NCBI GenBank assembly: GCA_030550235.1
Contig: JAUQPU010000002.1
Coordinates: 156,602 to 220,601 of the forward strand
Reading direction: 5' to 3'
DNA: 64,000 bases
Source: Thermoproteota archaeon
Lineage (GTDB): Archaea > Thermoproteota > Nitrososphaeria_A > Caldarchaeales > Calditenuaceae
Of this stretch, positions 1 to 64,000 are shown piece after piece. The stretch's first letter is position 1. Every line of letters starts with the position of its first letter. Position numbers and translations under genes: made by a program. The notes below the pieces were generated by a model. That model had not been told where the DNA came from, searched no databases, and saw only the letters and a list, made by a program, of their open reading frames with translations.

Positions 1-2
1 TG

Positions 3-26
3 TCAAACGGGGAGGCGATACACTAG
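3..26 (+). CDS. Possible C-terminal end of a gene cut by the window edge
   Basis: One frame is open from the window edge to a TAG at 24-26, immediately before the GTG start of the next gene. Only seven codons are visible, so no product can be named. Its abutment with the membrane-protein gene suggests it is the upstream member of the same transporter operon. Confidence 0.3.
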   Translation, partial: SNGEAIH

Positions 27-302
27 GTGAAGGCTAAAGTCTGGCTCGAGAGAGTTGGCCTCGCATTATCCTTCATAGGACTTGGACTCGTATTCCAGCC
101 GCTTACCAGCGAGCTACTCTACTACGGCTTTATTCTCATAGGTATCGGAGGCTTCACATACACATACTCAACATACCTGCCTAACAAGCCCGGCGGCAAC
201 ATAGGCCTCAAAACACTAGCAAGATGGCTGGCAACGCTAGTAGGCGTAGTAGTTTTCTTCGTGCTACTATCGATTTATCTCGTACCCTTCCTAGTGGTGT
301 AG
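27..302 (+). CDS. Small three-helix membrane protein next to an ABC ATPase
   Basis: This is a 91-residue hydrophobic protein with about three membrane segments, near residues 9-27, 31-50 and 67-90. The start is GTG, preceded by GGGGAGG at 10-16. It ends 4 nt before an ABC transporter ATPase gene, so the two are probably co-transcribed. Some carbohydrate or glycerol ABC transporter operons carry a small membrane protein of this size. That comparison is inference and no family motif is recognised. Confidence 0.7.
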   Translation: MKAKVWLERVGLALSFIGLGLVFQPLTSELLYYGFILIGIGGFTYTYSTYLPNKPGGNIGLKTLARWLATLVGVVVFFVLLSIYLVPFLVV

Positions 303-306
303 GGGG

Positions 307-1401
307 ATGGCGAAAGTACGTGCTGAGAGAGTCACAAAGGTCTTCAAGACTCTAAAGGCACTCGATAACGTCTCAGTCACGATTGATCACGGCTTATTCT
401 TCTGTCTTTTAGGGCCTAGCGGCTCAGGAAAGACGACCCTGATGCGGATCATATCGGGTCTAGAGACGCCTACAAGTGGCTCCATATTTTTCGACGACGA
501 GGATGTCACTGGGTTATCGCCTTCTGAGAGGAACATAGCAATGGTTTTCCAGTTCCCCTCTATATATCCCAGCTTAAACATATACGACAATATAGCTCTG
601 GCAATCAGGCGTGAGGTTAATAGTAAGCAGGAGGAGCGTGAGAGAGTTCAGTGGGCTGCGTCGCTCCTCCGGATTGAGGAGCATCTGAAGAAGAGATATC
701 ATGAGATTGACTTCGGTATACTGCAACGCGTATCCATCGCTAAAGCTATCGTGAGGAAGGCGCAGGTCTACATCTTTGATGAGCCTCTAAGTAATCTAGA
801 CACGAAGTTGAGGGAGTCTCTCAGGTCTGAGTTTCAGCATATACACAGAGAGGTTGGGGGAACATTTATCTATGTTACTCATGACCAGTTAGAGGCCATG
901 GCAATAGCCGATAAGATCGGTATTCTTAGAGATGGGAGGCTTCAGCAGGTGGGGACTCCAGACGAGATCTATTATCACCCACTGAACAAGTTTGTAGCCT
1001 ATTTCATCGGCTCCCCAACCATAAACTTCATTGATACAAAGCTAAAACTGGTGGAGGATAAGCCCTACGCATTTGTAGGCAACACGTACCTCCAGCTTGA
1101 TGAGAAGTTTAAGCGTGCTCTACAATCAAGGATGGGTAAGCTGGAAAATCTACAGCTCGGCATTAGGCCACATGATATTAGCATTTCAACTACACCAGTC
1201 GCTGATTCTATCCCCTGCAATGTGAATTATATTGAGTCACTTGGAACTTCCTTGCTCGTAGAGTTAGTCAGCGGGCCAGCAGCATTCAAATGTCTCTGCG
1301 ACGCCACGCTAAACATAAAGGAGGGAATGCAGGTATACGCGGTCTTCGATAAGGAGCACATTCATATAATAGACCCAGAGACTGAGGAGGTAATTATTTA
1401 A
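307..1401 (+). CDS. ABC transporter ATP-binding protein, MalK/UgpC type, with degenerate signature motif
   Basis: This 364-residue protein has an ABC ATPase domain (about residues 1-230) followed by a TOBE-like C-terminal region, the layout of sugar or glycerol-3-phosphate importer ATPases. Visible motifs are Walker A GPSGSGKT (36-43), Q-loop FQ (81-82), Walker B VYIFDEP (154-160) and the H-loop histidine (192). The ABC signature, normally LSGGQ, reads DFGILQR (about 135-141). Such degenerate ATPases usually pair with a canonical partner, which would be expected just upstream of the window. The permeases and binding protein are not visible, so the substrate is unknown. Confidence 0.88.
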   Translation: MAKVRAERVTKVFKTLKALDNVSVTIDHGLFFCLLGPSGSGKTTLMRIISGLETPTSGSIFFDDEDVTGLSPSERNIAMVFQFPSIYPSLNIYDNIALAIRREVNSKQEERERVQWAASLLRIEEHLKKRYHEIDFGILQRVSIAKAIVRKAQVYIFDEPLSNLDTKLRESLRSEFQHIHREVGGTFIYVTHDQLEAMAIADKIGILRDGRLQQVGTPDEIYYHPLNKFVAYFIGSPTINFIDTKLKLVEDKPYAFVGNTYLQLDEKFKRALQSRMGKLENLQLGIRPHDISISTTPVADSIPCNVNYIESLGTSLLVELVSGPAAFKCLCDATLNIKEGMQVYAVFDKEHIHIIDPETEEVII

Positions 1402-1433
1402 GCCAGCAACACAGGCCCGATATCTGAAGTATT

Positions 1434-2006
1434 TTGTCGGGGCTAGTACCGCCTTGGTGGCGCGTATACTGCGAGGCGGGGCCAGACTGGGTTATCGACG
1501 ACTTTGGAGAGGTACTCTCTGAGCTGGAGAAGAGGCCGCCAAATAGACAGCTCCTAAGCCCAGTTGTAGGGAGCTTCTTAGCCGGGCTACTCCAGGCCTC
1601 CGGCGGCCTCGGCTATCTCAAAATATCTGAAAGCCCTGAGATCTATACCCCCTTCGTCATGTTCAGGTGTGATGAGGATACTGGTGAGTTTATTGTTAGG
1701 CAGGTAGGGGATGCCTGGGTTTTAAAGAGTAGACCGAGAATGGTGCTTTATGTGCTTGGGCTGAGGGCTGTGATTCTGCTTAAGATTATAGGCCCATATC
1801 TCCGCGGCGCGAAACATGCTGCTTATGAAGTGCTGGTGAAGTATGGCTATAAACTCGAGGGGAATAGACCCTGGGAGACTGCGCGCCTGCATGGAATGAG
1901 CATCCGCTCGTCAATAGCGATCTTGGAGGGGAAAAGCATGAAACAAATAATGTTTGAAGGGTTTAGAAGGCTGAAAAAGGAATCTATCGGACAGCGTATA
2001 TCTTAA
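1434..2006 (+). CDS. Free-standing LAGLIDADG-like protein lacking catalytic acids
   Basis: This is a 190-residue protein with a TTG start. Residues 48-64 match the LAGLIDADG helix (FLAGLLQASGG), but the two acidic positions are Gln and Ser. Residues 112-134 (LLKIIGPYLRGAKHAA) match the conserved C-terminal helix of that homing-endonuclease fold. With no catalytic acid it is unlikely to cut DNA. A domesticated nucleic-acid-binding or regulatory role, as in WhiA-type proteins, is possible but inferred. It stands alone, 32 nt after the ABC ATPase gene, and overlaps the next convergent gene by 23 bp. Confidence 0.65.
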   Translation: MSGLVPPWWRVYCEAGPDWVIDDFGEVLSELEKRPPNRQLLSPVVGSFLAGLLQASGGLGYLKISESPEIYTPFVMFRCDEDTGEFIVRQVGDAWVLKSRPRMVLYVLGLRAVILLKIIGPYLRGAKHAAYEVLVKYGYKLEGNRPWETARLHGMSIRSSIAILEGKSMKQIMFEGFRRLKKESIGQRIS

Positions 2007-2385
2007 GTTTTAATCCATCAGGGCCTGCTACTCCCTCAGCAAGCCCTAACGTCCAGTTTAGATACCTGAGCTCTTGGATTCCTGTCTGGAAAAGCACGAA
2101 GGCCCTCACATTATACCCTTTATCGCCTGGCACAGCGTATCCACGTCTATATGCCGAGATGACTCCTTTATCCGTCTTTATGGTCTCATGTACGTGGACA
2201 TAAACTGCGTCTCCGAGGTCGGTCTTGACTGTTGACCCGTAATCCACTCCCTCATATGTTCCATTTATTTTTCCTGAGACCTTCCCCTGCATGTGGTAGT
2301 CTGTCCTACCTACTGTTGCTCCACCGCCAATATCAACGGTTCTTACGATTTTGGCTTCCAACTCATAGAGTAGCTCAAAATTCAT
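1984..2385 (-). CDS. Hypothetical beta-rich small protein
   Basis: About 133 residues from an ATG at 2385, which has GGTGAG five bases upstream. The frame is open further, to 2409, but that would overlap the upstream hydrolase gene. The sequence is rich in alternating hydrophobic/polar stretches and Gly turns with no cysteine cluster, suggesting a beta barrel similar in feel to DUF3237 or allene-oxide-cyclase-like proteins. That resemblance is weak. It lies 5 nt downstream of the metallo-hydrolase gene, so the two are likely co-transcribed. Confidence 0.6.
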   Translation of the reverse strand: MNFELLYELEAKIVRTVDIGGGATVGRTDYHMQGKVSGKINGTYEGVDYGSTVKTDLGDAVYVHVHETIKTDKGVISAYRRGYAVPGDKGYNVRAFVLFQTGIQELRYLNWTLGLAEGVAGPDGLKLKIYAVR

Positions 2386-2390
2386 AGAAC

Positions 2391-3203
2391 TCACCGCTCC
2401 ACAAGCCAAGAAGCCTCCTCAACATATCTCAGGCTCTCCCCCGGGTTGAGGAAAATAAGCTTTGTTGAGGGAGACATGACGGAGACTGCCTGTCTGAGTT
2501 TCTCTTTATCAAGCCTTTGCCGCGGGAATGTGTCATAGTGGCATGGTATGGCAATCTTAGGCTTCAAGATTTTACACGCATAGGCGAACTCCCTAACGCC
2601 CATGTTATACTGGCCACCCGCAGTCATTAGGCATATCTCGGGGCTGTAGAGCTCTTGAATCATATGCATCTCCATGGATACGCCTGTATCCCCTGAGGCG
2701 TAAATGACAGGGCCCCCCTCAAACGATATTACATACCCAACGGCTCCATCCGGATACCTAACCTTGTTTTTCACATAGTCGTAGTGCATGATACTGCTTG
2801 AGTGGAATGCGGGCACCATCGTATATGTTACTCCTCTTATAGTGCAGCTTCCCCCAACGTTCAGCGGATACATCCAGTATTTCCGCCCTGCTTGAGGGTC
2901 TGGGTCTGAGTCGTATGGGATCCCGTGAATGTCTGCATACATCCCCACCTCGGGGCTGCATATCAAGCATGCCCCAGTCTTCTTCACAATCTCTATCGCA
3001 TGCCCAATATGATCTATGTGGCCGTGAGTTACGAGAACAACCGTTGCCTCATTTATATCGTCGAGGCCAACAGGGCTTACAGGGCTGGTCCAGCCGCCGG
3101 CTATGCTTGGAGACTTAAGCCACGGGTCGAGATAGATCTTTTCATTCTTCCACTCAATGTAGAAGGATGCATGACCAATATATCGTATCTTAACCTCAGG
3201 CAT
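2391..3203 (-). CDS. UPF0173-type metallo-beta-lactamase-fold hydrolase
   Basis: This 270-residue metal-dependent hydrolase is of the UlaG/YtkL-like UPF0173 group. The zinc-binding motif HGHIDH is at residues 60-65, with later metal-site candidates in GDTG and PCHYD. The characteristic start IRYIGHASF is present. A TTG at 3227 would give eight extra residues but lies inside a TATA-like box (3225-3235). The ATG at 3203 is about 27 nt from that box and is preferred as a leaderless start. The cellular substrate of this family is not established. Confidence 0.85.
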   Translation of the reverse strand: MPEVKIRYIGHASFYIEWKNEKIYLDPWLKSPSIAGGWTSPVSPVGLDDINEATVVLVTHGHIDHIGHAIEIVKKTGACLICSPEVGMYADIHGIPYDSDPDPQAGRKYWMYPLNVGGSCTIRGVTYTMVPAFHSSSIMHYDYVKNKVRYPDGAVGYVISFEGGPVIYASGDTGVSMEMHMIQELYSPEICLMTAGGQYNMGVREFAYACKILKPKIAIPCHYDTFPRQRLDKEKLRQAVSVMSPSTKLIFLNPGESLRYVEEASWLVER

Positions 3204-3224
3204 ATCGGTGTGAAAATATCGAGA

Positions 3225-3235
3225 CAATATATAAG
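3225..3235 (-). promoter_or_regulatory. TATA-like promoter for the UPF0173 hydrolase gene
   Basis: On the minus strand the sequence CTTATATATTG lies about 27 nt upstream of the ATG at 3203, the spacing expected for a leaderless archaeal transcript. Confidence 0.55.
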
Positions 3236-3259
3236 CCTTCTATGTTTGCACTGGGAACC

Positions 3260-4270
3260 CTATTGCTTCTCCCTGAGCGCCTTGAGTACTTTCTCAGGCG
3301 TTATTGGTAACTCGGTTATTTGTACACCTATGGCATCATAAACTGCGTTAACTATCGCAGGAGCGATGCCGTTAGCTACCATCTCGCCAACTCCCTTGGC
3401 TCCATAAGGCCCTGTCTCTGTGGGAGACTCTACTATCTTATAGACTATCTTTGGTGCGTCGCCCGCCGTAGGTAGAACATATTCGCGGAAGCTTGTAGCT
3501 TGGTGGGTCAGTTGAGGATATCGCGGATAGACGGTTTCTGTTAATGCTGCACCCAGACCCATGAGCATGCCACCTATTATCTGGCCCTCCACCAGCTTGG
3601 GATTTATCGCTCTGCCTACCTCATAGACGGTATATATCTGGAGAACAGTCACAATACCCGTTTCTGTATCAACCTCTACATCTGCAACAATACAGCCATG
3701 AGCCATCGTCGAGTGCGGGTCTGACTCGCCAGTATCAGGATCCACATCGCTCTTAGGCTTGACGTAATGACCTTTACCCACAACCGGGGTATTGTAGACA
3801 AACTGCGCCTGATTTACAACATGCTTCACGGTCAGAAACTTATCCGGCACGCCTTTAACCCATACCTTTCCATTTCCAATCTCTAGGTCCTGGGGCGAAA
3901 CCTCGAGGATCTTAGACGCTACGTCTATAAGTATCTGCCTAATCTCCTGCCCCGCTTTGACTATTGCGTTTCCCATTCTATGGGTAGTTCTACTGGCGAA
4001 TGTGCCCGTGTCGTGTGGGGCTGTCTGTGTATCGCCAAACCTAACCTCGACGTCCTCAACCGATGCTCCAATAGCTTCCGCCGCAATCTGGGCGAGGGCC
4101 GTTCTCAAACCCTGCCCCAGCTCAACGCTCGCGACATTGACGATGAATTTTCCATCAGGCTGAGCCACTATAACCGTCTGGCTTGGGTCTCCTCCAAGGT
4201 TCATTCCCGTTGGATAGCATATGGCAGCTATTCCCCGGCCCCTGAGCCTCGCCACACCCTTCACCCCCAC
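3260..4270 (-). CDS. Molybdenum hydroxylase large subunit, C-terminal half (xanthine/aldehyde oxidase family)
   Basis: This 336-residue protein matches the C-terminal molybdopterin-binding half of xanthine dehydrogenase/aldehyde oxidase/CO dehydrogenase large subunits. The GAKGVGE segment carries the conserved catalytic glutamate and is followed by NGIAPAIVNAVYDA. VASVELGQGLRT is also typical. The nominal GTG start at 4270 overlaps the preceding reading frame by 10 bp. This frame stays open and family-like upstream of the GTG, to about 4309. The two ORFs therefore look like one roughly 788-residue protein interrupted by a 1-nt indel, or a split gene. Confidence 0.85.
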   Translation of the reverse strand: MGVKGVARLRGRGIAAICYPTGMNLGGDPSQTVIVAQPDGKFIVNVASVELGQGLRTALAQIAAEAIGASVEDVEVRFGDTQTAPHDTGTFASRTTHRMGNAIVKAGQEIRQILIDVASKILEVSPQDLEIGNGKVWVKGVPDKFLTVKHVVNQAQFVYNTPVVGKGHYVKPKSDVDPDTGESDPHSTMAHGCIVADVEVDTETGIVTVLQIYTVYEVGRAINPKLVEGQIIGGMLMGLGAALTETVYPRYPQLTHQATSFREYVLPTAGDAPKIVYKIVESPTETGPYGAKGVGEMVANGIAPAIVNAVYDAIGVQITELPITPEKVLKALREKQ

Positions 4271-5619
4271 GAACTCATTTGAAGCAAGTGTGGAGGCAGC
4301 TTCACACCAGCAAGCGATGCCGCCTCCTTCATGACTTCGACTAGGTAGGCGTCATCAATCGGTCGACCCGTCGCTGTGACTTGGCCATTCCTGTAAGCAT
4401 TCTTAAATCTAAACTCCCAAGAATCAACACCAAGTGTTCGTGCATCTCTCTCCATCTGAAGCTCAACCGCATAGGAGACCTCGAAGACACCATACCCCCT
4501 CATAGCGCTTGAAGGCTGTCTATTGGTATAGACGCAGTATCCTTCATAGTACACATTGGGTATATGGTATGGCCCCGAGAGATTCACGGTCGATTTTATG
4601 ACTCCATATGGCGAAGTTCTAGTGTAGGCTCCTGAGTCGTGTAGGAGTCTCGCCCGCCTTCCCAGGATTAAGCCATCCTTCGATAACGCGTCTTCCATCT
4701 CAACCTTTATGGCTGGACGAGTTGTGGATATCGTGAACTCCTCCTCCCTCGTCCACCTCCACTTTACTGGTCTGCCGACGCGCATAGCCGCCACTGCCAC
4801 CTGCATCTCAAACTCGGGGTCTACCTTGCCTCCGAAGCCACCGCCTACAGCTGGTGCTATGACCCTTATGTTAGAGGCCGGTATATTGAGGATTGTGGCG
4901 ACGTTGTCTCTCACAAAGTAGGGTGCCTGCGTTGTCGTGTAAATTGTAAGCTTGCCTCCAGGCTCCGGCTTAGCCACACATACATGTGGCTCTATAGGTG
5001 CGTGCTCTATGGGTGGAATGACGTAGCTGCCCTTAACCACTTTGTCTGCTTGTTTGAAGGCAGTTTCAACATCTCCTCTCCTCACGAGAAAGAAGGGCCT
5101 ACCAGGCCTACCTGGCTTTGTGGCGCCATCCATTCCTGAGCCGTAGATGAAGGCGTTCACACCCCACTTAGTTATAACAGGCGCGTCAGGCTTCAGGGCC
5201 TCCTCCATGTCGAGGACCGGCGGCAGCTCCTCTATCTCCACCTCAACCAACTGGGCCGCCTTAAGCGCGGTCTCCTCATCCCTAGCAACTACGAGGCATA
5301 TCGCCTCCCCCTTGTATTTCACCTCATCCTCAGGGAGAACCGGCTCGTCAGGTGGCCCTATCCCAATGCCAGCCATGTTAACATGAATGTTATTTGGCAC
5401 ATCCTTAGCAGTAATGATTTTAATGACACCCGGCACTTTCTCAGCACGCGAAGTATCAATCTTTCTTATTTTGCCGCGGGCAACAGGGCTGCGAACAGCC
5501 TTAATCCATAACATGCCTGGGAATGATATCTCGTCGACATACTGTGTGGTGCCTGTAACGTGTCCCAGCAACTGGACGTTCTTGATCGGAGCACCTACGG
5601 CTGCGAACTGGCCAGACAT
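4261..5619 (-). CDS. Molybdenum hydroxylase large subunit, N-terminal half
   Basis: This 452-residue protein has the alpha/beta hammerhead region (about 15-130) and the first molybdopterin-binding region of the xanthine dehydrogenase family (GGGFGGKVDPEFEMQVA). The loop near the Mo site reads SAMRGYGVFE, the xanthine/aldehyde type. The AYRCSFR loop of true CO dehydrogenases is absent, so CO is an unlikely substrate. It stops with TGA just where the C-terminal half takes over in another frame. Frames switch near 4309-4311 and the final dozen residues look unrelated to the family, favouring a frameshift. Confidence 0.85.
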   Translation of the reverse strand: MSGQFAAVGAPIKNVQLLGHVTGTTQYVDEISFPGMLWIKAVRSPVARGKIRKIDTSRAEKVPGVIKIITAKDVPNNIHVNMAGIGIGPPDEPVLPEDEVKYKGEAICLVVARDEETALKAAQLVEVEIEELPPVLDMEEALKPDAPVITKWGVNAFIYGSGMDGATKPGRPGRPFFLVRRGDVETAFKQADKVVKGSYVIPPIEHAPIEPHVCVAKPEPGGKLTIYTTTQAPYFVRDNVATILNIPASNIRVIAPAVGGGFGGKVDPEFEMQVAVAAMRVGRPVKWRWTREEEFTISTTRPAIKVEMEDALSKDGLILGRRARLLHDSGAYTRTSPYGVIKSTVNLSGPYHIPNVYYEGYCVYTNRQPSSAMRGYGVFEVSYAVELQMERDARTLGVDSWEFRFKNAYRNGQVTATGRPIDDAYLVEVMKEAASLAGVKLPPHLLQMSSWG

Positions 5620-5626
5620 ATTTTTC

Positions 5627-6085
5627 TCACCTTTTCTTAGAAAGGGACTTTATAGCGTTTATGATTGGGACATAGCCTGTACATCGGCAGAGGTTCCCAG
5701 CCAGGGCATCAAATATCTCCTCATCAGTCGGTGAGGGATTTCTATCGAGCAGAGCTTTCGCAGTCAAGATCATCCCAGGCGTGCAGTACCCACACTGTGC
5801 CGCGTCATTCTCAAGGAATGCCTTCTGTATCTCACTCAGCTCTCCATCATGGGCTAAACCCGCAACCGTCGTGACTTCTTTTCCATCGACATACCCAGCC
5901 AACGTTAGACAGGAATATCTCGGCCTCCCATTTACAAGCACTATGCAGGCCCCGCAAGTTCCCTCTCCACATCCGAAATGTACAGACCCAACGACCAGCT
6001 TATCCTTTAATATCTTCAAGAGAGTATCCGTATGCTTAGCATCAACTTCAACATACTCCCCATCAAGCTTGAATTTTATTCTCAA
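5627..6085 (-). CDS. Molybdenum hydroxylase small subunit, two 2Fe-2S clusters
   Basis: This 152-residue subunit has the usual length of CoxS/XdhC-type iron-sulfur subunits. An N-terminal plant-ferredoxin-like domain binds one cluster through C39, C44, C47 and C59 (CGEGTCGAC). A C-terminal helical domain binds the second through C98, C101, C133 and C135 (CGYCTPG and CRCTGY). It passes electrons from the Mo site to the FAD subunit. The gene sits between the FAD and Mo subunit genes with gaps of 16 and 7 nt. Confidence 0.95.
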   Translation of the reverse strand: MRIKFKLDGEYVEVDAKHTDTLLKILKDKLVVGSVHFGCGEGTCGACIVLVNGRPRYSCLTLAGYVDGKEVTTVAGLAHDGELSEIQKAFLENDAAQCGYCTPGMILTAKALLDRNPSPTDEEIFDALAGNLCRCTGYVPIINAIKSLSKKR

Positions 6086-6101
6086 CGCCTCTCCCTCCTC
6101 G

Positions 6102-6941
6102 TCAAATAAATCTGTTTAAAATCTTTTTGAACAAGACCTGCGCGATCACCTCTCTATACCATGATGATGCTAGCGCGTCATCGATGATGTCTACATTATC
6201 AACTAGGTGTTTAGCGGCTTCCTCTATAAGCTCGCTGGTCAGCTTCTTGCTTGTGAGAAGCCTCTCAGCCCTTTTAACGCGGTAGGGATGTGTTGTCAGA
6301 CCACCTATCGCCACCATCACTCTACGCGCTTTTTTATTTTTATCCAGGTCCAAGCCTACAGAGACCGACGCAATTGTTGGGCCACTATATCTCCAAGGTG
6401 TCTGCTTGAGGAAGGATGAAAGCCTTGGCGGCCTCCTAATCCTGATTGCTGTTAATACTTCATCTGCTTTAATGTTATATTTGAGTGGGCCTCTGTAGAA
6501 TTTAGAGAGGGGGACGGTTCTCACCCCCCTTGTCCCTCTTAGCACTAGTGTCGCGTCTAATGATAATAGTGCTGTGGCTATGTCTCCAGCTGGGGCTGGT
6601 GTGAAGATGTTACCTCCTACCGTAGCCATATCCTTGAGGGCAAGGCCGTGAATATTCTCGGCAGCCTCTCTTAACGCGGTGGGAAGACCCCGCGTCTCAA
6701 GTAGCCTACTTATGGGAGTTGTCGCACCTATCTCCACAACATTCCCCCGAATCTTCACGTAGTCGAGTGGAACCTTCTCAAGCGAGATTATCGCCTCAGG
6801 TTCGGCTATCATTTTACTGACAAGCTGCACCGCAGCCGTACCACCAGCCACAAAAAGCGCCTTTTCTCGAAGCCGCCTCTTTAAAGAAATAGCATCCCTC
6901 AAACTTGCTGGTGCGTAGTATCCACTGGCAACTTGACTCAT
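6102..6941 (-). CDS. Molybdenum hydroxylase medium subunit, FAD-binding
   Basis: This 279-residue subunit is of the CoxM type. FAD-binding signatures are VAGGTAAVQL near residue 32 and TVGGNIFTPAPAGDIATALL near residues 107-126, followed by a CO-dehydrogenase-flavoprotein C-terminal domain (AIGGLTTHPYRVKRAE). It is the first gene of the medium-small-large operon. A TATA-like element lies about 40 nt upstream. The hydroxylase would transfer electrons to an acceptor not encoded here. The divergent-regulated Mo/W transporter at 12.2-14.4 kb could supply the metal. Confidence 0.92.
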   Translation of the reverse strand: MSQVASGYYAPASLRDAISLKRRLREKALFVAGGTAAVQLVSKMIAEPEAIISLEKVPLDYVKIRGNVVEIGATTPISRLLETRGLPTALREAAENIHGLALKDMATVGGNIFTPAPAGDIATALLSLDATLVLRGTRGVRTVPLSKFYRGPLKYNIKADEVLTAIRIRRPPRLSSFLKQTPWRYSGPTIASVSVGLDLDKNKKARRVMVAIGGLTTHPYRVKRAERLLTSKKLTSELIEEAAKHLVDNVDIIDDALASSWYREVIAQVLFKKILNRFI

Positions 6942-6977
6942 ATCAATTTACGCCTCGAAATCCTTTAGGAGCAGTTG

Positions 6978-6986
6978 CATTTAAAC
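6978..6986 (-). promoter_or_regulatory. TATA-like promoter for the molybdenum hydroxylase operon
   Basis: GTTTAAATG on the minus strand, preceded by a purine-rich BRE-like AGAAT, lies about 40 nt upstream of the FAD subunit ATG. A short leader of about 15 nt would result. Confidence 0.5.
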
Positions 6987-7118
6987 ATTCTGACAACACA
7001 GATCCATAACGACTACGACACAGAGGTGATAAGAGTTTACGAGGCTCCTCAATACCCTTGAATTAGGGGATGCAACTTCTTACTCAGACAACTTTTGAAC
7101 GAGAGATTATATGATTAA

Positions 7119-7217
7119 AAATCTATCGATGCTACGGCATTCAGCATCACACATCTCGAGGCCGCACAAGACATTGTGAAGCAGCAAAAAGATGGCGTCA
7201 AGCCTCCGGATGTCTAA
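7119..7217 (+). pseudogene. Possible gene remnant, last 32 codons only
   Basis: The frame from 7119 to a TAA at 7215 reads like the C-terminal tail of a protein (for example HLEAAQDIVKQQKDG). It is blocked upstream by a stop at 7116 and has no start codon. It may be what is left of a deleted gene in this otherwise gene-poor stretch. The parent family is not recognised. Apart from this, 6987-7330 shows nothing identifiable. Confidence 0.3.
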
Positions 7218-7330
7218 TCCCCCTGATTAATTGAGTATAAGAGGGATTCTAGTCCCTGATCCAAATCTAAAGTATGAACCTTCGTTAGTTAGGTTGCAAG
7301 TGTAAAAAAGAAGAGTAGGTAGTTTAATGT

Positions 7331-7784
7331 TTATTCTATGCCCCATCTCTTAGTGATTTTTACGATAAGGAAAGTGACGAAGGATACTATTATGAAGGTT
7401 ATGATTGATACAAGGAAGTTTCCGATTCCGAAGAGTTGTCCTGTGCAGTTTGGGTCTAATGGGTTTCCTTGAGCGTCTAGTGCAGTAGGCGGGATGGCAA
7501 ACCTGAGGGTGGATAGGTTTCCAAGGCCTGGGAGGGCTAACCCAATTATCGGCATTAGTATGTCTTTAACAAGAGACTGCACGACCTGGCCCACATATAC
7601 ACCCATGATGAAGGTTACAGCGAGGCCTAGCACCTTGTACCTTGATATGAAGTCGACTAACTCATTCTAAAAGCCTTTTGGCGGTGGTGGAGGCGGTTGT
7701 GTAGGCTTAGGCTCTAAGAGAGTCTTAAATATCCTTCAGAACTTTCAGAATTTCTTCGTTAACGTTTTCCTCTCTTTTTGACAT
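7331..7784 (-). pseudogene. mscL: MscL mechanosensitive channel with disrupted 5' part
   Basis: The intact frame from GTG 7633 gives 100 residues with both MscL membrane helices (GVYVGQVVQSLVKDILMP; the second before KITKRWGIE). It lacks the N-terminal cytoplasmic helix. The missing part is found upstream: an ATG at 7784 with GAGGTGA before it opens a helical segment ending in a stop at 7725. In the MscL frame a proline-rich linker (PKPTQPPPPPPKGF) then runs into a TAG at 7667-7669, followed by NELVDFISRYKVLG and the channel. One frameshift (7728-7745) plus one amber codon therefore separate a plausible full-length MscL. A pseudogene, a sequence error or a shortened channel are all possible. 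Confidence 0.75.
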
Positions 7785-7975
7785 TTCAATGCTTCACCTC
7801 GCTTTTAATTGGTTTTAACTCGTGTTTACATCGAATTCTCTCACGATATATTGTTTATGCTCCATGCGGATAAGATCTAGCCACTGGGTTATAAAATCAG
7901 AACTGGCGATGCCTATTCTTGAATGGATGAGTGTTTTTAGCCCTCATCAGTTTCTGGATGTTTTTAAAAGTTAGG

Positions 7976-8047
7976 TGGACCGGGCGGGATTCGAACCCGC
8001 GGCCTCCCGGGTGCAAACCGGGTGATCTGCCGCTGATCTACCGGCCC
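7976..8047 (-). tRNA. tRNA-Ala (anticodon TGC)
   Basis: A 72-nt cloverleaf with a 7-bp acceptor stem (GGGCCGG with CCGGTCC, containing the G3-U70 pair that marks alanine tRNAs), an anticodon stem CCCGG/CCGGG with loop TTTGCAC, and a T arm GCGGG-TTCGAAT-CCCGC. The discriminator is A73. The CCA end is not encoded and no intron is seen. The anticodon lies at 8013-8015. Confidence 0.97.
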
Positions 8048-8074
8048 TCCAATATCTGAGTTGATAATTAGGGA

Positions 8075-8083
8075 AGATATAAA
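8075..8083. promoter_or_regulatory. Shared TATA-like element between tRNA-Ala and atpF
   Basis: AGATATAAA lies 28-36 nt from the tRNA 5' end on one side and about 30 nt from the atpF ATG on the other. It could serve either or both directions. Confidence 0.45.
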
Positions 8084-8111
8084 GTCTGGATTTGGATAGG
8101 AGTTTGGTGGT

Positions 8112-8408
8112 ATGAGGGCTGTCGCTGTTGGTGGCAGGCTTTTTGTTGCCTCTTTCCGTGTTGCGGGTGTGGGAGGCGTTGTCGCTGAGGATTGGCGAGA
8201 TGCTTTGAAGGTTATCCAAGAGCTCGCTAAAGACCCTGAGATAGGTTTGATTCTCGTGAGTGATGAGTTTGGCCCGGAGTTTGCGGGTAGGGTTGGTCAA
8301 CTCAGTTCCAAGCTGTCTAAACCCATATTATATCTCCTTCCGCGGCCTGGCGAGAAGTCCTCGGAGGTTGACTACAGGGCAATGCTTCGTAGGATACTGG
8401 GTATTTAA
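8112..8408 (+). CDS. atpF: A-type ATP synthase subunit F
   Basis: This 98-residue protein has the fold pattern of archaeal/V-type ATPase subunit F: an N-terminal strand with VASFRVAGVGGV, a central IGLILVSDEF strand and a C-terminal Rossmann-like end RAMLRRILGI. Subunit F sits on the central stalk of the A1 motor with subunit D. GGTGGT precedes the ATG. Subunits E and A follow only after a gap of 700 bp with no firm gene. Subunits B, C, D, I and K are not in the window. Confidence 0.85.
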   Translation: MRAVAVGGRLFVASFRVAGVGGVVAEDWRDALKVIQELAKDPEIGLILVSDEFGPEFAGRVGQLSSKLSKPILYLLPRPGEKSSEVDYRAMLRRILGI

Positions 8409-8572
8409 GCATATTTTGGATATAAGAGGTTTAAATGACTTGGCTGGCGAAATAAAACCAAAAACCGCCTAAGGAGAAACGTAGTAAGAGAACCCACAAT
8501 TATCAAAAAACCAGAATAACAAGGTGACTATCCTTAGAAACAAAACTTTCAAAAGAGGAAAAAAGGGGGAGA

Positions 8573-8767
8573 GTGTTGGCTGGGGGGTTCATAGCTGTAG
8601 CTTTAGTTTTCGCTGTACTGACTGCTGGGCTCTTGATCGGGGAAATCGTTCTTATGCTTAATGATTCGAAAGATATGATGTACAAAAAGGGAGAAAGAAT
8701 AAACACTATATCCATATTTTTATGGAAACTATCACGAAAGAATGAATGTTTAATCTTTTTTGACTAA
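8573..8767 (+). CDS. Possible small single-pass membrane protein
   Basis: A 64-codon frame with a GTG start right after a GGGGGA run. Residues 2-29 are a strong membrane helix, followed by a basic, AT-rich tail. It lies inside the ATPase locus but does not resemble subunit K, which has two helices and a Glu/Gln ion site. The 3' half has base use unlike neighbouring genes, so it may not be a real gene. The surrounding 8409-9116 contains otherwise only promoter-like boxes and a candidate RNA. Confidence 0.35.
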   Translation: MLAGGFIAVALVFAVLTAGLLIGEIVLMLNDSKDMMYKKGERINTISIFLWKLSRKNECLIFFD

Positions 8768-8800
8768 GTCCACAGATAATTCTTTGCTAGAAATTAAACG

Positions 8801-8809
8801 GTTTAAATG
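8801..8809 (+). promoter_or_regulatory. TATA-like element upstream of candidate RNA
   Basis: GTTTAAATG preceded by AAACG. A start about 25 nt downstream falls at the first predicted helix of the candidate structured RNA at 8829. Confidence 0.4.
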
Positions 8810-8828
8810 TTTCAAGCCGTATGCTCTG

Positions 8829-8950
8829 CCTCGCATAGGGGCTCATAGAGCGCTTACTATGGCGAAATTAGTGGGTTAGGTAAGCCAATAGGGGCGAGGG
8901 TAGTTCTTAAGGGGGGAGATAGTAAGGCTATTGGCGGGCAGAAGTCAAAC
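8829..8950 (+). ncRNA. Candidate structured RNA with a pseudoknot-like helix arrangement
   Basis: No open reading frame is convincing here, yet three complementary pairs are visible: CCTCGC 8829-8834 with GCGAGG 8894-8899, CTTACTAT 8853-8860 with ATAGTAAG 8919-8926, and GCCAATAG 8884-8891 with CTATTGGC 8928-8935. The last two are perfect 8-bp helices that interleave, so they form a pseudoknot or compete as a switch. A small GCTC-ATA-GAGC hairpin lies at 8841-8851. Hallmarks of RNase P RNA, SRP RNA or 5S rRNA are absent. The 3' end is a guess. Confidence 0.35.
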
Positions 8951-9010
8951 TAGCCTACACACTCTATACCTATGCCAAACTACAGATATGAGGAGAAGGT
9001 TATGCAATAG

Positions 9011-9019
9011 CTTTAAATA
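9011..9019 (+). promoter_or_regulatory. TATA-like element upstream of atpE
   Basis: CTTTAAATA about 100 nt upstream of the atpE start. Transcription from about 9042 would give a 75-nt leader. Confidence 0.4.
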
Positions 9020-9116
9020 CTATCCTATCCCGAGACCATCTTCACGAGTAAGAATCCTTGAATAGTTGGTCTATCGTATATCTATTTAACGTGGCGGGCT
9101 GCGCGTTTGGTGGAAT

Positions 9117-9725
9117 ATGACTCCGATGAAGCTTGAGGATGTTTTGAAGAGTGTTATCGAGGATGCTCTGGTCGAGTTTAGGGCGAAGATTAGGGAGATT
9201 GAGGAGGAGAGTTTAAGACGGCTGAGGGAGGGGGGTGATGAGCTTTACAGGCAGGCTCTTGCCGCATCCCAGGCAATTCGAAGGGAGTCAGAGGCCCTTA
9301 GGATGAGGCTTATCAGCCAGGCCATGCTCGAGTCTAGGCGCGAATATCTCGAATCTGTTGAGGAGTGTGTCAATATCGTGGTTAAGGAGGCGGTGAGTAG
9401 GATACCCTCCCTAAGGAGAGGCGATGAATATCGGCAATCTCTTAAAGCCCTCTTGAGGGAGGCTGTAGAGTCTGTTGGTGGCGATGAGGTTGTGGTTGAG
9501 TGCTCGAGGGAGGACCAGCAACTTGTGAATGGGCTTGCCAAGGAGGTTGGAAAAGAGTTAGGTGTGAAGATTAGGTTGTCTGAAAAATTCTTGGATTGTG
9601 TCGGAGGTGTTAGGGTAATTAGGGGTGATGGGTCAGCGATATATGATAACACGGTTGAGGCTAGGCTTGAGAGGATGAGGGGCGAGATAAGGCAAGAAAT
9701 AATCAAGCAGCTCCTTCCATCCTGA
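9117..9725 (+). CDS. atpE: A-type ATP synthase subunit E
   Basis: This 202-residue protein has the subunit E layout: a long charged N-terminal helix (about 1-100, rich in Glu, Arg and Lys) that forms the peripheral stalk, and a C-terminal globular domain with the conserved [21 protein letters not shown] pattern, here near residues 159-180. GGTGG precedes the ATG, and a second ATG lies three codons in. Only 47 nt separate it from the catalytic subunit A gene, so E and A are co-transcribed. Confidence 0.92.
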
Positions 9726-9772
9726 CGCTGGTTCAAAGTTTTTTAGTTGGAAGAAGCCTGTCACGTGTAGTC

Positions 9773-11545
9773 ATGTCTGTTAAGGGGAAAATCGCTTGGA
9801 TAGCTGGCCCGACTGTTAAGGCTATGGGAATGATGGGGGCTAAGATGTATGAGATGGTCTATGTGGGCGAGGAGAAGCTTGTCGGCGAGGTCATAAGGCT
9901 GAGCGGCGATACAGCCTACATACAGGTCTATGAGAATACCTCAGGCATAGCCCCTGAGGAACCTGTGATAGGAACCGGCGGCCCTCTCTCCGTTGCACTG
10001 GGGCCTGGGGTTATAGGGAGTGTCTACGATGGTGTACAGAGGCCTCTCGACCGGATATCCCAGCTGGTTGGAGCCTTTGTGAAGAGAGGGGTCTCGGTTC
10101 CAAGCATCTCACTTGATAAGAAATGGAGATTCAAGCCCCTTGTTAAGCCTGGTGAGAGGGCTGAGCCTGGAACAGTAATCGGCGAGGTAGAGGAGACGCC
10201 TCTGATTAAGACTTCCATCATGATTCCTCCAGATGCTAAGCCTGGAACATTCAGGTACGTCGCGCCTGAGGGCGATTATACGGTTACAGAGACTGTGGCC
10301 GAGGTCGAGAATAAAGACGGTAAAGTGGCTTTATCGATGATGCATAGATGGCCTGTGAGGATACCCCGCCCAATAAAGAGGCGTCTCGACCCTCTAGTAC
10401 CACTGATAACTGGGCAGCGCATCCTAGACACGCTCTTCCCCATGGCTAAGGGAGGTACAGGCTGTATACCCGGCGCTTTCGGGACTGGGAAGACAGTTAC
10501 TCTACACCAGTTGGCGAAGTGGAGTGACGCGAAGGTCATACTACACATCGGCTGTGGCGAGAGGGGGAACGAGGAGGCTGAGGTTCTAAAGGAGTTCCCA
10601 CATCTGACAGACCCATACACTGGTAGGCCACTGATGGAGAGAACGGTCTTGATCGCAAACACTAGCAACATGCCGGTCTCGGCTAGGGAGGCCAGCATCT
10701 ACACAGGAGCGGCTATTGCAGAGTATTATCGGGACATGGGGTATGATGTTCTGCTGGTGGCCGACTCAACGAGTAGGTGGGCTGAGGCGCTTAGAGAGAT
10801 TAGTGGTAGGCTTGAGGAGATGCCAGCGGAGGAGGGTTATCCCAGCTACCTCGGGAGCAGGCTGGCCGAGTTTTATGAGAGGGCTGGTAGGGTCGAGGTG
10901 CTAGGCGAGCCCAGCAGGGTCGGAAGCCTCACCATAGTTGGGGCCGTCTCGCCCCCAGGGGGAGACTTCACAGAGCCAGTCACAACACATACACTCAGGT
11001 TCGTCAGGGTCTTCTGGGCCCTAGACCCTAACCTGGCATACACGAGGCACTACCCGGCTGTAAATTGGATAATGAGCTACTCCGCCTACGTTGACACTGT
11101 TAAGGAGTGGTGGAGCAGGGTTGGCAAGGACTGGTACGAGGCGAGGGCTAAGCTATACAGTATCTTGAGGAGGGAGGAGGAGCTGCTGGAGCTTGTGAGG
11201 CTCCTCGGCCCTGAAGCGCTAGCTGATGAGGAGAACCTAATACTGGACGTCGCGAGAATGATTAGGGAGGGGTTCCTCCAGCAGAGCGCATATGATGAGG
11301 TGGACTCTTACTGCAGCCCAGAAAAACAATACAGGATGCTTAAGATGTTTGTCAACTTTTACGAGCACTCACTCGAGATTATAAAGAAGGGCGTGAAAAT
11401 AGAGAACATTAGGGCTCTCAAGGTCATTGCCAATATGCTGAGGGCGAAATACATGATAAGAAACGAGGAGCTTGAGAAGTTCGACGAACTGGAGGCGGAG
11501 ATTAAGTCAGAGATTGAGGCGTTAAGAGTCGAGATAGCCGCCTAG
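9773..11545 (+). CDS. atpA: A-type ATP synthase catalytic subunit A
   Basis: This 590-residue subunit has full family length. Motifs are Walker A GAFGTGKT (234-241), CGERGNE (261-267), the Walker B region [12 protein letters not shown] (325-336) and [10 protein letters not shown] (351-360). The bulge domain typical of A/V-type catalytic subunits lies near residues 120-200. It hydrolyses or makes ATP with subunit B, which is not adjacent: the following gene is a minus-strand regulator. No intein is present, although this gene is a known intein site in some archaea. Confidence 0.97.
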
Positions 11546-11561
11546 GTTAGGAGTGACTGAG

Positions 11562-12122
11562 TCAGGTTCTTATCAGGTCCCTCGAGGCTATCAGCACTTC
11601 TGTAGCCTTAATTATCGCTATGACCTCGCCTCCTTCTCGGATGTTCAGCCTCTCTAAGCTCTCTGTGGTCAGTAGGGCCTTTAGACTCTGGCTCGGCTCC
11701 AGCTCCATATCTAGCAGGCTCAATACCTCCGTCTTTTTGATGGATTTGACTCGGCATCGCAAGATGTTGCGGGCGCTGAGTAGGCTTTCAAGGAACGTTG
11801 TAATGAAGCCGGGCTTAGTCGCTGTCCTCGCCGAGTAGTATCTCTCGAGTAGCCTCTGGGCGTGCTGTGTCAACACGCTTCCACCACCTCCCCTTCCCCC
11901 CTTCCTAGGCTCCACAAGCCTAAAGCCGAGCCTAGACTCGAGAGACCTCACCCATCTCAGGCCTGTCTTGAGCGTCACTCCAACTTCGCGGCACGCCCCA
12001 CTGAGGCTCCCATACCTCCTCACACCATCGAGTAGCTCAAAATAGGATATACCGACTTGGAAAGACTCCCCATTATCAAGCCTTAGGAAAACCTTACCAC
12101 CACGCACCTCCAGAACCGACAT
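11562..12122 (-). CDS. ModE-like molybdate/tungstate-responsive regulator
   Basis: About 186 residues. The N-terminal half is a LysR/ModE-type winged helix (SLSGACREVGVTLKTGLRWV; then LVEPRKGGRGGGG), and the C-terminal third resembles one TOBE/molbindin domain. The frame extends to 12146, but the ATG at 12122 is better spaced from the shared TATA box, so it is preferred. It diverges from the tungstate/molybdate ABC operon with only 60 nt between starts, which points to direct control of that operon by metal supply. Confidence 0.8.
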   Translation of the reverse strand: MSVLEVRGGKVFLRLDNGESFQVGISYFELLDGVRRYGSLSGACREVGVTLKTGLRWVRSLESRLGFRLVEPRKGGRGGGGSVLTQHAQRLLERYYSARTATKPGFITTFLESLLSARNILRCRVKSIKKTEVLSLLDMELEPSQSLKALLTTESLERLNIREGGEVIAIIKATEVLIASRDLIRT

Positions 12123-12150
12123 GTACCGTTGAGTATCAACCAGCATTCCT

Positions 12151-12164
12151 TTAAATATTTTTAA
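12151..12164. promoter_or_regulatory. Bidirectional TATA-like box between regulator and Mo/W transporter
   Basis: TTAAATATTTTTAA reads as a TATA box in both directions. It is about 26 nt from the wtpA-like ATG at 12183 (leaderless) and about 35 nt from the regulator ATG at 12122. Confidence 0.55.
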
Positions 12165-12182
12165 GCAAAATAGGCCTCAGCT

Positions 12183-13043
12183 ATGCGTAAAATTGCCATA
12201 ATGGCAATTATGGCAATAATCGTTATGCTCGGCATAGCAGTAGCTTCGGACATCTTGGTGGGTAGGAGCCGTGTTGTTGTTTTCTCTGCTCCAACCCTGG
12301 CAGGTGTGGCGGAGGAGGCTGCAGCAACCTATGGCGCGGAGCTGGTCGATATACGCTCAGTAGGTAGCGTTCTCGGGGTGAGGATAATCCAGTCTGGTAA
12401 TGTACCGGATGTATTCATGAGTGTGGATTGGGAACTTTTAAAATTTATCAAGCCTCGCAGAATCCTAGACCTGGGTAGGTTCCAACTAAAGATCGTCTGC
12501 AGGCAGGATTACTCCCTAACGGACATCGGGAGGGTCAGGCTAGGTGTAGCTAACCCAAACACAGCGCCGATAGGCTATAGAGCCTTGGCCGCGCTCTACT
12601 GGCTTGGAGTCAGATATGGTGTCGCCTCAGCCGAGGAGATAAGCAGGGGCCTCAACATAACATACATCTACGACTCCTCCAGCCGGACGGTGAGGATTGA
12701 TGTACGGGGCTTCCAGGCTAGTGGCAGGTTTGTCGCCCGTGACGACCTAGCTGGTGTTGCGGCCTTGCTTGAAGGTGGAGCCGTCGACTGCATCTTCGCC
12801 CATTCCCCCTTCATTATATCGCGGGGGTATGAAAATCATTTCAAGGTCCTCGACGTCCCCGGAGACATAGATTTCACACAAGATCCACCTGTTAGCTTCA
12901 CCGCCGAGACCCAAACCGGGCTGATTGAGGTGAAGGCTTTCCGCGCATTTGCCGCTTCATTCACTCAGAGCGGTGATGAATTCTTGAAAGCTCTGGAGGG
13001 TGTTCCGCTCACAAGATACGGTCTGCTGAAGGGGCTTGGATAG
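12183..13043 (+). CDS. wtpA: Tungstate/molybdate-binding lipoprotein or membrane-anchored protein, WtpA-like
   Basis: This 286-residue extracytoplasmic binding protein has an N-terminal hydrophobic signal or anchor (residues 4-22). The mature region follows the archaeal WtpA/ModA pattern: VVVFSAPTLAG at the start, PDVFMSVDWELL, GVANPNTAPIGYRAL and a late AHSPFI segment. These loops bind oxyanions. No lipobox cysteine is seen in the signal region. The gene overlaps the permease gene by 8 bp. An inverted repeat covers the first codons and may be an operator. Confidence 0.85.
   Translation: MRKIAIMAIMAIIVMLGIAVASDILVGRSRVVVFSAPTLAGVAEEAAATYGAELVDIRSVGSVLGVRIIQSGNVPDVFMSVDWELLKFIKPRRILDLGRFQLKIVCRQDYSLTDIGRVRLGVANPNTAPIGYRALAALYWLGVRYGVASAEEISRGLNITYIYDSSSRTVRIDVRGFQASGRFVARDDLAGVAALLEGGAVDCIFAHSPFIISRGYENHFKVLDVPGDIDFTQDPPVSFTAETQTGLIEVKAFRAFAASFTQSGDEFLKALEGVPLTRYGLLKGLG
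12192..12208. promoter_or_regulatory. Perfect inverted repeat over the first codons of wtpA
   Basis: ATTGCCAT-A-ATGGCAAT, with two perfect 8-bp arms, starts 10 nt after the A of the ATG. A second related palindromic stretch follows at 12207-12220. It sits at the expected transcript start, where a repressor such as the divergent ModE-like protein could block transcription. It also encodes the repetitive Ile-Ala-Ile-Met signal region, so codon repetition is an alternative explanation. Confidence 0.35.
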
Positions 13044-13737
13044 AATACTAATCGCGGCACTAGTAATATCCTTGTCATATTTCATCGTATTGTCCCTTCC
13101 AGCAGTTTTAGTTTTTGGCTCTGCTCCACGGCCAGACTTCATGGGTGCGGTGACTACGACAGCCATTTACTCGACGCTCGCCACACTCCTTGTGCTTCCA
13201 GCCTCCCTCCTGCTCGGCTATGCTTTCACATTCAGACCTACCGGCAGATACATCTCACCACTCATACTCTTCTCCACCGCCATCCCACATACAGCCATCG
13301 GGGTACTTCTCGCACCAATAATCTTCAGCCTCAACATCACAGACACTGGGCTGGCGATCGTGCTGGGGATGTTCATAGTCTCAACACCAATAGGTGTAGG
13401 GGTTATTCGGGCGGCCTATGCAGCCCAAGGCATCGAGCTTGAAGAGTACTTGAGAAGCATGGGTGTGAGGGGATTTAGGCTCCAATGGTTCTATCTAAAG
13501 GCCTCGCCGACTAGCATCCTACTCGCAGCCCTGCTCTCATGGTTCAGATCCTTCTCAGAGCTTGGAGTCTTCCTCATAATAGCACAGAGGCCCCAGACAG
13601 TTGGGATATATATCTTCGAGGAGTTCCTCAAGAGTGGCCCTGGCGTCGTCGTCTCTGCATCCCTCCTTCTCCTAGCGGTCGCACTTTCTCTAGCTTTCGC
13701 GGTGGTGGTGTTGGAGCATGGTCCTCGAGATTCGTGA
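13036..13737 (+). CDS. wtpB: Tungstate/molybdate ABC transporter permease, WtpB-like
   Basis: This 233-residue membrane protein has about six helices and the binding-protein-dependent permease signature (EAA-like loop ELEEYLRSMGVRGFRLQWFYLK, near residues 135-156) that contacts the ATPase. The start is TTG, overlapping wtpA by 8 bp. The end overlaps the ATPase gene by 20 bp. These overlaps indicate one translationally coupled operon. Confidence 0.88.
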   Translation: MDRILIAALVISLSYFIVLSLPAVLVFGSAPRPDFMGAVTTTAIYSTLATLLVLPASLLLGYAFTFRPTGRYISPLILFSTAIPHTAIGVLLAPIIFSLNITDTGLAIVLGMFIVSTPIGVGVIRAAYAAQGIELEEYLRSMGVRGFRLQWFYLKASPTSILLAALLSWFRSFSELGVFLIIAQRPQTVGIYIFEEFLKSGPGVVVSASLLLLAVALSLAFAVVVLEHGPRDS

Positions 13738-14392
13738 CCTCCTTGTCTATAGGGGAGGGCTCAGGCTAGAGGTTGGAGAGCTTGTTGTCCGGACTAAGAC
13801 AGTCCTGCTTGGGAGAAATGGCACAGGCAAATCCACACTCCTCAAGAGTCTCACGGGCCTCATCAAACCCGTCAGGGGGGAGATACTAGTTAACGGGAGA
13901 GACATCACTGGCCTACCAGTCGAAGATAGGCCCCTTGGCTACATCCCCCAAAGGATTGTCAAGCTGCCCATGAATCCTCGAAGCCAGTTAGAGTACTTCT
14001 CAAAGCTGCACGGAAGAGACTACAGGCCCATTATCTCCAGTCTTAGGCTCGAGAGGCTTCTCGAGAAGAGGGGACTCTCTGTAGGCGAGTTGCAACTCCT
14101 CGCCATAGCCACTACCCTTCTGAAGGACCCTGAGATATTGCTGATGGATGAGCCATGCGCCAATCTGGACTGGCCAAACAAGAAGCTCGTACTACAGCTT
14201 GTGAGAACTCTGGAGATCCCGGTCCTCTACGTGACTCACGACCCACTCGAGGCCCTCTTCATCGCTCATGAAGTCGCACTACTCGAGGACGGTAGACTAG
14301 TGGGCATCTATCCCAACAAGGAGAAAGAGATTGTCGAGGAGGCGCTCAAACACTATGACCTCTACGAGAGGCTAAAAGCATCCAGGGCTTAA
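13718..14392 (+). CDS. wtpC: Tungstate/molybdate ABC transporter ATPase, WtpC-like
   Basis: This 224-residue ABC ATPase has Walker A GRNGTGKS (about 33-40), signature SVGELQ (about 119-124), Walker B ILLMDEP (about 138-144) and the H-loop THD. It lacks the C-terminal TOBE domain that some molybdate ATPases carry, so metal sensing may rest with the divergent regulator. Together with the binding protein and permease it forms a complete importer. Confidence 0.9.
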   Translation: MVLEIRDLLVYRGGLRLEVGELVVRTKTVLLGRNGTGKSTLLKSLTGLIKPVRGEILVNGRDITGLPVEDRPLGYIPQRIVKLPMNPRSQLEYFSKLHGRDYRPIISSLRLERLLEKRGLSVGELQLLAIATTLLKDPEILLMDEPCANLDWPNKKLVLQLVRTLEIPVLYVTHDPLEALFIAHEVALLEDGRLVGIYPNKEKEIVEEALKHYDLYERLKASRA

Positions 14393-14461
14393 AACCGGGT
14401 GGGCGGCGACAAAACCCACCCCACTTAAATATCAGGGGCTCACAGAAGATGGTGGAGCCCA

Positions 14462-14830
14462 TTGATCCACTGGGACAAGCGCGACTTCAAGAAACTCTTC
14501 CCCGCCCTATCAAACGAGCTGGATGAATCGAAGGTTGCTGAGGAATATGTAGAGTCTGAAGGAGGCGAGGAGCCTTTAAGAGGGTTCATGCCAGGTCCAG
14601 AAGACTACATTATGAGGTGTACGACGGACGAGGAGGCGATGAGGGTTGTAGAGTTTCTGCACCAGAGGGGGGAGATCTCTGATGAGGAATCTGAGAGGCT
14701 CAAGAGGCAGATTGGGGAGAGGGGTGTGAGGAGCTTCGGGCCACTGAGAGAAGAGGGCTACTATCTGAGGACATATCACAAGAGGCGCCACAATAGTGCC
14801 GCGGATACGCGGAGTCTGGACGAGAGGTGA
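14462..14830 (+). CDS. DUF2095-like archaeal protein
   Basis: This is a 122-residue soluble charged protein. The start FKKLFPALSNEL, the middle EDYIMRCTTDEEAMRVVEFL and the end RSFGPLREEGYYLR match the pattern I recall for DUF2095, a family conserved in archaea with no known role. The start is TTG with GGTGGAG upstream, since the ATG at 14450 is out of frame. A TATA-like CTTAAATAT lies at about 14424. It converges with the eS1 gene 2 nt away. Confidence 0.65.
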   Translation: MIHWDKRDFKKLFPALSNELDESKVAEEYVESEGGEEPLRGFMPGPEDYIMRCTTDEEAMRVVEFLHQRGEISDEESERLKRQIGERGVRSFGPLREEGYYLRTYHKRRHNSAADTRSLDER

Positions 14831-14832
14831 AT

Positions 14833-15468
14833 CTACTGGGGCTGTGGCTGCTGAGCCGCTACCCCCTCTACAGAGGCCTGAGGCTGTGGCTTTGCAAGGA
14901 CCTTCGACTTAACAACCCCCACATGTCTTGGGAGGAGAATCTTCTTAACAGAGTTGTAGATATCTGAAGCGGTCTTCCCCAATACCATCTCCTGTGCGAA
15001 CTGCCCCAGCTCAAGCGACTTTGCCGAGGTCTCAACAACCTCCTCCATGATGTGTCTTATCGAAGTCTTCTTACCAGACCTCACCCTATTATGGGTAAAT
15101 ACTGTGCATTGAACCCTCAGCTTGTATCCGTCCTTAGTCTCGACGTTGTAGAAGCCATCTATCCTGCTTGTCCCACGCCTAACCAGGCTCCTCAAAAACT
15201 CCCTATCATATTCATGCCCGTAGAAGATTGTCTCTGCGATATTTCCATTGACCTTCACGATCTGAAACTTAACTAGGATATACTGCTTAGTTGGGTCGTC
15301 CGTGAGTGTATATAGGCTGACCTTCACGGTCCTGTTTAATAGCTTGGATGGGTCGTCGCTCAGCGTCACTCCTATTGTTCTCTCAGCGAAGTAGGAGGGC
15401 GTCATGATGGTGTATTCGGACTTAGCTCCCTTCTCAGCTGGCTTCCTTGAGGACATCTCGACCCTCAC
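14833..15468 (-). CDS. rps3ae: Small ribosomal subunit protein eS1 (S3Ae)
   Basis: This 211-residue protein is of archaeal S3Ae length. It shows the family segments TIGVTLSDDPSKLLNRTVKVSL, FQIVKVNGN, GHEYDREFLRSLVRRGTSRIDG and VRSGKKTSIRHIM. The C-terminal tail is rich in Gln, Pro and Ala. A second ATG four codons in is an alternative start. It is the last gene of a RecJ-Pcc1-eS1 run, an arrangement conserved in archaea (often with uS15 first, which is missing here). Confidence 0.95.
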   Translation of the reverse strand: MRVEMSSRKPAEKGAKSEYTIMTPSYFAERTIGVTLSDDPSKLLNRTVKVSLYTLTDDPTKQYILVKFQIVKVNGNIAETIFYGHEYDREFLRSLVRRGTSRIDGFYNVETKDGYKLRVQCTVFTHNRVRSGKKTSIRHIMEEVVETSAKSLELGQFAQEMVLGKTASDIYNSVKKILLPRHVGVVKSKVLAKPQPQASVEGVAAQQPQPQ

Positions 15469-15517
15469 TCTCTAACCCATACTCAACATTTTAAGGCTAA
15501 CGCCAACCACGCTCTGC

Positions 15518-15781
15518 CTACTTCCTACCTTTTTCCCGGATCTCGCATATTATGGGCTCGACCAGTAGAAGTGCCTGTATTATGTCGTCGAGTGTTGAGA
15601 GGAGGGTTTGAGCTGGCCTGCCGGAGCATGCCACCTTATAAATCAGCTCCTCCCCCACCCTATCCACCTCCAGGCTCAGATATGGGGGCAGAGGCTTATT
15701 GTCCGGTGCAAGAGACCTCTCCGCCATCTTAGCCTCTTCCTGGCTGCAAAACCTCACACTAAAAACAGCCTCATGCCTCAA
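15518..15781 (-). CDS. Pcc1-family protein (KEOPS-related), RecJ-linked
   Basis: This 87-residue protein is of the CTAG/Pcc1 family: an SLAPDN motif near residue 23 and the C-terminal helix LLSTLDDIIQALLLVEP. Pcc1 dimerises and supports the Kae1-Bud32 machinery that makes t6A37 in tRNA. A second, more canonical Pcc1 lies at 61758-62009, so this copy may be the paralog called Pcc2 in archaea. It overlaps the RecJ gene by 4 bp. Confidence 0.75.
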   Translation of the reverse strand: MRHEAVFSVRFCSQEEAKMAERSLAPDNKPLPPYLSLEVDRVGEELIYKVACSGRPAQTLLSTLDDIIQALLLVEPIICEIREKGRK

Positions 15782-17238
15782 TCATTATCATCCAGAGTTA
15801 TCTGCGTTTTAACTCGGGACAAGGCCTCGCCGATAAGCCTATCGACCTCTAGGAGGAAGAGTGTAAGCCTGTCTGCAGGTATCTCGGCTCCAGCCGCTAT
15901 CTTGTGCCCTCCACCTCGTCCGGCGAACTTCGAGGCCGCCTCCCTCATAACCGTGCCCAGGTTCACACCTACCATCACTAGTTTGGACGAAGTGCGGGCT
16001 GAGACCTTAACAACTCCAGCCTCTTGGCCCACAACTATCAAGGGCTTATCCGCAGGGATGAGCTTTGAGGAAGAGAGTATAGATGCTATAGAACTCACCT
16101 GTCGGACATCTATCTCCGGGCCTACTCGGAGGACCATTATGTTGTACATCTGCTCGAGATTCTTGGAGGCGAATTCTAGACTCTTCTTCAATATTGTCCT
16201 GTACTGTTCCATGACCCTCTGCGCCTCCTCTAATACCCAGCTCCTATACCCCATGGCAACAGAGACTCCAAGCCAGGAATTATTCGTCTTACCGCAGGCG
16301 TTCAGTAGCTGGGCATACTCCCTCGCATCCCTGAGGCCTGAGGAGACATCCTCATTCACCAACTCATACACAGTCCCAATCAGATCCTTAACAACCTCAG
16401 TAGGCTGGTTATTCTTCACCAAGTGAGAGACTATAGCATTGTAGAGCTTGGTCTTCTCCTCTTCAGTCAGATCCGCAATAGTCCTCCACTTGTCCCCATC
16501 ACGAACCTCAATCTCTGCCTCAATTAGTAGAGAGAGGCATGAGGCCTCTTCCCCGCTTAGGCCTGGGAGGTATGGGCTCTGGGTACTCGCTAACGCCTGG
16601 TGTATGGGCTTCGAGCCTCTTCCGTAGAGGATGAAATCCTCATATACTTTGAGCATTCGTCCCTCGACTGCGTCCGAGACGATCTCCTCGTTCAGCCCGA
16701 AAAGTTTTCTCTTCTCCCCCCTATCTTGCAGGTCTCCGAGGCTACCGACCACTGCTATCGGGGCGTATATATGTGGGTTTGGCGTGATGTTCCTCATCAC
16801 AAGGTATGCGACACCTGCTGCACTTACCTCTGATTCCCCATCTATCCCGAATAGGTGTGGATTGACATGTATCCAATTCTCCCCGATGTCTTCCGCCTCT
16901 GGCTGGTGGTGGTCGATAATGACGAACTTCCTATCGCCAAATACCTTTCTAAGCTCATGTATGCTGCCGCTGCCCATATCCACTAGGATAACCATCCCAC
17001 CATCACGCTTGCCCATAAGATCGATAAACTCCTCAAGCCTGAAGACGCTCTTCGCGATAAACTTTGCGCCAAGGTCGAGCAGCCCACCCGTCACAATCCC
17101 GATTGAAGACAATCCATCAGCATCATTATGGCCTGCGACAAGAATCTCTGTGCCCCGCTCCGCCTCGTCTTGAATAAAGTCAGCCGCCTCCTTACATCTG
17201 GCTTGGAGCGCGGCTACGTCTCTGACAGAACCATCCAT
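15778..17238 (-). CDS. RecJ-like DHH phosphoesterase (single-strand exonuclease family)
   Basis: This 486-residue protein has the DHH domain motifs GHNDADGLSS (about 37-46), VDMGSG and IDHHQPE, and a C-terminal DHHA1 motif GGGHKIAAGAE. Archaeal RecJ-like proteins include the GINS-associated nuclease GAN that works at replication forks, and others degrade nano-RNA or mismatched 3' ends. Which role applies cannot be read from the sequence. It is the first gene of the RecJ-Pcc1-eS1 group. Confidence 0.9.
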   Translation of the reverse strand: MDGSVRDVAALQARCKEAADFIQDEAERGTEILVAGHNDADGLSSIGIVTGGLLDLGAKFIAKSVFRLEEFIDLMGKRDGGMVILVDMGSGSIHELRKVFGDRKFVIIDHHQPEAEDIGENWIHVNPHLFGIDGESEVSAAGVAYLVMRNITPNPHIYAPIAVVGSLGDLQDRGEKRKLFGLNEEIVSDAVEGRMLKVYEDFILYGRGSKPIHQALASTQSPYLPGLSGEEASCLSLLIEAEIEVRDGDKWRTIADLTEEEKTKLYNAIVSHLVKNNQPTEVVKDLIGTVYELVNEDVSSGLRDAREYAQLLNACGKTNNSWLGVSVAMGYRSWVLEEAQRVMEQYRTILKKSLEFASKNLEQMYNIMVLRVGPEIDVRQVSSIASILSSSKLIPADKPLIVVGQEAGVVKVSARTSSKLVMVGVNLGTVMREAASKFAGRGGGHKIAAGAEIPADRLTLFLLEVDRLIGEALSRVKTQITLDDND

Positions 17239-17295
17239 GATTCAGCACCGTTTATTGTTGGCCAGCTAAGATAAGAGGATTACCTGGGGGGTGTA

Positions 17296-18306
17296 ATGTC
17301 TTTATTACGGGTAGTGGGGTGGGTCTATTGTGGCTTGGCGCTGGGTATAGAGGCCTCTCATGTTGGTGGAGCAATGCCTAGGTCGGAGGAGTTAATCCGG
17401 GCCTTTAGGAGAGTGGCTGAGGGGAGAGAGCCGTATAGTAGTGTTTTGGTCCTTGCGAAGAGTGAAGCCTCAAAGCTCATAGAGATGCAGAGGAGGCTGG
17501 GTTTGACCTATTTAGTCGAGGGCCAGCTACTCTGGCACGACATTCTAAGACCATTCACCGAACTATTAGAAGGCGTTAAAACAGGTCCACTAACCAGATG
17601 GTTTGACAACAACCTCTTCTACAAGAAACCAATAATAGTATCAAACATCCTGAGAACCACCAGCATCCTAGAAAAATACGTTTTCACAGACTTGCTGAGT
17701 GGGGTCAACTGGAAGCTAATCCTCCCCGAGCCCTACACATTCTACAGGCTCTCAGCCAACCAATCCTACAGTAGATGGGAAGACCTAGTATTGGACTTCG
17801 CAGGCATACTTGTTGAAGAGTTGAAGACCCTGGCAGGGACTGGGCCCGCCCTCCTCCAGCTGAGCGCCCCGTGTCTCGCCGAGAAGAAACTCGATACAGA
17901 TCAAGTAGAGACTGTGAAAGAGTCCCTCAGAATAGTGAAGAATGGCTATAACGGCCTCCTAATGGTCCACCTCTTCTTCTACGATGCCTCTAACGCCTTT
18001 CCATGGATCCTAGACTCTCCGGCAGATGTCATCGGGATTGACCCCTTCGTCACAGCACCTGAACTTATTAGAGGCTACTCCTTCGAGCGATCTCTAGCCA
18101 TCGGGTGCGTGGATGCGAGGAATAGCCATGTCGAGAGCGTCGAGGAGATTGGATACTTGTTTAACAGCTTCGCCGAGTGTGTCGAAGCGAGAGCATATCA
18201 CCTGACGACTAATACTGATCTCGAGTATCTGCCTAGGCATGTAGCCGATGCCAAGATTGAGAGGCTTGCAGAAGCCTACAGAATTCTAGGTGGTGGTTTG
18301 TCTTGA
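17296..18306 (+). CDS. MetE-like protein, first of a two-gene methionine synthase
   Basis: This 336-residue TIM-barrel protein resembles the MetE/UROD-like superfamily. The region EASHVGGAMPRSEELIRAF near residues 19-37 matches the usual VGSFPRPEEL start, so about 17 extra residues precede the domain. The ATG is preceded by GGGGGTG. It lacks the clear HxC...C zinc set of the next gene and may bind the methyl donor or form the partner barrel. It overlaps the next gene by 4 bp. Confidence 0.75.
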   Translation: MSLLRVVGWVYCGLALGIEASHVGGAMPRSEELIRAFRRVAEGREPYSSVLVLAKSEASKLIEMQRRLGLTYLVEGQLLWHDILRPFTELLEGVKTGPLTRWFDNNLFYKKPIIVSNILRTTSILEKYVFTDLLSGVNWKLILPEPYTFYRLSANQSYSRWEDLVLDFAGILVEELKTLAGTGPALLQLSAPCLAEKKLDTDQVETVKESLRIVKNGYNGLLMVHLFFYDASNAFPWILDSPADVIGIDPFVTAPELIRGYSFERSLAIGCVDARNSHVESVEEIGYLFNSFAECVEARAYHLTTNTDLEYLPRHVADAKIERLAEAYRILGGGLS

Positions 18307-19415
18307 AGCTCTTCCCAACCCAGGAAGTTGGAAGCCTCATGAGGGCTCCCTTCCTGCGTAAGCAGTTGGATGAGAGTGTCATCTCTGAGACAGAGTACTG
18401 GGGCAGGTTGCTGGGCGTGGAGAGGTATGAGGTGCTTGTGGATAAGCTCAGGAGAGAGGATTATACTGTAGAAGAGCTGCGCAACTGGGCTTCACTCTAT
18501 GCTATACGTCTCCACGAGGCTGCGGGGTTAGACGTTGTGTGGGATGGAGAGCAGAAGAGGATAGAGATGTATGAGCATGCGCTCAGACAGGTTAAGGGCG
18601 TAGAATTCCTCGGCAAGGTAAAGGTATGGGATGCGGAGACATACAATAAGGCGGCCATAAAGTCCAAGCCTCAGCTGGCGGAGAACACTTATGTCCCCGA
18701 GTTCCAGTTCGCGAAAAGACACGCCAGAAGGGAGCTGAAAGTTCCTCTAACAGGTCCCTATACACTAGCAGAGTGGAGTTTCGACGAATACTACATTTCT
18801 AGACCAAGAACCACTGGTAGTTTGATTGAGAGGAGGAGAGAGGCGAAGAGGGAGATGGTCTTTGACCTGGCCCGTGAGGTGGTGAGGCCTGTTATACTCT
18901 CGCTCGTCGAGAACGGCGCCAATAGGATTCAGATCGATGAGCCCGCGGCGACAACCAAGCCGGATGAGGTCGGCCTATTTGTCGAGGCTTTTAATGAGAT
19001 TGTAAAGGGTGTTAATGCCCGCTTCACAATCCACATCTGCTACAGCGACTATACCCTACTATTCCCCTATATACTAGAGGCGAAGGCACACGAGCTCTCT
19101 ATCGAGTGTGCCAACAAGGATGCTGTGAGCCTAGGGCAGGACGAGAGGAGGGGCTACGAGATACTCAAACTCTTTAGGGAACATTCCGTGGACTTCGCGC
19201 TCGCACCAGGTGTGATAGACGTGCATACAGACTTCATAGAGCCTCCGGAGCTGGTGAGGGATAGGCTTCTCCACGCTGCCAAGATCTTCGGAGACCCTTC
19301 GCGGATCATAGCCTGCAATGATTGTGGTCTGCGGACTAGGAAGTGGGATGTCGCTTATAGGAAGGAGGTAAACTTGGTCCGCGGAGCTAGCATCGCGCGG
19401 GAGACCCTAGAATAG
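18303..19415 (+). CDS. metE: Core methionine synthase, MetE C-terminal type
   Basis: This 370-residue protein matches the catalytic half of cobalamin-independent methionine synthase. Zinc ligands are visible as IHICY (His and Cys), LSIEC (Glu) and ACNDCGLRTRKWD (Cys). RIQIDEPAATTKPDEV holds the substrate-site Asp-Glu. In archaea such short MetE proteins (core MetE) take methyl groups from a corrinoid donor rather than a folate. That the donor differs here is inference. TTG start, translationally coupled to the upstream gene. Confidence 0.88.
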   Translation: MKLFPTQEVGSLMRAPFLRKQLDESVISETEYWGRLLGVERYEVLVDKLRREDYTVEELRNWASLYAIRLHEAAGLDVVWDGEQKRIEMYEHALRQVKGVEFLGKVKVWDAETYNKAAIKSKPQLAENTYVPEFQFAKRHARRELKVPLTGPYTLAEWSFDEYYISRPRTTGSLIERRREAKREMVFDLAREVVRPVILSLVENGANRIQIDEPAATTKPDEVGLFVEAFNEIVKGVNARFTIHICYSDYTLLFPYILEAKAHELSIECANKDAVSLGQDERRGYEILKLFREHSVDFALAPGVIDVHTDFIEPPELVRDRLLHAAKIFGDPSRIIACNDCGLRTRKWDVAYRKEVNLVRGASIARETLE

Positions 19416-19422
19416 GGCTATG

Positions 19423-19905
19423 CTATTGGCTGCTTGACTCTTTTGCAGCTGCCTCCACAGCCCTCCTAACAACGCCGATAGGCCCGCTCTTCCTCCCGGT
19501 GGTCCTTGTCCTCTGACCCCTAACCTTCAGGCCTAGGGAGTGGCGCACTCCTCTCCAAGACTTTATACGCATCTCCCTCTGAATATCCTCCTTAATAGAC
19601 AGGTCAAGATCGGCACCAATTAGGTGGAGGTCTTTGCCAGCCTGTATGTCGCGCCTCCTGTTATACATCCATGAGGGGATACCATATTTCTCAGGATTCC
19701 TGATACAGTCCTCAATCATCGCCAGCTGCTGGTCGGTAAGCTGCCCAAGCCTCAGCTCAGGGTCGATGTTCAATGCACGAGTAACCGCGTATCCAAATGG
19801 TATCCCAACACCTCTTATCCCTGCTAGGGCGTAGGGTATCTTCTTCCCACCGTCCAAGTCTACGTTGAGCAGTCTAACGATCAGTCTGAGCTCCTGCTGG
19901 GTCAT
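19423..19905 (-). CDS. rps13: Small ribosomal subunit protein uS13
   Basis: This 160-residue protein is of archaeal S13 length. Segments LLNVDLDGGKKIPYALAGIRGVG, IPSWMYNRRRDIQAG and GVRHSLGLKVRGQRTRTTGRK are diagnostic. It contacts the P-site tRNA and the large subunit at the intersubunit bridge. In many archaea it heads a uS13-uS4-uS11-rpoD operon, but here it stands alone and converges with the methionine synthase gene 7 nt away. Confidence 0.97.
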   Translation of the reverse strand: MTQQELRLIVRLLNVDLDGGKKIPYALAGIRGVGIPFGYAVTRALNIDPELRLGQLTDQQLAMIEDCIRNPEKYGIPSWMYNRRRDIQAGKDLHLIGADLDLSIKEDIQREMRIKSWRGVRHSLGLKVRGQRTRTTGRKSGPIGVVRRAVEAAAKESSSQ

Positions 19906-19979
19906 CTGTTTAAGGTGTTATAGATGTGCTAAATAAACATGGCTCCCCGGGGCCCTAAGGCAGAGCGGGTGGCTGGAGA

Positions 19980-20621
19980 ATGGTTAAAAGGTTGAATCGC
20001 CACTGGATAGTCATGCAGCAGGGCTACTATATCATCCCGGGAGCTACCACTGTAGGGATAAAGGGGGCTGATGGAGTAGTCTTGGCCTCGGAGAAGAGGC
20101 TGTCATATGGAAACTTCGTCGTCTCTAAAAATGCTAGGAAAGTCTTCCAGCTGACTAAGAACGCAGGGGCTGCCTGCGCCGGCCTGGTCTCGGACATGCA
20201 GGGCCTCATCAGGGAGGCGAAGGCGCTCATAAACATCTATATGCTGGAGCAAGGGAGGCTCCCGAGCGTAAACACAGTTGCGAAAGTCCTATCCACTTAT
20301 CTATTTGGAAACCGCTTCTTCCCCTACTTCACCGAGACTGTCGTGGGAGGCGTCGACTCGACGGGTGCTCACATCTATGTCCTAGACCCGCTGGGCTCCA
20401 TGATTGAGGACGACTATACGGCGGTTGGGAGCGGGGCCGAGATCGCGGCAGGCGTGCTGGAGACCTGGTTTAAACCGGGGCTATCATCCGACGAGATAAC
20501 AGAGCTGGCGATAAAGGCTGTGAAGGCGGGTGCGACGCGCGACGCGGCGAGCGGGAATGGGATTGATATCCTTGTGATAGGCCGATCTGGGGTTGTCCGG
20601 CTGGAGACGATCCAGTTTTAA
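19980..20621 (+). CDS. psmB: Proteasome beta subunit with Ala at the catalytic Thr1 position
   Basis: This 213-residue beta subunit has a 21-residue leader, then PG-ATTVGIKGADGVVLASEKR. In active archaeal beta subunits the same place reads G-TTTVGI, with cleavage before Thr1. Here codon 22 is GCT (Ala). The catalytic partners corresponding to Glu17 and Lys33 are kept at E38 and K54. The subunit should therefore be unprocessed and inactive, possibly structural, with an active beta paralog elsewhere in the genome. The start ATG has GGAGA upstream. Met12 is an alternative start. Confidence 0.88.
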   Translation: MVKRLNRHWIVMQQGYYIIPGATTVGIKGADGVVLASEKRLSYGNFVVSKNARKVFQLTKNAGAACAGLVSDMQGLIREAKALINIYMLEQGRLPSVNTVAKVLSTYLFGNRFFPYFTETVVGGVDSTGAHIYVLDPLGSMIEDDYTAVGSGAEIAAGVLETWFKPGLSSDEITELAIKAVKAGATRDAASGNGIDILVIGRSGVVRLETIQF

Positions 20622-20753
20622 CCCCCTCCTTTAATTAATTATCTAGATTGGCTAAGAGCCGCCTAAGTTTTGGATTGCGGGGCATCCCTAAAATCCTTTA
20701 AGTTTATTTGGTTGGGAATAGATTAATGAGGGAGTATAACGCCGTGATATTTG

Positions 20754-21494
20754 ATGAATCTTAACAAGATGCAGCTCCGCCTCCTCCTATACCTCTACGA
20801 GAGGAACGGCTTCAGCAACGGAGTCCAGGTCACAACACCCGCCCTCGCAAAATTTCTAAACACCTCTCAGCAGTCAGCCTCCCGCATCATGATAAAGATG
20901 GAGAAGGAGGGGTTCATTGAGAGGCGAATAGTAGGTAGGGCGTGCTACGTGAGGTTGACTGAGAAATCCCTCAACGAGCTATCAGAGCTGTATGCGGAGT
21001 TGAAGAGGATAATTGAGAAGCCTGTAGAGGTGGTTCTTGAGGGGCGGGTCTTCAGCGGGATGGGGGAGGGCGCATACTATATCTCACTACCCTGGTATAG
21101 GGATCAGATAAAGAAGAAGCTTGGATTTGACCCTTACCCCGGTACACTCAACATAAATCTACTGTCTTGGGACTCGATACAGAATCGGAGGGTTGTCAGC
21201 AAGTATGCAGACATATTTATCGAAGGCTTCAAGGACAAGAACCGCACATATGGCGGCGCTAAGGCGATACTTGCATACTTTAACAACGCCGACCTCTGTG
21301 CGATACTATACATTGAGAGGACACATTATGGTGAGAATGTCATAGAGCTGGTCTCTCCTGTCTATCTTAGGGGGAAGTATGGGCTCTCAGATGGCGACAA
21401 GGTGAAAGTTACAGTCACACTCCCCACAGCCAACTTCACGGCTGGTGGGCAGTCACTCCAGCAGGGTAAAGGTCAAATTATGCCTGAATCCTGA
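20754..21494 (+). CDS. ribK: CTP-dependent riboflavin kinase with N-terminal winged helix
   Basis: About 246 residues. The N-terminal region to about residue 85 is a MarR-like winged helix (TPALAKFLNTSQQSASRIMIKMEKEG). The rest is the archaeal RibK domain with GRVFSGMGEGAYYISLPWY and PYPGTLNINLL. It makes FMN from riboflavin using CTP. The fused DNA-binding domain suggests it may also act as a repressor, as proposed for RbkR proteins. The ATG at 20754 is preferred to the adjoining TTG at 20751. Confidence 0.9.
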   Translation: MNLNKMQLRLLLYLYERNGFSNGVQVTTPALAKFLNTSQQSASRIMIKMEKEGFIERRIVGRACYVRLTEKSLNELSELYAELKRIIEKPVEVVLEGRVFSGMGEGAYYISLPWYRDQIKKKLGFDPYPGTLNINLLSWDSIQNRRVVSKYADIFIEGFKDKNRTYGGAKAILAYFNNADLCAILYIERTHYGENVIELVSPVYLRGKYGLSDGDKVKVTVTLPTANFTAGGQSLQQGKGQIMPES

Positions 21495-21503
21495 TTACTC
21501 GAG

Positions 21504-22145
21504 TTGTCGGAGGCCTTTAAGAAAGCATCCGAGTGGGTTCTCCAGCAGACGAGAGAGGGGAAAGACCTCGCAAGCATTCAGGCATCATTCCCCGTCTTCA
21601 GAGACGGAAACATAACAATAAACCGCGTCATATTCAACAACCCGCCGCTTCTCGGATTCTTCGACGAGAAGATTAAGCTGAAAATTAGTGACAAGGTAAT
21701 TAGGGCCGCCACGCAAATCGCTAAACTTCATGGATTTGATGTCTTCTCCTCTCCGCCTGAGGTTAGAATTGTTAAAGATGGTGTACTCCATGCCTTGTTG
21801 AGAGAGGATGGCTTTGCAGCTAGTGAGCCACTCCTCTTTAGAGATATCTCGGCTAAGATTTATGGGGTGGGTGGCTCCATAGACCATGAGGTTCCTGTGA
21901 AAGATAGCTGGCTTGACTCTCTTGCTAGGCTGCTCTCGTATAGGGGTTTTGTAGAAACTGTCTTCTTCATAGCTCTCATAGTGTTGCTGCCTCCCACACT
22001 CGCATCGCTCTCCCTCCTACTAACCCCGTCTAGGGTTGTGCCAGATCCGCTTAGACTGGGTGTAGTCTTCGCAATCTTGGTGGCGGCCCTATATCTGGCG
22101 CGGCTATACATCAGGGAAAACATCCGTCAGAGGGCAGCAACCTAG
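21504..22145 (+). CDS. Hypothetical protein with two C-terminal membrane helices
   Basis: This is a 213-residue protein with a TTG start, 9 nt after the ribK stop. The first 145 residues are soluble alpha/beta. Two membrane segments follow near residues 155-175 and 186-204, with a basic C-terminus. No family is recognised. Close spacing suggests co-transcription with ribK. Confidence 0.7.
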   Translation: MSEAFKKASEWVLQQTREGKDLASIQASFPVFRDGNITINRVIFNNPPLLGFFDEKIKLKISDKVIRAATQIAKLHGFDVFSSPPEVRIVKDGVLHALLREDGFAASEPLLFRDISAKIYGVGGSIDHEVPVKDSWLDSLARLLSYRGFVETVFFIALIVLLPPTLASLSLLLTPSRVVPDPLRLGVVFAILVAALYLARLYIRENIRQRAAT

Positions 22146-22165
22146 CTCAGAGTAGTGGCCTTGGT

Positions 22166-22564
22166 TTATATATTCAGGTCTGGTGGCCTAGCTGCTGAGA
22201 GATAGTCCTCCCGTCTTGGGGTGAATATATCCAGAGCGATTGCATCTTCATCTCCAACGTTCTCGACCTCATGCGGCTCAAAGGACTTGATGAGATATGA
22301 CTCACCTTCCCTAAGAACTCTCTCGCCACTCTCTGTTTTAAATAGCAGGGAGCCCTCCAACAAGATGCCAGCTTGCAGGTGTATGTGTTTGTGCATGGGC
22401 ACGATTGCGCCGGGGGCCATCCGGACGAGCATGAGCATGATTGTAGGGTTGTGGGCTAGGATGCACCTGTAAACTCCGGGGAATAGCTCCTCCCAAAACT
22501 GATTAAGCCAGATGTCCACAGATTCTTGAGTGGAGGTTGACGAGTATTTCAGCTTAGCGCCCAC
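22166..22564 (-). CDS. Cupin-domain protein
   Basis: This 132-residue single cupin barrel has motif 1 around HKHIHLQAGILLEG (about 58-71) and motif 2 around SFEPHEVENVG, giving the usual His ligands for a divalent metal. The function is unknown. It is the last gene of the GlyRS-THEP1-Trm1-cupin run, 9 nt after trm1. Confidence 0.8.
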   Translation of the reverse strand: MGAKLKYSSTSTQESVDIWLNQFWEELFPGVYRCILAHNPTIMLMLVRMAPGAIVPMHKHIHLQAGILLEGSLLFKTESGERVLREGESYLIKSFEPHEVENVGDEDAIALDIFTPRREDYLSAARPPDLNI

Positions 22565-22573
22565 GGAAGGGAC

Positions 22574-23758
22574 TTAGTTATGGGCCAGCTCCTTCACAAT
22601 CTTGGTCAGGATGTCTGAGGGGGCGTCCGTCTTTATTGCCGCTCGGTCGTAGTGGGTGGGGGCGGCACGGTAGCCCATCTCCCTCAGCCTATCAATCACC
22701 TGCATAACCTTTGGTGGTGAGGTGCGTGCGCGCCTAGAGACCTCCGCTAGCTGGAAGGACCATGGAACATCTTCAGGCTCCTCCGCAACTGCTCTAACAA
22801 TTTTCACAGCCTCGGCATAATTTGGGTCTGAGGCAAATCTCGAGTTTAGGATCTTCTCGACTAGGTTTTTGTCGGCGAGTCTGCCGATCCAGAGAGGGCC
22901 TAGCAGCGTGTTGGGGCCTCCGCAGACGCTACACCTTTCTCTCCACTCTTGAGCCTCACCAATAACGGATGTGTTTAGACAGGCTTTGCAGTGGATTAGG
23001 TATCGGACCTGTAGCCTAGTTTGGTAGGCCTTGCTCTTACCCCTGTCCACCTTGAGGAAAACTCTGACAAAGTGTCTATAGGCTGCTGAAAATACGGGCT
23101 CTGCGCCCAGGCTCAGTCTTGAGGCGGTCATAACTGCGACGCCTGCTAATGCCCTGATGGCTGTCTCTCTATAGAAATTGGTCCTCACGAGTGTGAGGCC
23201 ATACTTCCAGTATGCAGTCCTTCGCGAGGAGCCTGAGAGGGCTGCGAGGTCTGTTGCAGAAGACCCCAACAATCCTTGCCTCTCAGTGGCTCTGAACCCG
23301 TTTTCAAGGAACCTGACGGGAGAGCCAAAGGGGTCGATATCCACGTATCCAGCTCTCCCACTAACAGCCAGCTCAGAGAGTAGTAAGTTGGCGTCAGAGC
23401 GCTTAACCCTCAATCTGCCAGCCAGGCCATTCCGCTCAATATTGATCTCGATGAGCCTGACCGCCCATTCCGAGATATCACCCGCTATGCCCTCAGATAC
23501 GACGCCTGACTCCAGTAGCAGCCTGATAATCCGGGCCCCCGTCCCAGCAAGCGGCTCGGCGGCCGAGCCGCAGTTTCTCTCCGAGAAATAAGCCCAAGTC
23601 ACCATGACAGCTAGGTCTCTTGAGGCCTTTGAGAGGGGGTTATAGAAGGCGGGGAGCCTCGTTGTGGCTTGGGCCTCCCCAGTCTCGGGGACAACGAGCT
23701 CTGCCAACCCCTCCTTAACTATCCTTGTCGCGAATGGGAGTCTGGGCAGGGCCTCCAA
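22574..23758 (-). CDS. trm1: tRNA (guanine-26 N2) dimethyltransferase Trm1
   Basis: This 394-residue methyltransferase has the Trm1 sequence DIDPFGSP (catalytic motif IV, near residue 140 as YVDIDPFGSPV), AEPLAGTGARIIRLLLE for SAM binding, and a zinc-binding set CKAC...CSVCG near residues 258-280. It modifies G26 of many tRNAs. The length matches archaeal Trm1. Six nt separate it from THEP1 upstream. Confidence 0.95.
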   Translation of the reverse strand: MEALPRLPFATRIVKEGLAELVVPETGEAQATTRLPAFYNPLSKASRDLAVMVTWAYFSERNCGSAAEPLAGTGARIIRLLLESGVVSEGIAGDISEWAVRLIEINIERNGLAGRLRVKRSDANLLLSELAVSGRAGYVDIDPFGSPVRFLENGFRATERQGLLGSSATDLAALSGSSRRTAYWKYGLTLVRTNFYRETAIRALAGVAVMTASRLSLGAEPVFSAAYRHFVRVFLKVDRGKSKAYQTRLQVRYLIHCKACLNTSVIGEAQEWRERCSVCGGPNTLLGPLWIGRLADKNLVEKILNSRFASDPNYAEAVKIVRAVAEEPEDVPWSFQLAEVSRRARTSPPKVMQVIDRLREMGYRAAPTHYDRAAIKTDAPSDILTKIVKELAHN

Positions 23759-23764
23759 GCCATC

Positions 23765-24313
23765 TCATCCTCTCTCCATAAAGAGCTTGGCAACCTCCCT
23801 AGCCAGGGCCCCAGCCTCTCCCCGCCTGAGAACTATTAGCCTAGTCACTATAGAATGCGCCTCTAAGAGCAGTGGGTCTCTTGAGCGATAATGCAGCGTG
23901 AGGATGGCTTCCCTGGCGTTTCTCAAGACTCTCTCCAGAACACTTCTAAACCTCTGGCTCATCAGTTCCATAGGCCCCACCTCGTCAACTATGACGATGC
24001 CTCCTCTCCCCAGAGCTCTATCTATCACGTCTGACGCATACCCATCCAGGTTCTCGACATAGACCCTGTATCTTCCTATTCTCGGGCCTGTCTCGCCAGA
24101 CTCCCGCGCCAGCGGCACGGCCTGTAGAGTCTCTATGTCTATTATGTTGAACCCAATCCTCCTTCCACCCTCCCTAACCTCCCTCGTTATAATCCCAGCA
24201 ACCACCTTCCCGTCACGCCTAAGAATGCTAGCCACCTGCTCCACCAGGGTCGTCTTACCACAGCCAGGCGGGCCCGTCACACCGATTAACAACCTATCAT
24301 GCAAATTCATCAT
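23765..24313 (-). CDS. THEP1-type nucleoside triphosphatase
   Basis: This 182-residue P-loop NTPase has Walker A GPPGCGKT (about 14-21), GIITREVREGGRRIGF and Walker B IVDEVGPMEL, the diagnostic THEP1 set. Such enzymes hydrolyse several nucleoside triphosphates; the cellular role is unclear. It lies between GlyRS and Trm1 genes with 12 and 6 nt gaps. Confidence 0.93.
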   Translation of the reverse strand: MMNLHDRLLIGVTGPPGCGKTTLVEQVASILRRDGKVVAGIITREVREGGRRIGFNIIDIETLQAVPLARESGETGPRIGRYRVYVENLDGYASDVIDRALGRGGIVIVDEVGPMELMSQRFRSVLERVLRNAREAILTLHYRSRDPLLLEAHSIVTRLIVLRRGEAGALAREVAKLFMERG

Positions 24314-24325
24314 GCGGGAGGTGAG

Positions 24326-25843
24326 TTAGCCACCGCCCGTCCCTTCCAACCCCCTATACATGTCGTTGAAAATAATCTCCTCCAGCTCATCTATCTTGAC
24401 CCTAACCTGCTGAGCATTGTCTCTATCCCTAACCGTCACCGTGTTGTCCTTTAGTGTCTGGAAGTCGATGGTTATGCAGAGGTTGGCTCCCGCCTCATCC
24501 GCTCTCGCGTATCTCCTTCCAATAGACCCCCTATCGTCATAGACCACGTAGATGGGCCTCCTACTCATCCTCAGGGCGGTGTAGACCTCCCAAGCCCTAG
24601 AAGTCAGGGCTTCGCGGTCAAGAAGCGGGAGGACTACCGCCTTTATAGGCGAGACTATCCGCGGCAGCATCAGTAGGGGCCACTCCCTAACCCCCTCCCT
24701 ATACGAGTACTCGAGGATTGCGTAGAGGATTCTCTCCACACCAAAAGATGGCTCAACCACGTGTGGAACCACCTTTACGCCGTTATCGTCCATCGAGAGA
24801 TCCTCGCCCGAGTGCCTGGAATGGACAGTGAGGTCATAGTCACGCCTATATGCGTTCCCCACAATCTCTTTCCAGCCAAAGGAGAACTTAACCTCTAGGT
24901 CAAAGTTTCCACCCGAGTAGTGTGGCGTCTCCTCAGGCAGTAGATGTCTAAACCTCATGTTCTCTGGCGGTATGCCGAGTGACTGGAAGAACCTGACCTC
25001 CCTCGCTAGATAATAGGCTAGGAATCTGTTCGGCACTATCCCCTCCTCAACCGCGTCCCTAGCCCTCAGCTCTACTGCCTCACCATTACCGCGCATCTGC
25101 TCCTCTCTCGTAAGGACACGTATCACAGTATCACCAACCTCCTCAAACCCTCTTGGGCCATCGGCTCGCAGAGGCGAAAAGAAAACCTCAACCTCCATCT
25201 GGCTAAACTCTCTCAGCCTGATGATAGACTGTCTCGGTGAAATCTCATTCCTGAACGACTTCCCTACCTGGGCCACAGCGAATGGAAGCTTAGCCCTCAT
25301 AGAAAACGCTATCCTCTTGAAGTTTAGAAAGATGTTCTGTGCGGTTTCTGGGCGGAGGAACGCGGTCTCCTCTCCTCCTCCAACGGAGAGTTTGAACATT
25401 AGGTGGTGTTCCTTGAAGCCTGCCAGCTCGCCTCCGCAGTTTGGGCAGGAGACGCCATTTTTCCTTACAATCTCCTGCAACTCCTCAATGCTTTTTCCCT
25501 CCACCTTCAATCCAAGCACATCCTCAATCAGCTGATCCACTCGATGAGCCCTGCCACACTTTTTACACTCAGCCATGGGGTCGGTGAACTTATCCACATG
25601 ACCTGAAGCCTTCAGCGCGTCGTATGGAAGTATTAGGGAACCGTCTATCAAGTATACGTCAAAGGATGTTTCCCTTTTCACGAATGTGTCTATCCAGTAG
25701 TTGATTAGGTTGTTTTTCATCAGTGCTCCGAGTGGTCCTAGGTCGTAGAATCCTGCCGATGCCCTGTATATCTCCGCTGTCGGGTTGAAGAACCCCCTCC
25801 TCAAGGCGAGCTGGACAATGCTCTCAGCGAGCTGCTCAGGCAT
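24326..25843 (-). CDS. glyS: Glycyl-tRNA synthetase (class II)
   Basis: About 505 residues. The class II core is shown by FRNEISPRQSIIRLREFSQMEVEVFF (motif 2 region) and VEPSFGVERILYAIL (motif 3). An inserted zinc-binding part has ECKKCG and CPNCGG. The ATG at 25843 is preferred, since it has GGAGGGG upstream. The longer TTG start at 25870 lies in a TATA-like stretch (GCTATTTATTG). It is slightly shorter than many archaeal GlyRS proteins. Confidence 0.95.
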   Translation of the reverse strand: MPEQLAESIVQLALRRGFFNPTAEIYRASAGFYDLGPLGALMKNNLINYWIDTFVKRETSFDVYLIDGSLILPYDALKASGHVDKFTDPMAECKKCGRAHRVDQLIEDVLGLKVEGKSIEELQEIVRKNGVSCPNCGGELAGFKEHHLMFKLSVGGGEETAFLRPETAQNIFLNFKRIAFSMRAKLPFAVAQVGKSFRNEISPRQSIIRLREFSQMEVEVFFSPLRADGPRGFEEVGDTVIRVLTREEQMRGNGEAVELRARDAVEEGIVPNRFLAYYLAREVRFFQSLGIPPENMRFRHLLPEETPHYSGGNFDLEVKFSFGWKEIVGNAYRRDYDLTVHSRHSGEDLSMDDNGVKVVPHVVEPSFGVERILYAILEYSYREGVREWPLLMLPRIVSPIKAVVLPLLDREALTSRAWEVYTALRMSRRPIYVVYDDRGSIGRRYARADEAGANLCITIDFQTLKDNTVTVRDRDNAQQVRVKIDELEEIIFNDMYRGLEGTGGG

Positions 25844-25923
25844 TCCCCTCCAACCAACCGTCTTGCGCAATAAATAGCTGTTGAGCTAGGTTACAGGGCC
25901 TCGCGTTTCCTCGCCAGTTTAAA

Positions 25924-26670
25924 TCAGCCTCTAAGCTCCCCGCCGCAGGAGGGGCACTTATTCCCTAGGTCCGCCCACACATTCAGGCAGTCTTTATGGA
26001 AGACGGCGCCACATGAGGAGCACTCTCCGAGTTCTCCGCCAGAGATTATGTCTCCGCATATTGGGCACTGGCCTCCAGCCGCTTCGGCAACCCTCTGCTC
26101 TCTCTCGGGGGGCTGCTCGTAAACCGTGGTCTGAGCCTCCGCGACGGGCTCTCTTATCTCAGTAAAGGCTTCAGCCTCCTCCCTCGCCGTAGCCCAGTAG
26201 GGTGGAGGAGTACTGTATGCCGCGACACGGGTCCTAAGACCGGCGATTAATGCGAGTACAGATGCACCGGCTATTGCTATGCCCGTAAAGAGAGAGGCGA
26301 AAAGCCCTATCTCTGGGATGAAGTTAAGCCCCTCAAAGCTTGAAAGCTTCACCAGGTAGGTGTATAGGGGTGAGAGGAGAGCTAGGCCTGAGGCCGTGAA
26401 TGAGAGAAGTGGCGTGACAAGCCTTAGCTTGGTTAGGTCCCTGATATTGGAGGCCAATACCCCGGTGGCGCCAGCCGCCCCTCCCGCGGTCAGCGAAAGC
26501 AGCAGAGGCTCCATGAAAGTATACCCAGTGATTAAGGACCTGCCAACATTATCATAGTTTATTGAGAACCAGTTGAGGATTAGGCTTAGGGCGTGTGTAG
26601 CTCCGAGAAGCGAGATTAGGGCCCCGATCCTACTGAATCTTGCCAGAGCCTCGGTAACTTGGGTGAACAT
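25924..26670 (-). CDS. Membrane protein with C-terminal RING-like (C4HC3) zinc finger
   Basis: This 248-residue protein has about four membrane helices (near 15-34, 50-75, 84-105 and 122-146), a proline and glutamate-rich linker (150-200) and a C-terminal finger. The metal ligands are C202, C205, C217, C220, H225, C228, C239 and C242, the C4HC3 order of RING-CH and PHD fingers. Eukaryotic RING-CH (MARCH) ubiquitin ligases have the same finger type next to membrane helices, usually with the finger first. No ubiquitin gene is near. Start about 30 nt from a TATA box. Confidence 0.8.
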   Translation of the reverse strand: MFTQVTEALARFSRIGALISLLGATHALSLILNWFSINYDNVGRSLITGYTFMEPLLLSLTAGGAAGATGVLASNIRDLTKLRLVTPLLSFTASGLALLSPLYTYLVKLSSFEGLNFIPEIGLFASLFTGIAIAGASVLALIAGLRTRVAAYSTPPPYWATAREEAEAFTEIREPVAEAQTTVYEQPPEREQRVAEAAGGQCPICGDIISGGELGECSSCGAVFHKDCLNVWADLGNKCPSCGGELRG

Positions 26671-26692
26671 TGGCCTGCACTACAGTTGAGCA

Positions 26693-26707
26693 GCCTATAT
26701 ATAAATA
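26693..26707 (-). promoter_or_regulatory. TATA-like promoter for the membrane RING-like gene
   Basis: The minus strand reads TTATTTATATATAGG, centred about 30 nt upstream of the ATG at 26670, consistent with a near-leaderless transcript. Confidence 0.55.
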
Positions 26708-26757
26708 AGTCTAGCCCACAGCACTTGGAACAATTGGCCAAGAGACAGGAGGATATA

Positions 26758-26767
26758 GATTTATATC
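26758..26767 (+). promoter_or_regulatory. TATA-like promoter for the 282-residue coiled-coil gene
   Basis: GATTTATATC lies about 28 nt upstream of the ATG at 26791. AGAAGG is directly before the ATG. Confidence 0.5.
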
Positions 26768-26790
26768 CGAATCATAAAAGATAAAGAAGG

Positions 26791-27639
26791 ATGGGCTCGA
26801 TAATCGGGCGGCGTTCAGAGGAGCTGGAGGCCATCTCCCAAAATATAAGGAGCATCACGATGCAGCTCCAGAACATCGAATCCTCAATCTCGGGCAACAT
26901 TATTAACCAGATTAAAGCAGTAGCCCAAGAACTCATCTCCCGTTTTGACGCCCTAGCCGCTAACCAGCCCGAATTCCTCATAAAAGAGTTCCTTGAGGGC
27001 GTGAACGTACTAAAATCCCTCACCTCCTATCTTATGATCTTTCAGGAGCAGCAGGAGGAGCTTGCGAGGATACTGGAGTTTCAGAGGGAGCAGGTGGAGG
27101 TTCTTGAGAAGGCTAGGCTAGCTATAGTCCAGGAGAGGGAGAGGCTGGAGCAGGAGAAGGGAGGTCTTGAGGTTCTTCGTCAAGAGCTGGTTCAACTTAA
27201 ACAGGAGATTGAAGAGAAGGAGAGGTCTTTGAAGAGTTTTGAGAAGGAGGTTGCGGAGCTTGAGGAGAGGAAGACGTATCTTGAGGGAAAGATCAAAGAG
27301 CTCCAGGACTACTATGTCACGGCGCTCCAGTCAGCGGTTGATGGCATTGAGAAGACTGTGAAGGAGTTGGATAGGAGGTTTAAGGTGAGGGAGGCGAGGC
27401 TTGAGAGGCTTTCCAGGCTTGAGGAGAGGAAGAGGGAGGAGCTTGTGAGGCTTGAGGCGGCCAAGTCGATTGCTGAGGAGTATAACAAGCAGTTCTCCCA
27501 GCTTGCCGAGGAGGTTCGGAGGCTGGAAAAGAGGAAGACGCAGCTATCCCAGGAGATCTCTAGGCTTGAGTCGGAGAAGAGGGAGCTGGAGAAGATTAAA
27601 CAGGAGCTCAGGGGAGGAATACTCCGCGGGTCCGGCTAG
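26791..27639 (+). CDS. Long coiled-coil protein
   Basis: This is a 282-residue protein. Residues about 85-275 are a nearly continuous charged coiled coil (repeated Glu/Lys/Arg with Leu spacing). The first 80 residues are helical and less charged. No membrane helix or catalytic motif is seen. It is divergent from the membrane RING-like gene and overlaps by 4 bp the tail of a second coiled-coil gene on the other strand. SMC-like fragments can look alike, but no hinge or ATPase part exists. Function unknown; a scaffold role is a guess. Confidence 0.75.
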   Translation: MGSIIGRRSEELEAISQNIRSITMQLQNIESSISGNIINQIKAVAQELISRFDALAANQPEFLIKEFLEGVNVLKSLTSYLMIFQEQQEELARILEFQREQVEVLEKARLAIVQERERLEQEKGGLEVLRQELVQLKQEIEEKERSLKSFEKEVAELEERKTYLEGKIKELQDYYVTALQSAVDGIEKTVKELDRRFKVREARLERLSRLEERKREELVRLEAAKSIAEEYNKQFSQLAEEVRRLEKRKTQLSQEISRLESEKRELEKIKQELRGGILRGSG

Positions 27640-28013
27640 CCTTCTTGGGACCTTAGATAGCGCTCGACAATATCTGCCAGGTAGTCGAGGAGGTTTAGCC
27701 TTTCCTGAATCTCGCCGAGGTCATCCTCTATAATCTCAAGCCTCTTCTCAAGCTTAGATATGTCGTCCATAATCGCCTTCAGTGTTTCTTGGAGCTTCTG
27801 CAGCTCGCTGCTCGCTATTTGCCCACCAGCCAATCGGCTCGCAATCTCCCCAATCTTCTCGTCATGCTCCAATAGCCTAGAAGAGATCTTCTCGAGTGCA
27901 CGGAAGGTGCTGTCAAACTCCGGTACCCGGCCCCTCGGCGTCTCTATGACATTGACGACTATCTCTTCCTCCTCGCCCGGCTCGGCCTCTTCTCCCTCCT
28001 CGTCACTGCTCAT
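27636..28013 (-). CDS. Acidic coiled-coil protein coupled to the small RING-like gene
   Basis: This is a 125-residue protein. Residues 1-20 are strongly acidic, a short linker follows, and residues about 35-122 are a coiled coil. Its start overlaps the end of the small RING-like gene by 11 bp, so translation is probably coupled and the two products may interact. No known family is recognised. Confidence 0.72.
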   Translation of the reverse strand: MSSDEEGEEAEPGEEEEIVVNVIETPRGRVPEFDSTFRALEKISSRLLEHDEKIGEIASRLAGGQIASSELQKLQETLKAIMDDISKLEKRLEIIEDDLGEIQERLNLLDYLADIVERYLRSQEG

Positions 28014-28272
28014 CTAGGCTCACCCTACATTTAGGGCATGCTGACTTAGTATTCTTAAGGTTTCTGTAGCAGTCTGTATGAAAGACTGCCCCACAATTAC
28101 TACACTTGACAACCTCCGCCCCATCATCTATGTCTAGGAGGCAGGCGTCACAGCTAACGATGGTCCAGTCCCAAACCCCTAAAGACTCCCCAACCTTGAG
28201 TCTGAACAATCCACTCGGTAGTGGCCGGGCTCGAATATATAAAACCCCACTCCTCCGGTTCCATGCCTTCAT
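28003..28272 (-). CDS. Small RING-like (C4HC3) zinc finger protein
   Basis: This is an 89-residue protein. Residues 1-38 look beta-rich. The finger has ligands C41, C44, C57, C60, H65, C68, C79 and C82. The pattern C-x2-CGAVFH-x-DC and the spacing after the third Cys are the same as in the membrane protein 1.3 kb away, so the two fingers are related. Aigarchaeal genomes are known to encode a small RING-finger protein with ubiquitin-like genes. This gene could be of that sort, but no ubiquitin, E1 or E2 is adjacent. It could also be a non-ligase zinc finger. Confidence 0.8.
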   Translation of the reverse strand: MKAWNRRSGVLYIRARPLPSGLFRLKVGESLGVWDWTIVSCDACLLDIDDGAEVVKCSNCGAVFHTDCYRNLKNTKSACPKCRVSLDEQ

Positions 28273-28345
28273 GGGGTTTAGGCACTTTTAAGAGTATTTA
28301 TGATGGAGGATAGAGTCTCTTAGAGGCGCGAAGGGCTGAAAAGAC

Positions 28346-28840
28346 ATGACTCTATACTCGCTGATGAATAAGCTCTGGAGGAGCCGGCCGGAGGAGCTGC
28401 GGAGCCTCCTTAGGGAGAGCAGGATTCTCTGGAGGAGGGAGCCCTCTGTTGTTCGTGTTGATAGACCTTTACGGCCTGACAGGGCTAGAGGCATTGGCTA
28501 CAAGGCGAAGCAGGGATTCGTGGTATTGAGGGTTAGGGTGAGGAGGGGTGGCTTCAGTAGGCCGCGCCCCAACTCAGGAAGGAGACCAAGGGCCCTCGGT
28601 ACAGTCCTCCACAAGGTCAATGTAACAATGCTTGAGGAAGCCATAAACAGGGCCAGGAAAAAGTACCCAAACCTACACCCAATAGGAGGCTACCTGTTAA
28701 CCTACGACAGCATGTACAAGTGGTTCGAAGTCATAATGGTTGATCCCTACCACCCGACGGTTAGGAGCGACCCCGAGATCAAATTGCCTGACCCGCTGGT
28801 TAGAAGGGTGGAGAAAAAGCTTAAGGAGCAAGTAACATAG
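28346..28840 (+). CDS. rpl15e: Large ribosomal subunit protein eL15
   Basis: This 164-residue protein shows the eL15 segments WRREPSVVRVDRPLRPDRARGIGYKAKQG, VRVRRGG and YKWFEVIMVDPYHPTVRSDPEI. It is about 30 residues shorter than typical archaeal eL15, and the C-terminal tail after DPEI does not look like the usual basic tail. The gene is divergent from the small RING-like gene with 73 nt between starts. Confidence 0.95.
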   Translation: MTLYSLMNKLWRSRPEELRSLLRESRILWRREPSVVRVDRPLRPDRARGIGYKAKQGFVVLRVRVRRGGFSRPRPNSGRRPRALGTVLHKVNVTMLEEAINRARKKYPNLHPIGGYLLTYDSMYKWFEVIMVDPYHPTVRSDPEIKLPDPLVRRVEKKLKEQVT

Positions 28841-28853
28841 AAAACTGGATTTA

Positions 28854-30137
28854 ATGGCCATAGTTTCAGCCATTGTGGCTAGGGACGAGATACGTCTCCA
28901 CTCTCTATTAGACCGTGTTCTCAGATTGTCTTATCGGTGGCCTGTGGGTGAGGTCTATGTGGATGGTGTCCGCGTCTCGGCCCGCGGGTTGCCAGATGTA
29001 AGCGGTAGGGCTTGTCTAGTAGCTCATCATGCGGGTGTGGGCGTTGTGGAGGAGTTGGAGGATGGGCTGAGGGTACATCTGAAGCCCTCGAGGCTCTTGG
29101 GACTGGAGGAGCTGGACAACTCACCCTTCCAATCCCTTATCGAGCTCCGCCGCGGAATGATTATGCTGAGGACGGGACAGATTGGGTCTCCGCCTCTAAA
29201 CTATTACGCGTCAGACCAGTTAATTGCGGCCTCTTGCCCATCCTACCTTCTGGGCCTCCGCGATGCTGGGGAAAAAATTACACCTCCAAACACTGAGATG
29301 ATGCTTGGACTCGAGGGTGTAAGGTTCAAGGAGAGACCCACCAGGGCTAGTTTTGAACTAGCCTCGCCTCCACGTCTCTCCGACGCTTTAGAAACACTGC
29401 TTGAGGAGTTGTTCGCCGCTGTTAAACGGTCCGTGGCGAGGAGGTGCGCGCTTCTCTTCTCTGGCGGAATTGACAGCTCCCTACTAGCTTGGATATGCAT
29501 GGCTCTCGGGCTAGAGCCCCTCGCAATCTCTGTAGGCCTCGAAGGGTCACACGATCTAACGTTCTCGAGTAGGGCCGCGAAGTTGTTGGGCGTAGACCAC
29601 TTAAGCGTCGCGTTGACTGAACAGGAAGTGGCACAGAAGTGCAGCTACCTTTTGAAGAACATCCCCCTATCATCTATGATGGATAAGGCCCTTTCTGTAA
29701 TGATCTATGAAGGCTCCAGACACGCTGCCTTGAATGGGAGGAGGCAGCTTGTAAGTGGTCAGGGAGCAGATGAGCTCTTCGGCGGGTACATGAAATATCT
29801 ACGGCTGGTCGAGAGTGGCTCTTCCTCGGCTGCGGAGGCCGAGATGAGGCGTGACCTCGAGATGCTCTGGCTCACCAGTATACCGAGAGACTACGCCTCA
29901 GCAGCTTTGGCCGGCTCCCTACTAACCATGCCTTACCTAGATGAACGAATCATCTACAATGTATATAATTTGCCGCTAGAATTCAAGATTTCAAGAGGTG
30001 TCAGGAAAGTGTTGTTGAGGGCTGCTGCGAAGCATGCAGGAGTGCCTGAGGAGCTTGTAGCAAAGGAGAAGAAAGCTGCACAGTATGGAACAGGCATAGA
30101 GAGGGTTTTAAGACGTATCCAGAATTATGGAGGGTGA
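28854..30137 (+). CDS. Asparagine-synthetase-like amidoligase without glutaminase cysteine
   Basis: This is a 427-residue protein. The C-terminal half has the PP-loop SGGIDSSLLAW (about 202-212), VSGQGADELFGGY and MPYLDERI, typical of AsnB synthetase domains. The N-terminal 190 residues are short and do not start with the Met-Cys pair needed for glutamine hydrolysis, so it would use ammonia or have another substrate. It lies between eL15 and HtrA genes; it ends 6 nt before the latter. Confidence 0.82.
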   Translation: MAIVSAIVARDEIRLHSLLDRVLRLSYRWPVGEVYVDGVRVSARGLPDVSGRACLVAHHAGVGVVEELEDGLRVHLKPSRLLGLEELDNSPFQSLIELRRGMIMLRTGQIGSPPLNYYASDQLIAASCPSYLLGLRDAGEKITPPNTEMMLGLEGVRFKERPTRASFELASPPRLSDALETLLEELFAAVKRSVARRCALLFSGGIDSSLLAWICMALGLEPLAISVGLEGSHDLTFSSRAAKLLGVDHLSVALTEQEVAQKCSYLLKNIPLSSMMDKALSVMIYEGSRHAALNGRRQLVSGQGADELFGGYMKYLRLVESGSSSAAEAEMRRDLEMLWLTSIPRDYASAALAGSLLTMPYLDERIIYNVYNLPLEFKISRGVRKVLLRAAAKHAGVPEELVAKEKKAAQYGTGIERVLRRIQNYGG

Positions 30138-30143
30138 CGATGG

Positions 30144-31325
30144 ATGAGCAAGTTATCAACAGCCATCTCTATCGTCTCGCTTGTATTTGTCGCAATCCTC
30201 CTATTCCAAGTCATAAACTACCAACAAAGTCTAGGAAACCTCTCATCCAAGATTACAAGCCTAGAAGAAGAGCTAAGTTCTCTCAGGAGCGAGCTTGCAG
30301 CCGCGAGGGCAGATATCAACTTACTGCAAAACTCTTGGCCGACACAGACAATAGTGACAACCATTCAATACAATGTATCGCGGGTCTACGAGCTTGTAAA
30401 AGACTCTGTGGTTGAGATAAAGACGCTGTATAGATTTGGGGAAGCGGTTGGATCAGGATTTATCTATGACGACCGGGGGCACATCGTCACAAATAACCAC
30501 GTGGTTGAAGACGGGGTAGAATACTATGTCTACTTCATCGATGGGAGCGCCTTCAGGGCCGTGCTCGTGGGTAGGGACCCTGACACAGACCTCGCAGTCT
30601 TGAAGATAGATACTCGTGGTGCGAATTTATCATTTAAGCCCTTGAGGTTGAGTGACTCGAGCGCTCTCCAGATAGGCGAGCAGATAATCGTGATCGGAAA
30701 CCCATTCGAGCTAACTGGTAGTGTAACAACCGGCATCGTGAGTCAGAAGGGAAGACTTCTCCAGTCAACTAGAGGCTACCTAATTCCCGGGATAATCCAG
30801 ATTGATGCGGCTGTAAATCCCGGTAACTCGGGAGGCCCCGTGCTGAATATGAGGGGAGAGGTTGTGGGGGTGGCCACGGCTATAGAGTCAATGACGGGGC
30901 AGTTCTCAGGAATTGGGTATGCAGTCTCTTCAAACGTCGTCAGGCGGATTGTTCCAGTCCTAATTACTAAAGGCTCGTATACCCACAGCTATCTAGGAAT
31001 CTCTGGTGTTGAGATAAATGCGCTAGTGGCTAGGGAGCTCGGCCTCGATGTGAAGAAGGGATTGCTTGTAGAGAGTATTGTGCCTGGTGGGCCCGCGGAT
31101 AGGGCTGGTATCAAGGGAGGGTCACGGACCATAATGGTGGCGGGGACTCAGTATAGAGTTGGCGGAGACATTATAATAGCGATTAACAACACCCCAGTCA
31201 CAAGCATGGACGACCTGTTGACATATATGGTTGAGAAGACGAGCCCCGGCGATACTATAGTGTTGACTATCCTAAGGGATAGTGAGACATTAAATATCGA
31301 GGTTACGCTGGGGGAGAGGCCCTAG
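30144..31325 (+). CDS. htrA: HtrA/DegP-type serine protease with membrane anchor and PDZ domain
   Basis: This is a 393-residue protein. An N-terminal membrane helix (8-25) is followed by a short coiled coil (30-62), a trypsin-like domain with the triad H119, D149 and S229 (GNSGGP), and one PDZ domain (about 280-390). The protease domain should face outside the cell. Such enzymes degrade or refold damaged proteins. An ATG three bases earlier is out of frame; the chosen ATG has GGAGGGTGA upstream. It converges with the pyrophosphatase gene with a 4-bp overlap. Confidence 0.94.
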   Translation: MSKLSTAISIVSLVFVAILLFQVINYQQSLGNLSSKITSLEEELSSLRSELAAARADINLLQNSWPTQTIVTTIQYNVSRVYELVKDSVVEIKTLYRFGEAVGSGFIYDDRGHIVTNNHVVEDGVEYYVYFIDGSAFRAVLVGRDPDTDLAVLKIDTRGANLSFKPLRLSDSSALQIGEQIIVIGNPFELTGSVTTGIVSQKGRLLQSTRGYLIPGIIQIDAAVNPGNSGGPVLNMRGEVVGVATAIESMTGQFSGIGYAVSSNVVRRIVPVLITKGSYTHSYLGISGVEINALVARELGLDVKKGLLVESIVPGGPADRAGIKGGSRTIMVAGTQYRVGGDIIIAINNTPVTSMDDLLTYMVEKTSPGDTIVLTILRDSETLNIEVTLGERP

Positions 31326-33496
31326 AGAGCTATTAGCCCCACCATGAAGAGGGGTATAAAGACCAGCGAGAGCGTGTTGAGCAGCTTTATCAGTATGTGG
31401 AGGCTTGGGGCGTAGGTATCCTTCATGGGGTCTCCTAAAGTATCGCCAACAACAGCTGCCTTGTGTGCATCTGTACCCTTCTTACCACCTATCTCGAGCA
31501 GTTTCTTCGCGTTATCCATAGCCGCGCCACCATAGAATCCCATAATCGCCAACGGTATCGCGGTGATTGTTGCGCCCAGCACTAGGGCCCCAACTGTCTT
31601 CCACCCCAAGACTATCCCCAGCAGAATCGGAGAAAGTGTAACTGTCAATGTAGGCGCGATCATTAGCCGCAGGGCTGTTGAGGTTGAGATATCCACGCAC
31701 CTACCATAGTTAGGTCTCCCACTTCCATCCATTATCCCAGGTATTGTTGCGAACTGCCTCCTAACCTCCTCCACCATCTTGTAGGCGCCGCTAGCCACGG
31801 CGTTCATCGCCTGGCCCGAGAAGAGGAATGGAATCATGCCCCCGATGAAGAGTCCTATAACCACGGCGGGAGAGTTAAGCTGGAGACCGGAGGTGAGCTC
31901 CGCGACGCTTCTCAAGAGGCTCTCAGCCTCTGCTGGGCCTATCTTCCCAAGCTCATAGATACCGGCCATGTATCTAGCCACCTCGAGGAGGAAGGCCTGA
32001 AATAGAAGGAGGGCGGCCAGGGCGGCTGACCCCATTGCATATGATTTAGTCAGAGCCTTAGTAGTGTTGCCCAGTGCGTCAAGAGGCTCGAGCCTCTCTC
32101 TAATCGTCGGCTCAGCGTTGGCCATCTCCGCAATTCCTCCAGCATTATCCACAATTGGCCCCACACCGTCCATTGTCAGGATGAACCCGGCGGTTGAGAG
32201 CATGCCCATAGTGGCCATAGTTGTTCCATAGATGCCGCCCAAGAGCGGGTCGCCGATGCGAGAGAGGCTTGACCAGTAGCTACCAAGGATAAACGATAAC
32301 GCCACCGCGACTACAACAGTTATGACTGGGAGCATCGAGGAGATCATGCCAGTCGATATCCCGGTCATAGTTGTCAGCGCTGGTCCTGATTGGGAGTTCT
32401 GCGCAATCAGCGAGACATATCTAGATTTAAGCCCCGTGTAGAACTCGCTGTAAAACATGATCAAGATGCCGCTGACGAGGCCGATAAGCATAGCAACATA
32501 CAGCGGCAGGCCCTCAGGCCCGAATACGAGCCAGCTAGCCACGTACATCATGATAGCTGCTAAAACGCTCGTGAACAACAGCCCATCCCTTAGCGGCCCT
32601 ATAGCTTCCTTGAAGCCCCGCCTCGAGATAGCCCAGAAGACCCCTGCAATCGTAGCAATCACACCGAGGGCCCTAATTATGAGCGGAGTCACGACGTACA
32701 GCTCGTTAACACCGTTAAACAACACTATAGACACTACAAGGGCTATTATCATGCCTCCAAGGTTCTCAGCCGTCACAGACTCGAAGAGGTCAGCCCCCCT
32801 CCCCGCCTCGTCGCCTACATTGTCCCCAACCAGGTCAGCAATCACCGCGGGGTTCCTCGGGTCATCCTCCGGAATTCCCGCCTCAATCTTACCGACAAGG
32901 TCGGCACCAATATCGGCGCTCTTAGTGTATATCCCCCCTCCAAGCTGGGCGAACAATGCAGCTAGACTAGCGCCAAACCCGAACCCGGCTAGAAGCCCGG
33001 GGTCCCTGAAAATCACGTACAGGATAGATAGTCCTAGGAGGCTCATCGCAATGACGGCAAGGCCCAGCGAGGCGCCGCCAAGCGTGGCAACCCTTAGAGC
33101 TTGTACGCTGCCTTGGGAAGCAGCATACGTCGTCCTTACATTCGCCCTCGTAGCCGCGTCCATGGCGATAAAAGCGGCGATGAGCGAGAAGCTTACACCA
33201 AGGAGGAAGCTGCCGGCCATAGCAACACCATAGCCAACACCACCAAGCTGGGAGAAGATGGAGAAGCTGCCCAAGATCAAAACCGCTATCGCGGCCGCAA
33301 TAAAAGCGATCGTTCTAAATTGTCTCTTGAGATATGCGCTGGCCCCCTCCCTGATTGCGCGCCAGATAGTAATAAAGTCCTCAGATCCTTTAGGAAGTCT
33401 CTCCACATAGATTATCAAAAGAACAGAAGCCACAGCCCCAAGCAGTCCAACCACCATCGTGAAAATTAGCGGATCCATCACAGATAGCTTATCCAT
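31322..33496 (-). CDS. hppA: Membrane H+-translocating pyrophosphatase, K+-independent type
   Basis: This 724-residue protein has about 16 membrane helices. Family motifs are GGIYTKSADIGADLVGKIEAG, DNVGDEAGRGADLFES and the C-terminal GDTLGDPMKDT. It couples PPi hydrolysis to ion export. The diagnostic segment near residues 475-480 reads GNTTKA; Lys there marks K+-independent H+ pumps, whereas K+-dependent forms have Ala. The length is usual. A TATA-like GAATATATAG lies just before the start on the other strand. Confidence 0.96.
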   Translation of the reverse strand: MDKLSVMDPLIFTMVVGLLGAVASVLLIIYVERLPKGSEDFITIWRAIREGASAYLKRQFRTIAFIAAAIAVLILGSFSIFSQLGGVGYGVAMAGSFLLGVSFSLIAAFIAMDAATRANVRTTYAASQGSVQALRVATLGGASLGLAVIAMSLLGLSILYVIFRDPGLLAGFGFGASLAALFAQLGGGIYTKSADIGADLVGKIEAGIPEDDPRNPAVIADLVGDNVGDEAGRGADLFESVTAENLGGMIIALVVSIVLFNGVNELYVVTPLIIRALGVIATIAGVFWAISRRGFKEAIGPLRDGLLFTSVLAAIMMYVASWLVFGPEGLPLYVAMLIGLVSGILIMFYSEFYTGLKSRYVSLIAQNSQSGPALTTMTGISTGMISSMLPVITVVVAVALSFILGSYWSSLSRIGDPLLGGIYGTTMATMGMLSTAGFILTMDGVGPIVDNAGGIAEMANAEPTIRERLEPLDALGNTTKALTKSYAMGSAALAALLLFQAFLLEVARYMAGIYELGKIGPAEAESLLRSVAELTSGLQLNSPAVVIGLFIGGMIPFLFSGQAMNAVASGAYKMVEEVRRQFATIPGIMDGSGRPNYGRCVDISTSTALRLMIAPTLTVTLSPILLGIVLGWKTVGALVLGATITAIPLAIMGFYGGAAMDNAKKLLEIGGKKGTDAHKAAVVGDTLGDPMKDTYAPSLHILIKLLNTLSLVFIPLFMVGLIAL

Positions 33497-33741
33497 GAGG
33501 AATATATAGACTCAAGCTCGCCCAGGAACAGGGAAAAAAGGACCCTACTCCACTCATAATTATCAGGGGGGAAGTGAGAAATAACCCGCCTTAAATAAGA
33601 AAACTAAAATTATAGTGTTTTTGGCTTCCTATTTAAGAATTATGATGATGTATGCATATTTAATTTTCTGCATTTCTAAGAATACTAAAAAATAAATAGT
33701 ACGACTGAAATGAGCTACTGTTGAAGGAGGTTTAAACTAGC
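33497..33741. other. AT-rich intergenic region between hppA and the four-helix membrane protein
   Basis: No gene is seen. It is AT-rich. ACTAAAAAATAAATAG near 33684-33699 is a promoter-like stretch for the gene at 33742, which has a strong GGAGGT at about 33726-33731. Confidence 0.5.
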
Positions 33742-34281
33742 ATGCAAACAAGTAAATGGGCCTCTCGGTTTATTGGGGCTGCAATAATTCAAGGTGCCAT
33801 AGCTACTCTGATTACCCTATACATCGTCATAGGGCAGATATTCTTCTTGAGGCCTGAGCCCAGTCGTGTCATAGCGTTCGGGTCTGCAGGCATGTGGTTC
33901 ACAATGGGCTATGTGACGTATCTGATCGTCGGTGTGATGGGCGTCGCTGTGACTGCCCTCTTCTACCACTATATCGAGGCAGTCTTAGGGAAACCCTACA
34001 CTGGCCTAAGTGACAAACTCGCCTGGGCCCACATAATCCTGATGAATATCGGGGTACTCGGCGCTACTGGTTTGATGATGCTGGGTGGATACCTAGGCGG
34101 CGCCTCGATGCTTCCACCCGATGTAGGTGGTAAAGGCTGGAACCCAGGACAAGTACATACAAACATCTTCTATGGCATACCGATGGGCTACCCATTCTGG
34201 ATAACGATATTCATAGTCCTGCTAGGTCTCGGAGTGATCTTGGGCGGCCTCGGATATGTTATCAATTGGAGAAGCAAATAG
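33742..34281 (+). CDS. Four-helix membrane protein, terminal-oxidase-associated type
   Basis: This 179-residue protein has four to five membrane helices (near 10-32, 45-75, 88-110 and 145-175) and conserved-looking His residues in FYHYIEAV, KLAWAHI and QVHTNI. It resembles a small subunit I recall beside cytochrome oxidase genes in ammonia-oxidising Thaumarchaeota. No oxidase subunit I or II gene is adjacent here, so the link is inferred. It has one of the few strong ribosome-binding sites in the window and a T-run terminator after it. Confidence 0.7.
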   Translation: MQTSKWASRFIGAAIIQGAIATLITLYIVIGQIFFLRPEPSRVIAFGSAGMWFTMGYVTYLIVGVMGVAVTALFYHYIEAVLGKPYTGLSDKLAWAHIILMNIGVLGATGLMMLGGYLGGASMLPPDVGGKGWNPGQVHTNIFYGIPMGYPFWITIFIVLLGLGVILGGLGYVINWRSK

Positions 34282-34305
34282 TTTAGAGAAAGAACAGTCC
34301 TATCC

Positions 34306-34311
34306 TTTTTT
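34306..34311 (+). terminator. T-run terminator after the four-helix membrane protein gene
   Basis: TTTTTT 25 nt after the stop codon, in the AT-rich gap before a convergent gene. Archaeal intrinsic termination typically uses such T-runs. Confidence 0.45.
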
Positions 34312-34410
34312 ATCAACAACTAATAGAAATTATATTCAAAAGCTCTCTGAGCATAGTGTATTTTGCACCTAATTAGATGCGAGTTTTAAATCCTGTCAAG
34401 CCATGTCTGT

Positions 34411-35733
34411 TTAATACTGTCTTCTTGTAATGGATTTTATTTTTTCTAGGATTTGTGGCTGTATTTCCTTGACCATTTGTATGATTTTTTCTTGATCGAG
34501 TGTGAGTGGCTGACTGTTCTTCATTATTATTTTACCGTCTACTATGAGGTCTGTGATGTCTTCACCTGTTGCGTAGAGTGGGAGGAGGTAGGGGTCATGG
34601 AGCGGTGTGAGGTGGGGTTTTTGCACATCTATTATAGCTATGTCTGCGAGATAGTCTTCTTGGAGCCGGCCTGCCTTAAATCCTAAAACCCGTGCTCCAT
34701 TATAAGTGGCTGCTTTTAGAGCTGTTCTCGGCGTTATGACATTGAAGTCGTGGTAGGGCGTGCCATAGTACCCAGTGAGTCCACTTATCATGATGTTCAT
34801 TTCCATGAACAGGTCTATGGGTCTATAACTCCCGCCATCACTGCCGAGGGCTATATTTACTCCTGCTGCGATTAGCTCAGGTATTCTTGGGAAATTCATG
34901 TAAAGCATTGCTATTGTGGGGCAGTGTATGATGTTGGTCCCTGACGATGAGAGTTGCCGTATCTCCTCGCCGGTGAGGAATGCACAATGTGCGGCTAATA
35001 CATTATCGCCGAGGAATCCCTTAGAATAGAGATACTCCACAGGCCTCAACCCCCAGCGCGCGAGAGCGTGTTGAATCTCGGAAACCTCCTCGTTTAGATG
35101 CATATGAACCCTAACACCATCCGTCCTCGCGTATCTGAACGTCTCCTCTATCTGTTGGTCGCTAGATGTCATGATCTGTCTGATGGAGTAGCTGCCCCTT
35201 ACTCGCCCATTCCTATATCTCTGGATTAGGTCTCTATTCATTTGGACTGTCCGCGTATAGTTTTCCGGCCCCCTATCCATCGTGGAGTGAGTTACGAGGG
35301 CTCGTAGACCCGACCTTAAAGCAGCTTCAGCCAGTATCTCAGGGTACGGGCCGCCGGCATCTGCGAAGGATGTAATTCCCTTCCTGATCATGTTTAGGCA
35401 AGAGAGCTCTACGCTTATTTCTGCCTCCTCCCTTGTTAGCTCCGCCTCGAATGGTATTAGTACGCGAAGCCATATTGGATGGACTTGTAGCTCTTTCATG
35501 GATAGGGCGCCCCTTAACAATATCTGGAAGGCATGTGTATGAGCGTCCACGAGGCCAGGTATAGCTATTTTGCCACCACCGTCGATCTCTTCTACCAAGT
35601 CGAATTTGAGTCGTTGGCCTATTTTCACAATTCTATTGTTCTTGACTGCGATATCTACTCCGTGGAGTATGGTGTCGCTCGCAGGGTCTAGCGCGGTTAT
35701 GTTCTTAACCAGGATGTCGACTTCTTCTCTCAA
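34411..35733 (-). CDS. Amidohydrolase, cytosine/SAH-deaminase-like (TrzA/MtaD group)
   Basis: This 440-residue TIM-barrel metal hydrolase has VDAHTHAFQ (about 61-69), VHMHLNEEVSE (about 210-220), LAAHCAFL and LGSDGGSYRP, the ligand set of one-metal deaminases such as cytosine, guanine or 5-methylthioadenosine/S-adenosylhomocysteine deaminase. It overlaps the binding-protein gene by 4 bp. The pairing with a nucleoside-type binding protein suggests breakdown of an imported purine or pyrimidine compound. Confidence 0.85.
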   Translation of the reverse strand: MREEVDILVKNITALDPASDTILHGVDIAVKNNRIVKIGQRLKFDLVEEIDGGGKIAIPGLVDAHTHAFQILLRGALSMKELQVHPIWLRVLIPFEAELTREEAEISVELSCLNMIRKGITSFADAGGPYPEILAEAALRSGLRALVTHSTMDRGPENYTRTVQMNRDLIQRYRNGRVRGSYSIRQIMTSSDQQIEETFRYARTDGVRVHMHLNEEVSEIQHALARWGLRPVEYLYSKGFLGDNVLAAHCAFLTGEEIRQLSSSGTNIIHCPTIAMLYMNFPRIPELIAAGVNIALGSDGGSYRPIDLFMEMNIMISGLTGYYGTPYHDFNVITPRTALKAATYNGARVLGFKAGRLQEDYLADIAIIDVQKPHLTPLHDPYLLPLYATGEDITDLIVDGKIIMKNSQPLTLDQEKIIQMVKEIQPQILEKIKSITRRQY

Positions 35734-37019
35734 GTTTCAGATGCGTACTCTACTATCCAGTCCATGTTCATAAGCATTGTGCGGTCCGCTCGCTCACCAT
35801 TACCTATTATCTCGTTGCCCTTTGTATCTCGGATAGGTTCATCCATATTGCCCTCGCTGCTAATTGGCTCGAAGAGTCCCTCCTTCATCTCCTCATACCT
35901 CTTCTTGATGAGTAGCTGTGTCTCCTCCGGTATTACCGGGTTTAGCGGTGCCATGTAGACGGGACCCTCGGGCTTGCCTAGCGTGCTCTGCTCAGGTGGC
36001 TTAGCCCATCTAGAGGCTGTGAAGTCCCCTAACTTTGACCAGATGTCCACAGACTGCCAGGTCCCCGATAGTATCATTTTGTAGAACTCCAAGTAGAGTA
36101 CTCCCCAGTTAACTATGTGCCCGGTCAGATGCGAGCTGGGGCCGAATCTGGTCATGTCTGTGTAATGGCTGAAACACCATGTCCGTCGCCCCTTCTGGGT
36201 GGTGTATTCTTCAGCTACTTGAAGCGCGGTGGGTGAATCTTCTGAAGACGATATCACATCAGCATCTATCGTGTCTATCAGTGAGATGACCGCGTCACGG
36301 GCCTTTACAGGGTCGAACCAGCTGTTCAGCCAGACAATTCTAGCCTTAATCTCTTTACCGGTCTTCTTCTTGTATGCGTATCGAGCTCCAAGTATGAAGG
36401 AGTTAACAAGTCTATTAATTACTGGTACTGGGAATGTGGCTACCACGCCAACCGCGCCTGTACTAGTTATAGCCCCAGCTGCTAGCCCCTCGAGATAATA
36501 TATTTGATAGGTGTTTATGTCTGCTACCGACATGTTCTCTGGCGCGTTTCCCAGCGCTCCAGCCCTGAAACCGTTTATGTGGACAAAGTATTTCTCAGGA
36601 TATTCCGCAGCCAGCTCAGCCATCGGGTCCATGTACCCGAAGCTCGTACCAACCACCAGGTCAACACCTTCAACCTCTATCAAGCTCTTCATCGCGCCTT
36701 TCACATCAGCATCGCTAACACCTTCGATGTACACACTCTCCACACCGCGAATCCTGCTGTCAGCCCACCTTCTCCCCTGGTCATGGGAGTATGACCAGCC
36801 ATAGTCCTTGGCTGGGCCGATGTAGACATATCCAGCCTTAACATTCCTCCCGACCTCTCTTGTAATGGTCACCTCGCGCTCCAGAGTTGTCGTCCTTACC
36901 CCGCCTACAGACATGAAGGTGCCTAGCGAGCCAACGGCACCACCTAAAAGCAGCCCACCTATAAGCGCCTTATTCAGACTGCCTAGGAAACTTCTACGAG
37001 TTCTACTATCAGAGCCCAC
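35730..37019 (-). CDS. BMP-family extracellular binding protein with Tat-type signal
   Basis: This is a 429-residue protein. Residues 7-13 (TRRSFLG) with a following hydrophobic stretch make a twin-arginine signal. The mature part matches BMP/PnrA-type binding proteins (GYVYIGPAKDYGWSYSHDQGR; DLVVGTSFGYMDPM), which usually bind nucleosides. Permease and ATPase genes are not adjacent in this window. Its start shows no strong ribosome-binding site. Co-transcribed with the amidohydrolase. Confidence 0.85.
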   Translation of the reverse strand: MGSDSRTRRSFLGSLNKALIGGLLLGGAVGSLGTFMSVGGVRTTTLEREVTITREVGRNVKAGYVYIGPAKDYGWSYSHDQGRRWADSRIRGVESVYIEGVSDADVKGAMKSLIEVEGVDLVVGTSFGYMDPMAELAAEYPEKYFVHINGFRAGALGNAPENMSVADINTYQIYYLEGLAAGAITSTGAVGVVATFPVPVINRLVNSFILGARYAYKKKTGKEIKARIVWLNSWFDPVKARDAVISLIDTIDADVISSSEDSPTALQVAEEYTTQKGRRTWCFSHYTDMTRFGPSSHLTGHIVNWGVLYLEFYKMILSGTWQSVDIWSKLGDFTASRWAKPPEQSTLGKPEGPVYMAPLNPVIPEETQLLIKKRYEEMKEGLFEPISSEGNMDEPIRDTKGNEIIGNGERADRTMLMNMDWIVEYASET

Positions 37020-37098
37020 GTCATTGCTTTTGGGAGTTTAAATAAAAAGGAGTTGTTCAACCCTGTATAAAATTTACATAATCGAATAACTTGCCTGC

Positions 37099-37956
37099 TC
37101 AAGAAGGTAGCAGGTAGTGGGCTGTTACTGCGGAGGCCAGCGCGAGCGTAAGCGGTATCGTCAGGCCTGGCACAGTATTCCACTTCTTGAGGAGTTGTAG
37201 CGTGAGGTAGTATCCGGTTATGATTGCTATGTTTGATGCTATGGCTGAGGGTAGGGCCATCCTGAAGAAGGCTGTGGTTACTGTGATTGTGTAGAAGAGG
37301 AGGTCGCCTAGGCCAATGTTTATATCTCCCACCTCGACGACCAGGCCCCTGAGCTGGTGGATTCTCTCGCGGTATTGTTCGTGGCTTAGGAGTGAGAGGT
37401 ATCCCTTCTTGACCATTATGAGGTCGAAGACTGCGAGAGAGGCTGTGAGGGCTATGAATGTGAATAGCGGTATCATGTATCCGATTAGTGTTCCGCCTGC
37501 GGCGGCGGTGATGCTTGCTGCGAGGAGGGCTGCTAGTCCAGAGGTCCTCCTAACTAGGAAGGCGAGGAGGGTTGATACAAGAAGGCAGACAACCAGTATC
37601 CCGCCAACCGGGAGAATCAGGGAGAGCTGCCCAACATATCCAAGGTGGACCAAGAGTGTCAGGAAGGTGACCAGCCAGAAGGCGCCTATCGAGATTAGTG
37701 AGACCAGCTTTGGGAATTTTCTGAAGATTAGGAAGAGAGTGAAGCCTGCGACTGCTATGAGGCTTAGGAGCGTTAGGGTGTTTAGGTAGGGGGCAGGCGA
37801 AGTGGCCGGAGCCTCGGCAGGCTCCTCAACAACCACAACGGGAGCAACAGGCTCTATCTCGACATAGTTCCTTGAAAGATTCAGGATGAAGAGCCAGAGA
37901 ATTACTGTGAGAACTATGGGCGGCAGGGCCTCTAAACCGACTGTCCTCAGCTTCAA
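37099..37956 (-). CDS. Presenilin/signal-peptide-peptidase family GxGD intramembrane protease
   Basis: This 285-residue protein has about eight to nine membrane helices. The catalytic pair is visible: D178 in AVFDLIMVKKGY (the presenilin YD position, here FD) and D218 in GLGD (215-218). The PALP-like element reads PGLTIP (263-268). A Val/Pro-rich outer loop lies at residues 35-56. Archaeal PSH proteases cut within membrane helices; natural substrates are mostly unknown. Its promoter region is shared with the divergent Trm112-like gene. Confidence 0.85.
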   Translation of the reverse strand: MKLRTVGLEALPPIVLTVILWLFILNLSRNYVEIEPVAPVVVVEEPAEAPATSPAPYLNTLTLLSLIAVAGFTLFLIFRKFPKLVSLISIGAFWLVTFLTLLVHLGYVGQLSLILPVGGILVVCLLVSTLLAFLVRRTSGLAALLAASITAAAGGTLIGYMIPLFTFIALTASLAVFDLIMVKKGYLSLLSHEQYRERIHQLRGLVVEVGDINIGLGDLLFYTITVTTAFFRMALPSAIASNIAIITGYYLTLQLLKKWNTVPGLTIPLTLALASAVTAHYLLPS

Positions 37957-38001
37957 CTCCTAAAAATATTCTTATAGGGGTGTAATTATACGTTTGGACA
38001 G

Positions 38002-38367
38002 TTGAAGTACAGGTTGATGGATATTCTCGCCTGCCCAATGTGCAGGAATTTTCCACTAAAGCTACATGTCTTCCAGAGTGAGTCGAGGTATAGTGTCGAG
38101 GAGGCCACAAGGTGTGAGCTATACTGCTCCTACCACGATGGATTGATTGATGAGTTGGAGGAGACTAGGTGCAGGGAATGCTACTCGGTCGAGATTACGG
38201 ATGGTCTCCTGACCTGCCCAAAATGCGGGCGCTGGTATGCCATAATAGATGAGATTCCGATCATGCTGCCTGATAACCTCAGGGATAGGAAGAGGGAGTC
38301 AGAGTTCATCAATAAATGGAGCGGAAAGATTCCCCCTGACGTCCTGAAGATGGTGTCTAGGGAGTAG
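38002..38367 (+). CDS. Trm112-like zinc-binding protein
   Basis: This 121-residue protein starts with the Trm112 pattern MDILACPMCRNFPLKL and has TCPKCGRWYAIIDEIPIML later, giving two CxxC pairs. Trm112 activates several methyltransferases acting on tRNA and release factor. A middle insertion has further Cys residues (ETRCREC). TTG start, with another in-frame ATG five codons on. It lies 16 nt before an uncharacterised gene. Confidence 0.82.
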   Translation: MKYRLMDILACPMCRNFPLKLHVFQSESRYSVEEATRCELYCSYHDGLIDELEETRCRECYSVEITDGLLTCPKCGRWYAIIDEIPIMLPDNLRDRKRESEFINKWSGKIPPDVLKMVSRE

Positions 38368-38383
38368 CGGGCTGGTCGCTGCT

Positions 38384-39310
38384 TTGGTTGACGTCCTAGT
38401 CCACGGCTCCGACCTCTCCGCCGCGCTGATCTGGTATGGATTAAGGCGTGGAGGGTTTGATGCCTTTCTAGTGCATGGCGCGATGAGGATGAGTGAGGGG
38501 TTGGCCTATCTGCCATTCACATCTGAGTGGATCAAGTATGTCCGTGGCATGGGTGTTGGCAGGTTCTCCGAGGAGTATGGGGTTTGGCTTAAGACCTCGG
38601 ATAATATCGCCGGGAGATTCTATCCAGCTATCAAGGCTGGTGTAGGTGAGGCTAGGGGGATTGCTGAAGAGATTTTGTCAGCCTGTGAGGGTGGTGTGGA
38701 GCCCTGGTGTAGGAGCATTAGCTGGCGCCAAGTGAAGGATGGATTCCAGTACATTGTGGTGAGTAGGACTGGGAAGAAGCTCAGCGGAGCCGCCCAAATA
38801 CTGATAGACACTAGTGCTGAGAAAATGGCTGGTGGGGGAGTTTTTGTCCACACCTCTCCGTCTGTGATGAGGGATGCTGTGCTGGACCTCTCCGGGCGAT
38901 TCATCCGCCTAACAGTCCCTCACGGCAGGATTGAGACCAGCGTCCACGTGGGTGCCGAGGAGAGGCGGCGGGGCGTCATATGCAGAGTCACACTCCCACT
39001 CCGCGAAAGTATCGATTTAGGCACCATGCCCCTTCTCCACGCGGGTGTGAGGAGTGGGCTTGTGAGGCCACCCTGGCTAGGCGACTACTTCGCTGCCTCT
39101 TCGCTTGTTAGCGTGAAGATAGTTGAGAACTGGCTGGGCAGCGGAGACCTAAGCGAGAACCTGCTGGCCTATCTGACCGAGTTGAAGACCAGGTCTGAAT
39201 TATGCCTCAGAGTCGTCAGAGATGTTACGACAGGTGTTGTGGGGGAGCTTGAGCTATCTTATATTTTCGAGGGCCTTAGGCCGCCGCCTACCCCTAGCTA
39301 TAGACTTTGA
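38384..39310 (+). CDS. Uncharacterised protein with degenerate FAD/NAD-binding N-terminus
   Basis: This is a 308-residue protein with a TTG start. The opening VDVLVHGSDLSAALIWYGLRRGG has the strand-turn-helix look of a Rossmann FAD-binding site of geranylgeranyl-reductase-like flavoproteins, but the glycine-rich GxGxxG is missing, so flavin binding is doubtful. The remainder has no recognised motif. It follows the Trm112-like gene and overlaps the uS14 gene on the opposite strand by 17 bp. Confidence 0.6.
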   Translation: MVDVLVHGSDLSAALIWYGLRRGGFDAFLVHGAMRMSEGLAYLPFTSEWIKYVRGMGVGRFSEEYGVWLKTSDNIAGRFYPAIKAGVGEARGIAEEILSACEGGVEPWCRSISWRQVKDGFQYIVVSRTGKKLSGAAQILIDTSAEKMAGGGVFVHTSPSVMRDAVLDLSGRFIRLTVPHGRIETSVHVGAEERRRGVICRVTLPLRESIDLGTMPLLHAGVRSGLVRPPWLGDYFAASSLVSVKIVENWLGSGDLSENLLAYLTELKTRSELCLRVVRDVTTGVVGELELSYIFEGLRPPPTPSYRL

Positions 39311-39458
39311 AGCCTATCAGTGGCGCTACCTCGTTTATGCAGCGTCTACACAGGTAGAGCTTATATTTCCTGATAACGCCTACACTTGTGCCGCATCTTC
39401 TACATGTAGCGACACCCTTGCCAAACTTCCTCTTCTTAGGTGGTCTGATCTTCGCCAC
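39294..39458 (-). CDS. rps14: Small ribosomal subunit protein uS14, zinc-binding form
   Basis: This is a 54-residue protein. The GTG start at 39458 follows GGGG, and a TATA-like CATAAATATC is about 30 nt upstream. It reads KKRKFGKGVATCRRCG, then VIRKYKLYLCRRC and PLIGFKVYS, the diagnostic S14 sequence. Zinc ligands are C19, C22, C37 and C40. In most archaea uS14 lies in the large ribosomal operon between uL5 and uS8. Here it is isolated behind a membrane protein gene. Confidence 0.92.
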   Translation of the reverse strand: MAKIRPPKKRKFGKGVATCRRCGTSVGVIRKYKLYLCRRCINEVAPLIGFKVYS

Positions 39459-39511
39459 AAGCCCCAGATGGTGTGTGGCGATATTTATGGTTGAAAGCTC
39501 CTTTTAGGGCC

Positions 39512-39538
39512 GCGTGTCATGGGGTCTACCAGACACGC
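39512..39538. repeat. Inverted repeat after the 224-residue membrane protein gene
   Basis: GCGTGTC (39512-39518) pairs perfectly with GACACGC (39532-39538) across a 13-nt loop. It lies 8 nt past the stop of the upstream minus-strand gene and before the uS14 promoter. It may act as a 3'-end or processing stem. Confidence 0.35.
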
Positions 39539-39545
39539 TCCCCAG

Positions 39546-40220
39546 CTATGGAAGGAGGCTCAATACTGCGTTTAAGGTGAGAGCTAGGGCGGCCAGCCTA
39601 CGCGATAGTATTCCCCAATTTTTCGCCATAATCCTTGAGACATATAGGAGGGGGAGGGCGGGGATGACTAGAAGGATGATATTAATTGTGTTCATCCCGT
39701 ATTCCATGGCTAAGGGTGCAAGTAGGAGAAGCCTGCACGCGAACGCCACCAGTTGCGGCGGTCTGAGACACTGGGCGTGGCCTTGTTTGATAGCGTCTCC
39801 CACTCCGCCATTGTATACTGCATGGGCTATGTTGTGCTTTTCCCTTCTGACGATATAGATTACGAGATAGCTAACTATTAGAGGGTTTAGAAGCGTCGTT
39901 AGGGGCTTCGCGTATGCGGGCAGATATCCTAACGTAGTTGCAGAGGCTAGCATGGTGGTTATAGGCGTGAACCATTTAAATGCCCCCCTCTCAACAAATT
40001 GCGGTGTCTCAGGGTTTCCTCTTGGGAGGAGACGGGAGCCAGAGTCGATTAGGATTTCTGAGAAGAGGAGTGTTGTGAGCCCCTCTCCCGCGCCGGCGCC
40101 TGCTGCTTGTAATGCTCTACGGGTTATGCCACCCCAGCCGAATCCTAAGAGGCCTACAACGAGACCTCCGAGGGCTCCTGCAAGCGGTATTGTGAGGTCT
40201 GGAGTGGCGGGTGATGCCAT
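39546..40220 (-). CDS. Hypothetical polytopic membrane protein
   Basis: This is a 224-residue protein with a glycine-rich first segment (residues 10-50, small residues and Gly motifs) and helices near 85-125, 155-172, 178-195 and 205-223. No family is recognised. It lies upstream of uS14 on the same strand with an 87-nt gap. Confidence 0.65.
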   Translation of the reverse strand: MASPATPDLTIPLAGALGGLVVGLLGFGWGGITRRALQAAGAGAGEGLTTLLFSEILIDSGSRLLPRGNPETPQFVERGAFKWFTPITTMLASATTLGYLPAYAKPLTTLLNPLIVSYLVIYIVRREKHNIAHAVYNGGVGDAIKQGHAQCLRPPQLVAFACRLLLLAPLAMEYGMNTINIILLVIPALPLLYVSRIMAKNWGILSRRLAALALTLNAVLSLLP

Positions 40221-40350
40221 CCAGGTACATAGTGTAATGGGTGAGATATATTCTATTTTCTTCTATATAGGCTATATAGTAATAATCTAAGCTGGACGGC
40301 AAATTCCAACTTAAATAAAACAGTTACAACCTAGCGGCGGGAATCCTAAT

Positions 40351-41847
40351 ATGGTCACACATATGCCACTCCAAAAAATCAGTGAGGATGTTTGGCTCAT
40401 ACCGAGGTCCTATAGGAGTGACATGAGGGTCCCCACCTACATCTTTGCCTCGGAGAAGCTTTTACAGAAGATGCTGACCGATAGGACGCTTCTCCAGGCC
40501 GTGAATGTGGCTACTCTCCCAGGTGTTTTGAAGCATGTGGCTGTTCTCCCGGACGCCCATGAGGGTTATGGATTCCCTATAGGCGGCGTGGCTGCAATTG
40601 ATGCCACGGAGGGTGTAATCTCGCCTGGAGGGGTCGGCTACGACATCAACTGTGGCGTCAGGCTCATGGTTACTAATCTGATGGAGAGCGATGTTAGGTC
40701 GAGGATCACAGAGCTTGTGAACGCAATCTTTAGGAACGTCCCCGCGGGGCTAGGCTCTCGTAGGAAGGACCTGGTTGTCACGCACTCAGACCTAGACAGA
40801 ATAGCAGTCGAGGGGGCCAGATATATTGTTGAGAAATACGGCCTCGGCTGGAACGAGGACTATAAATACATCGAGGAGGAGGGAAAGTTTCCAAGATACC
40901 GTACAGGTAACATCCCTGACCCAGACCCCTCGGTGGTCTCACGGGAAGCGAAGAGCCGTGGAGAATCCCAGATAGGGACGCTTGGAAGCGGAAACCACTT
41001 CCTCGAGATACAGAGGGTTGAGAGGATATATGACAGAGAGGCCGCCAAGGCCATGGGGATCTTCAGCGAGGGCCAGATAACAATTCTGATTCACTGTGGA
41101 AGCAGGGGTTATGGTCACCAGATCTGCAGCGACTACCTCAAGGTGATGGAGAGGGCTGTCTCAAAATACAACATCAGACTTCCTGATAGGGAGCTGGCCT
41201 GCACCCCAGCAAGCAGCCCGGAGGCGACGCAGTATCTGAAGGCATTCGGGTGCGCCGTAAACTTCGCATTCGCAAACAGGCAAGCGATAAGCCACTGGGT
41301 TAGGCAGAGCTTTGAGCAGGTCTTCAAAAGGCCTGCGGAAGAGATGGACCTTAGAATAGTCTATGACGTCTGCCACAACATTGTAAAGCTTGAGAAACAT
41401 AAGATCGACGGCGAAAGCAGAGACGTCTTTGTCCACAGGAAGGGAGCTACGAGGAGCTTCCCAGGCAACACTCCCTACTATTCAGACATGATCCCCGCGA
41501 CCTACAAGAGCCTCGGCCAGCCTGTCTTTGTTCCCGGGAGCATGGGGACGGCTAGCTGGGTCCTCCTTGGTCAACCAGGCTCTCTCGAATTGACTTTTGG
41601 GAGCACGGCCCATGGTGCTGGGAGGCAGATGAGTAGAGCTGGTGCGAAGAGACAATATCGTGGAGACCAGGTGGTCCGGGCGCTCGAGAATAGGGGAATT
41701 TACGTTAAAGGCGACACCATGGACACTATTGTCGAGGAGGTCCCTGAGGCCTATAAGAATCCTGACGATGTTGTGGAGGTCGTGCATAACGTTGGGATTA
41801 GCTCGAAAGTTGCGAGGCTCGTGCCCATCGGAGTAGTTAAGGGCTAG
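40351..41847 (+). CDS. rtcB: RNA-splicing ligase RtcB
   Basis: This 498-residue protein has RtcB motifs: PDAHEGYGFPIGGVAA, GGVGYDINCGVRL (metal-binding Cys), GTLGSGNHFLEIQ, HCGSRGYGHQI, and the guanylated histidine region FGSTAHGAGRQMSRAGA. It joins 2',3'-cyclic phosphate and 5'-OH RNA ends, as in tRNA intron splicing. No intein is present, although archaeal RtcB genes sometimes hold one. An in-frame ATG four codons later (40363) is an alternative start. Confidence 0.97.
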   Translation: MVTHMPLQKISEDVWLIPRSYRSDMRVPTYIFASEKLLQKMLTDRTLLQAVNVATLPGVLKHVAVLPDAHEGYGFPIGGVAAIDATEGVISPGGVGYDINCGVRLMVTNLMESDVRSRITELVNAIFRNVPAGLGSRRKDLVVTHSDLDRIAVEGARYIVEKYGLGWNEDYKYIEEEGKFPRYRTGNIPDPDPSVVSREAKSRGESQIGTLGSGNHFLEIQRVERIYDREAAKAMGIFSEGQITILIHCGSRGYGHQICSDYLKVMERAVSKYNIRLPDRELACTPASSPEATQYLKAFGCAVNFAFANRQAISHWVRQSFEQVFKRPAEEMDLRIVYDVCHNIVKLEKHKIDGESRDVFVHRKGATRSFPGNTPYYSDMIPATYKSLGQPVFVPGSMGTASWVLLGQPGSLELTFGSTAHGAGRQMSRAGAKRQYRGDQVVRALENRGIYVKGDTMDTIVEEVPEAYKNPDDVVEVVHNVGISSKVARLVPIGVVKG

Positions 41848-41852
41848 TTTTC

Positions 41853-42587
41853 TTGGCCCGTTTATCAAGAAGGGGTTTCATTGGAGTGGCTCTTTTAGGA
41901 GTCTCCGCGGCCGCCACAGCATCCACAGTTGCAACATTGGACAATAGGGTTGAGATAACCCGTATTGATGCTGGCCTCGGGGCGAGGCTAGCTTTTCTTC
42001 CCGACATCCACTACCACGATCTTGGTGAGAGGCATGTGGAGATGGCTTTAGACGCGGTCGCGGAGGCTGACCCAGACATCGTAGTCCTTGGTGGCGATTT
42101 GGTTGATGAGGAGACGAGGGATTTTGACGGTCTAGAGAGGCTACTGAAAGAGGTTAGCCGCGGTGAGAATATCGCGGTTCTAGGTAATCATGAGTGGTGG
42201 AGCGGATACTCTGGCCGCGCAGCAACCCTGCTGAGGAGGAACGGTTTTAAGCTATTATCCAACGAGTATGGAGAGACCAGCATCGGAGGGATATATGGAT
42301 ACGACTGGGGCGAAAACAGGGCCTACCATGCCATAAAATTCAACGGGCTCGTCATATCCCACGATCCCAACGCGGCAGACAGCGTAAGTGGAGGAGCGCT
42401 GGTATTAGCTGGTCACACACACGGAGGCTTCAATCTTTTAGGCCTCACCATCTACTCCAACTCAAGGTATACCCGCGGGCTTTACAGCCTTCGTGGAGGG
42501 GTTAGGCTATATGTCTCGAGGGGTCTGGGGCAGATGTTTCTCCAGCCTAGAATCCACTCTAAGCCTGAGCTCCTTGTCATAGACTAG
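41853..42587 (+). CDS. Exported metallophosphoesterase with Tat signal
   Basis: This is a 244-residue protein. Residues 5-11 (SRRGFIG) and the next hydrophobic stretch form a twin-arginine signal. The calcineurin-like metal site is shown by LPDIHYH, VVLGGDLVD, VLGNHEWW, ISHDPN and AGHTHGG. YkuE-type enzymes of this kind act on lipid-linked phosphates such as UDP-diacylglucosamine-like compounds, but the substrate here is unknown. TTG start, 5 nt after rtcB. Confidence 0.88.
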   Translation: MARLSRRGFIGVALLGVSAAATASTVATLDNRVEITRIDAGLGARLAFLPDIHYHDLGERHVEMALDAVAEADPDIVVLGGDLVDEETRDFDGLERLLKEVSRGENIAVLGNHEWWSGYSGRAATLLRRNGFKLLSNEYGETSIGGIYGYDWGENRAYHAIKFNGLVISHDPNAADSVSGGALVLAGHTHGGFNLLGLTIYSNSRYTRGLYSLRGGVRLYVSRGLGQMFLQPRIHSKPELLVID

Positions 42588-42645
42588 CAGCCTATTCAGC
42601 TTTTGGAAAGTGCTATAATCCTGTGCTGCTGCAGGAAGTTACGGC

Positions 42646-43383
42646 ATGATGAAGGGTCCATTGATAGTTGCGCATAGGGGGCTCTCGTGTAGGTTCCCCG
42701 AGAATACCCTCAGGGCTGTTAAGGAGGCTTTGAGGCTGGGTGTTGACGGTGTCGAGGTTGATGTGAGGGTTTGTAGGGATGGAGTTGTTGTTTTGATGCA
42801 TGACGAGTCGGTTGAGAGGACTACGAATGGGAGTGGGAGGGTTAGGGATTTGACTTGGGCTGAGATTAGGGGGCTTGATGCCGGCTCGTGGAAGGGGGAG
42901 GAGTTCGCCGGCGAGCGTGTGCCGCGGCTTGAGGATGTGCTCGCGGAGACCGCAGGTAGGGTTGTTCTGCACGTGGAGGTCAAGGAGCCTGGTAGCGAGG
43001 AGACTATCCTCAAGGTTGCGAGAGAGTGCGGAGCACTTGACTGGATACTAATTACGAGCTTCTATCCCGAGGTTATTAGGAAGGTCCACTCTCTTGAGCC
43101 GAGAGTGGGGAGAAGCCTAATAGTGGGGTGGCATAATGAAGCTGAGGATGTCAGGAGTGGGCTCCCAGTATTCTGGGCCCTTGAATGCGGAGCGAACGCG
43201 CTCGCACTCTACTGGGGCCGCGCATCTTGGGAGATTATCTACCATGCCCACCAGAGGCTCCTAGCCGTCGCAGTATGGACAGTCAACGAGAGAGAGGAGG
43301 CTGGAAAGCTGGCTGATATGGGGGCAGACGCCATAGTCACAGACCATCCAGACATCATGATTAACTATTTGAGAAGAGGATAG
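42646..43383 (+). CDS. ugpQ: Glycerophosphodiester phosphodiesterase
   Basis: This 245-residue TIM-barrel protein has the GDPD signatures VAHRGLSCRFPENTLRA (residues 6-22), DGVEVDVRVCRDGVVVLMHDESVERTT and a late AVWTVNEREEAG. It hydrolyses glycerophosphodiesters to glycerol phosphate. The length is usual for the short cytosolic form. It ends 17 nt before the tRNA-Arg gene. Confidence 0.94.
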   Translation: MMKGPLIVAHRGLSCRFPENTLRAVKEALRLGVDGVEVDVRVCRDGVVVLMHDESVERTTNGSGRVRDLTWAEIRGLDAGSWKGEEFAGERVPRLEDVLAETAGRVVLHVEVKEPGSEETILKVARECGALDWILITSFYPEVIRKVHSLEPRVGRSLIVGWHNEAEDVRSGLPVFWALECGANALALYWGRASWEIIYHAHQRLLAVAVWTVNEREEAGKLADMGADAIVTDHPDIMINYLRRG

Positions 43384-43400
43384 ATTGGGTGAATGTTAGA

Positions 43401-43475
43401 GGGCCCGTGGCCTAGCATGGATAGGGCGCCGGCCTCCGGAGCCGGAAGTCGCGGGTTCGAGTCCCGCCGGGCCCG
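43401..43475 (+). tRNA. tRNA-Arg (anticodon CCG)
   Basis: A 75-nt cloverleaf: acceptor GGGCCCG with CGGGCCC, anticodon stem CCGGC/GCCGG with loop CTCCGGA and anticodon CCG, and T arm GCGGG-TTCGAGT-CCCGC. The discriminator is G. CCA is not encoded and no intron is seen. It reads the CGG codon. Confidence 0.96.
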
Positions 43476-43486
43476 GATGGATTCTT

Positions 43487-44518
43487 TTATGAACGCGTTG
43501 TTGGGACGGGGGGTATGTGTAGGACGGGTTTAGGTCTGTAGGGCTCCTCCATGTATTTGATTTCATCGTCTGTAAGTTTGACTTCTAGGGAGCCTACTGC
43601 CTCTTCAAGGTGCTCGACTTTGCTCGTTCCTATGATGGCCGTTGTCACTCCCTTGTGGAAGAGCCATGCGAGGGAGACTTGGACTGGCGTGACTCCCTTA
43701 TTCTTGGCTGTCTCTATAACCCTTCTCACGATCTCCGCGTTCTCCGGCGGCTCGATGTATGCTTTGTAGGCGTAGAATCCTGTTTCTGGTTTAAGGCGAT
43801 CTGGGGCATCTGGCCCAATAACTAGCTTGCCGTCCTTGTAGAATCTTCCAGTGAGGACGCCGACAGCGGTGGGTGAATAGACCATGTAACCGATCTCGTG
43901 GGCCTTGCAGAAGGGTATCATCTCCCTCTCCTCCTCTCTGTAGAGTAGGTTGTAGGGAGTCTGCGTGCTTGTAAACTTCTCATATCCTTTAAATTCTGCG
44001 ATGAAGAAGGCCTTAGCAAGTTGCCAGACCCACATGCTTGAGGCTCCAATATACCTTATAAGACCCTGACGCACCAAGTTGGTTAGGGTGCTAAGGGTCT
44101 CCTCTATGGGTGTCTCATAATCCCACCTATGTATTTGGTAAAGGTCGATATAGTCGGTCTTGAGCCTGCGGAGAGAGTCTCTCACCTGCTTCATTATATG
44201 TTTGCGGGAGAGGCCTCTGTCGTTCGGTTTGTCGCTTACTGGAAAGAAGACCTTAGTAGCGACTACAGCCTCCTCCCTCCTACCTTGGAGGAAGTCGCCT
44301 AGAATCTCCTCTGAGAGACCGGCTGAGTAGACGTTCGCTGTGTCGAAGAAGTTTATCCCAAGGTCCCAGGCCCTGTTCAGGACCTTGAAGGCCTCCTCCC
44401 TCCCCACTATCCATCCGCCGCCTCCAAACATCTGTCTTCTAGGGTCGCCAAACGACATGCAGCCGACGACTATCCTAGAGACCTTTAGACCCGACCATCC
44501 TAGACGTATATAGTCCAT
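43487..44518 (-). CDS. Aldo/keto reductase
   Basis: This 343-residue protein starts at the ATG at 44518 (MDYIRLGWSGLKVSR). The frame extends to 44551, but the extra segment looks like untranslated leader. Family sites are GINFFDTANVYSAG (catalytic Asp/Tyr), VVATKV (Lys), YIDLYQIHRWD (His) and the NADPH-binding AIIGTSKVEHLEEAV near the end. It converges with tRNA-Arg. Confidence 0.92.
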   Translation of the reverse strand: MDYIRLGWSGLKVSRIVVGCMSFGDPRRQMFGGGGWIVGREEAFKVLNRAWDLGINFFDTANVYSAGLSEEILGDFLQGRREEAVVATKVFFPVSDKPNDRGLSRKHIMKQVRDSLRRLKTDYIDLYQIHRWDYETPIEETLSTLTNLVRQGLIRYIGASSMWVWQLAKAFFIAEFKGYEKFTSTQTPYNLLYREEEREMIPFCKAHEIGYMVYSPTAVGVLTGRFYKDGKLVIGPDAPDRLKPETGFYAYKAYIEPPENAEIVRRVIETAKNKGVTPVQVSLAWLFHKGVTTAIIGTSKVEHLEEAVGSLEVKLTDDEIKYMEEPYRPKPVLHIPPVPTTRS

Positions 44519-44625
44519 GTAAAACCGATCGATGAGGAGAAAAATAAACATAATATCATGCTCTGGCTCAATCGCCTGATTGTTGGATAGGCTTTATCAT
44601 CTTCCGTTGTTCTCTTGTATCTGAC

Positions 44626-45663
44626 TTGGATAAGGTTGGTTTCGCTGTTGTGGGTCTTGGGGTTATTGGGCAGGTTCATGCGAGTAACATCTCCTCGCTT
44701 GAGGAGTGTAGGCTTGTGGCTGTAGTTGACCAGGTGAGGGAGAGGGCTGAAGAGACCGGTCGAAGACTCGGGGCCACGCCCTACAACAGCATTGACGATG
44801 CCTTAAAGAACCCTGAGGTGGAGGCTGTGGTGATTGCGACGCCATCATACCTCCACGCTCCACAAGCACTCTACGCTCTACAGCATGGGAAGCATGTGCT
44901 GGTGGAGAAACCTATGGCAACTACGCTGAGAGGAGCACGCCTAATCGTCAGAACAGCTGAGAGGATGAGGCTAAGGCTAGGTGTTGTCTTTCAGGAGAGG
45001 TTCTTAGAGGCTGCAAGGCGGCTTAAGGAGGCTCTCTCGAACGGCTTGCTTGGCAGAGTCTACCTAATCGAGGCTGAGCTGAAATGGTGGAGAGGCGAAA
45101 GCGAGTATTATAGGAGTGACCCACTTGCCTGTAGCTGGAGGGGGTATTGGGAGACTGAGGGTGGGGGAGTTTTGATGAACCAGGCAATACACACGATCGA
45201 CCTCATACTCTGGCTCGGAGGAGATGTTGAGAAGGTCTCAGGAATCACGGCAAACGCTCTACATCCCTCTATCGAGGTTGAGGATGTGGCCACTGCAGTG
45301 ATAAAGTTCAAGAACGGCTCCCTCGGAGCAATCTCCGCCACAGTAAACACGCGCCCCACAACAAGACAATACAGAAAGATACGCGTCTACGGCGAGAAGG
45401 GTCATGCCGAGATCCACGACCTCTCCCTTAGTATGTGGCTTGATGATGGGGAGGTCAATGTGGATGGAAGCATGATTAGCTTTGGAGAGCTCCACCGAAA
45501 GCTTGCGGCGGAGTTCGCATCATGCATAAGGAGGGGTGACGAGTTCCCCGTGGAAGGGACTGAGGGGATTAAGAGCATCGAGTTGATCAAGGCCATCTAC
45601 CTGAGCTCTGAACGGGGTGAGATTGTTAGCCTCCCGCTTATTGAGGGTGAGGATTCTCTATGA
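44626..45663 (+). CDS. Gfo/Idh/MocA family oxidoreductase
   Basis: This 345-residue protein has a TTG start. Residues 8-14 (VGLGVIG) form the NAD-binding turn, and HVLVEKPMA carries the conserved catalytic Lys. The C-terminal domain has ELKWWRGESEYYRSDP and GGGVLMNQAIHTIDLILWL, with the conserved His. It oxidises a sugar, inositol or similar polyol. The first gene of a three-gene operon with two TIM-barrel isomerase-like genes. Confidence 0.92.
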   Translation: MDKVGFAVVGLGVIGQVHASNISSLEECRLVAVVDQVRERAEETGRRLGATPYNSIDDALKNPEVEAVVIATPSYLHAPQALYALQHGKHVLVEKPMATTLRGARLIVRTAERMRLRLGVVFQERFLEAARRLKEALSNGLLGRVYLIEAELKWWRGESEYYRSDPLACSWRGYWETEGGGVLMNQAIHTIDLILWLGGDVEKVSGITANALHPSIEVEDVATAVIKFKNGSLGAISATVNTRPTTRQYRKIRVYGEKGHAEIHDLSLSMWLDDGEVNVDGSMISFGELHRKLAAEFASCIRRGDEFPVEGTEGIKSIELIKAIYLSSERGEIVSLPLIEGEDSL

Positions 45664-46433
45664 GGCTCTGCTTCACAACCCTAGCCTATCCCGAGCTTAC
45701 ACTCGGCGAGGTCCTGGAGAGGGCTGTGCGTATGGGGTTTGATGGTGTGGAGATTAGGGTGGCTGGGGACGGCGTCCATCTAAAACCTGAGGCTCCTCTC
45801 AACCCATCCCACCTTCAGCTCATCAGGTCCTACAGCCTGCCCATCCCAGTCCTCTCAAGCTACCTCAGACTCACCGACTTCTATGGGGGTGATAGAGAAG
45901 CTGCGACTCTGCTTGCATCCAACCTACTGAAACTAGCCTCTGAGCTTCAGGCCAAATTCATCAGAGTTTATGGTGGAGAGGCAAGCCAGGGTTTTGAGAG
46001 GATGGCGGAGGCATACAGATCCCTCGCAAGTATGGTGGAGGATTACGGTGTAGAATTGCTTGTCGAGACCCACGACGACCTCGCAATGCTCCCGAACATC
46101 GAGGGACTGCTCAGGCTCTCGGGGGACGTGAGATTTCTCTACGACCCAGCAAATATTATCTATGCAGGCTGGCCCCACGCCGAGGCCTTCAAGCTCTTGA
46201 GGGGAAAGATAATGCATGCCCACTTAAAGGACTTCATCATTAGCGGTGGTAGTAGGGTCTTTACAAAGCCCGGTGAGGGTGTCGTCCCGCTGCGTGAAAT
46301 AGTCTATGACCTGAGGGAAGCTGGATATGGAGGGTTTATCTCCGTGGAGTGGGAGAGGTTCTGGCACAGAGACCTGCCCAGCGGGGATATAATGCTCCCA
46401 ATCTACCGCGACTATTTGAGGGGGTTGATATGA
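45660..46433 (+). CDS. Sugar phosphate isomerase/epimerase-like TIM-barrel protein
   Basis: This 257-residue protein is of the xylose-isomerase-like barrel family (COG1082 type). Visible metal-site elements include LLVETHDD, FLYDPANI, MHAHLKDF and ISVEWERF. It overlaps the dehydrogenase gene by 4 bp and the next paralog by 4 bp. Function in sugar or inositol breakdown is suggested by the operon. Exact substrate unknown. Confidence 0.88.
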   Translation: MRLCFTTLAYPELTLGEVLERAVRMGFDGVEIRVAGDGVHLKPEAPLNPSHLQLIRSYSLPIPVLSSYLRLTDFYGGDREAATLLASNLLKLASELQAKFIRVYGGEASQGFERMAEAYRSLASMVEDYGVELLVETHDDLAMLPNIEGLLRLSGDVRFLYDPANIIYAGWPHAEAFKLLRGKIMHAHLKDFIISGGSRVFTKPGEGVVPLREIVYDLREAGYGGFISVEWERFWHRDLPSGDIMLPIYRDYLRGLI

Positions 46434-47239
46434 AGCTCGGCATAATATCGGACGAGATCTCGCAAGACCCGGAGCACGCCTTCAAGATTGCCAAGCGGCT
46501 CGGTGCAACACACGTCGAGCTTAGGGATGTCTGGGGGAGAAATGTCTGTGAGCTAGGTGAAAGACAGGTCCTCGAGCTTAAACAGGCCGCCTCAAGACAC
46601 GGCCTCCAGGTCTCCAACATAAACTCATACGCCTTTAAAGTCTACATGGATGATAGAGAGGGTATAGCCCGGAGCCTTAAGGCCCTGAAAAGGGCGGTGG
46701 AACTCACGAAGCTACTTGACCTGCGATTCACGAGGATATTTACTTTCTGGTGGCAGGGCGGTCTTTCAAAGAATCTTGAGAGGATAGTTGAGCTGATCTC
46801 ACCCGCTGTCGACATGGCTTCTGATGAGGGAGTTGTTCTCGCTGTGGAGAACGAGTATAGCTGCATGGTTGGGACAGGTCGGGAGGCCAGGGTCTTTCTC
46901 GACGCTGTGAATAGTAGCTGGCTGAAGGTCCTCTGGGACCCGGGCAACGCCTTCTTCGCGAGGGAGGAGCCCTACCCCGAGGGGTACGAGCATGTGAGGG
47001 ATAGGATTGTCCATGTGCATCTGAAGGATGCGGCGGTGGAGAACGGCTCATTCAGGTTTAAGCCTATAGGAGCGGGGATGATCGACTACTTTGGGCAGCT
47101 CCGAGAGCTGGATAGGAGCTTCGAGGGCGTCGTCTCCCTCGAAACGCACTACACCCCTCCAGGTGGGACTAGGGAGGAGGGGACGGCTGAGTCATTCAAT
47201 GGCCTCCTAAACATACTCTCGAGGCTTAGGAGCACCTAG
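46430..47239 (+). CDS. Second sugar phosphate isomerase/epimerase-like TIM-barrel protein
   Basis: This 269-residue protein starts at the ATG overlapping the previous stop (ATGA at 46430-46433). The frame opens earlier, but that part lies inside the upstream gene. Motifs correspond to the first paralog: LAVENEYSCM, LKVLWDPGNAF, VHVHLKDA and GVVSLETHY. The two barrels plus the dehydrogenase form one coupled operon, similar to inositol or keto-sugar pathways. Confidence 0.88.
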   Translation: MKLGIISDEISQDPEHAFKIAKRLGATHVELRDVWGRNVCELGERQVLELKQAASRHGLQVSNINSYAFKVYMDDREGIARSLKALKRAVELTKLLDLRFTRIFTFWWQGGLSKNLERIVELISPAVDMASDEGVVLAVENEYSCMVGTGREARVFLDAVNSSWLKVLWDPGNAFFAREEPYPEGYEHVRDRIVHVHLKDAAVENGSFRFKPIGAGMIDYFGQLRELDRSFEGVVSLETHYTPPGGTREEGTAESFNGLLNILSRLRST

Positions 47240-47242
47240 CGG

Positions 47243-48475
47243 CTATCTCCTAGAGAGCAGCTGTCCAAGCCGCTCGAGATAGGCCTGCCTATCCCCCCCA
47301 ACACCACCGCTCATAGGCCTCCGGGCTGCATAGCAGGCCGCGCCTAGGGCGTAGATGGGCTCGACACCGCTCTCCAAGAAGATAGCTGAGAGTGAAGCGG
47401 CAACCCCCAAGACATATCCAGACTCTATAGGCGGCTCTATCCAATTCGACTTCAGGTAAACGCTGTCAGAGATAGAGTCCCATCCGCCAACTAGGTAGAC
47501 TGGACTTTTAAGGGCCCTTGCGAGGCTCAGTGCATCCTCTCCACCACCCTCGTGGGCCCATCTAACCAGCGCGAAGCGGCCACCACCGGTCTCAACTACC
47601 CTATCAGAGACCGTAACACCCCCTGCCCTAACTGCCAACCAGCCGCCAGACGCCCCCACCCCCGCCTCCACCCCAATCATCCTCAGGGCCTCCAGCGCGC
47701 CCTCCGCCTCCACACCTTCACCCTCCACAATAGCTGTAGAAGGCCTCCTCAGCCTAGAAAGCGCGTGTACCAGGTCGCCGGGGCCGGCTATAGTCTCCGC
47801 GTCTGGCGGCGCACCAATAGGCTCTACATAGACTCGACCGATCAGCTCAGCAGGCATGTCCATGAATGATTTTGGGCCGTGCAGCGTGACAGTCACGTCA
47901 GGCCTGACCGCTATAGTGTGCCCTCCGGTGTCTGGGTCTAGGCCTGATGGAACGTCTATCGAGACCTTGAGGGCGCGGGCGGAGTTGATGAGGTTGATGG
48001 CTGTCCGGTAGGGCTCCCTGACCTCTCCCCTGATCCCAGTCCCGAATATCCCGTCCAATATTATGTCGGCCTCCTCGAAGAGCCTCCGCAGTGGTTGGAG
48101 CTCCTCAAGCGTGCCGGCTGGATGAAGCTCAACGCTCCGCCTCATTCTGGTGAGGGCCTCCCAGTTGGCTGAGGCCTCATGTGTCTTTATCTGCTCGGGC
48201 CTCGCAAGAAGGACAACGGAAACCCTAGCCGCCCTGGATGCTAGGTGGCGGGCTGCGACGAATGCGTCACCCCCATTATTCCCCGGACCGGCGACAACCA
48301 GTATCTTGGCAGTGGATAGGCTTGGAGCCTCCCTCTCCACCACTCTGGCCACGGCCGCCCCCGCGTTCTCCATGAGAATCCTCCGATCAACGCCGAGGTA
48401 TGACGAGTTCTCGTCTATGACTCCGATCTCGAAGCTCCTGTAACGCCTGCTATGAGCTATTGTCCCCTCCCCCAC
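47243..48475 (-). CDS. nnrE: NAD(P)H-hydrate epimerase with shortened C-terminal domain
   Basis: This is a 410-residue protein. The N-terminal 220 residues are a complete YjeF_N epimerase: MENAGAAVARVV, VVAGPGNNGGDAFVAARHL, DGIFGTGIRGEVREP and SIDVPSGLDPDTG. The bifunctional enzymes continue with a roughly 270-residue ADP/ATP-dependent dehydratase. Here about 190 residues remain, and the NxGD catalytic motif is not visible, so the dehydratase seems degenerate. Confidence 0.85.
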   Translation of the reverse strand: MGEGTIAHSRRYRSFEIGVIDENSSYLGVDRRILMENAGAAVARVVEREAPSLSTAKILVVAGPGNNGGDAFVAARHLASRAARVSVVLLARPEQIKTHEASANWEALTRMRRSVELHPAGTLEELQPLRRLFEEADIILDGIFGTGIRGEVREPYRTAINLINSARALKVSIDVPSGLDPDTGGHTIAVRPDVTVTLHGPKSFMDMPAELIGRVYVEPIGAPPDAETIAGPGDLVHALSRLRRPSTAIVEGEGVEAEGALEALRMIGVEAGVGASGGWLAVRAGGVTVSDRVVETGGGRFALVRWAHEGGGEDALSLARALKSPVYLVGGWDSISDSVYLKSNWIEPPIESGYVLGVAASLSAIFLESGVEPIYALGAACYAARRPMSGGVGGDRQAYLERLGQLLSRR

Positions 48476-48532
48476 GGATTCATCATAGTTCGATGCAGGC
48501 TCTAAATATTATCTAAGATAAGCCCGCGCAGG

Positions 48533-49222
48533 CTAATCCTGGCCCGTTGCACGGCTAGGGGCCTTGTTCCTCCTGAGGGAGAGTATCTCGGCGAGGTTTT
48601 CCAATACTGCTCTGACCCCGCCCTTCTCGAGGTGTTGAGCAAAGAGCTCCCAGTCAATCCTCAACATAACTATGGTAATCACAACTAGGACCGCGATTGA
48701 TATGATAGAGGCGCCAGCCCCTCCGTTTAGGAGTATGTCCAGCACCTCCATGTATGTCCGCCCGAGGAATGCGACGAGGATCGCTAGGAGTATTTTCCCT
48801 GCGCTGCTGAATAGCATGAATTTTGCGAAGGAGTACCTCGTCATCCCTATGGGGATGTAGTAGATGTCGTCGGGGAGGGGTGTAAGTGCGAATATGAAAA
48901 CTCCTATCGCTCCATACTTGCCGATAAGCCTGTTGAGGGCGTCCATGCTCCGCCTCCTCTCCTCCCCCAGGAACCTGTATCCCAGCCTACCGAGGAGATA
49001 GGAGGTGATCTTCCCTATCGCTCCACCTAGCCCCGAGACTAGACCGAGGAAGAGTGGGTCGAGAATGCCTGAGAGCACTACAACCACGAATAGGTAGGGG
49101 AGGGGTAGGAAGGGGATTGCGCTCCCGATAACCGAGAGTAGGAACACTCCAGGGTAGCCAGTCCTAACTGCGAAATACTCTAGGCTTCTGAAAAAATCGC
49201 TCAGACCTGAGGGGTCAGACAC
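48533..49222 (-). CDS. DedA/VTT-domain membrane protein
   Basis: This 229-residue protein has about five hydrophobic segments. The VTT/SNARE-associated signature is seen in the re-entrant parts: SGLGGAIGKITSYLLGRLGY and FALTPLPDDIYYIPIGMTRYSF. Such proteins are linked to lipid flipping in membranes. It overlaps the phosphomutase gene by 8 bp. Confidence 0.85.
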   Translation of the reverse strand: MSDPSGLSDFFRSLEYFAVRTGYPGVFLLSVIGSAIPFLPLPYLFVVVVLSGILDPLFLGLVSGLGGAIGKITSYLLGRLGYRFLGEERRRSMDALNRLIGKYGAIGVFIFALTPLPDDIYYIPIGMTRYSFAKFMLFSSAGKILLAILVAFLGRTYMEVLDILLNGGAGASIISIAVLVVITIVMLRIDWELFAQHLEKGGVRAVLENLAEILSLRRNKAPSRATGQD

Positions 49223-50561
49223 CCTTCTGAAGCACCTCAGAAATGACTCTCTCCGCAGTCTGCTTTAGCCGGTTGAGGCCTTCTATCGTCTTCGACTCCG
49301 CCGTATATTTTACCTGGGGCATGGTGTTTGACGGTCTAACCAATATCCAGCCATCCTCATAATACGCCTTCACCCCATCTATGTCTATTATCTTGGCTGC
49401 GCCCTGTCTAAGCTTCTCACCAACTTTCTCGACAACCCTCATTTTTATCTCGTCAGGAACCTCGACCACATGTATACTCGATGCATGGTATCTTGGGAGA
49501 CTCTCTATTAGCTCGGAGAGGGGTCGGTCGATCCTCGAGACTAGTTCGGCCATCTTCGCGACCGCATATAGCCCATCATCAAACCCGTGAAGCTCCGAGA
49601 AGTATATGTGATTACTCTTCTCCCCTCCAATAACAGCGCCAACTTCCCTAACCTTACTCAGCATAAAGGCACGGCCTGTCCTGCTGAGCACAGGCTCAAA
49701 TCCAAGCCTCCTCGCAACATCCTCCACAACGGAGCTGCAGCTCACATCATAAACCACCTTACCCCTCCCCTCTATGCCATGCATGAAGACGCTGAGTGTT
49801 AGGTCACCCTCGAGGAATCTGCCCTTATCATCGATGAATACTGAGCGGTCAGCATCCCCGTCCAGGCCTGAGCCGAGCTCCGCGTCTACCTCTTTCATTG
49901 CCTGGGCGAGTTGTGCGAGCGTCTCTGGTGTGGGCTCGGGTTGGTGGGCGGGGAAGCTACCGTCCGGCTCATCGTTAAGTGCGATGAGGTTGCATCCAAT
50001 CTCCCTTAGGAGCCTTGGGCCGACGACACATCCAGCACCATTCGTGAAGTCGACTAGGAGCCTGACTTTTCTCCGTAGATTCACAAGAGCCTTTACCCTC
50101 TCGATATAATGTGTAATTATGTCGACCCTCTCCGCCTCATATTTTCTATAGTGATCTACCTTCGTATCTTGAAATATCTTCTTGAGTGTGCTCATGCCTC
50201 TCACCTCTGAGACTGTCTCGCCGTCTCCCATGACTAGTTTAAAGCCGTTCCACTCTGGCGGATTGTGGCTCGCGGTCACCTGGACTCCGCCCTTGTAGCC
50301 CAGCTCAACGACTCCCAAGTAGAGGATTGGTGTAGGCACAATGCCTGCATCCCGCACCTCGAGCCCGCCGTCTATGAGCCCCGCGGTTATCGCTTGGGAG
50401 AGGCTTGGGCCGCTCAGCCTCACGTCTCGCCCCACTAGGACCCTCCCCTCACCCCCCAGCATCTTAGCAAAGGAGAGGCCCACACGGTAAGCAACCCTCT
50501 CATCAAGGTCTGCTGGATATCTTCCACGGACGTCATAGGCTCTGAAGATATTCTGGCTCAC
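49215..50561 (-). CDS. manB: Phosphomannomutase/phosphoglucomutase
   Basis: This is a 448-residue alpha-D-phosphohexomutase. The active-site serine loop is TASHNPPEWNGFKL (about 95-108), the Mg-binding loop DGDADRSVF (about 237-245), the sugar loop GGEKSNHIYF, and the phosphate loop WILVRPSNTMPQVK near the C-terminus. It may supply sugar phosphates for glycans. Specificity between mannose, glucose and glucosamine cannot be told. Confidence 0.94.
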   Translation of the reverse strand: MSQNIFRAYDVRGRYPADLDERVAYRVGLSFAKMLGGEGRVLVGRDVRLSGPSLSQAITAGLIDGGLEVRDAGIVPTPILYLGVVELGYKGGVQVTASHNPPEWNGFKLVMGDGETVSEVRGMSTLKKIFQDTKVDHYRKYEAERVDIITHYIERVKALVNLRRKVRLLVDFTNGAGCVVGPRLLREIGCNLIALNDEPDGSFPAHQPEPTPETLAQLAQAMKEVDAELGSGLDGDADRSVFIDDKGRFLEGDLTLSVFMHGIEGRGKVVYDVSCSSVVEDVARRLGFEPVLSRTGRAFMLSKVREVGAVIGGEKSNHIYFSELHGFDDGLYAVAKMAELVSRIDRPLSELIESLPRYHASSIHVVEVPDEIKMRVVEKVGEKLRQGAAKIIDIDGVKAYYEDGWILVRPSNTMPQVKYTAESKTIEGLNRLKQTAERVISEVLQKGV

Positions 50562-50591
50562 ACCTCTTCACTACAATACCTGCGGCCTCCT

Positions 50592-51260
50592 TCAGATATA
50601 TGTAAACCTTATTCCAGCCCTGTCTGAGTTGTATTCCCTGTTCAGCCTTATCAGGAGAACAGTCAGCCTCTCAGTCACTCTCGAATACTTCAGCCCCCCT
50701 GCGTAGAATAGTCTAACACCATCGATTAACGATAGGACTTCCATGACGCGCTTGGATGCTTCCCTCTCCCCACATACCACTACGTCGCACTCGACTGGCT
50801 TATCCAGATCCTCGAGAGCGTGGGCAGGGATATAGGTTAGGGCAGAGACCACCTTCGCACTATCGCCCAGTATTGACTGGAGGGCCTCGGCCGCCGACCC
50901 GCTGGAGGGCTCAATATACTCGGGGCCTCCGCAGAGATCAGATTCAAGTGGAACCACACAGGAGACCACCACTGCCCCACTCTTCATGACTCCTCTAATA
51001 CTCCTTGCTAGCTGGTAGAGCCCTGTAAAGGGTACTGCGAAAAAGATGAGGCCGGCTCTCTCGGCAACCCGCTCGTTTAAGTCACCGGAAGCAAGCTTCC
51101 TGCCTGTTATCCTGTTGACCTCCTCCGCAGCCTTCTCAGCCCTCCCTCTATCTCGAGAGCCTATCAATACTGGACACCCAGCCTTCACGAGCCTCAGAGC
51201 TAGAGCCCTGCCAAGCCCTGCAGTACCGCCTAGAATTGCTAAAGACCGCTCAAGACTCAT
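50592..51260 (-). CDS. npdG: F420-dependent NADP reductase-like protein
   Basis: This is a 222-residue protein. The NADP-binding turn is LAILGGTAGLGRALALRLVKAG with IGSRDRGRAEKAA for NADP specificity, followed by FFAVPFTGL and NPDG-type middle parts. These enzymes move hydride between F420H2 and NADP, which implies F420 in this organism. It lies 3 nt upstream of the cupredoxin gene end on the same strand. Confidence 0.85.
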   Translation of the reverse strand: MSLERSLAILGGTAGLGRALALRLVKAGCPVLIGSRDRGRAEKAAEEVNRITGRKLASGDLNERVAERAGLIFFAVPFTGLYQLARSIRGVMKSGAVVVSCVVPLESDLCGGPEYIEPSSGSAAEALQSILGDSAKVVSALTYIPAHALEDLDKPVECDVVVCGEREASKRVMEVLSLIDGVRLFYAGGLKYSRVTERLTVLLIRLNREYNSDRAGIRFTYI

Positions 51261-51262
51261 TC

Positions 51263-51916
51263 CTAACTACTCAACCCGAGGGAGGTGAGAATATTTTGGA
51301 CCTCCTCTGTGGGTAGCTTGGTAACATCGACAGAACCCTTCATCCATGGATGGGGAATACAGTGGTATGGATAGAGGCCGGGCTCCTTGAAGGAGTAGCT
51401 CCAGTTGAGACCCGGCCCAAAGAGGCCGGAGTCGAAGAGCCTGTTATTATGTGTCACCGTGTGTGCTACTTCAATAGTCTCGGCGTTAATCCATACTACG
51501 GTGTGGTTCACACCTAATATCACCTTAATGTTCTTCGGAACATAGTTGTCAGGTTGGTTCGGGTCCCAGGAGCCTGGGATGATTTTTACGATGACCTTTA
51601 TGGGAGACTCTTGAACCACCTCCTCCGGCTTGATGAGCTTGAAGGGCCCTGTGTAGGTAACCGCCGAGATCGTGAGCCCCGCGGTGGAGATGAAGACGAT
51701 GAGGCCTATAACCGCTAGTTGGAATGGCTTGACGCTTGGGAATCCACCCCGAACTAAACCACCCGCAAAAATTATGACGCCGGTGAAGAGTAGCAGGGAG
51801 GAAAGGGCCTGCATACCCAGCTCAAAGGTATGAGATATCCCGGAGTACGTGATGAATATCCCGGCTACTCCGAGGAGAATCATGACGGCGCCTATCCAGG
51901 TAGAGGTCGAATCCAT
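51263..51916 (-). CDS. Membrane-anchored cupredoxin
   Basis: This is a 217-residue protein. Three hydrophobic helices (about 6-27, 32-57 and 67-89) precede a blue-copper domain (about 105-210). Copper ligand candidates are His in EVAHTVTH, then Cys, His and Met in YPYHCIPHPWMKG. It would carry electrons on the outer membrane face, as plastocyanin-like proteins do in Thaumarchaeota. Redox partners are not adjacent. Confidence 0.9.
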   Translation of the reverse strand: MDSTSTWIGAVMILLGVAGIFITYSGISHTFELGMQALSSLLLFTGVIIFAGGLVRGGFPSVKPFQLAVIGLIVFISTAGLTISAVTYTGPFKLIKPEEVVQESPIKVIVKIIPGSWDPNQPDNYVPKNIKVILGVNHTVVWINAETIEVAHTVTHNNRLFDSGLFGPGLNWSYSFKEPGLYPYHCIPHPWMKGSVDVTKLPTEEVQNILTSLGLSS

Positions 51917-51961
51917 CTAAAAACTGGGCTTGTGGGGCTCTATTTAAATTATTGAAGCATA

Positions 51962-54133
<2,172 letters not shown>

Positions 54134-54211
54134 CTATTATTCAATAGGGCTATCAACCATAAATCCTTTACCTCATTAACCACTCTGAATCGGCAAAACT
54201 TAATAATTGAG

Positions 54212-54682
54212 ATGAATCCTAGAAACATTGCTGAAATGAGGGGTGGGAGCCGGGCTGGACACCCCGTTTATAATTCGAAGGGCGTGGGCAGGCACCTAAT
54301 CGTAGACCTATATGGGTGCGACCCGCATATATTGAGCGATGAGAAACCACTCATACGAATTTTAACTGAAGCGGCTAATCATAGCGGCGCGACGATAGTG
54401 GGAAGGTATGCGGAGAAATTCGATAAAGGGGGCGGAGTCTCTGCTATAGTTGTCATAAAGGAGAGCCACATCTCACTCCATACGTGGCCCGAGCTAGGCT
54501 ACGCCTCACTCGACATATTTACGTGTGGAGATAGTGTCGACCCTTGGAAGGCTTACGAGTACATAATCAGGAAGATTAGACCGTTTAAGGTGGGGGCCTT
54601 CGAGGTTATTCGCGGACAGAACGTCCTCATAGACTTGAGTTTAAGCCTTCATACCGAGGCGGAGGAGCAAAGGGGTGGATGA
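54212..54682 (+). CDS. speD: S-adenosylmethionine decarboxylase or arginine decarboxylase proenzyme, SpeD family
   Basis: This is a 156-residue protein. The ATG at 54212 is chosen because the earlier part of the frame (from 54104) overlaps the cdc48 start. Self-cleavage would occur at E84-S85 in KESHISLHTWPE, giving the pyruvoyl group. In Crenarchaeota, a SpeD paralog is an arginine decarboxylase, and the motif does not tell the two apart. The overlapping speE gene makes a polyamine role clear. Confidence 0.9.
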   Translation: MNPRNIAEMRGGSRAGHPVYNSKGVGRHLIVDLYGCDPHILSDEKPLIRILTEAANHSGATIVGRYAEKFDKGGGVSAIVVIKESHISLHTWPELGYASLDIFTCGDSVDPWKAYEYIIRKIRPFKVGAFEVIRGQNVLIDLSLSLHTEAEEQRGG

Positions 54683-55586
54683 GCTGTCCCAATGGTATTC
54701 TGAGTGGATATCCGAGGATGTGGTCGAGGCCTTCAAGGTCGTTAGACCAATCTACAGGGGCCAGACAAGGTATCAGAGGCTCGAGATATTAGAGACGGTG
54801 CCCTACGGAGCCTGCCTCCTCCTAGACGGGAAGATGCAGTCCTCCCTCTTAGACGAGCACATCTACCACGAGACGCTTGTCCACCCTGCCATGTGCCTAC
54901 ATGGGGAGCCGAGGCGCGTCGTAATTATAGGCGGCGGGGAGGGCGCGACTCTGAGGGAGGTTCTCAGATGGCAGACTGTCGAGGAGGCCTTCCTGGTGGA
55001 TTTGGATAGAGAAGTTGTCGAGACGTGTAGGAAGTATCTGCCCCAGCTCTCTTCAGGCGCTTTTGATGATCCTAGGGTGAGGCTGTTTTTTGAGGATGGG
55101 CGACGGTGGGTGGCCGAGAAGCTTGACGGCGTGGTTGATGTCTTCATAGTCGATGTCACGGACCCTTTTGAGAGGGGCCCCTCATACCTCCTCTACACCG
55201 AGGAGTTTTACAATCTTCTAAGGTCGAAGCTCTCCGAGGGAGGAGTCGTAGCTACACACGCCACATCACCAACCCACACACCACTGGCCTATCACTCTAT
55301 AAAAAAGACAATGCAAACAGTCTTCAACAGTGTCTCAGAGCTTGCGACAATAGTTGTGTCTTTCTCCTCCGTATGGGGTTTTCTCTACGGCTCCAAGAAG
55401 GCAGGCCTCGAGTCGATGAGGCGCGAAGATGTTGATGAAAGGCTTAGTAGAGGAGGGGTCAGGGGCCTCAGGTTCTACACTGGAGCCATTCATGAGGCGC
55501 TTCGGGAATTAACGCGACGCTATGTTGGGCTGAAGGTTGTGGAGCCCCGCGTTATCAGGGATTCGGAGCCGCTTTTTATAACCTGA
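54675..55586 (+). CDS. speE: Polyamine aminopropyltransferase (spermidine synthase family)
   Basis: This is a 303-residue protein. Family motifs are RYQRLEILETVPYGACLLLDGKMQ, the SAM-site IIGGGEGATLREVL (about 78-91) and VDVTDPFERGPSYLLYTEEFY. It transfers aminopropyl groups from decarboxylated SAM to putrescine, agmatine or longer amines; thermophile enzymes often accept several. GTG start, overlapping speD by 8 bp. Confidence 0.94.
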   Translation: MDELSQWYSEWISEDVVEAFKVVRPIYRGQTRYQRLEILETVPYGACLLLDGKMQSSLLDEHIYHETLVHPAMCLHGEPRRVVIIGGGEGATLREVLRWQTVEEAFLVDLDREVVETCRKYLPQLSSGAFDDPRVRLFFEDGRRWVAEKLDGVVDVFIVDVTDPFERGPSYLLYTEEFYNLLRSKLSEGGVVATHATSPTHTPLAYHSIKKTMQTVFNSVSELATIVVSFSSVWGFLYGSKKAGLESMRREDVDERLSRGGVRGLRFYTGAIHEALRELTRRYVGLKVVEPRVIRDSEPLFIT

Positions 55587-55995
55587 GCTGGAGAGCGCTG
55601 GAGATTACCCTTTTCGCCGTTGGCGTTATGTCATAGTTTTGGAGCTCGTGTATTGAGATCCATCTGGCATCCTCGGCATCCGTCCCCGGCCTCACGTCTC
55701 CACCGACATACCTGCCTTCGAAGCATGTGATGACGTAGTGGTATAGGACCTCTCCGCCCTCTCTGTAGATAACGTCAACCACATCTAGGACAGGGCCAGC
55801 CTCTATCTTGATGTTTGTCTCCTCCAGGACTTCCCTCACAACAGCCTCTCTAACCGGCTCACCCCACCTCACAGCCCCACCGGGCAGAGACCATTTCCCA
55901 CGCGCAGGCATTCTCCCCCGCCTCACCAGCAGAACCATCCCACCTCTCTCTACAAACGCACTTGCTGCTGCGACAGCCCTTCTCTCCTCAGACAA
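55576..55995 (-). CDS. Nudix hydrolase
   Basis: This 139-residue protein has the Nudix box G-x5-E-x7-REVLEET (GAVRWGEPVREAVVREVLEET, near residues 42-60). The flanking VERGGMVLLVRRG and ARWISIHEL parts fit ADP-ribose pyrophosphatase-like members. TTG start after GGTGGG. Convergent with speE, overlapping by 11 bp. Confidence 0.93.
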   Translation of the reverse strand: MSEERRAVAAASAFVERGGMVLLVRRGRMPARGKWSLPGGAVRWGEPVREAVVREVLEETNIKIEAGPVLDVVDVIYREGGEVLYHYVITCFEGRYVGGDVRPGTDAEDARWISIHELQNYDITPTAKRVISSALQLRL

Positions 55996-56100
55996 CCCAA
56001 CCCACCCTCTAGAAGAGCTAAAGCGTGATGGAAAAGATTTTAGGGGGAGGATAAAAATGGATATATATGCTGTGGCTGCCGCCCTTTTAACTCGCCTTTG

Positions 56101-56715
56101 TTAAATTTTGGTCGCTGATCCTGTTTCGCTTATCTTTAGGGAGTCTGGAATCTCTGGGAAGGCTGTCTTCATCCTCTGGGCGGCGACCTCGGAAGCCTCT
56201 TGCAGTATCTTCTGAGCCTCACCATCGCTTACGGAGACGCTTGTGATGGAGCCTGTGACAGAGCCCGCCTCAATTATCAATCCCTCTAGCATCTCGTCGA
56301 CATACCGGAGATTCTCCGCAACCTCAGGCACAACCCCAGCTAGGTCCGACTGGACATGCTTTATAATCGCAGTGGCCGGGCCGAGGACGTGCATCACGTC
56401 GCCAAACTCTTTGACAGTCTCGAGCCTCAGAATTACCTTTTCGAGCGATAGCTGGCTCCGCACCACAACCCTTGACATCTTCCTAAGCTGCGCTATCTCG
56501 TTGGCGTATATCGTGGCTCTTCCCATGTCTCCCTCCTGCTGAGCCCTTACACACTGCTCAAAAAGGTCCTTACCCCTGGCAATCAGCCTCTGAGCAGTCC
56601 TGTTCAGCTTCTCAGACTGAATCTTCAGCGAGGTAACTATCTCCAAATACCTGCTATCAGAAGCGATTATGCCTTTGCCCTGCCCAGCATCTCTCTTAAA
56701 CGGGTTTTTCAACAT
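56101..56715 (-). CDS. cdvB: CdvB/ESCRT-III-like protein
   Basis: This 204-residue helical protein has the Snf7/ESCRT-III arrangement: a basic N-terminal helix, the long hairpin helices (SLKIQSEKLNRTAQRLIARGKDLFEQCV; ATIYANEIAQLRKMSRVVV) and an acidic C-terminal half. It forms filaments in cell division or membrane remodelling. The C-terminal winged helix of some CdvB forms is absent. CdvA and CdvC genes are not adjacent. Confidence 0.9.
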   Translation of the reverse strand: MLKNPFKRDAGQGKGIIASDSRYLEIVTSLKIQSEKLNRTAQRLIARGKDLFEQCVRAQQEGDMGRATIYANEIAQLRKMSRVVVRSQLSLEKVILRLETVKEFGDVMHVLGPATAIIKHVQSDLAGVVPEVAENLRYVDEMLEGLIIEAGSVTGSITSVSVSDGEAQKILQEASEVAAQRMKTAFPEIPDSLKISETGSATKI

Positions 56716-56848
56716 GTATCAACTGGCAACTCCCCCGTCGTAGAGTATTTAGTTTTTGTGGCCACATAGTATTGACATTCTACGGGAATTACGCCAACAA
56801 TCCCCTATTCTTCCCCAAATAATCTTAATATGGCCTGAGCCCCTGTGG

Positions 56849-57475
56849 ATGATTGTTAGGGTGTTGACGTCTACGGCAGTAGTTTTGACGGATTTCAGGG
56901 AGATAGGCTGTGTCCAGAGGGGCCTATACAAACTCCTAGATAGGCCCATGATCGAGTATGTCTTGGACGCTCTCCCAGATGAGGTGGAAGAGCTCGTAAT
57001 CTCGGTGAGGGATGAGGTGGTTAGGGATGCCTATGCAGCGACCGCCGAGAAGTATATAGCCAATATACACGTCAGCCAGGCCGGGCTGGGCGGCATATTG
57101 AAGGCCTATATGCCTCTCTCCAAATCAGACAGGTTCCTAATACTCCCCTGCGACGCCCCGCTCATCACACAGGAGTTCACCACCTTCATACTTGAGACCT
57201 GCAGGAAATTCTCGGCAGCCATCCTTAGGGACGCCGAGGGGAGGGTGGAGTATCTCTTCTCAGCCTACAGGAAGGCGCCGTTCCTCGAGGCGTGCAGCTC
57301 CTCCAGAAGCGAAGATATGGCTGAGATTATACGAAACATTAAGAACGCCCTATTCATATATACTGGGGCCCTGAAGGTTTTCGACCAGAAGATGAACATG
57401 CTTTTCAGAGTCACAAACAGCTCAGAAGCCAGGAGGGCTGAGAGGATAATCTCGGGGAGGATGAAGAAGCTGTAG
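56849..57475 (+). CDS. MobA-like nucleotidyltransferase
   Basis: This 208-residue NTP-transferase-fold protein starts at the ATG at 56849, about 25 nt from AATCTTAATATGG. The longer frame from 56756 includes untranslated leader. Parts seen are LYKLLDRPMIEYVLDAL and FLILPCDAPLIT, as in MobA/CobY-like enzymes. The leading glycine-rich GxGxR loop is not normal (VVLTDFREIG), so the substrate is unclear. Confidence 0.75.
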   Translation: MIVRVLTSTAVVLTDFREIGCVQRGLYKLLDRPMIEYVLDALPDEVEELVISVRDEVVRDAYAATAEKYIANIHVSQAGLGGILKAYMPLSKSDRFLILPCDAPLITQEFTTFILETCRKFSAAILRDAEGRVEYLFSAYRKAPFLEACSSSRSEDMAEIIRNIKNALFIYTGALKVFDQKMNMLFRVTNSSEARRAERIISGRMKKL

Positions 57476-57510
57476 GCCCGACGGCTCTATGGCTTAATGA
57501 TGGAGAGCGT

Positions 57511-57520
57511 TTTAAATAAG
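57511..57520 (+). promoter_or_regulatory. TATA-like box inside the extended reading frame of the geranylgeranyl reductase
   Basis: TTTAAATAAG lies about 27 nt before a GTG at 57542, which opens the conserved domain. This argues for a leaderless start at 57542, not the ATG at 57497. Confidence 0.5.
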
Positions 57521-57541
57521 GGCACCCCAGCTGGATTAGGC

Positions 57542-59026
57542 GTGGATAAAGCCTATGATGTAGTCGTTGTTGGAGGTGGCGTCGCGGGCGCCCACACAGC
57601 CATGGCCGTGGCGCGTTTCTCCAAGGGAAGGCTGAGCATCCTCCTAATCGATAGAAATAGCGCGGAAGAGTTCGGTAAGAAGACTAGGATGGGTTGGTCC
57701 TGCGGAGACGCCGTGAGTAAGAAGAGTATGGACTTCGTCTGCAGTAATCTAGGAATCTCTTACGGCCACCCTGAGATTGAGCATAAGGTTGACGGCGTCC
57801 TAGTATACTCCCCCGACCACGAGTCTAAGGTGCTATTTGACGGGGACGGATACATTCTGAATAGGAAGGTCTGGGCCTCACGCCAGCTTGAGTATCTGGA
57901 GAAGTTCGGCGTAGAGGTTAGGCATGGAGTAGATGCCCATTCTCTTATAGCCAGTGATGGCTACATCCGGGGGGTTCGCTGTAAAGACCTCTCGACTGGG
58001 GAGGATGTGGAGTTCTACGCAAAGGTAGTCGTCGACGCCTCCGGGTCAGCCTCAAAGCTCCGCACAAACCTGCCTATACAGAGCTACATCGAGAGGGAGA
58101 TAGACAAGGAGAACGACGTGATAGGCACTGGGAGATATATTGTGGAGTTTGAGCGCGGTGAGGACGACCCCACCTGGTTTGATCCCCGATACTGCATCAT
58201 CCACCTAGACCAGGTGATGGCCCCAGGCGGCTACTCCTGGGTCTTTCCAAAGGGAGAGAACAAAGCCAACATAGGTCTCGGAGTTCTTAGACGTCTCCTC
58301 AAACAGAGAAATGCGAGGCTTGGCGTTGATGAAAACCTCCAAGACCTTATCGAGAAGTATCTATCACTTAACAGGGCCGTGAGGAATCCTAGGCCCTCAT
58401 CCTCACCTCTGGACGAGAATAACATATTCAATATCTGGCAGGTTCCTGTGAGGCGCCAGAACGACTGTCTAGTCGCCAATGGATTCGCGATTATTGGTGA
58501 CGCGGCTTGGATGCCTAGGCCGATTGATGCGGGTGGAATCGGGCCTGCCCTCGAAGCTAGCATTATCCTGGGCAGGCATCTGGTGGAGGCTATCGAGATG
58601 GGGGATGTGAGTCAAGCTGGTCTCTGGAGATATAACGTCGAGTATGTGAGGAGGCGGGGTTACCAGATGGCGAGCTTCGAGGTTCTCAGACGTTATCTGC
58701 AGGGTCTCTCAAACGAGAGGATTAGCTTCGGCATGAAGTATTTCCTCTCTCAGGAGGATGTGGAGAGCATTAAGAGACGTGAGCATCCTAGGTTCCCACT
58801 GCTCACAAGCCTCATGCGGTATCTACTCGACGGGTCATTAAGGAGGAAGATTAGGGAGGACCCAGAGCTTGCGAAGGGTCTCAGACTGACAGCCGAGAAG
58901 AGCAGACGCCTGATCACCCTCTACGGGCAATATCCCGAGGAGCCCAGCGGGTTTGAGAAGTGGCACAAGCGCTTCCTAGCAGAGCTAAACGACGCATACA
59001 GGAGGCTATCGCCGCAGACTGTCTAG
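57542..59026 (+). CDS. Geranylgeranyl-reductase-family flavoprotein
   Basis: About 494 residues. The GTG at 57542 begins right at the FAD-binding fold (YDVVVVGGGVAGAHTAMAVARF). MGWSCGDAVSKKSM and VIGDAAWMPRPIDAGGIGPALEA match archaeal geranylgeranyl reductases that saturate membrane lipid chains. A frame from 57497 exists but contains the promoter-like box. It converges with the aminotransferase gene, overlapping by 21 bp. Confidence 0.9.
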   Translation: MDKAYDVVVVGGGVAGAHTAMAVARFSKGRLSILLIDRNSAEEFGKKTRMGWSCGDAVSKKSMDFVCSNLGISYGHPEIEHKVDGVLVYSPDHESKVLFDGDGYILNRKVWASRQLEYLEKFGVEVRHGVDAHSLIASDGYIRGVRCKDLSTGEDVEFYAKVVVDASGSASKLRTNLPIQSYIEREIDKENDVIGTGRYIVEFERGEDDPTWFDPRYCIIHLDQVMAPGGYSWVFPKGENKANIGLGVLRRLLKQRNARLGVDENLQDLIEKYLSLNRAVRNPRPSSSPLDENNIFNIWQVPVRRQNDCLVANGFAIIGDAAWMPRPIDAGGIGPALEASIILGRHLVEAIEMGDVSQAGLWRYNVEYVRRRGYQMASFEVLRRYLQGLSNERISFGMKYFLSQEDVESIKRREHPRFPLLTSLMRYLLDGSLRRKIREDPELAKGLRLTAEKSRRLITLYGQYPEEPSGFEKWHKRFLAELNDAYRRLSPQTV

Positions 59027-60103
59027 GATGGACCTCAGCGCGGCTAGAAATCTGTTATTTTGCCCCTTGGTACCCACCGTGACCCTGAGAGAATTTTTAA
59101 TGTAGGGGTTCTGGGAGAAGTTTCTCACGACAATCCCTCGCCTCAGGAGCTCACTGTAGACTTGGCCCGCATCAAACTCTCTCAGCCGGATTAGGAGGAA
59201 GTTCGCTTGAGATGGATAAACTTCCAGGTAGCGAATCCTTGAGAGGATTCTATGGATTCTCTCCCGCTCAGCTACTATGCTCTCGACGGCCCTGTGCATG
59301 TAGTTTCGATGCCTCACAGCGTGGCGGGCGAGCTCGATGTTTATTATTCCGAGACTATTTGGCGGTCTCGCCTTGTTTAACAGCTTCACGGTCTCCTCGC
59401 AAGCGAGTATGTATCCTATCCTTGCACCCGCGAGCCCGAAGGCCTTAGACAATGTCCTGATTACAACGAGGTTGCTGTATTTCTGGAGCAGAGGCTGCGC
59501 TGAGACGCCACAGTACTCATAGTACGCCTCATCAACCACCACGCATGCCTCAGTCCCGGAGCAGAGACGCTCGATATCCTCCAGTGAGGTCAGGTTGCCA
59601 GTTGGGTTGTTAGGACTACAGATGAAGATAATGCCCGTGTTGCTGCCTACCCTTGAGAGTATGCCGTCGATATCGTCCCGAAATCCATCCAGTCGCGGAA
59701 CACCAACATATTTGGCGCCCTGAAGCTCCGAGGCTATTCTAAAATAGCTATAAGTAGGTACAGAGGCTACAGCTTCCAGATCCTTCTCTAAGAATATCCT
59801 TGAGAGTATGTCTATGGCTTCGTCAGCACCGTTCGTAGGTATAATAGCTTCCGGGTCGTGGCCTGTGTATTCTGAGATCTCCTGCCTCAGTGAGGAGTAG
59901 CTTGTATCCGGGTAGAGGTTGATCTTGATTTTGGATAGTCTCTTTGAGACTGCTCTGAGAGAGGTGGTGGGTGATATGGGGGAGGTGTTGAGGTCAAGCC
60001 TGATAATTCTCTCTGGCTTGATGCCGAGGCCATAGGCTATCTGCTCGGTGGACGGCTCCCACCCATACGGCTCGAAAGAGTCCAGCATGCCTCTATATCT
60101 CAA
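59006..60103 (-). CDS. Histidinol-phosphate aminotransferase-like enzyme
   Basis: This 365-residue class I/II PLP aminotransferase has LDLNTSPISP at the start, FICSPNNPTGN, VVDEAYYEY and the PLP lysine in TLSKAFGLAGARIGY. It resembles HisC or the CobD-type threonine-phosphate decarboxylase, which are hard to separate by eye. No other his or cob gene is near. Confidence 0.85.
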   Translation of the reverse strand: MRYRGMLDSFEPYGWEPSTEQIAYGLGIKPERIIRLDLNTSPISPTTSLRAVSKRLSKIKINLYPDTSYSSLRQEISEYTGHDPEAIIPTNGADEAIDILSRIFLEKDLEAVASVPTYSYFRIASELQGAKYVGVPRLDGFRDDIDGILSRVGSNTGIIFICSPNNPTGNLTSLEDIERLCSGTEACVVVDEAYYEYCGVSAQPLLQKYSNLVVIRTLSKAFGLAGARIGYILACEETVKLLNKARPPNSLGIINIELARHAVRHRNYMHRAVESIVAERERIHRILSRIRYLEVYPSQANFLLIRLREFDAGQVYSELLRRGIVVRNFSQNPYIKNSLRVTVGTKGQNNRFLAALRSILDSLRR

Positions 60104-60168
60104 AGCCAGCCTTCCCTGGGGAGATACGGTTATAGACTCGATGCCTTAAGGATTACCCTAGGGCTCGG

Positions 60169-61470
60169 TTGACGAGGTTGCTGCGTATAGGGATAGATGA
60201 CACCGACTCTAAGCGTACAATGTGCACGACATACGTCGCGGCGCAGGCCCTGAGAGAGTTGGAGAAAAACGGGTATAGAGGCGCCGACCTACCCTGGCTC
60301 ATAAGGCTCAACCCAAACTGCCCCTACAAGACGAGGGGAAACGCGGCAGTATGCCTCACAATCCAAGCCAAGCCCGAAGACCTAGGCAGGATAGAGGAGA
60401 TTGTAGTCTCTGTTGTTAAAAAGTGGGCGGACCTAGAATCGGAAGGTACGGACCCAGGTATTGTCTATGCCTGGGCCGAGCAGGCGGAGCATCTGAGAGA
60501 GACCTATTGGCGGGCCCTCTGGGAGATTCTCGATCCCAAGGAGATTAGGAGTCGATGCGACTCGCTTGGCATCCGGTATGTCCAGATGAAGGAGGGGAGA
60601 GGGATTGTTGGAGCCGCTGCCGCTGTTGGTGCAGATCCTGAGTCGCTTAAGACCTTCGAGGCTATCGCTTATCGCGTCCCCGAGATGTGGGGGCGGGAGA
60701 GACTAGTGGATGAGCAGAGCGTGTTGGAGATGGATGGGTCTCTGGCCCTGTATACCTTCGACAACTACGACTACGAGAAGAGGGAGGTAAGAATAACACC
60801 CCATACCCCCTGCCCAGTATTGGCTGGAGTCCGGGCCATAACGCCTGAACACGCAGAGAAGGGCCTCGGGATGGTCCGCTTCTACGAGCCCATAGAATTC
60901 CACGTGGTCTTCAAGACAAACCAGGCGGGAGACCTACACTACATCCCAGCGCGAATATCTGACATGAAACCCAACACATCATACATCGTTACAGGTGTGG
61001 TCTCGTCGCCCCCAACAATCATACCTGGCGGGCACGTCTTCGTCAAGATCAGTGATGGGACAGGCGAGGTTACGCTCGCGGCCTATGAGCCGACCGGCAG
61101 CTTCAGGAGGGTTGTCCAGAACCTGGTTGTAGGAGACGAAGTTCTGGCCTACGGTGCCGTTAAGCTGAAGCCTTCGGGGCCGACGTTAAACCTCGAGAAG
61201 CTCGCCGTGACTAGGCTTGCCCGGGTAACGGTTAAAGCTGCACCCCCTTGCGACATCTGTGGCCGTAGGATGAAGAGTATGGGGCAGGGTAAGGGCTACA
61301 GGTGTGAAAAATGCGGCATCAAGAGACCTGACAAGGAGCCTTTAGTTGTTGATTTGGAGAGAAAGGTATCTGTCGGGGTTTATGAGGTTTGCGTCTCTGC
61401 GAGGAGGCACCTGGCGATGCCGTTGAAGCTCAAGTCATCCCTGAGACATTACCAGCATGGTCAATGTTGA
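60169..61470 (+). CDS. tiaS: tRNA(Ile2) 2-agmatinylcytidine synthetase TiaS
   Basis: This is a 433-residue protein. The start LRIGIDDTDSKRTMCTTY, NPNCPYKTRGNAAV, an OB-fold region (YIVTGVVSSPP...VKISDGTGEVTLAAYEP) and a C-terminal zinc ribbon (CDICGRRM and CEKCG) are diagnostic. It adds agmatine to C34 of tRNA-Ile with CAT anticodon so that it reads AUA. TTG start. It links to the polyamine genes through the need for agmatine. Confidence 0.95.
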   Translation: MTRLLRIGIDDTDSKRTMCTTYVAAQALRELEKNGYRGADLPWLIRLNPNCPYKTRGNAAVCLTIQAKPEDLGRIEEIVVSVVKKWADLESEGTDPGIVYAWAEQAEHLRETYWRALWEILDPKEIRSRCDSLGIRYVQMKEGRGIVGAAAAVGADPESLKTFEAIAYRVPEMWGRERLVDEQSVLEMDGSLALYTFDNYDYEKREVRITPHTPCPVLAGVRAITPEHAEKGLGMVRFYEPIEFHVVFKTNQAGDLHYIPARISDMKPNTSYIVTGVVSSPPTIIPGGHVFVKISDGTGEVTLAAYEPTGSFRRVVQNLVVGDEVLAYGAVKLKPSGPTLNLEKLAVTRLARVTVKAAPPCDICGRRMKSMGQGKGYRCEKCGIKRPDKEPLVVDLERKVSVGVYEVCVSARRHLAMPLKLKSSLRHYQHGQC

Positions 61471-61671
61471 CCTTACCTTCTCTAGCCTCCTGATATTCCA
61501 GGAGACTGTCTCCTTTAGTTTATCCATAGACTCGGCCTCAACCTTCGCGACAATGTCGTAGACACCATAGACTAGATAGGCCTCCTTAACAGGCGGCATC
61601 TGCTTCAGCTGCTTCAAAACCTCCTCCTCCGCGCCAATCTCTGTATTGATTAACACGTATGCGAGCGGCAA
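61435..61671 (-). CDS. Stand-alone Lrp/AsnC ligand-binding (RAM) domain
   Basis: This 78-residue protein consists only of the RAM domain (AYVLINTEIGAEEEVLKQL; AYLVYGVYDIVAKVEAESMDKL), without helix-turn-helix. Such proteins can join full Lrp regulators. It overlaps the tail of tiaS by 36 bp on the opposite strand. Confidence 0.88.
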   Translation of the reverse strand: MPLAYVLINTEIGAEEEVLKQLKQMPPVKEAYLVYGVYDIVAKVEAESMDKLKETVSWNIRRLEKVRSTLTMLVMSQG

Positions 61672-61757
61672 TCCGAGAGCTAAACTTATCCGCCCCTCCT
61701 ATATATCTTTTAAGACCACGCATAAATGACTAAATGGTCTTCAATGGTGGTGATCTC

Positions 61758-62009
61758 ATGGGCCACGCATCTAGCCTCAAAGTAATCATCGAGACTCCTT
61801 ATGCCGAGACTATTCTAAAGGCTATAGAGCCGGAGCTCTCTTCACTGCCCTCGAGGAGGGTGAAGGCGTCTGCCCGGCTCCAAGACGGGGACTTGGCCCT
61901 CGAGATAGTGGCGGAAGACCTTGTGGCCTTGAGGGCGGGGATGAACGCTCTACTCCGCTGGGTTGTGGCGATAGACGAGTGCCTCCGGCTGGTAGACTCA
62001 AGGCAGTAG
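61758..62009 (+). CDS. pcc1: KEOPS subunit Pcc1
   Basis: This 83-residue protein has the Pcc1 pattern KVIIETPYAETILKAIEPEL, RVKASARLQDGDLALEIVAEDLVALRAGMNALLRWV. The ATG at 61758 has GGTGGTGA upstream and is preferred to that at 61734. It is closer to canonical Pcc1 than the paralog at 15.5 kb. KEOPS makes t6A37 in tRNA. Lies 100 nt before radA. Confidence 0.85.
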   Translation: MGHASSLKVIIETPYAETILKAIEPELSSLPSRRVKASARLQDGDLALEIVAEDLVALRAGMNALLRWVVAIDECLRLVDSRQ

Positions 62010-62073
62010 GGAGGACTCCCCTTAATCTAGTATAGTGAGTAGTAAATCATGGTCTAGCCCGGCTGCGTTAAGC

Positions 62074-62084
62074 GTTTAATAAGG
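62074..62084 (+). promoter_or_regulatory. TATA-like promoter for radA
   Basis: GTTTAATAAGG about 30 nt upstream of the radA ATG; GGGGAA also precedes the ATG. Confidence 0.45.
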
Positions 62085-62109
62085 CTTAGACGGTCTCTAG
62101 ACCGGGGAA

Positions 62110-63111
62110 ATGCCTCAGAGGGAGAGGGTAAGGGAGGGGGAGAGGAGGTTTAACGATATCTCCGACCTCCCAGGCGTAGGGCCGGCCACGGTTGAGAGGC
62201 TGAAGGAGATCGGCTACTCCACAATAGAGGCATTGGCAACAGCTACTGTGGCTGAGCTAGAGGCCGCGGGGATAGGTGAGAAGAGGGCGCTTGAGCTGAT
62301 AGACCTAGCCAGGAAGTCGATCGAGATTGCTTGGGTGACGGCTAAGGAGCTCGCAGTCTTCAAGAGTAATGTTAAACACCTCACGACAGGTAGCAAGGCC
62401 CTAGATAATTTGATGGGTGGCGGGATTGAGACGCAGGCAATCACTGAGCTGTTCGGAGAGTTCGGCTCCGGTAAGAGCCAGATATGCCACCAGCTAGCCG
62501 TCAACGTGCAGCTCCCCCTAGAGAGAGGCGGCCTCGACGGAGCGGCCCTATACATCGACACCGAGAACACGTTTAGGATTGAACGTATAGAACAGATGGC
62601 AAGGCATCTCGGACTAGACTTCGACAAGGTTGCTGAAAAGATAATCTACGCTGAGGCATACAACTCCGACCACCAGATACTATTGCTCGAGAAGGCGGAC
62701 AGGATAATCAAGGAGCATAATGTGAAGCTCGTGGTCATAGACTCCCTCACATCCCACTTCAGAAGTGAGTATATCGGAAGGGAGATGCTGGCGGAGCGTC
62801 AGCAAAAACTCAACAAGCATATGCACCGGCTCCTCAGACTCTCCCGCGCCTTCAACCTAGCAGCAGTCGTAACAAACCAGGTCATGGCTAGGCCAGACGA
62901 GTTCTTCTCCTACAACGCAGTCTCGCCAGTTGGGGGGCATATAGTCGGACACACAAGCCACATGAGGCTCTTTATAAGAAAGACAGCAGGCAAGAATGTG
63001 CGCATCGTGAGGCTAGTCTCTAGCCCTCACCTGCCCGAGGGAGAGGTACTTATAAAAATAACCGAGAATGGGGTTGAAGACGCTGAGGAGGCAGAGGTCA
63101 GGTCGAGGTAG
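62110..63111 (+). CDS. radA: DNA recombinase RadA
   Basis: This is a 333-residue protein. The N-terminal helix-hairpin-helix domain (18-70) has PGVGPATVERLKEIG. The RecA core has Walker A GEFGSGKS (116-123), the Walker B region KLVVIDSLTSHFRSEY and the L2 region VMARPDEFFSYNAVSPVGGH. It catalyses strand exchange. No intein. The next gene starts 5 nt later. Confidence 0.97.
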   Translation: MPQRERVREGERRFNDISDLPGVGPATVERLKEIGYSTIEALATATVAELEAAGIGEKRALELIDLARKSIEIAWVTAKELAVFKSNVKHLTTGSKALDNLMGGGIETQAITELFGEFGSGKSQICHQLAVNVQLPLERGGLDGAALYIDTENTFRIERIEQMARHLGLDFDKVAEKIIYAEAYNSDHQILLLEKADRIIKEHNVKLVVIDSLTSHFRSEYIGREMLAERQQKLNKHMHRLLRLSRAFNLAAVVTNQVMARPDEFFSYNAVSPVGGHIVGHTSHMRLFIRKTAGKNVRIVRLVSSPHLPEGEVLIKITENGVEDAEEAEVRSR

Positions 63112-63115
63112 AGAA

Positions 63116-63517
63116 ATGATGAGCACCATAACACATATGGAGAAGAGTATACTTGGATTCATGAACTCTCTTCTCTCGGGGAGGTTCGCCGAGGCTGAGA
63201 GAAGCCTGGAGAGGATGGAGAAGAGGTTTAAGGCACCCGAGGAGAGGAGAGTAGTGTTTGCCCTAAGGGGTCTGCTCAACGCCTACCAGCTCGATGACCG
63301 TGACGCCCTCATACTCCACGTCTTCACTGACGGAGACCCCCCGAAAAAAGCTGTTGAGATTTTAGAGGCGCTTGAGCAGCATCTCAAAGAACTGCGCTCA
63401 GAGGCCGATCCATATTTCGATGCTTGGAGATACATTTTGAGGAACATTAAGAAGCTACCCACGCCTCACAGGCTGAAGGCTGAGGAAAAGGGAGACGGCG
63501 AGGAGGAGCCTAGCTAG
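63116..63517 (+). CDS. Hypothetical helical protein downstream of radA
   Basis: About 133 residues, starting at the ATG at 63116 with GAGGTAGAG upstream. The open frame starts inside radA, but that part is not needed. All-helical look (ERSLERMEKRF; AVEILEALEQHLKELRSE), with an acidic end. No family recognised. Probably co-transcribed with radA. Confidence 0.7.
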   Translation: MMSTITHMEKSILGFMNSLLSGRFAEAERSLERMEKRFKAPEERRVVFALRGLLNAYQLDDRDALILHVFTDGDPPKKAVEILEALEQHLKELRSEADPYFDAWRYILRNIKKLPTPHRLKAEEKGDGEEEPS

Positions 63518-63785
63518 AGATTGTTAGATTGTAGAAGAGGACCCAAACCATTAGCCAGGTGAATGCATAGGCCCCAATCCCGCTCGTAATGGCCGTCCTC
63601 CGCGACAGAAGACCTCCACCGCCGTATAGCACTACAACCAGAGGTATTGAGATGGCGTAGACCCCGACCCCAAGCATAATGGCGTAGGGCAAGTAGAGCG
63701 GTAGGCCTCCGCATACTAAGCCAACGATGACGCCCAGCAGAACACGTATCAGGTAGATAATCTCGTCAGGCTCCAAGTTTTCCAT
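63510..63785 (-). CDS. Small three-helix membrane protein
   Basis: This 91-residue protein has hydrophobic helices near 10-30, 34-53 and 64-88. No family recognised. Overlaps the previous gene tail by 8 bp and follows a second membrane-protein fragment on the same strand. Confidence 0.6.
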   Translation of the reverse strand: MENLEPDEIIYLIRVLLGVIVGLVCGGLPLYLPYAIMLGVGVYAISIPLVVVLYGGGGLLSRRTAITSGIGAYAFTWLMVWVLFYNLTISS

Positions 63786-63849
63786 CGAGATTGAGAGATA
63801 TCTAGCTTTTAGCTTTGTCTCACACCTAAATCGAGTAATCAGCTAGGGT

Positions 63850-64000
63850 TTAGGTCTTCTTCGCGGCGAATCTGGTTGATAGAAGGAGAGAGGCAAGACC
63901 AGCTGCAATAGCTGATACTGAGAGTGTAAGCTCAGTCTCGATAAACTCTCTCATGATCCCTGCGCCCATGCTTCCCAAGCTAGCTCCCAGGTCAATCGCC
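63850..64000 (-). CDS. C-terminal part of a membrane protein cut by the window edge
   Basis: The minus-strand frame is open from the window end to a TAA at 63850-63852. It shows about 49 residues with a helix (LTLSVSAIAAGLASLLL) and a basic end RFAAKKT. The start lies outside the window. No family can be given. Confidence 0.55.
   Translation of the reverse strand, partial: AIDLGASLGSMGAGIMREFIETELTLSVSAIAAGLASLLLSTRFAAKKT

Follow-up and report, generated by a model that had tools for sequence, protein, structure and literature searches.

A putative second, membrane-anchored RING of the archaeal ubiquitin pathway beside the small RING of a divided Caldarchaeales operon

Within the window, the 64,000-nucleotide stretch of DNA analyzed here, from a hot-spring archaeon of the Calditenuaceae, a single locus encodes two RING proteins, and we hold with moderate confidence that it is one half of a split ubiquitin operon, in which the smaller protein corresponds to the known small RING of that operon (srfp) and the larger, a membrane protein designated memRING, is a second RING of the pathway and a putative E3. 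The ubiquitin operon of Caldiarchaeum, the best-studied model for the beginnings of the eukaryotic ubiquitin system, has been described as encoding a single E1 and a single E2 together with a small soluble RING (PMC5654768). The present locus suggests a larger set, comprising a second, membrane-anchored RING found across the order and a family of srfp partners that occurs also in Asgard archaea, and it suggests that such a simple archaeal system, too, tags proteins at the membrane. Both memRING and this partner, here termed ccB, are new elements of the locus; no paper describing either was found in the open literature, and an earlier mention elsewhere is possible. In a survey from 2014, the zf-RING_2 proteins of one aigarchaeal genome numbered up to nine, apparently without being described (PMC4327156), and James et al. 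note that their own choice of E3s was not exhaustive (PMC5654768).

Two RING fingers at one locus

Both open reading frames are present in the window: memRING (25924–26670, minus strand, 248 aa), with the ligand pattern C-x2-C-x11-C-x2-C-x4-H-x2-C-x10-C-x2-C, and the small RING (28003–28272, minus strand, 89 aa), with the pattern C-x2-C-x12-C-x2-C-x4-H-x2-C-x10-C-x2-C. The locus also contains two coiled-coil genes, ccA (26791–27639, plus strand) and ccB (27636–28013, minus strand), and GlyS, a glycyl-tRNA synthetase (24326–25870, minus strand), is the near-constant downstream neighbor of memRING. The claim of an earlier note on this DNA, that the locus encodes two related C4HC3 fingers, is borne out: the eight zinc ligands are invariant across 39 orthologues of memRING and 39 of the small RING, and the pair is found throughout the order. 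The Pfam profile zf-RING_2 scores 33.4 bits for memRING and 35.5 bits for the small RING, both above its cut-off of 27.3, and nearly all orthologues of the two proteins likewise pass. A phmmer search against the PDB returned the RINGs of E3 ligases (RNF4, EL5, Arkadia, and gp78). In Foldseek, AlphaFold2 models of the fingers, which are without zinc, matched the RINGs of RNF165, Ark2C, gp78, EL5, and Arkadia, the best matches having rmsd values of ∼1.4–2.7 Å; memRING matches RNF165, Ark2C, and gp78 at 1.4–2.1 Å, and the small RING matches EL5, Arkadia, and RNF165. On profiles and predicted fold, both fingers are assigned as RINGs.

RINGs usually follow a C3H2C3 or C3HC4 order, with C-x1-3-H-x2-3-C/H-x2-C; all aligned orthologues of both fingers depart from it, with C4HC3 and C-x2-C-x4-H-x2-C. 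The RING-CH fingers of MARCH proteins are spaced C-x2-C-x10-45-C-x1-C-x7-H-x2-C-x11-25-C-x2-C. The likeness to RING-CH proposed earlier holds for the order of the ligands but fails for their spacing (C-x2-C-x4-H vs C-x1-C-x7-H), RINGv is absent among the 25 matches listed for either protein, and the assignment was rejected. PHD fingers are C4HC3 with an aromatic residue two positions before the seventh ligand. This residue is absent from both fingers and the PHD profile gave 15.1 and 19.3 bits against a cut-off of 24. A zinc ribbon, the fold named in the earlier note as counting against a RING, was rejected on the zf-RING_2 profile, the spacing, and the best Foldseek matches, all of which are E3 RINGs. 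That they have nothing to do with ubiquitin and belong to the zinc-ribbon or PHD type is extremely improbable and largely refuted: the spacing C-x2-C-x4-H-x2-C is PHD-like and weak PHD matches exist (15–19 bits), but these fall under their cut-off while zf-RING_2 exceeds its own, and synteny links the small RING to an E3 whose activity has been demonstrated biochemically (PMC5654768). That E3, the Caldiarchaeum srfp, shows a similar deviation from the usual order, with an additional cysteine, and is active nonetheless (PMC5654768). Prok-RING_1 (PF14446) has a similar C-x2-C ... CGxxFHxxC core and scores 29.2 bits for the small RING (cut-off 29.1) and 27.4 for memRING; however, the first part of the profile alone is matched, and zf-RING_2 scores higher for both RINGs.

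The genome (1.43 Mb in 15 contigs, 91% complete) also encodes the ubiquitin system for which the earlier note had recommended a search. Genes for Ubl, E2, JAB/Rpn11, and an E1 whose C terminus is a ubiquitin-like domain lie together on another contig, C7, with no RING adjoining them, and memRING and the small RING are the sole zf-RING_2 matches in the whole genome. Both outcomes that the earlier note had named as refuting its reading, a zinc-ribbon fold and a missing ubiquitin-like system, were thus decided in its favor. The Ubl of this genome (L003:7116–7361), like that of other Calditenuaceae, has the di-glycine (RTVGG) as its very last residues and lacks the propeptide of the Caldarchaeum and Terraquivivens Ubl, so that maturation by Rpn11 would be unnecessary in Calditenuaceae. 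Rpn11 is followed on the same strand by a coiled-coil gene of ∼260 aa (L003:8228–9007), which is also present in families f2 and f4 and part of f3 and is without an assigned family. The genes for CDC48 (51962–54127) and a proteasome subunit (19980–20621), to which the earlier note had appealed, are indeed in the window; being unlinked to the RING locus, they give it no specific support. A Snf7/ESCRT-III-like protein is encoded at 56101–56715, ∼28 kb from the RING locus.

Gene order, the small RING, and ccB

Gene order was compared across 44 genomes of the order, in which Calditenuaceae is family f1 and the other families include Terraquivivens, Wolframiiraptor, Geocrenenecus, Caldarchaeum, and Pelearchaeum. 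E2 is present in all 44 (in G011, which is 57% complete, by a weak match alone) and a zf-RING_2 protein in 43. The layout in f2, f3, and f4 is Rpn11 (minus strand), followed by Ubl, E2, E1, the small RING, and ccB, then ccA (minus strand), then memRING and GlyS; in Calditenuaceae the Ubl-E2-E1-Rpn11 half is located elsewhere and the remaining half is mostly kept together. This downstream half, srfp-ccB-ccA-memRING-GlyS, is identical in the window and in the order. Judged by gene order, Rpn11 / Ubl-E2-E1-small RING-ccB / ccA / memRING-GlyS is the ancestral layout of the order. memRING lies less than 3 kb from srfp in ∼29 genomes, and in genus g2 and genome G015 it stays with GlyS while srfp is found elsewhere. 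In three Terraquivivens loci (L100, L106, and L095), E2 and E1 are up to ∼2 kb apart, which suggests an insertion within the ubiquitin operon.

Because the order E1-srfp-ccB-ccA-memRING-GlyS recurs in the other families, the small RING is identified as the srfp orthologue, relocated from its operon in Calditenuaceae, and the earlier suggestion that it belongs to a further E3 set falls away. It shares its size, an N-terminal G-x-W motif, and the C4HC3 ligands with srfp of Caldiarchaeum subterraneum (James et al. 2017, PMC5654768); in the other families the gene follows E1, whereas in Calditenuaceae it is detached from Ubl-E2-E1. The Caldiarchaeum protein is an active E3 in vitro, and in its cascade the substitution I30Q abolished activity and W58A and R69A impaired it (PMC5654768). 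The srfp encoded at this syntenic position in the Caldarchaeum genomes has I30, W58, and R69, each under precisely the residue number at which James et al. introduced their substitutions. The finger of the window copy (residues 41–82; 28027–28152, minus strand) has lost the equivalents of I30 and W58, with Ala and Leu at these sites, and retains Arg at the R69 site. The protein is therefore classed as an orthologue of srfp, which may or may not share the catalytic behavior of the Caldiarchaeum protein.

The small RING gene probably starts at TTG 28209, giving a protein of 68 aa, because a TATA-like box (28235–28244, minus strand, TTTTATATAT), read by eye, is situated ∼26–35 nt upstream of this codon and close orthologues begin there. 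Similar boxes, also read by eye, lie ∼30 nt ahead of the memRING start codon, ATG 26670 (26697–26704, minus strand, TTTATATA), and ∼28 nt before the ccA ATG at 26791. With a TATA-like box for each RING gene, the two are probably transcribed separately. In a RING tree built on 50 columns the memRING sequences form one group (support 97/86); the placement of Calditenuaceae srfp with memRING in that tree (long branch, 87/80) was set aside, as the columns are too few and the placement contradicts synteny. No relatives of the small RING were found on viral contigs.

ccB overlaps the srfp stop codon by 11 bp and combines an N-terminal E-T-P-[KR]-G-x-[VI] motif, read in the window copy as ETPRGRVP (27921–27944, minus strand), with a coiled coil. 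Throughout the order the family consists of short proteins with N-terminal [DE]-T-P-x-G-x-[VI] and a coiled coil, some copies being without the exact motif. Of 39 Caldarchaeales loci (the window included), 38 have ccB directly beside srfp, often overlapping it. A homologue carrying K-T-P-x-G-x-V is found beside srfp, in a different arrangement, at all 12 srfp-bearing Asgard loci, which belong to Hod-, Hermod-, Heimdall-, and Baldrarchaeota; comparison of the Caldarchaeales and Asgard ccB profiles gave 96.8% probability (E 2e-10). A Pfam family covering ccB was not found, and ccB appears to be an undescribed and ancient family of srfp partners defined by a TPxGxV motif. Loci with a ccB-family gene beside srfp include L165, L167–L170, L173, L174, L176, L177, L180, L181, L196, and L198. 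The product of ccA, a 282-aa coiled-coil protein encoded between ccB and memRING at a position conserved across the order, gave weak coiled-coil matches alone in Pfam and NCBIfam.

The membrane RING

AlphaFold2 models memRING (mean pLDDT 83.8) as a membrane protein with a C-terminal RING. Four transmembrane helices in the model occupy residues 5–146 (26233–26658, minus strand) and span residues 5–31, 53–75, 79–111, and 121–146 (block pLDDT mostly 92–98); beyond them are a disordered linker and the RING (pLDDT 85–92). Hydropathy gives three to four transmembrane segments in 40 related sequences and just two in the window copy at the same threshold. Helices 2 and 3 are joined by a strongly positive loop (residues 73–86), whereas the first loop on the outer side is acidic, so both termini are predicted to be inside and the RING should face the cytoplasm, in keeping with the earlier proposal that one of the two RINGs acts at the membrane.

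The finger (residues 202–242, C4HC3; 25945–26067, minus strand) has Ile and Trp at the E2-contact sites and Gly at the linchpin site. Among the 39 memRING orthologues, I204 and W232 (each at least 90%) and P240 (invariant) are the sole non-ligand positions of the RING conserved to at least 90%, and these three are the canonical E2-contact positions of RINGs. Their conservation is the main argument that memRING works with an E2. The Ile and Trp contact sites are those of James et al. (PMC5654768). A basic linchpin after the last ligand is absent, Gly being found in all Calditenuaceae and Lys in most of f3. Such a residue is frequent, not universal, in E3s. Any activity of memRING may therefore be low or changed in some lineages: Calditenuaceae lack the basic linchpin, and in Caldarchaeum Tyr replaces Trp and the linchpin site holds Gly.

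Full-length memRING was found in 41 of the 44 genomes, the other three being incomplete or broken at contig ends; a search of 256 genomes from the rest of the phylum found none. Within the order, its co-occurrence with the ubiquitin system is uninformative because both are near-universal there. Another 20 genomes that carry related E2 genes, almost all of them Asgard, contain many RINGs; at the 15 loci examined, none matched the memRING transmembrane domain. One archaeal protein (L229, isolate Dive100_bin10.34) has ∼7 predicted transmembrane segments and a C-terminal RING; its profile is unrelated to the memRING transmembrane domain.

Membrane-anchored RING E3s of eukaryotes include gp78/AMFR, Hrd1, and RNF13, as well as the MARCH proteins, which are RING-CH. 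These combine a transmembrane part with a cytoplasmic RING, as predicted for memRING, and the memRING finger model matches those of gp78 and RNF165. The C4HC3 spacing of memRING, however, is unlike that of either RING-H2 or RING-CH, no sequence relatives of its four-helix domain were found outside the order, and no ERAD partners are known. Like claudin/TARP proteins, memRING has four transmembrane helices and short strands in the outer loops; with a best Foldseek E of 3.5e-3 (no match under 1e-3), a TM-score by target of up to 0.59, and 7–15% identity, this likeness is weak and an analogy at most.

The case for memRING as a second RING of the ubiquitin pathway is built on the Ubl, E2, E1, and Rpn11 in the genome, with no RING beside them and only these two zf-RING_2 proteins, the gene order, the conserved E2-contact residues, the E3-like predicted fold, the topology, and the restriction to the order; from these we infer an E3 activity. 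Against a role in the pathway, the tightest neighbor of memRING is GlyS and not srfp, and the gene has its own promoter-like box. In the mechanism that we propose, the locus would be the downstream half of the Caldarchaeales ubiquitin operon region, split in Calditenuaceae from the half encoding Ubl, E2, E1, and Rpn11. srfp would be made together with ccB, which probably oligomerizes it or brings substrate. The four-helix bundle of memRING would hold its RING at the cytoplasmic face, where the Ile, the Trp, and the Pro of the CPxC loop could dock the single E2~Ubl of the genome. The membrane would then be the site of ubiquitin-like tagging, the substrates presumably being proteins embedded in it or associated with it, and CDC48 and the proteasome would act downstream. 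Whether archaea carry out membrane-based ubiquitylation is thereby opened to direct test.

The E2-activating triad, divided between the two RINGs in Calditenuaceae

In all scorable Calditenuaceae genomes, srfp replaces I30 with Ala, Val, or Ser and W58 with Leu but keeps Arg or Lys at the R69 site, and memRING has Ile and Trp at the contact sites with Gly at the linchpin site. In the other families, srfp has Ile or Val, Trp, and usually Arg or Lys, and memRING has Ile, mostly Trp (Tyr in Caldarchaeum, with Gly at the linchpin site), and often Lys. A full triad on one RING is thus never found in Calditenuaceae and is carried by at least one RING in most genomes of the other families. Loop 7 of E2 reads W[YH]PN in Calditenuaceae and mostly WSPS, WRPG, or similar elsewhere. 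Confined to one clade, the split counts as one evolutionary event and is beyond statistical test; it suggests either that E2 docking has moved to memRING or that the interface has been re-tuned. It also makes directly testable how docking and activation of E2 are apportioned among RINGs whose residues sit on separate chains.

Three other accounts of the two proteins were weighed. memRING could have a RING fold without being an E3: its finger would bind some partner other than E2, the protein would serve as a scaffold or sensor in the membrane, connected with GlyS or with maintenance of the membrane, and its place near the ubiquitin operon would reflect descent alone. The near-constant linkage to GlyS, the genomes in which srfp lies apart, and the missing or variable linchpin would fit, but the conserved positions of the finger are those that contact E2 and srfp is less than 3 kb away in ∼29 genomes, and we judge this account unlikely. 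Two-chain RINGs are known from pairs such as RING1B-BMI1 and BRCA1-BARD1, and the Calditenuaceae srfp and memRING might form an obligate two-chain E3 of this type, memRING docking E2 through Ile and Trp and srfp, having given up docking of its own, contributing the basic linchpin or other support. The family lacks a single RING with the full triad, which most genomes elsewhere have at least once, and its E2 loop 7 has changed too; yet the pattern stems from one clade and hence one event, the linchpin in solved RING dimers is normally provided by the RING that binds E2, and the two genes are unlinked in genus g2 and probably not transcribed as one unit. Such an obligate pair is quite unlikely, and its fullest form, a two-chain, membrane-anchored ligase with docking on memRING, the linchpin on srfp, and a ccB partner shared with Asgard archaea, is very unlikely.

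Somewhat more room must be given, tentatively, to the possibility that the Calditenuaceae srfp binds the altered E2 through its Ala and Leu and stays the main E3, with memRING as an accessory. Functional RINGs, BRCA1 among them, can have Leu in place of this Trp, loop 7 of E2 is altered in the same family, and srfp has kept its ligands, its linchpin, and its partnership with ccB; against this, I30Q abolished and W58A impaired activity in the Caldiarchaeum cascade (PMC5654768). The reading of memRING as a second, membrane-bound RING of the pathway, alongside a relocated srfp, is the one that we prefer. A distribution the reverse of that in Calditenuaceae is seen at the linchpin site in genus g13 (L111 and L113), where srfp has Gly and memRING has Lys.
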